Positions 1 through 34,791 of a stretch of DNA of 34,791 bases are shown one piece after another. Each line of letters opens with the position of its first letter. Position 1 is the first letter of the stretch. The notes under the pieces were generated by a model that ran no database searches, was not told where the DNA came from, and was given only the letters and a program-made list of their open reading frames with translations. Both the position numbers and the translations under genes were made by a program. The stretch comes from an uncultured Chitinophagales bacterium. Lineage in GTDB: Bacteria; Bacteroidota; Bacteroidia; Chitinophagales; UBA2359. The stretch spans positions 1 through 34,791 of the forward strand of contig CALFBW010000067.1 of the NCBI GenBank assembly GCA_937951415.1, given 5' to 3'.

Positions 1-1353
1 CTGAATCGACAAACGGTGTAGGGTAGGAGCCCGGTTCAACATCACTGGATGTCCGCGCAGCACATTCTCGAGAATATCCCAAATTACGGGTACCTTTTTG
101 TCTACTAGTTTCTTAGCAGACTTCACTGTTTTCACAATTCCACGCTCTATTAGCTTTCTAATAATAAAAGGCTTGAAGAGCTCAGCAGCCATGTTCTTTG
201 GAATACCACATTCGTGCATTCTCAAGTTTGGTCCTACTACAATTACCGAACGTCCAGAGTAATCCACACGTTTACCAAGTAGGTTTTGACGGAAACGTCC
301 TTGCTTCCCCTTAAGTACATCACTCAAAGATTTCAAGGCTCGTCCACCTTCTGCTTTTACCGCATTCGACTTTCGAGAGTTATCGAATAGTGAATCTACA
401 GCTTCTTGAAGCATACGCTTCTCGTTTCGCAAAATCACTTCTGGTGCTTTGATCTCGATCAACCTTTTCAATCGGTTGTTACGAATGATCACCCGTCGGT
501 ATAAGTCATTCAAATCAGAACTCGCAAATCGGCCCCCATCTAGAGGAACTAAAGGACGAAGTTCTGGTGGAATTACTGGAAGATATTCGATAATCATCCA
601 CTCTGGCTTGTTTTCGCGATGCAAGTTTCCTTTACGGAAACGCTCTACGATACTCAAACGCTTAAGAGCTTCTGTTTTACGTTGATTTGAAGTTTCGTTA
701 TCTGCTTGGTAGCGCAAATCGAAAGACAATTGATCTAAGTCGATTCGTCCTAAAAGATCGCGAACTGCTTCCGCACCCATTTTAGCGATGAACTTGTTAG
801 GATCTGAATCCTCCAAATGTCTATTCTCTGGCGGAAGTTTGTCTAGCAAGTCAAAATACTCTTCTTCCGTATACAGATCTAAGTATTTAACCGGCTCTTC
901 TTCTCCTGCGAGAACACCTGGTTGGATTACGGCGTAACGCTCGTAATAAATAATGCTTTCCAATTTCTTAGAAGACAATCCTAGTAGGTAACCAATTTTA
1001 TTTGGCAGAGATTTGAAGTACCAAATGTGTACAACAGGAACCACCAATTTGATGTGTCCCATTCGCTCACGACGTACTTTCTTTTCCGTTACCTCAACAC
1101 CACATCTGTCACAAACGATTCCTTTGTAACGAATACGCTTGTATTTTCCACAATAGCACTCGTAGTCCTTCACAGGACCAAAAATTCTTTCGCAGAAAAG
1201 ACCATCTCGTTCCGGTTTATAGGTCCGGTAGTTGATGGTTTCGGGCTTCAGAACTTCTCCGAAAGACCGTTCGAGAATTGTATCGGGCGAAGCTAGACAA
1301 ATGGTTACTTGAGAAAATCCACTTGTTACTTTCGACTCTTTCTTAAATGCCAT
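1..1353 (-). CDS. rpoC: DNA-directed RNA polymerase subunit beta' (partial, N-terminal 451 residues)
   Basis: Largest catalytic subunit of RNA polymerase, forming the clamp and half of the active-site cleft. The frame is open from ATG at 1353 to the window edge, so the remaining two thirds, including the NADFDGD catalytic motif, lie outside. Visible landmarks are the N-terminal zinc ribbon (Cys66, Cys68, Cys81, Cys84 in CYCGK...CDRCG), the lid and rudder region, [16 protein letters not shown] and the NRAPTLHR segment at the truncated end. It lies 92 nt downstream of rpoB in the same direction, as in nearly all bacteria, and is surely cotranscribed with it. The start is the first ATG and gives the family-typical MAFKKESK-like N-terminus. 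No conventional Shine-Dalgarno precedes it. Confidence 0.98.
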
Positions 1354-1370
1354 CCTCTGTTTTATTTAGG

Positions 1371-1396
1371 ATTTCCCCCTGATGAAGGGAGGAAAT
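1371..1396 (-). other. imperfect hairpin in the rpoB-rpoC spacer
   Basis: Bases 1371-1380 (ATTTCCCCCT) and 1386-1396 (AGGGAGGAAAT) are near-complementary with a 5-base loop and one bulged base. It lies 18 nt upstream of the rpoC start. There is no U-run after it on the minus strand, so it is not a terminator; an RNA-processing or translation-modulating role is only a guess. Confidence 0.3.
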
Positions 1397-1445
1397 ATTT
1401 TTTAATCAATATAGAATCACCCAGTTAATTGCTGGGACAAGCGGT

Positions 1446-4400
1446 TTATTCAAAAACCAAATCCAAAGCCAATCCACGAAGTTCGTGCATCAATACATTG
1501 AAAGACTCAGGAATATTAGAATTAGGCATGTTTTCTCCTTTAACAATTGCCTCATATGCTTTCGCACGTCCTTGAATATCATCCGATTTCAAGGTGAGTA
1601 ACTCTTGTAGGATATTAGCAGCTCCAAATGCTTGAAGTGCCCAAACCTCCATCTCTCCAAAACGCTGACCACCGAATTGAGCCTTACCACCAAGTGGTTG
1701 CTGGGTAATCAATGAGTATGGACCGATAGAACGTGCATGCATCTTATCGTCGATCATGTGCGCCAGTTTCAACATGTAGATTACTCCAACTGTTGCAGGC
1801 TGCATAAATCGCTCTCCAGTTTCACCATCGTATAGGTATGTTACCCCTAATGATGGCAATCCTGCTTCCTTCACTTTCTCTTCAATCTCATCTACTGATG
1901 CTCCATCGAAGATTGGTGTAGCGTACTTCTCTCCAAGTTCTTTACCGGCCCATCCAAGAACTGTTTCATAGATTTGACCAATATTCATTCGAGATGGTAC
2001 ACCTAGTGGATTCAAAACAATATCAACTGGTGTTCCGTCTTCCAAGAACGGCATGTCTTCCATTCTTACAATCTTGGCAACAATACCCTTGTTACCGTGA
2101 CGTCCAGCCAATTTATCTCCAACTTTCAGCTTACGTTTTTTAGCAACATAAACCTTTGCAAGTTTCAATACTCCCGCAGGAAGTTCATCACCAATGCTAA
2201 TGTTGAATTTCTCTCTATTGTAACGTCCAGTTTCGGCTTTACGCTGGATTTCGTAATTATGAAGAAGTCTTTTCAACAAGTTGTTGATTTCCTCATCATT
2301 AGTCCATTCGTTCGGCTCCACCTGAAGATAATCAGGTACTCCTTCTAGAACTCTTTTACTCAAACGAGTTCCTTTCGGGATCAACTCCTCGAAGTACAGG
2401 TTGTTAATACCTTCCGACTTTTTGTCTTTCAGTAGCTCGATTAACTTCTCTAGTAGAAGGTCCCGAATTTCTGTCTTTGTTCTCTTGTGCGTTTCCTCAA
2501 GATCACCTAACATCTTCTTTTCACGTGTCTTAGCGTCTTTGTCTTTCTTCGCACGAGCGAATAAAAGTTTGCCAATAACGACACCTTTCACCGAAGGTTT
2601 TACTTTCAGAGAAGCATCCTTAACGTCACCTGCTTTGTCTCCAAAGATGGCGCGAAGCAGCTTTTCTTCCGGTGTTGGATCCGACTCTCCTTTAGGGGTA
2701 ATCTTTCCAATCAGAATATCTCCTTCCTTGATGTGTGCACCAATTCGAATGATACCATTCTCGTCAAGATCTTTGGTCGCTTCCTCAGAAACGTTCGGAA
2801 TATCGTTGGTCAGTTCTTCCTCTCCCAACTTCGTATCACGAACATCCATACTGAACTCATCAATATGGATAGAAGTAAAGATATCTTGCTTTACAACTTT
2901 CTCTGAGATTACAATTGCATCCTCAAAGTTGTAACCTTTCCAGGGCATGAATGCCACCATCAAGTTACGTCCGAGAGCAAGTTCTCCTTTTTGAGTACCA
3001 TAGCCTTCACATAGAATCTGGCCGTTCTTTAACTTGTCGCCTTTTCTTACAATTGGCTTCAAGTTCACACAAGTTCCTTGGTTGGTTCTGCGGAATTTCG
3101 TGAGGTTGTATGTTTTTATATCACCTTCAAAACTCACAAGTCGATCACTGTCGGTTCGGTTGTACCGAATAACTATTTTCTCTGCATCTACATACTCCAC
3201 TACACCATCACCTTCTGCATTTAGCAAAGTACGTGAGTCGGTAGCCACTCTAGCTTCTAGTCCAGTACCAACAATCGGAGAATCAGGCTGCAACAAAGGC
3301 ACTGCCTGGCGCTGCATGTTTGATCCCATCAATGCACGGTTGGCATCATCGTTTTCCAAGAAAGGAATCAATGAGGCTGAGACACCAACAATTTGGTTAG
3401 GTGCAACATCGATAAACTGGAGTTCCTGTGGAAGAAGGATCGGGAATTCACCAGAATCACGACCCTTAATTCGATCACTAAGGAATTTACCTTTTGAGTC
3501 AATAGCAGCATTTGCTTGACCAATTCTCTTGTCGTCCTCTTCCTCAGCAGATAAGTACCGAACCGCGTCATCAGTTAATAAAACTTTTCCGTTTTTCACC
3601 TCACGATAAGGTGTTTCGATAAAGCCCATTTTATTGATCTTCGCGTGTACACACAGTGTAGAGATCAATCCAATATTCGGACCCTCAGGTGTTTCAATCG
3701 TACACAATCGACCATAGTGCGAATAGTGAACATCACGAACCTCAAATCCTGCACGTTCTCTGGAAAGACCACCAGGTCCTAGTGCTGAAATACGACGTTT
3801 GTGTGTGATCTCAGAAAGTGGATTTGTTTGATCCAAGAACTGAGACAACTGACTCGTACCGAAGAATGAATTTATTACACTTGAGAGTGTTCTCGCGTTG
3901 ATCAAATCAACTGGTGTAAATACCTCGTTGTCCCGTACATTCATACGCTCACGAATCGTTCTTGCCATACGTGCAAGTCCAACACCGAACTGTGCATATA
4001 ATTGCTCTCCAACCGTACGCACACGACGATTACTCAAATGGTCGATATCATCGATATCTGCCTTTTGATTCGCAAGCTGAACCAAGTATTTCACCATCGT
4101 AATGATATCTTCCTTGGTTAAAACTCGAATATCACGCTCGATATCAAGCGCAAGTTTTTTATTGATTTTGTATCGACCTACTTCTCCTAGATCGTATCGC
4201 TTATCGGAGAAGAACAATTTGTCGATGATACCACGTGCAGTTTCTTCATCCGGTGGATCAGTACCACGTAGTTGACGATAGATTACTTGAACGGCCTCAA
4301 TTTCAGAGTTCGAAGTATCTTTTTGCAGTGTATTATAAATGATAGAGAAATCTGCCGATAGTTCTTCTTTCTGAACAATGATAGATTTGAGTTCTGTTAC

Positions 4401-5267
4401 CAGAATTTCTTCAATATTATCTTCATTCAAAATGGTATCACGCTCTAGAATGATTTCGTTTCGTTCGATAGAAACTACCTCTCCAGTATCTTCATCTACG
4501 AAATCCTCAATCCAGGTTTTCAATACCCGTGCAGCCAATTTCTTACCTACACATTTCTTTAAATTTTTCTTGTTTACCGAAATCTCTTCGGCTAGACCAA
4601 ACAAGTCCAAAATGGCTTTATCTGATTCATATCCAATAGCACGCAACAAAGTAGTTACCGGGAACTTCTTCTTACGATCGATGTAAGCGTACATAACATT
4701 GTTGATGTCTGTAGCAAACTCAATCCAAGATCCTTTAAACGGAATAACTCTCGCAGAGTAAATTTTCGTTCCGTTCGGGTGACGGCTCTGTCCAAAGAAT
4801 ACACCCGGTGAACGGTGCAACTGTGATACAACAACACGTTCGGCCCCATTCACAACGAAAGTCCCTTTGGGCGTCATGTATGGAATATTTCCAAGGAATA
4901 CATCCTGAACGATGGTTTGGAAATCAATATGGTCTTCGTCATTACAAGACAAACGCAATTTTGCCTTCAATGGCAAGCTGTACGTGAGACCTCTCGCCAT
5001 ACATTCTTCAATGGTATAGCGCGGGGGGTCTAAATAATAGTCGAGAAACTCCAACACGAAAATATTCCGAGCGTCAGAGATCGGGAAGTTCTCCATAAAT
5101 ACCTTAAAGAGACCTTCATTGATTCTGTTTTCGGGCGTAGTTTCGAGCTGAAAGAAGTCCTGAAAAGATTGGATTTGAATATCCAGCAGATTGGGGTATT
5201 CGTGAAAAGCACGGATCTTACCGAAGCTGTGTCTTTGCTTACGAAAACCTTTTTTTGCTTGAGCCAT
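1446..5267 (-). CDS. rpoB: DNA-directed RNA polymerase subunit beta
   Basis: Second catalytic subunit of RNA polymerase, 1273 residues from this start. The frame is open 13 codons further up (to 5306), but those codons run into a hairpin (5308-5337), while the ATG at 5267 gives the normal [18 protein letters not shown] opening. The rifampicin-binding cluster around residues 470-500 reads [18 protein letters not shown] followed by ALGPGGL; the residues equivalent to E. coli Asp516, His526 and Ser531 are all present, so there is no obvious resistance allele. Further conserved blocks are [13 protein letters not shown], the [18 protein letters not shown] segment, [12 protein letters not shown] and the C-terminal [18 protein letters not shown] block that contacts beta'. 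It lies 100 nt downstream of rplL and 92 nt upstream of rpoC. Confidence 0.99.
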
Positions 5268-5307
5268 ATATGATTTGTTGTACCGACCGTTTCTTACAAT
5301 GCACAAA

Positions 5308-5337
5308 GAGGCATAAGGGCCTAGGGCCCTATGCCTC
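5308..5337 (-). promoter_or_regulatory. rplL-rpoB intergenic hairpin (possible attenuator or processing site)
   Basis: The arms GAGGCATA and TATGCCTC pair perfectly, continue through GGG/CCC past one bulged A, and close on a short loop, giving a stem of about 12-13 pairs. On the minus strand it is followed by TTTGTG, a weak U-tract. In E. coli the same gene junction carries a partial terminator and an RNase III processing hairpin; that this one has the same role is inferred from position and shape only. Confidence 0.6.
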
Positions 5338-5367
5338 GATAAATATCATGTGTGTTTTGAGTTGATA

Positions 5368-5745
5368 TTACTTCAACTCAACTTCTGCACCAGCTTCTTC
5401 AAGCTGTGCTTTGATTGCTTCTGCTTCGTCTTTAGCAACACCTTCCTTTACAGGACCTGGAGCACCGTCAACAATTGCTTTAGCTTCTTTTAGTCCAAGT
5501 CCAGTAATAGACTTAACTACTTTTACAACACCAAGCTTAGCACCACCTGCAGCTTTCAAAATTACATCGAATTCTGTTTTTTCTTCTGCTGCTGCGCCGC
5601 CACCGCCACCGCCGCCAGCCATCATAACTGGTGCTGCTGCAGCAGGCTCAATGCCATACTCTTCTTTTAAAATGTCTGCTAGTTCACTTACCTCTTTTAC
5701 TGAGAGGTTTACTAACTGTTCTGCGAATTCTTTCAAATCGGCCAT
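5368..5745 (-). CDS. rplL: 50S ribosomal protein L7/L12 (bL12)
   Basis: Stalk protein of the large ribosomal subunit; dimers bind L10 and recruit translational GTPases such as EF-Tu and EF-G. The 125 residues fit the family. An N-terminal dimerisation domain (1-33) is followed by a flexible Ala/Gly hinge with seven consecutive Gly (residues 44-50), then the globular C-terminal domain starting at EKTEFDVIL and including [19 protein letters not shown], the factor-binding helix. It lies 39 nt downstream of rplJ. The hairpin after its stop separates it from rpoB, which suits the need for several copies of L7/L12 per ribosome. Confidence 0.99.
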
Positions 5746-5784
5746 TATACTATTTGTTTAATTATTATTACTGTTGATTAATTG

Positions 5785-6309
5785 TTATGCTGCACCACGC
5801 TCTTCAAGCGCTTTAAGGATGCCAGCAAGTTTACCACCACCTGACTGCAATGCTGAAATAACATTTTTAGCAGGAGATTGTAACAGACCTACGATGTCTC
5901 CGATCAATTCTTCACGAGACTTCATGCTTGCCAAAGTTTTCACTTGGTCATCGCCAATGAAGATGCTCAAATCAATTGAAGCAGCTTTTAAAATAGGTCG
6001 ATCGTGTTTTTTACGGAACTCCTCAATGACTTTTGCTGGGCGGTTAGCCGTATCACAAAACATCAAAGCAGTTGGGCCCGCTAACACTTCATTCAATCCG
6101 GCGAGATCTTTCTCGCTTTTGTCAATGGCTTTAGCAGCCAAGGTATTCTTCACTACGCGAAGTTCAATGTCATTCTCGAAGCATTGTCTACGTAATGCAT
6201 TTACAGCTTCTACAGTTAATGTAGAAGTATCTGTAACGTACACGTGGTCTACTTCGTTAAATCTCGCGGTTAGTTGTTCTACGACGTTTATTTTCTCTTC
6301 TCTAGTCAT
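5785..6309 (-). CDS. rplJ: 50S ribosomal protein L10 (uL10)
   Basis: Base of the ribosomal stalk: the N-terminal domain binds 23S rRNA and the C-terminal helix carries L7/L12 dimers. 174 residues, opening MTREEKINVVEQLTARF, with the family motif VVKNTLAAKAI near residue 53 and GPTALMF near residue 78. It starts 2 nt after the rplA stop, implying translational coupling. In many bacteria the L10-L12 complex represses its own leader; no clear leader can exist here because the gene abuts rplA, so control of this pair probably acts on the longer L11-operon message (inference). Confidence 0.98.
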   Translation of the reverse strand: MTREEKINVVEQLTARFNEVDHVYVTDTSTLTVEAVNALRRQCFENDIELRVVKNTLAAKAIDKSEKDLAGLNEVLAGPTALMFCDTANRPAKVIEEFRKKHDRPILKAASIDLSIFIGDDQVKTLASMKSREELIGDIVGLLQSPAKNVISALQSGGGKLAGILKALEERGAA

Positions 6310-6311
6310 AA

Positions 6312-7007
6312 TTACAATCCACTTATTGATTTAACATCGAATGGCACTGAAGGACTCATAGTTGAAGCTATGTATGCGCTCTTCCAATAAATTCCCTTTG
6401 CAGATGCAGGCTTCATTCTGTTAATGGTTGAAATAACCTCAGAAATATTACCTACAAGTTGCTCAGGAGCAAAAGATACTCGACCTACAGAACAATGTAT
6501 TATACCGAATTTGTCGACTCTAAACGAAATCTTACCCTTCTTCACCTCAGATACTGCTCCAGCCACGTCCATGGTAATAGTACCAGTTTTCGGGTTAGGC
6601 ATGAGGTTACGAGGACCAAGAATTCTACCAAGCGCTCCGACTTTAGCCATGACATTTGGTGTAGCAATCACTACGTCCATGTCAATCCATCCAGAATTAA
6701 TTTTCTGAACATATTCGTCGAGGCCGACATAGTCGGCGCCAGCAGCTTGAGCTTCTGCTTCCTTATCAGGCGAACACAAAACCAATACCTTCTTAGACTT
6801 TCCTGTTCCGTGCGGTAGGGAGACTGTTCCACGCAATGCCTGGTCGGCTTTACGAGGGTCAACACCCAGACGGATGTGCATATCCACGGAAGCGTCGAAT
6901 TTAGCTGTATTTACTTCTTTAACGAGAGCTGCTGCTTCGTCAACGGAGTATAGCTTATCGGGCTCTACCTTAGGATTTACCTCTTTTCTCTTCTTGGTAA
7001 GTTTCAC
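6312..7007 (-). CDS. rplA: 50S ribosomal protein L1 (uL1)
   Basis: Binds 23S rRNA at the L1 stalk near the E site and helps release deacylated tRNA; in many bacteria it also represses its own operon by binding the message. 231 residues, opening [17 protein letters not shown]. Family signatures are [17 protein letters not shown] (45-61), [14 protein letters not shown], and the L1 signature region [21 protein letters not shown]. The 117-nt gap to rplK contains an 8-bp hairpin at 7055-7079, a possible regulatory site. Confidence 0.98.
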
Positions 7008-7054
7008 CGTTCACTAATTTAAAATATGATTAATCACTGATGCTTAATTGGCGA

Positions 7055-7079
7055 TCTGTTGGATGGAAGCCCCAACAGA
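7055..7079 (-). promoter_or_regulatory. hairpin in the rplK-rplA spacer
   Basis: TCTGTTGG (7055-7062) and CCAACAGA (7072-7079) are perfect complements around a 9-base loop. On the minus strand the U-run lies before, not after, the hairpin, so it is not an intrinsic terminator for this operon. Its place 48 nt upstream of rplA makes an L1 or ribosome-related regulatory element possible, but no canonical L1-binding loop was established. Confidence 0.4.
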
Positions 7080-7124
7080 AAAAAAGATAATTCGTCTCAC
7101 AGTTGAATTACCTTCTCTTACTTC

Positions 7125-7580
7125 TTATGCTTCAGCTTCTGTTTCCCATGGAGGGGTACCGGACATGGTTAGTCCCATACTTCGGGCCGTTCCGGCCACC
7201 ATTTTCATTGCTGATTCTACTTTAAAAGCATTCAAATCAACCATTTTACTTTCTGCGATTTCTCGCACATCGTCCCAGGATACTGAACCCACCTTAATTC
7301 GGTTAGATTCTGGAGAACCCTTTTTCAATTTTGCTTTTTCCATGAGCAGTATTGCCGCCGGAGGAGTTTTGATTACAAAGTCAAATGATTTGTCTTTATA
7401 AACAGTAATCTGGACCGGACATATCTGACCCATTTTATCCTGCGTACGTGCATTGAACTGCTTACAGAAGTCCATGATGTTCACTCCCTTTGCACCAAGT
7501 GCTGGTCCAACTGGAGGTGCAGGATTTGCCTGCCCACCTTTTACCTGTAGCTTAATAAAGCCACCTACTTCTTTAGCCAT
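7125..7580 (-). CDS. rplK: 50S ribosomal protein L11 (uL11)
   Basis: Component of the GTPase-associated centre, bound with L10 and L12 near the stalk base, and needed for stringent-response sensing by RelA-type enzymes. 151 residues, opening [20 protein letters not shown], then [22 protein letters not shown], the N-terminal thiostrepton-region signature with the proline-rich linker, and the RNA-binding C-terminal domain ending near residue 145 with ARSMGLTM. It begins 1 nt after the nusG stop, so the two are probably translationally coupled. Confidence 0.98.
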
Positions 7581-7581
7581 G

Positions 7582-8127
7582 CTATGTTACTTTTTCGACT
7601 TGCATGAAATTTAGCTCTACGGGTGTTCTTCTTCCGAAGATTTTCACAATCACCTTAAGCTTTTTCTTATCGTCATAAATTTCCTCAACAGTTCCGTTGA
7701 AATCGTTGAATGGGCCATCTACAATTTTCACTGTTTCATTAACAATGAACGGTTCATTCATTACGGCTTCTCCGGCCTCTTTCATTTCATCCATCTTTCC
7801 GAGCAAACGATTTGCATCGTCATCCTTCATGGCGATAGGATTATTCTTCCCTAAAAATCCAATCACCCCAGTATAACTGCGGATCACTTGGATCATATCA
7901 CCATTGATCATCCCCTCTTCGGCTTCTACAAACATGTAGCCAGGAAAGAGGTTCTTTTCTTTGATCGTCTTCTTGCCTTTCTTAACCTGATAGACTTTCT
8001 CTGCAGGAAGAAGAATTTGCTTAATTAGATCTTGCCAACCGGATCGTTGAATTTCGGACTCAAGAATACCTTTCAGCTTCTTTTCTTGGCCGCTGATCAC
8101 CCTTAAGGTGTACCACTTTGTAGCCAT
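7582..8127 (-). CDS. nusG: transcription termination/antitermination factor NusG
   Basis: Binds the clamp helices of RNA polymerase, suppresses pausing and links transcription to Rho or the ribosome. 181 residues: an N-terminal NGN domain (about 1-115, opening [19 protein letters not shown]) and a C-terminal KOW domain (about 125-175) with [19 protein letters not shown], matching the family consensus for the KOW turn. It sits 16 nt downstream of secE and 1 nt upstream of rplK, the near-universal bacterial arrangement. Confidence 0.98.
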
Positions 8128-8143
8128 AGCTGCTCGGTATTAA

Positions 8144-8365
8144 TTAAGTGAAAAAATCATAGAGGATACCCAATAATCCTTTAAAGATAGGATTTTCAGG
8201 CTGTGCTCCAAAAACGAAATCCATAAGGAAGACACACAACGCAATCAACAACGAAGCAACAGACACAATAAATGCACTGTGTTGCAATTCTTCCCATGTA
8301 GGCCAGGTTACTTTGTAAAGCATTTCCTGCCACACTTCATTCAAATACGTCTTAATGTTTTCCAT
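8144..8365 (-). CDS. secE: preprotein translocase subunit SecE
   Basis: Small essential subunit of the SecYEG protein-export channel in the inner membrane. 73 residues, the short single-span form: an amphipathic helix with the signature VTWPTWEELQHSAFIV (19-34) followed by one transmembrane segment (about 34-55, VSVASLLIALCVFLMDFVFG). It lies between tRNA-Trp and nusG, as is standard in Bacteroidota. Confidence 0.97.
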   Translation of the reverse strand: MENIKTYLNEVWQEMLYKVTWPTWEELQHSAFIVSVASLLIALCVFLMDFVFGAQPENPIFKGLLGILYDFFT

Positions 8366-8396
8366 TACAGTTTCTCTCTTATTTACTTCGAAAAAG

Positions 8397-8469
8397 CACG
8401 GGCGGAAGGGCTCGAACCTACGACCGCTGGTTTTGGAGACCAGTGCTCTACCAACTGAGCTACACCCGT
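8397..8469 (-). tRNA. tRNA-Trp (anticodon CCA)
   Basis: 73 nt. The acceptor stem ACGGGTG pairs with CGCCCGT (one G-U), the D arm GCTC...GAGC is intact, the anticodon stem CTGGT/ACCAG encloses loop CTCCAAA with anticodon CCA, and the T arm carries the TTCGAGC loop. The 3' CCA is not encoded. It is positioned between tuf and secE, so it is processed from the same transcript. Confidence 0.97.
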
Positions 8470-8492
8470 ATCGCTTATTTCAGCGAAGTCTC

Positions 8493-9680
8493 TTATGATA
8501 ATATTTCAGTAACCTGACCTGCACCTACAGTACGACCACCTTCACGGATCGCAAAACGAAGACCTTTCTCCATTGCAATTGGGTAAATCAATTCTACTGT
8601 AATTGTTAGGTTATCACCAGGCATTACCATTTCTACACCATCTCCCAACTGAACTTCTCCAGTTACGTCAGTGGTACGGAAATAGAACTGAGGACGGTAC
8701 TTGTTGAAGAATGGAGTGTGACGTCCACCTTCTTCTTTTTTCAATACGTAAACCTCAGCTTTGAATTTCGTGTGAGGCTTGATAGAACCTGGCTTGCAGA
8801 TTACCATTCCACGCTTGATTGCTGTTTTCTCAATTCCACGCAATAGAATTCCGCAGTTATCACCTGCTTCTCCACGCTCAAGAATTTTACGGAACATCTC
8901 AACTCCTGTACAAGTAGATTTCAACGAATCTTCTTGAAGACCAACGATCTCTACTGGCTCACCAACCAAGATTACACCTCTTTCGATACGACCCGTAGCA
9001 ACTGTACCACGACCAGTAATAGAGAATACATCCTCAACTGGTAACAAGAAATCTTTATCAATTGGACGAGGAGGTACTGGAATAAAATCATCCACAGCAG
9101 CCATCAAAGCACGAACTTGGTCCATCGCTGCAGCTTCTCCTTCTAATGCTTTCAATGCAGATCCAGCAATAACTGGAATGTTATCCCCATCAAAATCATA
9201 AAAGCTCAATAGGTCACGAATTTCCATTTCTACCAACTCGATCAACTCAGGGTCATCCACCAAGTCAACTTTGTTCATGAAAACTACAACCTGAGGTACA
9301 CCAACCTGACGTGCAAGCAAAATGTGCTCACGAGTTTGAGGCATAGGACCATCAGTTGCCGCAACAACTAAAATAGCACCATCCATTTGGGCAGCACCTG
9401 TTACCATGTTTTTTACGTAATCCGCGTGACCTGGACAGTCAACGTGTGCGTAGTGACGATTTGGTGTCTCGTATTCTACGTGGGCAGTATTAATTGTAAT
9501 ACCTCTTTCTTTTTCCTCTGGAGCTCCATCGATATCATCGTAGTTCTTCTGCTCTGCAAGACCATCGCCAGCTAGTACAGATGTAATAGCAGCAGTCAAA
9601 GTTGTCTTACCGTGGTCAACGTGACCAATCGTACCAATGTTTACGTGAGGTTTATTCCTCTGAAAAGTTTCTTTAGCCAT
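8493..9680 (-). CDS. tuf: elongation factor Tu
   Basis: GTPase that delivers aminoacyl-tRNA to the ribosomal A site. 395 residues with all G motifs: GHVDHGKT (19-26, P-loop), RGITI (switch I), DCPGHADY (G3), NKVD (G4) and GSALKAL (G5). Domains 2 and 3 follow, with [15 protein letters not shown] and the C-terminal [15 protein letters not shown]. It is flanked by tRNA genes on both sides, the usual tufB-like setting, so translation factor and tRNAs share a transcript. Confidence 0.99.
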
Positions 9681-9764
9681 GGCTAATTTTCCGTTTAATT
9701 AGTTAATTGAATTATTATTGTTATTCTTCTTCGATTGTTGTTGTGTTCACTCCATCAAAAAAAG

Positions 9765-9836
<72 letters not shown>

Positions 9837-9846
9837 TTGGAAAAAG

Positions 9847-9919
9847 AGCGGAAGACGAGACTCGAACTCGCGACCCTCAGCTTGGAAGGCTGATGCTCTA
9901 CCAACTGAGCTACTTCCGC
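9847..9919 (-). tRNA. tRNA-Gly (anticodon TCC)
   Basis: 73 nt. The acceptor GCGGAAG pairs perfectly with CTTCCGC, the anticodon stem TCAGC/GCTGA encloses CTTCCAA (anticodon TCC), and the T loop is TTCGAGT. No encoded CCA. Ten nucleotides separate it from the neighbouring tRNA-Thr(GGT). Confidence 0.97.
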
Positions 9920-9961
9920 TTGAAATTTTAGATAAGGCTTTCTTTGGTGTGGACTGTGAAG

Positions 9962-10044
9962 TGGGGGTGACAGGATTCGAACCTGTTCAGCTGAAAGCAC
10001 CAGATTTACAGTCTGGCCCGGCTCTCCCACTCCGGCGCACCCCC
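9962..10044 (-). tRNA. tRNA-Tyr (anticodon GTA)
   Basis: 83 nt class II tRNA with a long variable arm. The acceptor GGGGGTG pairs with CACCCCC, the anticodon stem CCAGA/TCTGG encloses loop CTGTAAA with anticodon GTA, and the extra arm GCTTTCAGCTGAAC lies before the TTCGAAT T loop. The discriminator base is A, the usual tyrosine identity base; no encoded CCA. Confidence 0.97.
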
Positions 10045-10071
10045 ATACACATTAGCCTTTTAAAAAGAAAG

Positions 10072-10144
10072 AGCCGATGGACGGACTCGAACCGCCGGCC
10101 GGCTGATTACAAATCAGCTGCTCTACCAGCTGAGCTACATCGGC
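10072..10144 (-). tRNA. tRNA-Thr (anticodon TGT)
   Basis: 73 nt. The acceptor GCCGATG pairs perfectly with CATCGGC, the anticodon stem GCTGA/TCAGC encloses TTTGTAA (anticodon TGT), and the T loop is TTCGAGT. First gene of the tRNA-tuf transcript. It shares its acceptor 5' strand and D arm with tRNA-Thr(GGT), so the two isoacceptors are probably old duplicates. Confidence 0.97.
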
Positions 10145-10232
10145 TTCTTTTTTCTTAATTTTTAGCCCTGTAAATATGAGGGCTTATCAGTGATTGAATG
10201 AACTAACCTTGCCCCAATTGGGTAAGGGAATG

Positions 10233-10240
10233 CAAAAATA
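10233..10240 (-). promoter_or_regulatory. -7 box upstream of the tRNA-tuf operon
   Basis: The minus strand reads TATTTTTG, an exact match to the Bacteroidota -7 consensus TAnnTTTG, about 89 nt before the first tRNA. No clean TTG -33 element is seen at the usual distance, so the call rests mainly on the -7 box and on location between hpf and the tRNAs. Confidence 0.5.
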
Positions 10241-10284
10241 GAATATAAATTGTTATAAGGGAGAGATTTAGGATAATTTTTTTT

Positions 10285-10584
10285 CTATCCGCGCAACTTT
10301 TCTTTGTACTTCTTCAGTTGGCGGGTCAAATTACTCACCGAAGAATCCACTCCCTCTTCGAAAGATTTGCAAGTGTCTTCGGCAAATAACTTCGATCCAG
10401 GTACGTGGCATTTTAACGAAACTTGTTTATCCTTAACTTTAGTTGATTGATTCTCAATCTTTAAGTAAACTTCAACCTCCACTATTCGATCAAAGTAGTT
10501 CTCTAACTTCGCTACTTTCTTTTCAATGAAATCTATCAATTTCTGGTCGGCTGTAAAATGTGCGCTCTGAATTCTAATGTTCAT
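10285..10584 (-). CDS. hpf: short-form ribosome hibernation-promoting factor
   Basis: Binds the 30S decoding channel when growth stops and promotes inactive ribosome particles. At 99 residues it is only the N-terminal HPF/YfiA domain and lacks the C-terminal dimerisation domain of long HPFs. Visible features are the opening MNIRIQSAHFTADQKLIDFI, the LENYFDRI segment around residues 27-34, and the basic C-terminal helix ending QLKKYKEKLRG. It starts 4 nt after the xerC stop, so it is coupled to xerC. Placement beside rpsU and the tuf-ribosomal cluster fits a growth-rate-linked role. Confidence 0.93.
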   Translation of the reverse strand: MNIRIQSAHFTADQKLIDFIEKKVAKLENYFDRIVEVEVYLKIENQSTKVKDKQVSLKCHVPGSKLFAEDTCKSFEEGVDSSVSNLTRQLKKYKEKLRG

Positions 10585-10588
10585 ATCC

Positions 10589-11473
10589 TTATTCCGATTT
10601 AGGGTGTGTTTTTAAATAAATTTCTTTCAACTTCTCAATACTTGTCTGTGTATACACTTGAGTAGAGGCTAAAGAAGCATGACCAAGCAAATGTTTGATC
10701 GCATTAATATCCGCTCCTTCATCCAATAAACCCGTTGCAAATGAATGTCTCAGTACGTGTGGATTTCTGTCACTACTCGTAGTTATGGTCGACAAATAAG
10801 CTTTTACTTTCCTTTGAACCAGCCTTGGATATACTGGTTTTCCTTTTTTTGTAATAAATAATGAGACCGCTTCCTTTACTATATCTTGTCTCAATTCAAG
10901 ATAGTTAGTCATTTTCGCCGCAAGATCACTGCTGTAATGCACCAACCTTTCTTTATTGCCCTTACCTCGAATTGAAATAACGCGTTCTGCCTTTTGTATA
11001 TCCAACAGTTCAATCCCAATCAATTCAGAAAGACGAATCCCGGTCTCATAAAACAAAGCGATCATCAAGTAATCTCGTATACCTTCAAAATCATCTGCAA
11101 AGGCATCACTCTTTAATAAAGTCTCTATTTGCTCATTGCGAATCGTTCTTGGAAGCTTTTTACCCACTTTAGGCGATACAATGGCTCTTGCTGGGTTATC
11201 TTTTATCTTGCCATTTATACGTAAAAATTTATAGAAGGATTTCAGCGCAGACAACTTTCTATTCATGGATTTAGGACCACACTGTTTAGTATCGTCCATC
11301 AAGTACACCATCCAAGAACGAATTTGTTGGTGTTTAGCATGTGCAAGCTCTGTATGATGGAACTTTTTAAGGAAAATCTCGAATTGTCCTAAATCACAGG
11401 CATAAGCTTCTACGGTATGACGAGAATACCTCTTTTCATTCTTCAAGAAATCTAGAAACGCATCTACTTTCAT
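10589..11473 (-). CDS. xerC: tyrosine recombinase XerC/XerD-like
   Basis: Site-specific recombinase resolving chromosome dimers at dif with its partner Xer protein. 294 residues: an N-terminal SAM-like core-binding domain (about 1-85) and a catalytic domain (about 105-290). The catalytic set is complete: Arg147 (YETGIRLSEL), Lys171 (RGKGNKERLV), His239 and Arg242 (HVLRHSFATGLL), His265 (LLGHASLASTQ) and Tyr274 (VYTQTS). The position between rpsU and hpf is typical of Bacteroidota and argues for a housekeeping Xer rather than an integrase. XerC versus XerD cannot be decided from this window alone. Confidence 0.9.
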   Translation of the reverse strand: MKVDAFLDFLKNEKRYSRHTVEAYACDLGQFEIFLKKFHHTELAHAKHQQIRSWMVYLMDDTKQCGPKSMNRKLSALKSFYKFLRINGKIKDNPARAIVSPKVGKKLPRTIRNEQIETLLKSDAFADDFEGIRDYLMIALFYETGIRLSELIGIELLDIQKAERVISIRGKGNKERLVHYSSDLAAKMTNYLELRQDIVKEAVSLFITKKGKPVYPRLVQRKVKAYLSTITTSSDRNPHVLRHSFATGLLDEGADINAIKHLLGHASLASTQVYTQTSIEKLKEIYLKTHPKSE

Positions 11474-11637
11474 TCACCGTTCATCCTCTAAAGACCTTTT
11501 AGTAATTATCATTTGCCTTTTATCCCTCCAAATTTTCCTGCTTTTCTTTCAAGATAGTTTAGAAGCGGGGAATCTTCAAGCAATATCCATCTTTCTTGAA
11601 TATAGATTATCCACATTGCCCTTTCGCTTTCGGACAT

Positions 11638-11666
11638 AAAAAAAGGGTGCACGCAATAGCGGCACC
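11638..11666 (-). terminator. intrinsic terminator downstream of rpsU
   Basis: On the minus strand GGTGC pairs with GCACC and CGC with GCG (one bulged T) around a TATT loop, followed directly by CTTTTTTT. It lies 78 nt after the rpsU stop and would end its transcript before xerC. Confidence 0.75.
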
Positions 11667-11743
11667 ACTTTATATATTTCTTCCAGCGGATTTCCAAAGA
11701 AATCATTCAAAGAATAGTAAGGCTTGGAAAACTGGTCTAATGA

Positions 11744-11929
11744 CTAGTTCCCGAACATTTTTAGTTTGTATTCGGCTTTCAACATTTCTGCTCTACGGCG
11801 AACAGAAGGCTTGATGAAATACTTTCTCTGGCGAAGACCTCGAAGTGTTCCTGAACGTTCGAATTTCTTCTTGTATTTCTTAAGTGCCTTGTCGATTGAA
11901 TCCGACTCTCTTGCGTCAATGATAAGCAT
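11744..11929 (-). CDS. rpsU: 30S ribosomal protein S21 (bS21)
   Basis: Small basic protein of the 30S platform near the anti-Shine-Dalgarno region. 61 residues, opening MLIIDARESDSIDKALKKYK, then KFERSGTLRGLRQRKYF and a basic C-terminal helix RRRAEMLKAEYKLK. In Bacteroidota S21 lies close to the sequestered 3' end of 16S rRNA, consistent with the scarcity of Shine-Dalgarno sequences in this window. It has its own promoter (11964-11994) and terminator (11638-11666) and is therefore probably monocistronic. Confidence 0.97.
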   Translation of the reverse strand: MLIIDARESDSIDKALKKYKKKFERSGTLRGLRQRKYFIKPSVRRRAEMLKAEYKLKMFGN

Positions 11930-11963
11930 GAAGCTTGTTTTATAAGTTCTAAATTTAAGCCCC

Positions 11964-11994
11964 CAAAAGTACCACTTTAGCTTATAAGGAGCAA
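11964..11994 (-). promoter_or_regulatory. probable rpsU promoter
   Basis: The minus strand carries TTG (11994-11992), a 20-nt spacer, then TACTTTTG (11971-11964), an exact TAnnTTTG -7 box. The box is about 35 nt before the rpsU ATG, and the element abuts the stop codon of the upstream acyl-CoA dehydrogenase gene. Confidence 0.65.
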
Positions 11995-13170
11995 TTATGA
12001 ACGTAATATTTCTCGAGAAATAACCAACTTTTGAATTTCAGAGGTTCCCTCGCCGATCGTACAAAGCTTTGAATCGCGGTAAAATTTCTCTACTGGAAAC
12101 TCTTTGGTGTATCCATATCCTCCAAAAATCTGAACGGCTTCTGTCGAATTAGTCACTGCTGCTTCCGAAGTATAGTACTTCGCCATCGCAGAGATCTTCG
12201 TTACATTTTTGCCCTTGTTCTTATAATCAGCTGCTTGCAAAGTAAGTAACTCACCCGCTTCAATACGTGTTGCCATGTCAGCTAGCTTGAAAGCAATGCC
12301 TTGAAAATGTGCAATGGGCTTCCCGAACTGCTCTCGTTCTTTCGCATACTGTACGGAAGCATCAAAAGCCCCTTTGGCGATCCCTAAGCCCAAGGCTGCT
12401 ATGGAAATACGGCCTCCATCCAAAATTTTCATCGCTTGAATAAAGCCTTCCCCAACCTCACCTAATACATTCGCTTCTGGAATTCGACAATCTTCAAAAA
12501 TCACCTCTGCGGTCTCCGAAGCTCGCATACCCAGCTTGTTTTCTTTCTTCCCTGCCTTTAAGCCCGGTGTTCCACGTTCTACTACAAAAGCAGTCATCCC
12601 ACGAGAGTCTAGCAATTCTCCCGTTCTAGCAATTACGACCAAAAAGTCACTGCTCTTTCCGTGGGTGATCCAACACTTAGTTCCATTTATTACCCAATCA
12701 GAACCATCTTTCTGCGCTACACATTGCATGCGCATTGCATCGGATCCTGTGTTCGGCTCCGTCAAAGCCCAAGCACCAATAGCTTCTCCTGAAGCCAATT
12801 TGGGGAGATACCTTTTCTTTTGCTCCTCGTTCGCGAAGTATAAAATGTGTCCCGTACAAAGTGAGTTGTGTGCTGCAACTGACAAACCAATAGATCCGCA
12901 AACACGCGCAATCTCTGAGATAGTGGTTACATACTCAAAGTAGCCCAAACCTGAACCCCCATATTCTTCTGGCACCAAAACACCCATCAAACCCAATGCT
13001 CCCAACTTTCGAAAAAGATCCACTGGAAATTCCTGACTTTCATCCCAATCCATGATGTTTGGACGAATCTCCTTTTCTGCAAAATCTCTGATCGTTTGGC
13101 GAATCATCTTTTGATTCTCCGTTTCCATGAAGCTCATGGCTAAAGGGCTCGTCTCAGTGTTTGTACTCAT
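11995..13170 (-). CDS. acyl-CoA dehydrogenase (short/branched-chain type)
   Basis: FAD enzyme that oxidises acyl-CoA to trans-2-enoyl-CoA, passing electrons to ETF. 391 residues with the three family domains: N-terminal helical (about 15-130), middle beta domain with the flavin-binding segment WALTEPNTGSDA (about 133-144) and WITHGKSSDF, and C-terminal helical domain with ISIAALGLGIAKGAFD, EREQFGKPI and the signature QIFGGYGYTKEFPVEK. The catalytic base is expected at Glu374 (GEGTSEIQ), the short-chain-type position. Chain length preference (butyryl, isovaleryl or similar) cannot be fixed. It is a single gene with its own -7 box and no other beta-oxidation genes beside it. Confidence 0.95.
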   Translation of the reverse strand: MSTNTETSPLAMSFMETENQKMIRQTIRDFAEKEIRPNIMDWDESQEFPVDLFRKLGALGLMGVLVPEEYGGSGLGYFEYVTTISEIARVCGSIGLSVAAHNSLCTGHILYFANEEQKKRYLPKLASGEAIGAWALTEPNTGSDAMRMQCVAQKDGSDWVINGTKCWITHGKSSDFLVVIARTGELLDSRGMTAFVVERGTPGLKAGKKENKLGMRASETAEVIFEDCRIPEANVLGEVGEGFIQAMKILDGGRISIAALGLGIAKGAFDASVQYAKEREQFGKPIAHFQGIAFKLADMATRIEAGELLTLQAADYKNKGKNVTKISAMAKYYTSEAAVTNSTEAVQIFGGYGYTKEFPVEKFYRDSKLCTIGEGTSEIQKLVISREILRS

Positions 13171-13202
13171 ATCTATAGGTTTCTTTGGCTTTTTATGGAC
13201 TG

Positions 13203-13210
13203 CAAATTTA
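13203..13210 (-). promoter_or_regulatory. -7 box for the acyl-CoA dehydrogenase gene
   Basis: The minus strand reads TAAATTTG followed by C, an exact match to TAnnTTTG, about 33 nt before the ATG. The nearest TTG lies only 14 nt upstream, shorter than the usual spacing, so the -33 element is uncertain. Confidence 0.5.
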
Positions 13211-13346
13211 CGCTTTTCGCATCACAAACGGAGACTATCAAGAACTTTTGCCCCTGCAAGCACTTGCTATTAGTCGATTCAAGAGCAAGCAGTATTTACC
13301 TTTTCAAATTCAGGCATTTTAAAAGCGAGAATCTCAATTTCTGTGC

Positions 13347-14669
13347 ATGTTTAAGCTTCTTCAAGAATTTCTAGCCTTCAATAAGAATGACATTAGGGGT
13401 AGTCTCGTTTTGATGTTCTTAATCATTCTAATAAATCTTGCTCCAAACTTTTATCGCCACTACTTTCCAAAAAAACCTTCATGCTCCAAAGACTTAATGG
13501 AAGCCAGACTCAAATACGATGAACTGATTTGCCAACAGGAAGCATGGAACAATAAAACAGATGACTTCCCAAATAAATACGACCTGCCAAATACTGTATC
13601 TAATGCAAAAAATAAAGAGTTCGATCTAGAGTCCCTCTCATTTATTGATCCTAATAAAATTCAAAAACGAGAACTACAACAGCTGGGAATTTCTCATCGA
13701 ACAATTAGTCGCTGGAATAAATACTTGTCTGCAGGAGGAAAATTCTACAAAAAGGAAGACATTAAAAAGATATACGGAATTACCGACGAAGAATTGTCAC
13801 AATTACAAAAGCCTTTGGGAGCGTGGGAACTTGCCAATAAAAATGAACGGCTTAATAAAGCATGGAAAACAGACAATAAAAGCCAAAGCAATTCTTCTTT
13901 GTCTTCAAAGAAAGACAGCGTTTTTTATTTCAATCCGAACTTAATACCCGACAGCCTTATTGACCGCTTAGCGATTTCTTCAAAAGCACGCAAGTCTTGG
14001 AAGTCTTACCGAAAAGCAGGAGGGAAGTTTCAGGACCAAGAGGACTTAAGCAAGCTTTTTGGAATGGACAGTCTTGCCTTGGAGCGCTTGAAAAACTATG
14101 TAGAACTTCCTACTGCTGCAAAGGCCATTGCTTCAGCGGATTCGAGCAAATTCCGTCAATTTGATGGAGAGGAAAAATTCAAAGATTACCAAAAGGCAAA
14201 TCCAATCGACGTTAATTTGGCGAAGGTAAATGATTGGAAAAGCTTAAAAGGAATAGGTGCCTATTATGCAAATGCCATTGTGCGATACCGAACGGAGTTG
14301 GGAGGCTTTATTTCTCTGGATCAAATAGCTGAAGTTCCGGGCATGCGTCCAGAGACTATCACCTTAATTCGACCCTACATCTTTTTGGAATCATTTATTA
14401 ACAAAAAAATAAATATAAATACAGCTACAAAGACGATACTAGAAAAGCACCCTTACATTAATAGTAAGCAGGCAAATGTTATTTACAAGTACCGACGAAA
14501 ACATGGCGAATTCACAGATTTAAAAGACCTACTGAAAATCTATTTATTGGATAAAGAATGGCTTGATAAAATTTCGCCGTATCTTAGTCTTTCAACCGAA
14601 TCAAGTCATGCTCTCCCAACAGATAAAAGAGCGCCTACTATTTTCCAAGGATCCCGAACAGGACCTTGA
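13347..14669 (+). CDS. membrane-anchored helix-hairpin-helix (ComEA-like) protein
   Basis: 440 residues. One transmembrane segment near the N-terminus (about 17-37, rich in Leu/Ile) is followed by a Lys/Asn-rich linker and four helix-hairpin-helix-like units: about 92-155 (ISHRTISRWNKYLSAGGKF), 195-255 (SSKARKSWKSYRKAGGKF), 285-350 (DVNLAKVNDWKSLKGIGAYY, the most canonical, ComEA type) and 352-415 (ININTATKTILEKHPYINSK). Such modules bind DNA non-specifically in ComEA and repair proteins, which suggests a DNA-binding protein held at the membrane, perhaps for DNA uptake; this is inference. The last 20 or so residues overlap the next gene in another frame, so the functional protein may end near LSL at 416-418. 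Confidence 0.85.
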   Translation: MFKLLQEFLAFNKNDIRGSLVLMFLIILINLAPNFYRHYFPKKPSCSKDLMEARLKYDELICQQEAWNNKTDDFPNKYDLPNTVSNAKNKEFDLESLSFIDPNKIQKRELQQLGISHRTISRWNKYLSAGGKFYKKEDIKKIYGITDEELSQLQKPLGAWELANKNERLNKAWKTDNKSQSNSSLSSKKDSVFYFNPNLIPDSLIDRLAISSKARKSWKSYRKAGGKFQDQEDLSKLFGMDSLALERLKNYVELPTAAKAIASADSSKFRQFDGEEKFKDYQKANPIDVNLAKVNDWKSLKGIGAYYANAIVRYRTELGGFISLDQIAEVPGMRPETITLIRPYIFLESFINKKININTATKTILEKHPYINSKQANVIYKYRRKHGEFTDLKDLLKIYLLDKEWLDKISPYLSLSTESSHALPTDKRAPTIFQGSRTGP

Positions 14670-15087
14670 CCCTGCGATAGACCATTTACTGCGAGAACCA
14701 GCATTGGTTCGCGCTATCGTAGAAGATTATTACCAGCGCTATCGAAATTTGGAATTTAATAAGCTATGTGTCCCCGTTGGAATTGGTTTAGCTATAGGCG
14801 GAATTCTTGCCTACCGACTAAATGTGCCGCTGGTTACTGTATACAGCAATATGCTGGCAAAAGAAGGGGAGGCCTCTTTCTTTTGTGATGAAGGCGCTTT
14901 AGAGAAAGGCGACAAAGCGCTTTTGCACGATGACCTGCTCGGTGATCATATTTTGCCCTTGGCACAGTGGATAAATGATCTAGAAATTGATTTAGTAGCA
15001 GGGCTTTTTGTAGCTGGTGGTTCTTCCTGTGACGAGGACTTACTGAAAGTCTGCGGTTCTATTTATGTCCAAGCTTCGCTTGCATAA
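14608..15087 (+). CDS. adenine phosphoribosyltransferase-like protein with degenerate PRPP loop
   Basis: 159 residues from the ATG at 14608; the frame is open to an ATG at 14563, but this start gives MLSQQIKERLL, like the N-terminus of APRT-type enzymes, and less overlap with the upstream gene. The fold pattern is recognisable: PVGIGLAIGGILAYRLNVPL (56-75) matches the APRT block GIESRGFILGAPLAYRLGVP. The PRPP-binding loop, normally VDDLLATGGT, reads HDDLLGDHIL (107-116): the acidic pair is kept but the TGGT phosphate-binding part is gone. Catalysis on PRPP is therefore doubtful and a binding or regulatory role is possible. It overlaps the helix-hairpin-helix gene by 62 nt, suggesting translational coupling. 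Confidence 0.7.
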   Translation: MLSQQIKERLLFSKDPEQDLDPAIDHLLREPALVRAIVEDYYQRYRNLEFNKLCVPVGIGLAIGGILAYRLNVPLVTVYSNMLAKEGEASFFCDEGALEKGDKALLHDDLLGDHILPLAQWINDLEIDLVAGLFVAGGSSCDEDLLKVCGSIYVQASLA

Positions 15088-15244
15088 AAAAGAGCCGTCT
15101 GTCCTAAATCTTTACTAGAAAGCTTTATTTATTTGCCGAAATGGGTAAAATGCGTAGAGAAAAGCGCGCAAAGTTGTATTAATACCACGAATTCACGCTT
15201 GGAATATTATTTTTAAAACTTAATCAATCAGAATCGATTTTCCT

Positions 15245-16837
15245 ATGAAGCAATATCTGCGTTTTCTGAGCTTTTTACTTGCGCTCGCTCCCTTTACTTT
15301 GAGTGCCCAAGAAGAGGCCAAATCAATGGATGCCGTTATCAACGAATTCTTTGCTTGGGCTACCGGTCCTATTGTGAAATTCGTTTTTTATCAAATTCCA
15401 TTTACCGAAGACATCAAAATATTCTGGGTATTATTCCCGCTCGTTTTAGGAGCACTCTTTTTTACTGTTTACTTCGGCTTCGTCAACATTCGCCATTTCT
15501 GGACGGCCATTAATGTGGTTCGCGGAAAGTATGATGATTTGGAAAAGGGAGGAAGCACAGGACTCTATTCGGAAGGTGTATCAGATGTGGATGGAGATAA
15601 TCCCGACACGATTCGAATCGAAAATCACGAAGGAGAAGTTTCACACTTTCAAGCGCTCACCGCTGCATTGTCAGGTACAGTAGGACTGGGAAACATTGCA
15701 GGAGTTGCAGTGGCGCTTTCCTTGGGTGGACCGGGAGCCACTTTTTGGATGATTATCTGTGGTTTGTTGGGTATGTCTTCCAAGTTTGTGGAGTGTACTT
15801 TAGGAGTAAGCTATCGTGACATTACCGAAGATGGAACCGTTTACGGTGGTCCGATGTATTACTTGAGCAAGGGGCTCAAAGAAAAAGGGCTAGGTTTCCT
15901 CGGAAAAGGCTTAGCAGTTCTCTTTGCCATTTGCTGTATTGGAGGCTCCTTTGGAGGAGGAAACATGTTCCAAGCCAATCAAGCATTTGCGCTGTTTGCA
16001 GACGTTACAGGAGTTGGCGGCGGATACGGCTGGTTGTTCGGATTAGTCATGGCCGTTTTAGTGGGAATTGTGATCATTGGAGGTATCAAAAGTATTGCGA
16101 AAGTAACCGACAAGATTGTTCCATTCATGGTAGGTATTTATGTCCTTGGCGCCTTGATCGTTTTGATCATCAATGTGAGCTTGATTCCACAAGCAGTAAT
16201 GACCATTATCAATGGTGCTTTTGCGCCTACAGCAATTGCTGGGGGTGTAATTGGGGTAATCATTCAAGGTTTCAGACGTGCAGCATTCTCTAACGAGGCA
16301 GGAATTGGTTCCGCTTCTATTGCACACTCAGCTGTTAAAACCAATTATGCTGCAAGTGAAGGGCTGGTTGCTTTGTTAGAGCCATTTATTGATACGGTGG
16401 TAGTTTGTACTATGACCGCATTGGTTATTGTAATTACGAACTTTGATGGTGGTGTAATGGTATATGGAACTGCTGTTGGTGATGGAGTAAAAGCCACTTC
16501 AACCGCTTTCTCTTCTTGTATTCCGTACTTCGATTGGATCTTAATGGTGGCTGTTATCTTGTTTGCTTTCAGCACCATGATTTCATGGTCGTACTACGGA
16601 TACCAAGCATGGTCTTACTTATTCGGTCGTAGCAAAGCAATGGAATACTTGTACAAAGGCATCTTCTGTCTATTTGTGATTGTAGGAGCAGCAGCAAGTT
16701 TAGGAGCAGTCATTGATTTCTCCGATGCGATGATCTTTGCCATGATGGTTCCGAACATGGTTGGTCTTTTTGTTCTAGCACCAAAAGTAAAGCGGGAACT
16801 AAGTCGATACTTGGAGGCTATCAAAGGAATAAATTAA
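15245..16837 (+). CDS. alanine/glycine:cation symporter (AGCS family)
   Basis: Inner-membrane, probably sodium-coupled, importer of alanine or glycine. 530 residues with about ten hydrophobic spans. Family signatures are [48 protein letters not shown] and [16 protein letters not shown]. The first 22 residues look like a cleavable signal peptide ([20 protein letters not shown], then AQ), which places the N-terminus in the periplasm; AGCS proteins of Proteobacteria usually lack this. A terminator follows at 16866-16895. It stands alone between the phosphoribosyltransferase-like gene (157 nt) and a GNAT gene, so it is likely transcribed by itself. Confidence 0.94.
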
Positions 16838-16850
16838 CAAGCAGCTTAAG

Positions 16851-16915
16851 AATAAATAAAAGTGAAACCGGGCTCTTGAAAGGGCTCGGTTTTTTATTTC
16901 TTAATAAATAAAAGT
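16851..16915 (+). repeat. 13-bp direct repeat flanking the symporter terminator
   Basis: AATAAATAAAAGT occurs at 16851-16863 and again at 16903-16915, immediately before and after the terminator hairpin. The second copy lies 12 nt before the ATG of the GNAT gene, where an A-rich tract may aid translation initiation in place of a Shine-Dalgarno. Confidence 0.8.
16866..16895 (+). terminator. intrinsic terminator after the AGCS symporter
   Basis: AACCGGGCTC pairs with GGGCTCGGTT (ten pairs, two of them G-U) around a TTGAAA loop, followed by a run of six T. Confidence 0.85.
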
Positions 16916-16927
16916 TGAAGGAAGTCT

Positions 16928-17389
16928 ATGAAAGAAATACACTTTCGTACCGCAGAACCAAATGATCTTCCCATTCTGCTCAGCTTCGAGCAAGGAATCA
17001 TAACAGCCGAACGCCCTTTTGATCCAACGCTCGATAAAGATCCTCTACACTATTACGATCTAGGAAAATACATTGAAGCCGAAGATGTAGAGATCATTCT
17101 TGCTACCCACAAGAATGAGATCGTGGGTTCTTGTTATGTTAAGAAAGCAAAAGCGAAAGCATATGTCGATCACGAATTTTATGCCTACCTAGGATTCGTC
17201 TTCGTTCAACCAGATTTTCGTGGACAAGGCATCAGTGGAAACTTGGTAAACAAGGCTAAGGAATGGGCTTTAGCAAACGACTTAAATGAACTCCGATTAG
17301 AGGTATACGAAGAGAACACGGCAGCCATTCGCTCTTACCAAAAGGCTGGACTAAAAAAGCACATGGTCGAAATGCGCATTGGCTTATGA
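16928..17389 (+). CDS. GNAT family N-acetyltransferase
   Basis: Acetyl-CoA-dependent acyltransferase of unknown substrate. 153 residues. Motif A is clear at about 94-112: FVQPDFRGQGISGNLVNKA, containing the Q/RxxGxG/A pyrophosphate-binding turn as RGQGIS. The C-terminal half has the typical ALANDLNELRLEVYEENTAA and an SYQKAGL ending (motif B). The preceding 12 nt (AAGTTGAAGGAAGTCT) contain one of the few purine-rich, Shine-Dalgarno-like stretches of the window. It stands alone between two transcription units; neighbours give no hint of substrate. Confidence 0.9.
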   Translation: MKEIHFRTAEPNDLPILLSFEQGIITAERPFDPTLDKDPLHYYDLGKYIEAEDVEIILATHKNEIVGSCYVKKAKAKAYVDHEFYAYLGFVFVQPDFRGQGISGNLVNKAKEWALANDLNELRLEVYEENTAAIRSYQKAGLKKHMVEMRIGL

Positions 17390-17465
17390 GCAAACATATG
17401 GATTGAAAATCAAATACTTAGGGCTGGTTTATTTGCTCAATAAATGACACTTACGGGTATTCACG

Positions 17466-17478
17466 TACGAAATTCGTA
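17466..17478. promoter_or_regulatory. perfect 13-bp palindrome upstream of the CxxCH protein gene
   Basis: TACGAA-A-TTCGTA in the 161-nt gap before the gene at 17551. Size and symmetry suit a small dimeric regulator, but no second copy was seen in the window and no promoter was identified next to it. Confidence 0.35.
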
Positions 17479-17550
17479 TCATTTATCAGTCATGCCTGTC
17501 TCAAAAACACAGTGAGTGTGCTTTTACCCTCTCTCCTGTAAGCCCAAAAC

Positions 17551-18771
17551 ATGAAACACAAAATACTACTTGCCTTTTTCTTCCTTGTAGGACTGAATTT
17601 TTACTTTTACGTTCCAACTAGTCACTCTTTCAGTACAACCCCGCCCACAAATCGCACAGGAGCTCCTGGACAAAATAACTGTAGCAGTTGCCACGGAACG
17701 GGATCTACATTGACCGTCGACTTTGACTTTGACAACGGAAACAGCAATAGTTACATCCCGGGAAACACTTATGACATTAATCTAAGCCTTTCAGCCATTG
17801 GGAAACAGCGTTTCGGTTTTTCAATGCTAAGCTGGGATGATGCTAATAACTGGGTCGGTAGTTGGGCTTCTGGTGCCAACAATCAAGTATATAACAATGG
17901 CAAATACATTGGTCATGAAAATGCTCCTAATGGTCAAGCGGATTCCTTTAACTATGACTTTCAATGGACTGCTCCAGCATCTGGTACAGGAACTGTTAAT
18001 TTTTATGCGGGTTGCGTCGCCGCCAATGGCAACGGTAATACCAATGGAGATGAAGCCAACACCTTTGCTTTTAGCATACCCGAAGCGGCTCCCACACTCC
18101 AAACCGTTGAACTGGATTTGCATTTACTTCTAGAAGGTCCGTATCAATCTGGCGGGGTGATGAGTACAGCTGGAAATGGGGAGATACCCAATAGTCATCC
18201 TTTCTCCATGACTCCTTATAGCGAAAACCCGAGTAGTGTTAGCAATATTCCTGCAAACGCTGTGGATTGGGTTTTAATCGAATTGAGAAGCGGGCAAGCG
18301 AATAGCACTGCTCCCCGTGGGACTTTAACAGAACTAACCGCCCTTGGCTTTCTACTTTCTGATGGTTCAGTGATTGGAACTGATGGGCAAGCCCCCAGTT
18401 TTGCCGTGCTACCCAGCAGCAGCTATTACATTGCTGTTCGTCAACGCAACCACTTGGACGTGATGTCAGCAAGCAAGCTGGCCTTTGACAACGATCCCGT
18501 GAGTTACGATTTCCGCATGAGTGAATCTATGGCCTTCGGTAATCAACAGTTAAAAGTTATGAATGACGGCTTCTTTGCCTTACATGCAGGTGACTACAAT
18601 CAAGATCAAACGATTCAAACCACCGATTACGACGAATGGCAGTTTGATCCAGCCATTATTAATAGCTACGCAGCAACGGATGGCAACCTAGATGGGGTAG
18701 TGTCAGTGGTCGATTTTGACCGTTGGTTCTTAAATAAAGCGAAGATCGGTAGCCACGAATTGAATTATTAA
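17551..18771 (+). CDS. secreted CxxCH (choice-of-anchor V-like) protein with dockerin-like C-terminus
   Basis: 406 residues. The N-terminal signal peptide (about 1-26) is followed by TGAPGQNNCSSCHGTGS with a single CxxCH heme-c-type motif at 44-48, then a beta-rich, Asn/Gly-rich domain up to about 170. This arrangement resembles the Bacteroidota choice-of-anchor V / reeler-like domain. A middle beta domain spans about 185-345. The C-terminus (about 345-400) has two calcium-loop-like repeats, GDYNQDQTIQTTDYDEW and TDGNLDGVVSVVDFDRW, like type I dockerins. No type IX sorting domain is visible. Heme attachment is possible but not shown; a surface or extracellular role is inferred. A lone gene, followed by a 229-nt non-coding gap. 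Confidence 0.75.
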   Translation: MKHKILLAFFFLVGLNFYFYVPTSHSFSTTPPTNRTGAPGQNNCSSCHGTGSTLTVDFDFDNGNSNSYIPGNTYDINLSLSAIGKQRFGFSMLSWDDANNWVGSWASGANNQVYNNGKYIGHENAPNGQADSFNYDFQWTAPASGTGTVNFYAGCVAANGNGNTNGDEANTFAFSIPEAAPTLQTVELDLHLLLEGPYQSGGVMSTAGNGEIPNSHPFSMTPYSENPSSVSNIPANAVDWVLIELRSGQANSTAPRGTLTELTALGFLLSDGSVIGTDGQAPSFAVLPSSSYYIAVRQRNHLDVMSASKLAFDNDPVSYDFRMSESMAFGNQQLKVMNDGFFALHAGDYNQDQTIQTTDYDEWQFDPAIINSYAATDGNLDGVVSVVDFDRWFLNKAKIGSHELNY

Positions 18772-18921
18772 AACAAGTTAATTTACTTGCATCTTCTGTC
18801 AACAAGCTTTTAATTGTCTGCTAGCAGTCAAGCATTAGGCAAAAAATAGGGCATTTTGACCATAAACTAAGCCACAGAACGGAACTTTGGGCTAAGAAGG
18901 CATTAGGAATAGTTACAATTT

Positions 18922-18942
18922 AAGGCCTAGAATAATGGCCTT
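18922..18942 (+). promoter_or_regulatory. dyad AAGGCC-N9-GGCCTT upstream of the DinB-NRDE-ATP-grasp operon
   Basis: Six-base inverted repeat with a 9-base spacer, located where the -33 region of the operon promoter would lie (the -7 box starts 15 nt further on). The position suits a repressor or activator site. The rest of the 18,772-19,000 gap shows only a twice-repeated GCATTAGG and a 10-base palindrome CTGCTAGCAG. Confidence 0.35.
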
Positions 18943-18956
18943 GGCCTATTTTGGCG

Positions 18957-18964
18957 TAACTTTG
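18957..18964 (+). promoter_or_regulatory. -7 box of the DinB-NRDE-ATP-grasp operon
   Basis: TAACTTTG followed by C, an exact match to TAnnTTTG, 36 nt before the first ATG. A TTG lies 13 nt upstream, closer than the common 17-23 nt spacing, so the -33 box is less certain. Confidence 0.6.
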
Positions 18965-19000
18965 CCCTCCGACGAGTAAGCTGAAAAGCAAAAAACGGGA

Positions 19001-19510
19001 ATGAATCGAGAACTTATACAAGTGGTTGAAGACTTATTTCAATCATTGAGAGGAGCCATGAGCTCCATTACAAAAACTGAGTTCTCGCAGCCTATGGAGC
19101 TGTATTCAGGTTCAACGCTGGGACAACATACCCGGCATTTCGTAGAGTTTTTCCAGTGTTTGTTACAACAAAGTCCCGCTGGCGTGGTTAATTACGATAA
19201 GAGGGAGCGTAATAAATGCATTGAGGAAGATCCTAAAGTAGCTTTCGAAGCTATGGAAGAAATCGTTAATGCTTTAGGTTCTCGGGGCGATGATTTAGCT
19301 TTAAAGCTAGAATCGAACTACGGTTCAGGTTTACTGCAAATTTCGACAACATTCGAACGGGAGCTCGTGTTCAACATCGAGCATACTGTTCATCATATGG
19401 CGTTGCTAAAAATTGGGCTCAAACATTTGCATCCGGACGTGCAAATTGCAGAAGGGTTTGGGGTAGCTTGCTCCACCCAGCGTCACAAAGAAGAAATATG
19501 TGTACGGTAA
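19001..19510 (+). CDS. DinB-family metal-binding protein
   Basis: 169 residues, a predicted four-helix bundle. The DinB metal triad is present: His43 in TLGQHTRHFVEF, and His128 with His132 in NIEHTVHHMALL. The segment NYDKRERNKCIEEDP (64-78) and the ending IAEGFGVACST are typical of the Bacteroidota branch of this family. Relatives include thiol transferases that use bacillithiol or mycothiol and maleylpyruvate isomerases, but the substrate here is unknown. It is the first gene of an operon; its final codons overlap the NRDE gene start (ATGTGTACGGTAA), indicating translational coupling. Confidence 0.85.
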   Translation: MNRELIQVVEDLFQSLRGAMSSITKTEFSQPMELYSGSTLGQHTRHFVEFFQCLLQQSPAGVVNYDKRERNKCIEEDPKVAFEAMEEIVNALGSRGDDLALKLESNYGSGLLQISTTFERELVFNIEHTVHHMALLKIGLKHLHPDVQIAEGFGVACSTQRHKEEICVR

Positions 19511-20235
19511 GTTATTTACCATTAGAAGATGGAAGATTCATTATTACCTCGAACAGAGATGAAGCGGTAGCCAGAGCAGCCTCTCCACCTCAAGAGATCG
19601 AGCGAACAAATGGACAGGTTTTGTTGTATCCAGTCGACAGTCAGTCGGGGGGAACATGGATAGGAGCTTCAAACGATGGTCGAATCACTTGCGTACTCAA
19701 CGGAGCTACCGAAAAGCACGAGCGTCAACTTCCCTATGATCGAAGTCGTGGGTCTTTAACTATGTCTTTCTTACGAGGAAACGATGAAATGTTACTTGGA
19801 AACGAGTCCTTGGGGAACATGGAGCCCTTTACACTAATCATGTTTCGTGCTGGAGAGCTTTTCGAACTTCGCTGGAATGGTAAACGAAAGTTTCTCAAGA
19901 AGTTGGATAGAACCAAGCCTTACTTGTGGTCGTCAGTAACACTTTACAATAAGTCGGTTCGTCGTAAGCGAGAAAAGCTATTCCGCATTTGGCAAGAAGA
20001 AAACACTTTCAGCCAGCGCAGCATTTTGCATTTCCATCATTTCGAAGGTTTTGGCGACCCTGAAAACGATTTAGTAATGTCTCGTGATGGAGGCAACTTA
20101 CGTACCTTAAGTATCACTTCTATTTTGTGCGAAGAGGACAAAATGAAAATGACTTATTTGGATCTTATGCAGAACAAGTCGTACATGGAAACGCTGACGC
20201 TGAAAGAACAAAATGCCCCTTTGGAATCGCATTAA
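19498..20235 (+). CDS. NRDE/TANGO2 family protein
   Basis: 245 residues from the ATG at 19498. The frame extends 10 codons upstream, but this start gives MCTVSY, placing Cys at position 2 as in TANGO2 proteins (which begin MC). Removal of Met would leave an N-terminal Cys, as in Ntn-type hydrolases. The family hallmark Asn-Arg-Asp-Glu occurs at 19-22 (ITSNRDEAV), followed by GGTWIGASNDGRITCVLNGA. Eukaryotic TANGO2 has been linked to heme and lipid handling; the bacterial role is unsettled. The gene overlaps dinB-like by 13 nt upstream and the ATP-grasp gene by 23 nt downstream, so the three products are expected together. Confidence 0.88.
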   Translation: MCTVSYLPLEDGRFIITSNRDEAVARAASPPQEIERTNGQVLLYPVDSQSGGTWIGASNDGRITCVLNGATEKHERQLPYDRSRGSLTMSFLRGNDEMLLGNESLGNMEPFTLIMFRAGELFELRWNGKRKFLKKLDRTKPYLWSSVTLYNKSVRRKREKLFRIWQEENTFSQRSILHFHHFEGFGDPENDLVMSRDGGNLRTLSITSILCEEDKMKMTYLDLMQNKSYMETLTLKEQNAPLESH

Positions 20236-21271
20236 AAACAGCAATTTCCTTATTCGTCTTCTTAGTTGGGAATATTGGCCCTTTAGTGTGGTCTACGCTC
20301 CCGTGTTTGCCTATTGGGTTTATCTATCCATAAAGGCTCGGCATTTCCTATTCTTTAGCGCGACAAACCCAGGCATTGATACGGGTGGTTTTTTAGGGGA
20401 GTCCAAAATGGATATTTATTCCTTGATTCCCGAAGAGTGGTATCCCAAAACCGTTTTAGCCAATCCTGCTGACTCAATAAGCAGTTTGAGCGATCGCTTA
20501 ATAAATACAGGTATTGGCTATCCGCTCATTGCCAAGCCCGACATTGGTGAAAGAGGTTTGGCCGTGGAAAAAATCGAAAACGAAGCGGCACTCATCAACT
20601 ACCTACAGCGTTTCCCTAACAACACCATTTTACAAGAGTTTGTCGATTATGCCGATGAAATCTCTGTACTACATTATCGTTTTCCCGATGAAGAAAAGGG
20701 CAACATTTGTTCGATTACGCTGAAAGAATTCCTGAGTATAAGGGGAAATGGAAGTTCAACTTTAGAAGATTTGATCTTAGCAAAGCCACGAGCAAAATTG
20801 CAATACGACAAATTGAAAGTGCAATACCACGATGATTTCTACGAGGTGGTTCCTAAAGGAAAAAAATGGGTCTTGTCTGAAATTGGAAATCATTCGAAGG
20901 GAACCATGTTTTTAGATGGAAACCATCTAAACGACGAGCAATTGGTTGCAACTTTCGATCACATTGCTTCCAAAATCGATGGAGTTTTTTATGCGCGCTA
21001 TGACATAAAAGCCGCATCTTTCGAAGACCTTCGACAAGGCAAAAATTTTTCGATTCTAGAAATAAATGGCGTTAAGTCGGAGCCCGCACACATCTATCAG
21101 CCGGGTTATTCGCTCTTACAGGCTTACCGAGACATCTTTTCGAACTGGGGCATCATCTACGAAATCAGCAAAATCAATCACCAAAAGGGTGTTCCGTATT
21201 TATCTTACAAATATGCTTATCGTCGCCTCAAAGAACTGCGGAACTACCACAAGTCTCTTGTCACTACTTAA
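20213..21271 (+). CDS. membrane-associated ATP-grasp protein
   Basis: 352 residues. The N-terminal part has an aromatic hydrophobic segment (about 19-48, SWEYWPFSVVYAPVFAYWVY) likely to sit in or on the membrane, then NPGIDTGGFLGESK. ATP-grasp features follow: YPLIAKPDIGERGLAVEKI (about 103-121) with the ATP-binding Lys, ILQEFVDYADEISVLHYR as the hinge, and FSILEINGVKSEPAHIYQ (about 279-296) with the magnesium-binding Glu and Asn. The fold resembles D-Ala-D-Ala ligases, joining a carboxylate to an amine or thiol through an acyl phosphate. Substrate unknown. Third gene of the overlapping operon; it ends 20 nt from the convergent PAP2-like gene. Confidence 0.8.
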   Translation: MPLWNRIKNSNFLIRLLSWEYWPFSVVYAPVFAYWVYLSIKARHFLFFSATNPGIDTGGFLGESKMDIYSLIPEEWYPKTVLANPADSISSLSDRLINTGIGYPLIAKPDIGERGLAVEKIENEAALINYLQRFPNNTILQEFVDYADEISVLHYRFPDEEKGNICSITLKEFLSIRGNGSSTLEDLILAKPRAKLQYDKLKVQYHDDFYEVVPKGKKWVLSEIGNHSKGTMFLDGNHLNDEQLVATFDHIASKIDGVFYARYDIKAASFEDLRQGKNFSILEINGVKSEPAHIYQPGYSLLQAYRDIFSNWGIIYEISKINHQKGVPYLSYKYAYRRLKELRNYHKSLVTT

Positions 21272-21291
21272 ACCAGCTCAGCCATTTATTA

Positions 21292-21912
21292 TCAAATTAA
21301 GAAAGCAAATGTTTGACCTATAAAGCCTAACATATAACCCATTAACAGTTCGTTGGGTTGGTGCTCCTGCAATACCAATCGAGCCGTTCCGACTAATCCG
21401 GCAATGAAAATAACTAGCATCAAAACAGGAGCAATCGCTTTAATGCTGACAGTTATCGAAAATACAGCCAAGGAAATCAAAGCACCCATTCCTATGGCGT
21501 GTAAACTAATTTTTATTTGCGCAACATTGACCATGTAAGCGATAAATAAAGAGAAGAAACCCCCAAGCATGATATCACTGGTAATTTCTGGACACTCTAA
21601 TTGCTTGGTCATCAAAAAATAGTTGAATAAAAGAAACAGCATCATGATCAAAATCGGGATGGCTCTTTCCTTGCGGTTGCTCAACTTGAAATCTTTGATG
21701 TAACCTTCTCTTCGAATCACTTCTAGTAAAATCAGGGGCACAATCACCGAATAAATCAAAGTCCACCCGAACAGGTAAACTCCCACTCTCGTTGGTGGCG
21801 CTGGAATGGCGTATGGGTTGCACCACATCAAGTAAACCATTCCGTACAAGGGAACAAAGATGGGATGAAATACATACGATACGATATTGGCAATTGCGCG
21901 CTCTATCTGCAT
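21292..21912 (-). CDS. PAP2-superfamily-like integral membrane protein
   Basis: 206 residues with about six transmembrane segments. The phosphatase motifs seem present in altered form: SNRKERAIP (about 78-86) in place of KX6RP, ISLHAIGMGA (about 134-143) in place of PSGH, and ARLVLQEHQPNE (about 177-188) in place of SRX5HX3D, with Ser to Ala and Asp to Glu. The spacing Arg-x5-His is kept. It may be a divergent lipid phosphatase or an inactive relative. It lies 73 nt downstream of the TSUP permease gene and convergent to the ATP-grasp gene. Confidence 0.6.
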   Translation of the reverse strand: MQIERAIANIVSYVFHPIFVPLYGMVYLMWCNPYAIPAPPTRVGVYLFGWTLIYSVIVPLILLEVIRREGYIKDFKLSNRKERAIPILIMMLFLLFNYFLMTKQLECPEITSDIMLGGFFSLFIAYMVNVAQIKISLHAIGMGALISLAVFSITVSIKAIAPVLMLVIFIAGLVGTARLVLQEHQPNELLMGYMLGFIGQTFAFLI

Positions 21913-21985
21913 AAGTCAAAGGTAAGTCGGCTGCTCCAAAATGCCTAGTCATTCTGGGCGGTCCAAAATTTGTAAAAAGCTGTCG

Positions 21986-22717
21986 CTAGCGCATCAGTAG
22001 AATAAGAGCACCCATAGCTGTCATCACCAAAATGAACTTTCGGTACTGTGCATCTTTAAATTTTTCGACGACTTTCAAGCCTACAATAAATCCGAGCGCA
22101 ACAGCTGGAAAGAGGTATAAGTCGATCCATAAAGAAGAGACCTGAACTGTATCCCAGACGAAAATGTGAAAGGGGAGTTTGAAGAGATTAATAATAAAAA
22201 ACAGCCAGGCTGCTGTCCCTATAAATTCGTTCTTTGGAAGCCGAGCTGCTAGAAAGAAAATATTGGAGAATGCTCCCGCTAAGTTTCCAAGCATCGTAGT
22301 AAATCCAGCAGCAAAGCCCATAGAACCGGCAAACCAGTTGGAATTAGGGATGTTTTTTTGATCGTAGTGCTCCCAAGCAAACATGATGATTACACTGATC
22401 AAAATAATCACCGCCATGCTTTTCTTGAAGATCAAGTCTGGAAGATCTTTACCGACAAAAACTCCTACTAGTACACCCGCGATCATCCAAGGCAAAAACT
22501 TTCGCAGATATTCCCAGCGTGTGTGGCGGTTGTAATATTTTACGGCCAAGACATCGGCAAAAATCAAGAGCGGCAAGACAATCCCTGTTGAAGATTTGGC
22601 TCCGTGTACCATCGCCATTAGAGTCACGATGAGAACGCCCATTCCCTTTAAGCCTGCTTTTCCCATGCCAAGGACAAAGGCAGCGAGTAATGACAAAAGA
22701 AGCGAATAAGTATCCAT
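21986..22717 (-). CDS. TSUP (TauE/SafE) family sulfite/organosulfur exporter-like permease
   Basis: 243 residues, seven or eight membrane spans arranged as two related halves, matching TauE/SafE proteins. The first half opens SLLAAFVLGMGKAGLKGMG, and the second half repeats with GFAAGFTTMLGNLAGAFSNI (about 133-152), the typical GxxxGxxT-x-GN loop. Family members export sulfite or sulfoacetate or transport other small anions; the substrate cannot be read here. It begins 1 nt after the stop of the short GNAT gene and is the last gene of a five-gene run. Confidence 0.88.
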   Translation of the reverse strand: MDTYSLLLSLLAAFVLGMGKAGLKGMGVLIVTLMAMVHGAKSSTGIVLPLLIFADVLAVKYYNRHTRWEYLRKFLPWMIAGVLVGVFVGKDLPDLIFKKSMAVIILISVIIMFAWEHYDQKNIPNSNWFAGSMGFAAGFTTMLGNLAGAFSNIFFLAARLPKNEFIGTAAWLFFIINLFKLPFHIFVWDTVQVSSLWIDLYLFPAVALGFIVGLKVVEKFKDAQYRKFILVMTAMGALILLMR

Positions 22718-22718
22718 T

Positions 22719-23084
22719 CTATTCTGTCTGCTTTGACAATAAGTGCCTTAAAACCGTCTTCAAGGCTCGCTTCTTTGGATGCGTTGCGGATACAACTTCC
22801 AATTCATCTTCCTTACAATTTTCGGTTAATTTTAGCTCGACTTGCCCACAATACTCATTGTCTCGATAAATTCCCCATATCCATAAACATCGTGTTGGCT
22901 CTTCCTTTTGATAAATGGTAAAAATCTTTTTAAATAAAACTCGTTCGGCTTTTTTATCTTCGATTCCATCTGACATGAATTGCACCGTGAGCGGGTCCAG
23001 CAGTGTTTCTACAAAAGCATCTTTATCTTTGGTTTGGAGTGGTTTCAAGTGAAACGGGAGGCAGTCAATAATTGGTGGTAGCAT
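22719..23084 (-). CDS. short GNAT-like acetyltransferase (C-terminally reduced)
   Basis: 121 residues, against about 170 for RimJ-like GNATs. The N-terminal part is recognisable: FHLKPLQTKDKDAFVETLLD (11-30), DPLTVQFMSDGI, WIWGIYRDNEYCGQVELKL (about 68-86) and ELEVVSATHPKKR (about 93-105), corresponding to beta strand 4 and the start of motif A. The acetyl-CoA turn (Q/RxxGxG/A) is missing; the protein ends 16 residues later. The next gene starts 1 nt after its stop, so this is not a fresh frameshift with leftover sequence; it looks like an established short form, possibly inactive. Confidence 0.55.
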   Translation of the reverse strand: MLPPIIDCLPFHLKPLQTKDKDAFVETLLDPLTVQFMSDGIEDKKAERVLFKKIFTIYQKEEPTRCLWIWGIYRDNEYCGQVELKLTENCKEDELEVVSATHPKKRALKTVLRHLLSKQTE

Positions 23085-23085
23085 T

Positions 23086-23658
23086 TTAGTCTATTATTAT
23101 GTCCAAGTTTCGAACTAGCCCTTCGAGGCCAGCACTTGAAAACTGCGTCTTTTTCAATAAATTTTCGTTCGGATCAATATTGTAGTTGTGCGCCTTTCTG
23201 AAATCGGCATGACTTAAATCTGTGCGGTCAAAATTTGCTCCCTGAAAATCACAATCTACAATACGTACTTTAGAAAAAACGGCTTCCCGAAAATCCACTT
23301 CCTTCATTTGACAATCACTGAAAGTACAATTACTCAATTTCTTGGAAGCAAAAGAACTCCAATCCAAGACACAGTTTTGGCAATTTATTTGAAATAAAAA
23401 ATCGCTGCAATCATCAAAACGCAGTCCTTGCAATTTACATTGTTTGAAGACGCAGTCTCGCAATGCCGTATCGACCAATCCAGCCGAACTCCAATCGCAG
23501 TCTACAAAGGAACATTCTAGGAAAATGGTTTGATCAAGGGCGATTTCATGGAAGGAGCAATTATTAAATGTACAATTTTCGTATTCCGCTATCTGCCAAG
23601 TCTTTTCTCGAAAATCTACTTTATCGTAAACGACGTCTAATATTATTTCTCTTTCCAC
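23086..23658 (-). CDS. pentapeptide-repeat protein
   Basis: 190 residues starting at a GTG. Tandem A(D/N)LXX-type repeats run through about residues 14-155, for example FNNCSFHEIALDQTIFLECS, CVFKQCKLQGLRFDDCS, VDFREAVFSKVRIVDCDF and ANFDRTDLSHADFRKA, which would form a right-handed four-sided beta helix. The ending (HNYNIDPNENLLKKTQFS, then GLEGLVRNLDI) is a Bacteroidota-type C-cap. Unusually many Cys occupy repeat positions. Qnr and McbG relatives protect gyrase from quinolones or microcin, but most such proteins have no known role and none is claimed here. It starts 4 nt after the upstream gene and ends 1 nt before the short GNAT gene. Confidence 0.9.
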   Translation of the reverse strand: MEREIILDVVYDKVDFREKTWQIAEYENCTFNNCSFHEIALDQTIFLECSFVDCDWSSAGLVDTALRDCVFKQCKLQGLRFDDCSDFLFQINCQNCVLDWSSFASKKLSNCTFSDCQMKEVDFREAVFSKVRIVDCDFQGANFDRTDLSHADFRKAHNYNIDPNENLLKKTQFSSAGLEGLVRNLDIIID

Positions 23659-23662
23659 TGGT

Positions 23663-25186
23663 TTATTTTACGACGACTGGCAGTGTGGTTTGTTTATTAT
23701 TCGAAAATATTTGCAAATAATAAATTCCCGAAGATCGACCACACATACTGATCGAGTTTGCGTTTTTCTGCTCAGCAACAGTTCTCCCCATAGCGTCTTT
23801 TAGCACCAATAAATAATCGGTAATATTCTCAGGTATCTGAACAAAGAAAAAATCGTTGCTAGGGTTGGGGTAAACCGAAACATCTAGTGCCTGGTGTTCT
23901 TCTAGCGCGAGCATTTCGTCAATGGTAAATATCCATCCATAATGATTTCCATGTGGTGCTCGAATTACATCGCCATCTTGCGAATCGGTATATCCCGCAG
24001 CAACTAATTGACCGCTACTATTTTCGGTAATGGCGTGAATGGATTCGAACAAACTGCCTCCGAAGGCCCTTGACCATTTGATGAGTCCACCCGTTTCGAT
24101 TTCCATTAACCAAGCATCAATGGAAGGATAAGAAAAACCAATATCCCCATCAAAGGACTGAGTGAGGCCGCCTAATATTAAATTACCCGAAGGATTTTGC
24201 AAAATCTCAAAGGGTGAGTCGAAACTAGAACCGCCGTATGCGTTCATTTTTATTAATTCAAACGCCTCATTGATGTGCATAATAAATGCATCGCCACTGG
24301 AATGATAACGCGGCATCCCTTCATCAGAAAAGGTTTCTCCACAAATAAAGATGTCACCATTTTCTAGGCGAATCAAGTCCGTTGGAGTGTCCTTTTTATT
24401 AGCTCCGAAAGTCGCTTGACTCATAATGTTTCCATCTGCGTCTAAATGTGCAATCCAAGTATCTGTTGCCGAAACATGATTCTCTATTTCAAAATCGTTA
24501 GCAGCTACTCCTCCACACAAATAGAAAGTACCATCTTCTAAAACCCATAAAGCTCTACCCGAATCATTTTCTGAACTGCCAAAACCTTTTTGCCAAAGCA
24601 ATTCCCCTTGGGCATTTATTCTTGCCAAATAAATATCCGTTTCTCCTCGATTCAATATTCCTTCTTGTTCTTGGTTTTCGCTAATGACTCCAGTAATTAG
24701 AAAATCTCCGTTCGGCATTTGAACGAGGTCTGTCAGTAAATCATCAGCAGTTCCACCTAGGGTAAGATCGAACAATATATTTCCATCGGCATTTATTCCG
24801 AGCAACCAAATGTCCAATTCTCCAAAAGCAGCTGAAACTTGATCTCCAGCTGCTCGGGTGGTTCCACCCATAATTAGGTTGCCATCATTTGTTTCCAACA
24901 ATACACGTCCCCAATCCTCTCCAGGCCCGCCAAAGTTATTTACCCACTGCAAATCCATTTCTTCGCTGAAAGAACAAAGCAAAAAATCTTTATCTCCGAA
25001 ATTATCGGGAATATCTAAATTGGCGCTGGTTGAATAGCCCAAACCATAGAATCCATTTGCTCTTGGAATGAGATCAAAAATTTGATCGTCTCCCGTTCCT
25101 CCAAAAACGTTCTGCAGCGAAACGCCTTGCGCATTCAATGACAGAAAGCCCGAAAAAAGAATTAGTATTAAGCTGTAGTATTGCAT
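23663..25186 (-). CDS. secreted seven-repeat beta-propeller protein with type IX (type A) sorting domain
   Basis: 507 residues from the ATG at 25186; the earlier ATG at 25216 would overlap the nitroreductase gene and spoil the signal peptide, which here reads MQYYSLILILFSGFLSLNAQ. Seven repeats of about 50 residues follow, each opening with a glycine-rich FGG-type motif (FGGTGDDQIFDLI, FGGPGEDWGRVLL, LGGTADDLLTDLV, FGSSENDSGRALW, FGANKKDTPTDLI, YGGSSFDSPFEIL, FGGSLFESIHAIT) and containing NG-type turns, which fits one seven-bladed propeller (SBBP-like). The last 75 residues form the sorting domain: VSVYPNPSNDFFFVQIPE, then SSGIYYLQIFSNNKQTT. It should be exported by Sec and then moved across the outer membrane by type IX secretion. 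Confidence 0.88.
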   Translation of the reverse strand: MQYYSLILILFSGFLSLNAQGVSLQNVFGGTGDDQIFDLIPRANGFYGLGYSTSANLDIPDNFGDKDFLLCSFSEEMDLQWVNNFGGPGEDWGRVLLETNDGNLIMGGTTRAAGDQVSAAFGELDIWLLGINADGNILFDLTLGGTADDLLTDLVQMPNGDFLITGVISENQEQEGILNRGETDIYLARINAQGELLWQKGFGSSENDSGRALWVLEDGTFYLCGGVAANDFEIENHVSATDTWIAHLDADGNIMSQATFGANKKDTPTDLIRLENGDIFICGETFSDEGMPRYHSSGDAFIMHINEAFELIKMNAYGGSSFDSPFEILQNPSGNLILGGLTQSFDGDIGFSYPSIDAWLMEIETGGLIKWSRAFGGSLFESIHAITENSSGQLVAAGYTDSQDGDVIRAPHGNHYGWIFTIDEMLALEEHQALDVSVYPNPSNDFFFVQIPENITDYLLVLKDAMGRTVAEQKNANSISMCGRSSGIYYLQIFSNNKQTTLPVVVK

Positions 25187-25190
25187 TTTA

Positions 25191-25862
25191 TTATTCAAAG
25201 AAAACCGATACATCATCTAATCGTTTGCGCTTTAAGACTGGAACTTTTGCATTATCCGCTGGATAACCAATAGGGATTAATAAAAACGGCTTCTCATTGG
25301 TTGGACGATCCAATATTTTTCCAAGAAAATTCATTGGACTCGGCGTATGTGTTAAAGCTACTAGACCAACTTCCTGCAATGCCGAGAGCAAAAAACCAGT
25401 AGCAATCCCAACCGATTCATTGACGTAATAATTTTTCGTTTTATTTCCATCTTCATCAAAGTCATGGATTTTTCGAAAAATAATGATTAGCCAAGGAGCT
25501 GTTTCCAAGAATGGCTTATTCCAATCGGTATCGAAGACTTTCAAATCTTCTAGCCAAGATTCAGACATTCGTCCGTGGTAATTTTCGTACTCTTCCTTTT
25601 CAGCCGCGGCTCGAATTTCACGCTGCAAGCCAGGGTTACCCACTGCTACAAAAGTCCAAGGTTGTTTATGTGCTCCACTGGGAGCTGTTGAAGCTGCTTT
25701 TATTACATATTCGACCACTTTCCTAGGCACTGCTCTGTCTGAAAAATCGCGAACTGTTCGACGTTTCTTCACTTTTCGATAGTGATCGCTCGCCTTTCGA
25801 ATCATATCAGTATTCGATACATAAGGAAGGGAATAGGGTTCAAATTCATGCGCATCGCTCAT
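25191..25862 (-). CDS. nitroreductase-family flavoprotein, iodotyrosine-deiodinase-like
   Basis: FMN enzyme of 223 residues. FMN-site motifs are KKRRTVRDFS (32-41), TAPSGAHKQPWTF (59-71) and IGYPADNAKVPVLKRK (208-223 region). Compared with human iodotyrosine deiodinase from memory, the three residues that hold the halotyrosine zwitterion are all conserved with the same spacing: Glu91, Tyr95 and Lys116 (EYENYHGRM ... TDWNK). THTPSP (171-176) sits where the flavin N5-contacting Thr is found. It may reduce halogenated phenols or tyrosines; a bacterial homologue from Haliscomenobacter is known to dehalogenate. It is the first gene of a tight five-gene run. Confidence 0.88.
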   Translation of the reverse strand: MSDAHEFEPYSLPYVSNTDMIRKASDHYRKVKKRRTVRDFSDRAVPRKVVEYVIKAASTAPSGAHKQPWTFVAVGNPGLQREIRAAAEKEEYENYHGRMSESWLEDLKVFDTDWNKPFLETAPWLIIIFRKIHDFDEDGNKTKNYYVNESVGIATGFLLSALQEVGLVALTHTPSPMNFLGKILDRPTNEKPFLLIPIGYPADNAKVPVLKRKRLDDVSVFFE

Positions 25863-25945
25863 GACTCCAAGTTACGCGAAATGACAAGAAACACCAATGC
25901 TTCTGGGCGACAAGCTGCGCTTCTCTTCGACTAATATAATTACTG

Positions 25946-26623
25946 CTAGCCTTGTTGCTGATTATCGGGATCACTCATTCCCTTGGCGATGAGAAATTGA
26001 CCCGTTCCGTAAAATAGCATGATCAAAGCTCCCGCCATAGGCAGCGGAAATACAAATTTGTTCATCCCAATCAAGCTGTCTGAAATGAGGAATAAAAGTG
26101 CTCCGAATAAGACGGTAAAGAAACTGCTGCTGGCAACATTTCCCATTCGATTGATGGCTGCTAGTGTCATTCCTGAAATAACAGTAGTATAGAGTAAGAC
26201 GGGAATCTTCAATTCAGCCAATTTTGGCCAACTCAAATACAGAAACATGCCTTGGAAGAGTGCAAATGGGAGGATAAAGGCCGGCTGTGCTTTGAGTGCG
26301 CCCCTTCTTTTATTATTTGATACCAGAAAAGCATAAATGTAAAACAAGTGCGCCAACAAAAATGCGAACAAACCTCCTGCAAAGTAAAGATCTCCACTTG
26401 CTTGAAACATCAATACAATGTCACCAATACAAGAAAAGGCCAAAGCGGCGGCTGTCCATTTTTGAGCTTTATCCCATTCGCCCTTATTCCACTGCCAAAA
26501 TATCCACAGAAGGATGGGCATCAATAGCGGCTTGGTCACATAATCGATCATGGGTGATTCGAGGATACGACCTGCTATATTGAGTAATAGAACGATAAAA
26601 TAAACGGGAGCCCAGCCTTTCAT
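25946..26623 (-). CDS. YhhN family membrane protein (lysoplasmalogenase-like)
   Basis: 225 residues with seven or eight membrane spans. YhhN/TMEM86 features are YVTKPLLMPILLW (28-40), FSCIGDIVLMF (62-72, with the conserved Gly-Asp), GLFAFLLAHLFYIYAF (with conserved His) and FLISDSLIGMNKF (165-ish, conserved Ser-Asp). Animal TMEM86B cleaves the vinyl-ether bond of lysoplasmalogens; bacterial members are predicted to act on similar lipids, but activity here is not shown. It lies 64 nt after glmS and 83 nt before the nitroreductase gene, all in the same direction. Confidence 0.85.
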   Translation of the reverse strand: MKGWAPVYFIVLLLNIAGRILESPMIDYVTKPLLMPILLWIFWQWNKGEWDKAQKWTAAALAFSCIGDIVLMFQASGDLYFAGGLFAFLLAHLFYIYAFLVSNNKRRGALKAQPAFILPFALFQGMFLYLSWPKLAELKIPVLLYTTVISGMTLAAINRMGNVASSSFFTVLFGALLFLISDSLIGMNKFVFPLPMAGALIMLFYGTGQFLIAKGMSDPDNQQQG

Positions 26624-26687
26624 AGAGAGTTTGTCTACTCGAAGCTATGGCTATTCGCCCAATTACAGTAGCTATTGTTTGACTGTT

Positions 26688-28526
26688 TTACTCGACGGTA
26701 ACCGACTTTGCTAGATTTCTTGGCTTATCCACATCGGCGCCACGTAAATTGGCAATGTGATAGGCGAGAAGCTGCAAAGGAATGACTGAAAGCATTGGAG
26801 AAAATGGTTCTTCTGTGCGTGGAATTTGGATCACGTAATCGGCCAATTCGCGAAGATCTTCGTCGTCTCTTGTGGTAATCACAATGAGTCTACCACCTCT
26901 CGCTTTAACCTCTTGCACATTGCTTACAATTTTTTCGTAGGCGCTTTCATTGGTCGCAACCACCACTACAGGCATTTGTCGGTCAATCAAGGCAATAGGT
27001 CCGTGCTTCATTTCAGCAGCGGGATAACCCTCCGCATGTATGTAAGATATCTCTTTCAGCTTGAGTGCTCCTTCAAGGGCTACGGGGAAGTTGTATCCAC
27101 GTGCCATGTAAAGGAAGTTCGTAGCAAACTGAAAAATCTCTGCCAGCTCTTTGGTTTGTTCTTCGCACTCTAAGGCACGCTTTACTTTTTCTGGAATCAG
27201 CTCCAGTTCGCTGAGTAATAAACGGAAACGCGATTCCGGCAGCTTGCCATTTTTACGGCCCAAAGTAATCGCCATTAAGGACAAAACGGTTAATTGCGCA
27301 GTAAAAGCCTTGGTAGAAGCAACACCAATTTCTGGTCCAGCGTGCGTATAAGCACCGGCATGTGTTTCACGAGAAATCGAGGATCCAACAACATTACAAA
27401 TACCAAAGATGGTGGCGCCTTTTTGCTTCGCTAGGCGAATGGCTGCTAAAGTATCGGCTGTTTCTCCCGACTGAGAAATAGCGATAATGATATCGTCTTC
27501 GTTTATAATCGGATTGCGGTATCGGAATTCAGAAGCGTATTCTACTTCCACTGGAACTCGAGCAATTTCTTCGAAGAGGTATTCACCTACAAGACCTGCA
27601 TGCCAACTAGTACCACAAGCCACGATAATGATGCGTTTTGCGTTGACCAATGCTTGTTCAAAATCCCGAATTCCTCCTAGAGCAATAATCCCTTTACCGG
27701 CATCTAAACGACCTCTCAAGCTGTCTTGAATAGAAGTTGGCTGTTCGTGGATCTCTTTCAACATAAAATGATCATAGCCCGCCTTTTCGAGCTTTTCTAG
27801 TTGAATTTCTAGTTCCTCTATGTACGGAGCTTTTTCTTGGTTTTGGATATTTCGAATGACTAGGTCTTTGCCACGCTCTAGGACTACAATTTCTTCGTCG
27901 TTCAAGTACACCACATTTCTGGTGTGTTCTACTATCGGAGTTGCGTCAGAGGCTAGGAAAAATTCATCTATTCCAACTCCCACTACGAGCGGACTACTCA
28001 TGCGCGCAGCTACCAATTTATCGGGCTCATCTTGTGAAGCCACTACAATAGCATAAGCTCCAACAACCGACTGCATAGCCAATCGCACGGCTTCTTCCAA
28101 AACTACCTTTTCAGATTTCTGGATGTCTTCGATAAGGTGAATAAATACCTCTGTATCAGTGTCGGACACAAATTGATGTCCTCTCTTTGAAAGTTCTTCT
28201 TTTAAAGAGCTGTAGTTTTCGATGATTCCGTTGTGGATGATACAAAGTCTTCCGTCCCCCGAAGTGTGTGGGTGTGCATTTACATCATTGGGTGGTCCGT
28301 GTGTTGCCCAGCGTGTGTGCCCCATTCCAATAGCGCCACTTACGTTTTTACCATTGGTAAAAAGCGCCAAATCGTCCACTCGTCCTTTGCACTTATGTAC
28401 TCGAAGTTCCCCATTCAACAATGCCACTCCCGCACTGTCATAACCTCTGTACTCTAGACGGCGTAGCCCTTTCATTAAGATAGGGAAGGCCTCTTTTTTA
28501 CCTACATAGGCAACAATTCCACACAT
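26688..28526 (-). CDS. glmS: glutamine--fructose-6-phosphate aminotransferase (isomerizing)
   Basis: Makes glucosamine-6-phosphate from fructose-6-phosphate and glutamine, the first step toward UDP-GlcNAc for peptidoglycan and lipopolysaccharide. 612 residues: an N-terminal class II glutaminase domain (2-220) with the nucleophile Cys2 (MCGIVAYVG), RWATHGPPNDVNAHPH and HNGIIENY; two SIS sugar-isomerase domains (about 290-430 and 460-600) with ISQSGETADTLAA, and EGALKLKEISYIHAEGYPA; and the family-typical end NLAKSVTVE. It starts 3 nt after the DUF4270 gene. No glmS ribozyme is visible, as expected outside Gram-positives. Confidence 0.98.
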   Translation of the reverse strand: MCGIVAYVGKKEAFPILMKGLRRLEYRGYDSAGVALLNGELRVHKCKGRVDDLALFTNGKNVSGAIGMGHTRWATHGPPNDVNAHPHTSGDGRLCIIHNGIIENYSSLKEELSKRGHQFVSDTDTEVFIHLIEDIQKSEKVVLEEAVRLAMQSVVGAYAIVVASQDEPDKLVAARMSSPLVVGVGIDEFFLASDATPIVEHTRNVVYLNDEEIVVLERGKDLVIRNIQNQEKAPYIEELEIQLEKLEKAGYDHFMLKEIHEQPTSIQDSLRGRLDAGKGIIALGGIRDFEQALVNAKRIIIVACGTSWHAGLVGEYLFEEIARVPVEVEYASEFRYRNPIINEDDIIIAISQSGETADTLAAIRLAKQKGATIFGICNVVGSSISRETHAGAYTHAGPEIGVASTKAFTAQLTVLSLMAITLGRKNGKLPESRFRLLLSELELIPEKVKRALECEEQTKELAEIFQFATNFLYMARGYNFPVALEGALKLKEISYIHAEGYPAAEMKHGPIALIDRQMPVVVVATNESAYEKIVSNVQEVKARGGRLIVITTRDDEDLRELADYVIQIPRTEEPFSPMLSVIPLQLLAYHIANLRGADVDKPRNLAKSVTVE

Positions 28527-28529
28527 GTT

Positions 28530-29864
28530 TTACTGGTTTTCCGTGTAATAAATACGAAGTTCCATTGGTCGATCTTCGTTAGTAGGACCATTGTAAATTC
28601 CTCTACGCGATGAAGGAGTAGTAGGTGTAGAGTTAGAATATCGAACACCATTCTCCTTAACGCGAATAAGGATATCTCGAGCAGCCCCCTCAGTGATTAA
28701 TCGCTGTAGCGAAAAGGTCATCGGGATGTTGTATTTCAACCAACTTTTATTGGCTAAACTATCTGATTCTACTGAAGCTAAAACGTATTCTCTGTAATCA
28801 AAATTGCTGAAGTCGAGTTCATCAGAATAATCTTGAGGGTCTAATCGCATTTCTAAAACTACAGGATCAAGGAATATGGTATCCAACATAGTACTGTCGA
28901 TTTCTCGTGAAAATTCGATGGAAGCGTTGTTGATGATCACATCTCCTAGTTCTAACAAATGAGGGATTTTTACTCGCATTTGTGCTCCACCCATTCCTTG
29001 TAAATAGACTTTGTCGGTTAGACTAGTTTCGGAGGAAATCAACTGATCTATTTCTGTACCGCTTTGGTCTAAAATGTACTGACTCGTCGAAATTCCCATT
29101 CCAAAACGTCGCTCAGTTGTTCGTAAAGTATCAGCATTATAACCTTCTATGTTCAAACTCATGTAACTCGTTGTAAATAGATCAGAGAAGTTTATCATTG
29201 CCGTATTCGACTCATCAGGAACTACAACAACACCAGCAAAGTAAGCTTGAAAAGCGTCCGCATTCAAGAAAATACTATCGGGTATTTTGCTCAATAGACG
29301 ATCTCCAAAGAGGGTATCCAACTCAATTGTAATGACTTCAGTAGTATCCTTTTCGATCTCTAACATTACTGAAGCCTGACCCAACAACTCTCCTCGTTCA
29401 CACTCTACATCAGGGTAACTAGACTCGCCAGGAGAGGGTACGTTGCTCAAAGCTTCGTATACATAAAAGGTTTGTTCTTGACTGGCATCGCCCCTTACGG
29501 CACTACCTGCGAAATAGGCTATTGAAATACTGATGCTATCCATACGTGGAAGGCTATCAAACTGTAGATCATTTTCATCAAATCCGAAAGTCATACAAGC
29601 CACCGCTTCAGAAGTTCCGAAGAGTGGGTCTTGCAAAACCCCCAACAAGTTGGAGGTTGGGTTAAAGTTGCTTTCAGCTCGGTTCAGTTGAAAAGGAGCT
29701 CTGTGTTCAAGCGTAATGTCTAGGCTTAAGGTGTCAACAAAGTTGGCGTTCACCAAATCTGATTGATCCAGTAACTCCGTACCGATTTCGGTTGGATCTT
29801 CACAAGCTGTGAACGTAATAGCCAGGGCTACTAGCGTTAAAATCCAAAAGTGCAATCCTTTCAT
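28530..29864 (-). CDS. DUF4270 family lipoprotein
   Basis: 444 residues. The N-terminus is a lipoprotein signal with lipobox FTAC (Cys21), then EDPTEIGTELLDQSDLVNA, the standard DUF4270 opening. The remainder is beta-rich and largely Asp/Ser/Thr, with the family's TTSYMSLNIEGYNAD, LQGMGGAQMRVKIP and a C-terminal RRGIYNGPTNEDRPMELRIY. It is probably anchored in the outer membrane; its role is unknown. It sits between the glycogen-synthase-like gene (13 nt) and glmS (3 nt), an order I recall from many Flavobacteriales genomes, which hints at an envelope-polysaccharide link. Confidence 0.92.
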   Translation of the reverse strand: MKGLHFWILTLVALAITFTACEDPTEIGTELLDQSDLVNANFVDTLSLDITLEHRAPFQLNRAESNFNPTSNLLGVLQDPLFGTSEAVACMTFGFDENDLQFDSLPRMDSISISIAYFAGSAVRGDASQEQTFYVYEALSNVPSPGESSYPDVECERGELLGQASVMLEIEKDTTEVITIELDTLFGDRLLSKIPDSIFLNADAFQAYFAGVVVVPDESNTAMINFSDLFTTSYMSLNIEGYNADTLRTTERRFGMGISTSQYILDQSGTEIDQLISSETSLTDKVYLQGMGGAQMRVKIPHLLELGDVIINNASIEFSREIDSTMLDTIFLDPVVLEMRLDPQDYSDELDFSNFDYREYVLASVESDSLANKSWLKYNIPMTFSLQRLITEGAARDILIRVKENGVRYSNSTPTTPSSRRGIYNGPTNEDRPMELRIYYTENQ

Positions 29865-29877
29865 GTACCGCTGTAAA

Positions 29878-30696
29878 CTATTCTTCTTCCAATAATGACG
29901 AATAAAATTCTAGGTAAGCTGCTAAGTACTCCTCTTCTCCTTGGTAGCCTAATTTCGGCTTGTCCTCTAGAGCTTTATAAGTCTCACTCACAGCTTCACT
30001 GACCTCTTCTGAACCGAGAACCACTGCATCGCAATAGCTCATGGCTCCTAAATTTAATTGGTCATTTGTTGCTTCACCAAAGATGGTCAAGTCTTCCGCT
30101 TTCACCCTGTTAATTAAGGCTTTTTCGTTGAAATTTTGCGGCAAACTGCCTTCAAATTCATTCTTGTAAATCGACATAATCAATTTACTGTCGGCGAAAA
30201 TGGGTTCATTCTTGTAAGCAGTACGCAAGAACATCGGCACCAAACTGGTCATCCAACCGTGGCAATGTACCAAATGAGGAGCCCAACCGAACTTCTTCAC
30301 TGTTTCAATCACTCCACGACAGAAGAAGACCATACGATCTACATTATCTTCGAACAGCTTCCCTTCCTTGTCCCAATAGGTTTGCTGCCGTTTGAAAAAG
30401 TCTTCGTTATCAAGGAAATACACCTGCATACGTGCTCCTGGTAGGGAAGCCACTTTTATTACCAATGGGTAATCATCGTCCTCAATAATGATATTAATAC
30501 CTGAAAGTCGTACCACTTCGTGTAGACGGTGTCTTCTTTCATTGATACTCCCAAAACGAGGCATCAGAATACGTATCTCATAGTTGTTAGACTGTAAGTT
30601 ACCCGCCTGCTGACGGGCAATATCTGCCATCGCAGATTCCAATATGTAGGGGTTCAACTCCTGTGTAACGAGGAGAACTCTTTTCTTTTCGTCCAT
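29878..30696 (-). CDS. glycogen/starch synthase N-terminal (GT5) domain protein, degenerate
   Basis: 272 residues, matching only the N-terminal Rossmann half of GT5 glycogen synthases (about 480 residues). Typical segments are RVLLVTQELNPYI (6-18), EIRILMPRFGSINERRHRLH (40-59), FFCRGVIETVKKFGWAPHLV and HCHGWMTSLVPMFL (about 145-158). The KxGGL ADP-glucose-binding motif that should follow the first strand reads LESAMADI, so Lys and both Gly are absent, and the whole C-terminal donor-binding domain is missing. Glycogen synthesis is therefore unlikely; a binding or regulatory role is more plausible. It is divergent from panC across 278 nt and leads the DUF4270-glmS operon. Confidence 0.85.
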   Translation of the reverse strand: MDEKKRVLLVTQELNPYILESAMADIARQQAGNLQSNNYEIRILMPRFGSINERRHRLHEVVRLSGINIIIEDDDYPLVIKVASLPGARMQVYFLDNEDFFKRQQTYWDKEGKLFEDNVDRMVFFCRGVIETVKKFGWAPHLVHCHGWMTSLVPMFLRTAYKNEPIFADSKLIMSIYKNEFEGSLPQNFNEKALINRVKAEDLTIFGEATNDQLNLGAMSYCDAVVLGSEEVSEAVSETYKALEDKPKLGYQGEEEYLAAYLEFYSSLLEEE

Positions 30697-30823
30697 CTGT
30701 ACTACTTAAAACCACAGTGGGAATCTTTTATTTTAGACAAATCCTAAAGTGAATCAAATTATTATGCCCAATTCACTATTTTTCTAGGCCCTTCTATCTT
30801 GAGCATTGTCTAATCTTCTGTGG

Positions 30824-30831
30824 TAAATTTG
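30824..30831 (+). promoter_or_regulatory. -7 box pointing toward panC
   Basis: TAAATTTG, an exact TAnnTTTG match, with TTG 22 nt upstream (30799-30801). It would give a 5' leader of roughly 135 nt before panC. Confidence 0.45.
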
Positions 30832-30835
30832 ACTG

Positions 30836-30843
30836 CAAAAATA
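30836..30843 (-). promoter_or_regulatory. -7 box pointing toward the glycogen-synthase-like operon
   Basis: The minus strand reads TATTTTTG, an exact TAnnTTTG match, 139 nt before the start codon. No clear TTG -33 was found. It faces the panC -7 box only 4 nt away, so the two promoters may compete. The rest of the 278-nt gap shows nothing else recognisable. Confidence 0.4.
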
Positions 30844-30974
30844 ACACTTTTTGGCGGGAACCCCTGTATTTATCCATAGTTTGACTTTGGACTTGTTTGA
30901 GAACTCCTGCCTTAGCTTATATTATTCTTAACATTGTTCCCGCTTAAAAGCGTTCCCTATAAAAAAAACAACTG

Positions 30975-31820
30975 ATGTATATTTTTCGAAAAACTGCAGA
31001 TTTAGAGCGGTATTTAAAGCGTCAAAAGGAAAACGGACTAAAGTCGGCTTTTGTTCCCACCATGGGGGCTTTGCATGAGGGGCATTTCTCCTTACTCGCG
31101 ATTGCTCAAGAAGAGTCAGATTTCAGCATCGTGAGTATTTTCGTTAATCCTACGCAGTTTGATGATAAAAAAGACCTAGAGAAGTACCCTAGAAAGGACG
31201 AAGAGGACATTCGAGCGCTTGTTACTCGGGGCTGCGATGTACTGTACCTTCCTAGCCCGGAAGAGGTATATCCACCAGATAGCCATATTAAGAGCGATTT
31301 CGACCTAGGCGGCTTGGATCGACCGATGGAAGGAGCTCATCGTCCAGGACACTTCAATGGTGTTGTTCAGGTGGTCAATCGGCTATTAGAGATTGTTCAG
31401 CCTTCTTCGATTATCATGGGACAGAAGGACTACCAACAAGCTGCCATCATTCGGCGACTTTTGGAAGTGACAGAAAGCGAGACGGAATTGGTCGTAGCAC
31501 CGATTATCAGAGAGGAGGATGGATTGGCGATGAGTTCGCGAAATGTGCGCCTAAGCGAAAGCGAAAGAAAGGTCGCTCCAAAGATCCAAGAAACCCTTCA
31601 ATGGGTAAAAGCCCAAAAGGGTAAAAAGCCTCTAGAGCTTGTATTAAAAGAGGCTGTAGCCAAAATAAACGAAGGAAACCAACTACGTGTAGATTACTTG
31701 GAAATGGCGAATGCTCAAAGCCTAGAAGTGGTAAAAAACTGGGAAGACTCGGAGGCGCTTGTCTTGTGTACTGCAGTACATCTGGGCCCCGTTCGCCTCA
31801 TTGATAATGTTTTGATCTAG
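30975..31820 (+). CDS. panC: pantothenate synthetase
   Basis: Joins pantoate and beta-alanine with ATP to form pantothenate, the precursor of coenzyme A. 281 residues, the family length. The motifs are present: VPTMGALHEGHFSLL (28-42, the HxGH nucleotide-binding motif), IFVNPTQFDDKKDLEKYPR (56-74), GHFNGVVQVVNRL, IIMGQKDYQQAAIIRRL and GLAMSSRNVRLS (KMSKS-like loop). panD, which often follows in this phylum, is absent; the next gene instead encodes a membrane protein after 34 nt. An A-rich run (ATAAAAAAAACAACTG) precedes the ATG in place of a Shine-Dalgarno. Confidence 0.98.
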   Translation: MYIFRKTADLERYLKRQKENGLKSAFVPTMGALHEGHFSLLAIAQEESDFSIVSIFVNPTQFDDKKDLEKYPRKDEEDIRALVTRGCDVLYLPSPEEVYPPDSHIKSDFDLGGLDRPMEGAHRPGHFNGVVQVVNRLLEIVQPSSIIMGQKDYQQAAIIRRLLEVTESETELVVAPIIREEDGLAMSSRNVRLSESERKVAPKIQETLQWVKAQKGKKPLELVLKEAVAKINEGNQLRVDYLEMANAQSLEVVKNWEDSEALVLCTAVHLGPVRLIDNVLI

Positions 31821-31854
31821 TATCTTTAAGTTTCAGTAAAAAGCGCAGTCCATC

Positions 31855-32868
31855 TTGGTAAACTTCAAATCGGTTTTACAGACCATTTTCTTTCTCTGTG
31901 TCGGCATCGTTCTCATTTGGCTATCGGTGAAAGACATCACGCCTGACCAATGGGAAAGTATGCGATTGGCGCTGCAAAAAGGCAAGTACTTTTGGTTAGC
32001 CTTTTCCATTTTTCTAGCACTTTTGAGCCACTGTAGTCGATCGGCACGATGGCAGATGTTGTTAGAACCACTCGGGAAGAAACCCTCCTTTGCCAATGCT
32101 TTCATCATCACCATGATCGGCTATTTGGGAAACTTGGCCATTAATCGCTTGGGAGAAGCCATGCGCGTGGGACTGATGACTAAATACGAGGATATTCCAG
32201 CCGACAAGGTCCTCGGAACCATTATCGCCGATAGAGCTTTTGATGTACTCTGTTTACTGATTGTAATCTTCTTCTCTTTTGTGATCTACTACGATAAGTT
32301 GGCGACTTATGGTTGGGAAAAGCTTGATTTGATTTATGCCAAATTTGCGGGACTCAATGTGGCATTCCTGGCCATTATTGGTATCGTGGGATTGGCTCTA
32401 CTGGTATTTATCTTAAGCAAAAGCAAAGGAATATTTGGCAAACTGGGCGGAATCGCACGTAGTATTGGACAAGGATTGACTTCAGTGAAGGATGTTAAAA
32501 ATCCAGCGCTCTTTATTTTCCATACCGTTTTTATCTGGTTGATGTATTTCGGAATGATTACGGTTTGCTTGTATGTATTGCCTGAAACCGCCAATCTCTC
32601 GCCTTTAACCGGCTTTGCATTATTGACTTTTGGTTCGGTAGCCATGATTGTTACGCCTGGAGGTATTGGCTCGTATCCAATTGTTATTGCTGAGATCCTT
32701 TTGATCTTTGGAATTAGCTTTGAAATAGGAACGGCTCTTGGATGGATCATTTGGGCGAACCAAACTGCTCTCGTGATACTTGCTGGACTGATTTGCTGGT
32801 TTTTATTACCAATTATAAATAAAAATGGATCCGAAAAACATCCGTCCGAAAAAGTATCTGTCGCTTAA
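31855..32868 (+). CDS. lysylphosphatidylglycerol synthase TM-region-like (UPF0104/AglD) membrane protein
   Basis: 337 residues with about eight membrane spans. The start is a TTG: the frame is closed by a stop 18 nt upstream, no ATG or GTG lies between, and the first transmembrane segment begins only a few residues in. Family features are [19 protein letters not shown] (about 56-74), [20 protein letters not shown] (85-104), [13 protein letters not shown] and [15 protein letters not shown] (264-278), the signature PGGxGxxE-like turn. It has no aminoacyl-transferase domain, so it is not itself a lysyl-PG synthase; flipping or transferring a lipid-linked group is possible. It overlaps the next gene by 44 nt. 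Confidence 0.85.
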
Positions 32869-33313
32869 TCGGCTTTCGGCAGTCTTACAAACCTGGCGTT
32901 TAAAGGAAGACCGATTGGTATTCACCAATGGTTGTTTCGACCTGTTTCATGCTGGCCATGTGCATGTCTTGGAGGAGGCTGCCCGTTTGGGTGATCGACT
33001 CATTGTTGGGCTTAATTCCGATGCATCGGTGCGTCGACTTAAGGGGAAGTTTCGCCCCGTTAACACAGAAGATCATCGCGCTTATCTTTTAGCTGCACTT
33101 GCCTGTGTAGACCTCGTGGTTCTGTTTGAAGAAGACACTCCCGCGAGGCTCATTGAAACCGTTGAGCCCCAAGTATTGGTAAAAGGCGGAGATTACGATT
33201 TGGACCAAATAGTGGGCGCTGATTTTGTGAGCGGCCGTGGGGGAGAGGTGGTTACGATTCCACTACTAGAAGGTTTTTCCAGCACTGATTTAATGGCAAA
33301 ATTTTCGCAATAA
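32825..33313 (+). CDS. rfaE2: RfaE2-type D-glycero-beta-D-manno-heptose-1-phosphate adenylyltransferase
   Basis: Nucleotidyltransferase of 162 residues that would make ADP-heptose for lipopolysaccharide core. The HxGH-type motif is intact: [20 protein letters not shown] (33-52), followed by [19 protein letters not shown] and [20 protein letters not shown]. The C-terminal SSTDLM resembles the ISTTxLI motif. The start ATG follows ATAAATAAAA, lies inside the previous gene (44-nt overlap) and gives an ordinary N-terminus. A separate heptokinase (RfaE1) is not in the window. Related glycerol-3-phosphate cytidylyltransferases share the fold, but the [14 protein letters not shown] and [13 protein letters not shown] blocks favour the heptose enzyme. 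Confidence 0.88.
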
Positions 33314-33334
33314 ATAAGACTCGAATATTAAAAC

Positions 33335-33368
33335 AATAAATGGCGACCCATATGAGTCGCCATTTATT
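33335..33368. terminator. bidirectional intrinsic terminator between rfaE2 and the TonB-dependent receptor
   Basis: AATAAATGGCGAC (33335-33347) and GTCGCCATTTATT (33356-33368) are perfect 13-bp complements around an 8-base loop. The stem ends in A/T on both sides, so it serves both convergent genes. Confidence 0.88.
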
Positions 33369-33401
33369 ATTTATTACTAAAAGAAAGCTAGCTTGTTTTT
33401 C

Positions 33402-34791
33402 CTAGAACGTAAGGGTTAAGCCTGCCAAAAAGTTTCTCCCAGCCTGCGGAAAATATCCCTCTCCTTCCTCAACAACAAAATCTTCGATATAACGATAGGC
33501 ATAAGCATTGTTAATGTATTGTTCATCTAAAATATTTCTTGCAATAAAAGTCAAACTCACTGCTGGACCTTTTCTTAAGCGCAAATCATAATTCAGGCGA
33601 ATGTCATTCACTAAATAAGCATCTAATTTTCTATCGTTAAAAGATTCATTACTAACAAATTCTGACAAATTAGCATTGCCATTTGAAGTGTTGTCAATGT
33701 ATTGTTTGCCCACATACTTTGTCACCAAGGCCACAGAAAGTTCGTGATTATTAAATTTATTGTCTGCATTATCCAACAAAATAAAAGACAATTCGCTGCC
33801 AGCAATTATGTTGGGAGAAAATGCTAAGTCCGTATTTTCATAAACCAATGGAATCTGCTCCAATGCGTAATCTGGTGCATTAAATGCATCTACAATTTCA
33901 GTAAATTCATTTATTTTATTCTGGCTAAAGGTTGCATTAGCTTGCCATTTTATTCTAGAAGTCACTGGAACGCCCACTGTAAATTCCAATCCTGATCGAT
34001 AGCTGTCTTCGATATTTATACGCGTATATTCTCCTACATCGTTTAACCCGCCATTCAGAGCCAGCTGGTTTTTATAAAGCATGTAATAAATATTTGCGCT
34101 GAGCGAAATCTTGCCAAAATTTCCCTGGTAACCCGTTTCGAAATCATATAGAGTTTCGTGCTTTGGACGGCTGTTGGGTGTTGATTCTGTATAGTCTGAT
34201 CGATTGGGTTCTCTGTTGGCCACACCGAAATATCCGTACACACGCTGTAAAGGAGAAATTCGATAATTCAAACCAATTTTGGGATTGAAAAAGGAGAGAT
34301 TATCCTCTTGAGTGATGTTTGAAAAATCATTGTCAAAACCTAAGAATTCGTAATTAATACTTCTGTATTGTAAATCGAGGTAAGCGTTCAATTTTGAGCT
34401 TAAAGCGTACTCCCATTTCGAGTAAATATTCCATTCCATTTTCTCCGCTTCATTGTCGTAGTAGCGTTGACCAATTTCCGCATCACCAGCATATTGCGAC
34501 CAGATCACTTCTCCGTAATGTCCTCCCTCATAATTATTTGCTGCCGCTCCAATAGACCAATTCAGTTTATCCCATTGTTTATTTACACCTAAAACAATTC
34601 CATAAAAATCATTGTCTAACCAACGGCGACGAATCAAATTGGTGCTTTCAATTCCCAAAGAATCTAAGGCGGGCGTAGACAAACCGTAATCGCTCAAACT
34701 TTCTTCCACTTTATACTGTTCGAAATAACCTTTTCCCTTCGTGTAGTGCAAACTTGATTGGAAGTGTAGGTCTTCACCTAGGTTTCGGGTG
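33402..34791 (-). CDS. TonB-dependent receptor (partial, C-terminal part of the barrel)
   Basis: Outer-membrane beta-barrel importer. The frame is open to the window edge, so the signal peptide, plug domain and first strands are missing; about 463 residues remain. Alternating aromatic strands are clear: FFNPKIGLNYRISPLQRVYG, KISLSANIYYMLYKNQLAL, HELSVALVTKYVGKQYIDNT and RLNYDLRLRKGPAVSLTFIA. It ends in the barrel signature VSLTFIARNILDEQYINNAY and a final AGRNFLAGLTLTF with terminal Phe. The substrate (iron chelate, vitamin, glycan) cannot be told. It resembles siderophore/vitamin receptors more than SusC, but that is a soft judgement. Its 3' end faces rfaE2 across the shared terminator. Confidence 0.93.
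   Translation of the reverse strand, partial: TRNLGEDLHFQSSLHYTKGKGYFEQYKVEESLSDYGLSTPALDSLGIESTNLIRRRWLDNDFYGIVLGVNKQWDKLNWSIGAAANNYEGGHYGEVIWSQYAGDAEIGQRYYDNEAEKMEWNIYSKWEYALSSKLNAYLDLQYRSINYEFLGFDNDFSNITQEDNLSFFNPKIGLNYRISPLQRVYGYFGVANREPNRSDYTESTPNSRPKHETLYDFETGYQGNFGKISLSANIYYMLYKNQLALNGGLNDVGEYTRINIEDSYRSGLEFTVGVPVTSRIKWQANATFSQNKINEFTEIVDAFNAPDYALEQIPLVYENTDLAFSPNIIAGSELSFILLDNADNKFNNHELSVALVTKYVGKQYIDNTSNGNANLSEFVSNESFNDRKLDAYLVNDIRLNYDLRLRKGPAVSLTFIARNILDEQYINNAYAYRYIEDFVVEEGEGYFPQAGRNFLAGLTLTF

Follow-up and report, generated by a model that had tools for sequence, protein, structure and literature searches.

Genes for a DinB-fold protein, an NRDE/TANGO2 family protein and an ATP-grasp ligase-like protein are linked far beyond chance, and a functional link among the three is strongly supported across Bacteroidota and Gammaproteobacteria. 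They lie side by side in a 34,791-nt stretch of DNA from an uncultured Chitinophagales bacterium (the window, meaning the whole stretch that was analysed), where they form the minimal version of a conserved, uncharacterised multi-gene module. We found no description of this gene set in the open-access literature. The ATP-grasp gene is often fused to or located beside an inner-membrane translocator of the DedA/VTT or LysE type, and the module probably carries out envelope-lipid or amino-acid conjugation chemistry.

Organization of the locus

The three reading frames overlap by 13 and 23 nt, exactly as given in a preliminary description of this DNA (Table 1). The gene directly upstream stops 229 nt before the cluster and the gene 3' of the ATP-grasp gene is on the opposite strand, so that the three genes form a closed cluster. 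The preliminary description had also proposed a promoter. Its -7 box TAACTTTG, an exact match to TAnnTTTG, and the GGCCttGGCC dyad are both present, but shuffled sequence contains more TAnnTTTG boxes than the window does (32 versus 19), so the box proves nothing; as a promoter element it is not statistically distinctive and only suggestive.

Table 1. Features of the DinB-NRDE-ATP-grasp locus and its flanks, in window coordinates
Feature	Position	Strand	Remarks
Gene directly 5' of the cluster	17551..18771		secreted-type, 406 residues, weak Reeler-domain match
GGCCttGGCC dyad	18937..18946	+	candidate element from sequence, close to the expected -33 position
Possible Bacteroidota -7 box TAACTTTG	18957..18964	+	36 nt 5' of the DinB ATG
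DinB/YfiT-fold gene	19001..19510	+	169 aa
DinB/NRDE reading-frame overlap	19498..19510	+	13 nt
NRDE/TANGO2 family gene	19498..20235	+	245 aa
NRDE/ATP-grasp reading-frame overlap	20213..20235	+	23 nt
ATP-grasp carboxylate-amine ligase-like gene	20213..21271	+	352 aa, conserved N-terminal amphipathic region
Gene convergent with ATP-grasp	21292..21912	-	predicted membrane protein, sub-threshold PAP2 phosphatase match

Linkage of the three genes in Bacteroidota

We searched 395 Bacteroidota genomes with profiles of the window's ATP-grasp (A1), DinB (A2) and NRDE (A3) proteins, finding the ATP-grasp subfamily in 71 genomes with strong and 2 with weak matches, DinB in 59 and NRDE in 40. With kinship among the 395 genomes ignored, ATP-grasp and DinB occur together in 57 (Fisher p = 1e-52), ATP-grasp and NRDE in 34 (p = 3e-23) and DinB and NRDE in 31 (p = 7e-22); all three are present in 30/395. 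Most co-present pairs are at most 5 kb apart (51/57, 28/34 and 29/31 genomes, respectively). The preliminary description had taken rarity of such co-occurrence in related genomes as an argument against a joint role, and the opposite is found. Protein distances among the three families are also correlated (r = 0.80-0.84, where the highest values from permutations were 0.10-0.15), kinship again ignored.

However, homologues share only about 25-50% identity with the window proteins, and their gene order has been reshuffled repeatedly. Among the best 80 named ATP-grasp loci (ARRANGEMENTS), 28 carry all three families in the stretch retrieved around the gene, 31 DinB, 10 NRDE and 11 neither; DinB and/or NRDE is thus nearby in 69/80, in many different orders. 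Besides the DinB>NRDE>ATP-grasp order of the window, we observed DinB>ATP-grasp in Fulvivirga; NRDE>ATP-grasp with DinB on the opposite strand in Spirosoma and Larkinella; an NRDE-DinB pair about 4 kb from ATP-grasp in Roseivirga; NRDE divergent from DinB>ATP-grasp in some Saprospiraceae; and ATP-grasp ahead of DinB>NRDE at locus L145. The partners are not obligate, as DinB and NRDE are both missing from 10/71 ATP-grasp genomes and DinB is missing from 14/71. In genome G102 (C54:27988-29126), where ATP-grasp was not found, DinB adjoins NRDE, indicating that this pair can stand alone.

Family assignment of the three proteins

The window ATP-grasp protein has no match in Pfam, and its NCBIfam matches are all sub-threshold (16-19 bits for RimK and LysX, with cut-offs of 143-276); a homologue at locus L108 reaches 39 bits against the 850 required for cyanophycin synthetase. 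Its predicted model is confident (pLDDT 96.5) and returned 433 PDB matches at E<=0.001, the best being cyanophycin synthetase, and the nearest folds (cyanophycin synthetase, GshAB, Ddl, LysX and ArgX) are all amino-acid ligases. Six residues are invariant in 86 homologues: Lys108, Glu149, Arg262, Asp264, Glu283 and Asn285. All but Glu149 are nucleotide/metal residues that, like the fold, are shared with RimK, cyanophycin synthetase, LysX, Ddl and GshAB. By its modelled fold and these residues, the protein is assigned to the ATP-grasp superfamily, which bears out the earlier assignment. Nevertheless, it is mostly 11-21% identical to those ligases, with a TM-score to query of at most 0.54, and falls far under every curated cut-off. 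Unlike RimK-type ligases, it has a unique N-terminal WEYWP...NP...GESK region, and certain lineages have versions of it joined to DedA, LysE or NRDE. The membrane association ascribed to it in the preliminary description is not borne out by the protein alone, whose best 19-residue hydropathy window (1.27) is below the usual transmembrane level, but it gains indirect support from the homologues fused to DedA and LysE domains.

The NRDE protein matches Pfam TANGO2 (PF05742) at 65.9 bits (8e-18), above the gathering score of 22.6, and its profile finds the TANGO2-family PDB chain 8sv7 (E 0.005). Met1-Cys2, Arg20, Asp21, Arg26, Asn68 and Ser83-Arg84-Gly85 are invariant in 45 homologues; within the NRDE motif, R20 and D21 are conserved in 100%, E22 in 95% and N19 in 73%. 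The invariance of Met1-Cys2 (45/45) supports the start at 19498. The PF05742 domain, the invariant Cys2 and the R-D of the NRDE motif are shared with human TANGO2 and Shewanella HtpA, from which the window protein differs in its low identity, its placement in a separate subfamily linked with DinB and ATP-grasp, and the absence of a heme context. The TANGO2 crystal structure has a Cys-Ntn amidase fold, the family has been grouped with the cysteine Ntn amidases penicillin acylase, bile-salt hydrolase, acid ceramidase and NAAA, and an amidase/acyltransferase activity of human TANGO2 has been suggested from structure only (PMC13044924).

The DinB protein is below the gathering scores of Pfam DinB (18.5 bits, cut-off 24.8) and DinB_2 (14.1 bits, cut-off 23), and a PDB sequence search with its profile gave no match. 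Its predicted model (pLDDT 96.9) has a four-helix DinB/YfiT fold, with 2f22, 1rxq and 3dka as the best Foldseek matches (probability 1.00, TM to query 0.55-0.63). BH3987, YfiT and YjoA are nearest, and thiol-dependent relatives follow lower down, where the neighbours include mycothiol S-transferase, maleylpyruvate isomerase, ClbS and EgtB. It is therefore by modelled fold, not by curated threshold, that we call this protein a DinB. In 68 homologues, His43, Arg45, His46, Glu49, Arg68, Arg120, His128, His131 and His132 are invariant, and His43/His128/His132 make up a candidate metal site. The DinB fold given in the preliminary description is supported by the model, and the three histidines that it names are invariant (68/68). 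Fold and histidine pattern are those of the DinB/YfiT (STL) superfamily of bacillithiol/mycothiol S-transferases, maleylpyruvate isomerase and ClbS, whereas the invariant R45-H46-E49, R68, R120 and H131 and a C-terminal FGVAxST motif are additional.

Fusions and neighbouring genes

A search for fused or reordered versions yielded, besides the many orders described above, two loci from two genera (L117, L118) in which a single reading frame encodes both NRDE and ATP-grasp and lies immediately 3' of DinB. In four Bacteroidota families outside the window's class (f44, f50, f62 and f65), a protein of 800-900 residues begins with an alpha/beta hydrolase, continues with a VTT/DedA domain and ends in ATP-grasp. 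An OlsB-like and/or OlsA-like acyltransferase gene adjoins 14/14 of these loci and DinB is directly upstream in 11/14; the NRDE subfamily (A3 profile) was not found in genomes carrying these fusions. At locus L120, ATP-grasp has an N-terminal LysE-type translocator. Across 122 distinct loci, genes near ATP-grasp include LysE-type (59), YHS (42) and DoxX (31), and OlsF/OlsBA/GlsB-like genes adjoin ATP-grasp in Vibrionaceae, the DedA-fusion families and Saprospiraceae. Such surroundings suggest an association with LysE and DedA translocators of the membrane and, for three of the lineages, with acyltransferases of aminolipid synthesis.

The same gene set extends to Pseudomonadota, where a tblastn search of plasmids returned 28 records. 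Salinivibrio has the order SDR, VTT, ATP-grasp, DinB, NRDE, and Vibrio sp. THAF191d and Photobacterium sp. GJ3 have VTT, ATP-grasp, DinB, NRDE, YHS, DoxX and an OlsF-like gene, the OlsF-like proteins scoring 428 and 409 bits, respectively (cut-off 620). Identity between the Vibrio proteins and their counterparts beside the Bacteroidota genes reaches 52% for YHS and 46% for DoxX. Azospirillum carries a VTT-ATP-grasp fusion, and Paracoccus denitrificans PD1222 carries, clustered but unfused, genes for ATP-grasp, alpha/beta hydrolase and VTT, the parts that are fused in Bacteroidota. In Komagataeibacter, ATP-grasp has no DinB or NRDE nearby, indicating that it can stand alone.

Taken together, co-occurrence, adjacency kept through rearrangement, the fusion of NRDE to ATP-grasp and the recurrence of the set in Gammaproteobacteria strongly support the proposal that the three genes are one functional unit. 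These data also bear on the alternative that the genes share only their regulation, as separate stress or envelope-maintenance genes that are co-expressed with others of that kind (YHS, DoxX, YceI, MsrA/B, Crp). The recurrence of redox-type neighbours and the presence of Crp and other regulators nearby would fit such an arrangement; the NRDE-ATP-grasp fusion, the adjacency of DinB and NRDE in 28/31 genomes and the same core in Gammaproteobacteria argue against it, and we regard it as rather unlikely.

A candidate pathway at the membrane

To account for the module as a whole, we tentatively favor a membrane-surface ligase acting with a Cys-Ntn amide hydrolase, a DinB accessory step and, where present, a translocator. 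At the cytoplasmic membrane face, the ATP-grasp protein would activate a carboxylate as an acyl-phosphate and couple it with an amine, for instance an amino acid; the likeliest site of this reaction would be an acylated lipid of the N-acyl-amino-acid type. NRDE, with its cysteine as N-terminal nucleophile, would act on that compound too, hydrolysing or transferring an N-acyl amide; in lineages without NRDE, the alpha/beta hydrolase may take over this step. DinB, as a metal-site four-helix protein, may contribute an accessory and perhaps thiol-dependent step, and the product would cross the membrane via DedA or LysE where these are present. The lipid branch of this scheme is based on the OlsB/OlsA/OlsF/GlsB-like neighbours in three lineages and on DedA; against it we count the YHS, DoxX and regional MsrA/B neighbours, which fit redox stress better than lipid synthesis. 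The module shares its DedA/VTT domain with UptA-like transporters, but its proteins are below the UptA cut-off. Likewise, the acyltransferases inside the module in three lineages are homologous to those of OlsF/OlsBA/GlsBA aminolipid synthesis, a pathway that, as known, has no ATP-grasp, DinB or NRDE step.

A soluble pathway would use the same proteins differently: ATP-grasp would make a peptide-like or amino-acid conjugate, DinB would use bacillithiol, NRDE would trim the product and a LysE-type exporter would secrete it. The amino-acid and peptide ligases among the ATP-grasp relatives, the thiol-dependent fold neighbours of DinB and the frequency of LysE-type genes are all consistent with this reading, yet both the DedA fusions and the OlsF/OlsBA neighbours favor a lipid, and no LysE was detected in the window genome. 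The gene bshC, which might have spoken for bacillithiol, occurs in 60/60 genomes checked, the window genome (G000) and genomes without the module included. We therefore dropped bacillithiol dependence as a discriminator; a thiol link is possible but not discriminating, and we consider the soluble pathway doubtful.

Heme-related chemistry, which the preliminary description had raised, found no support: there are no heme or cytochrome genes, cytochrome c included, among the conserved neighbours of the ATP-grasp loci, and a heme-handling role of TANGO2 has been contested in recent papers (PMC13044924, PMC12782551). Heme trafficking through the TANGO2-like protein has a precedent in the TANGO2 homologue HtpA of Shewanella, which is reported as a heme trafficker (PMC10470608). 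However, heme contacts were nonspecific in TANGO2 crystallography (PMC13044924), C. elegans work challenges the role (PMC12782551), and an ATP-grasp ligase and aminolipid synthases fit badly with it, making this reading highly improbable.

We also compared the module with the distribution of aminolipid synthases. Family searches of the window genome (86% complete) did not detect OlsB/OlsF/GlsB (PF13444), PF19576, LysE, VTT or YHS, indicating that the DinB-NRDE-ATP-grasp triad can exist without these genes. Across 80 Bacteroidia genomes, a PF13444-type profile found an aminolipid synthase in 18/44 with ATP-grasp and 16/36 without, with no association, and in 0/11 ATP-grasp genomes of family f21. 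These results tell against the aminolipid version of the scheme; we therefore rejected the synthase as a universal partner and kept only a lineage-specific link. Missing OlsB/OlsF does not exclude aminolipids, because another ornithine-lipid route, via a GH3-like enzyme, is known (PMC12493201).

A narrower form of the preferred membrane-surface scheme would have the ATP-grasp protein act as a flavolipin-like lipodipeptide synthase, extending glycine or ornithine lipids by an amino acid at their free carboxylate. The enzyme that adds serine to glycine lipid to give flavolipins is still unknown (PMC10191378), and the aminolipid synthesis genes beside ATP-grasp in the three lineages would suit this activity. 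The lack of such a synthase in the window genome and in 11/11 f21 ATP-grasp genomes, and of a synthase/ATP-grasp association in Bacteroidia, makes it decidedly unlikely.

More broadly, the synthesis of flavolipins and similar amino-acid lipids in Bacteroidota is incompletely known, and the module could hold some of the missing steps. Loss of TANGO2 causes severe metabolic disease in humans, and to our knowledge its biochemical function is unknown and disputed, the proposals being heme, acyl-CoA and a Cys-Ntn hydrolase. The tie of NRDE to ATP-grasp, sometimes in one protein, makes this question testable in culturable bacteria. A speculative extension, on balance unlikely, is an undescribed membrane-lipid conjugation pathway common to Bacteroidota and Gammaproteobacteria: an ATP-grasp enzyme coupled to DedA or LysE would make aminoacyl (dipeptide-type) acyl lipids, and NRDE/TANGO2 proteins would serve as dedicated N-acyl-amide hydrolases or acyltransferases. 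If true, the TANGO2 family would gain a first class of natural substrates.

Lineage-restricted features

A vitamin B5 response has been reported for TANGO2 deficiency, which lends interest to a stand-alone CoaB-like (phosphopantothenate-cysteine ligase) gene that follows ATP-grasp at Spirosomaceae-type loci (L039 8968-9768, L047 8965-9765 and relatives). Its restriction to a few Spirosomaceae loci led us to reject it as a general module member. YHS was likewise rejected as a module-specific marker in Vibrio, as the family sits among unrelated small genes on other plasmids; at L168 and L169 (Vibrio plasmids), related YHS genes lie in same-strand arrays of small unrelated genes, possibly gene-cassette arrays. 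Two genomes carry a second ATP-grasp gene. In genome G348 (L119 6280-9232), the order ATP-grasp, NRDE, ATP-grasp may reflect a sub-functionalised duplication, and in genome G447 a second, LysE-fused ATP-grasp (L120 6229-7929) accompanies the copy fused to NRDE (L117).
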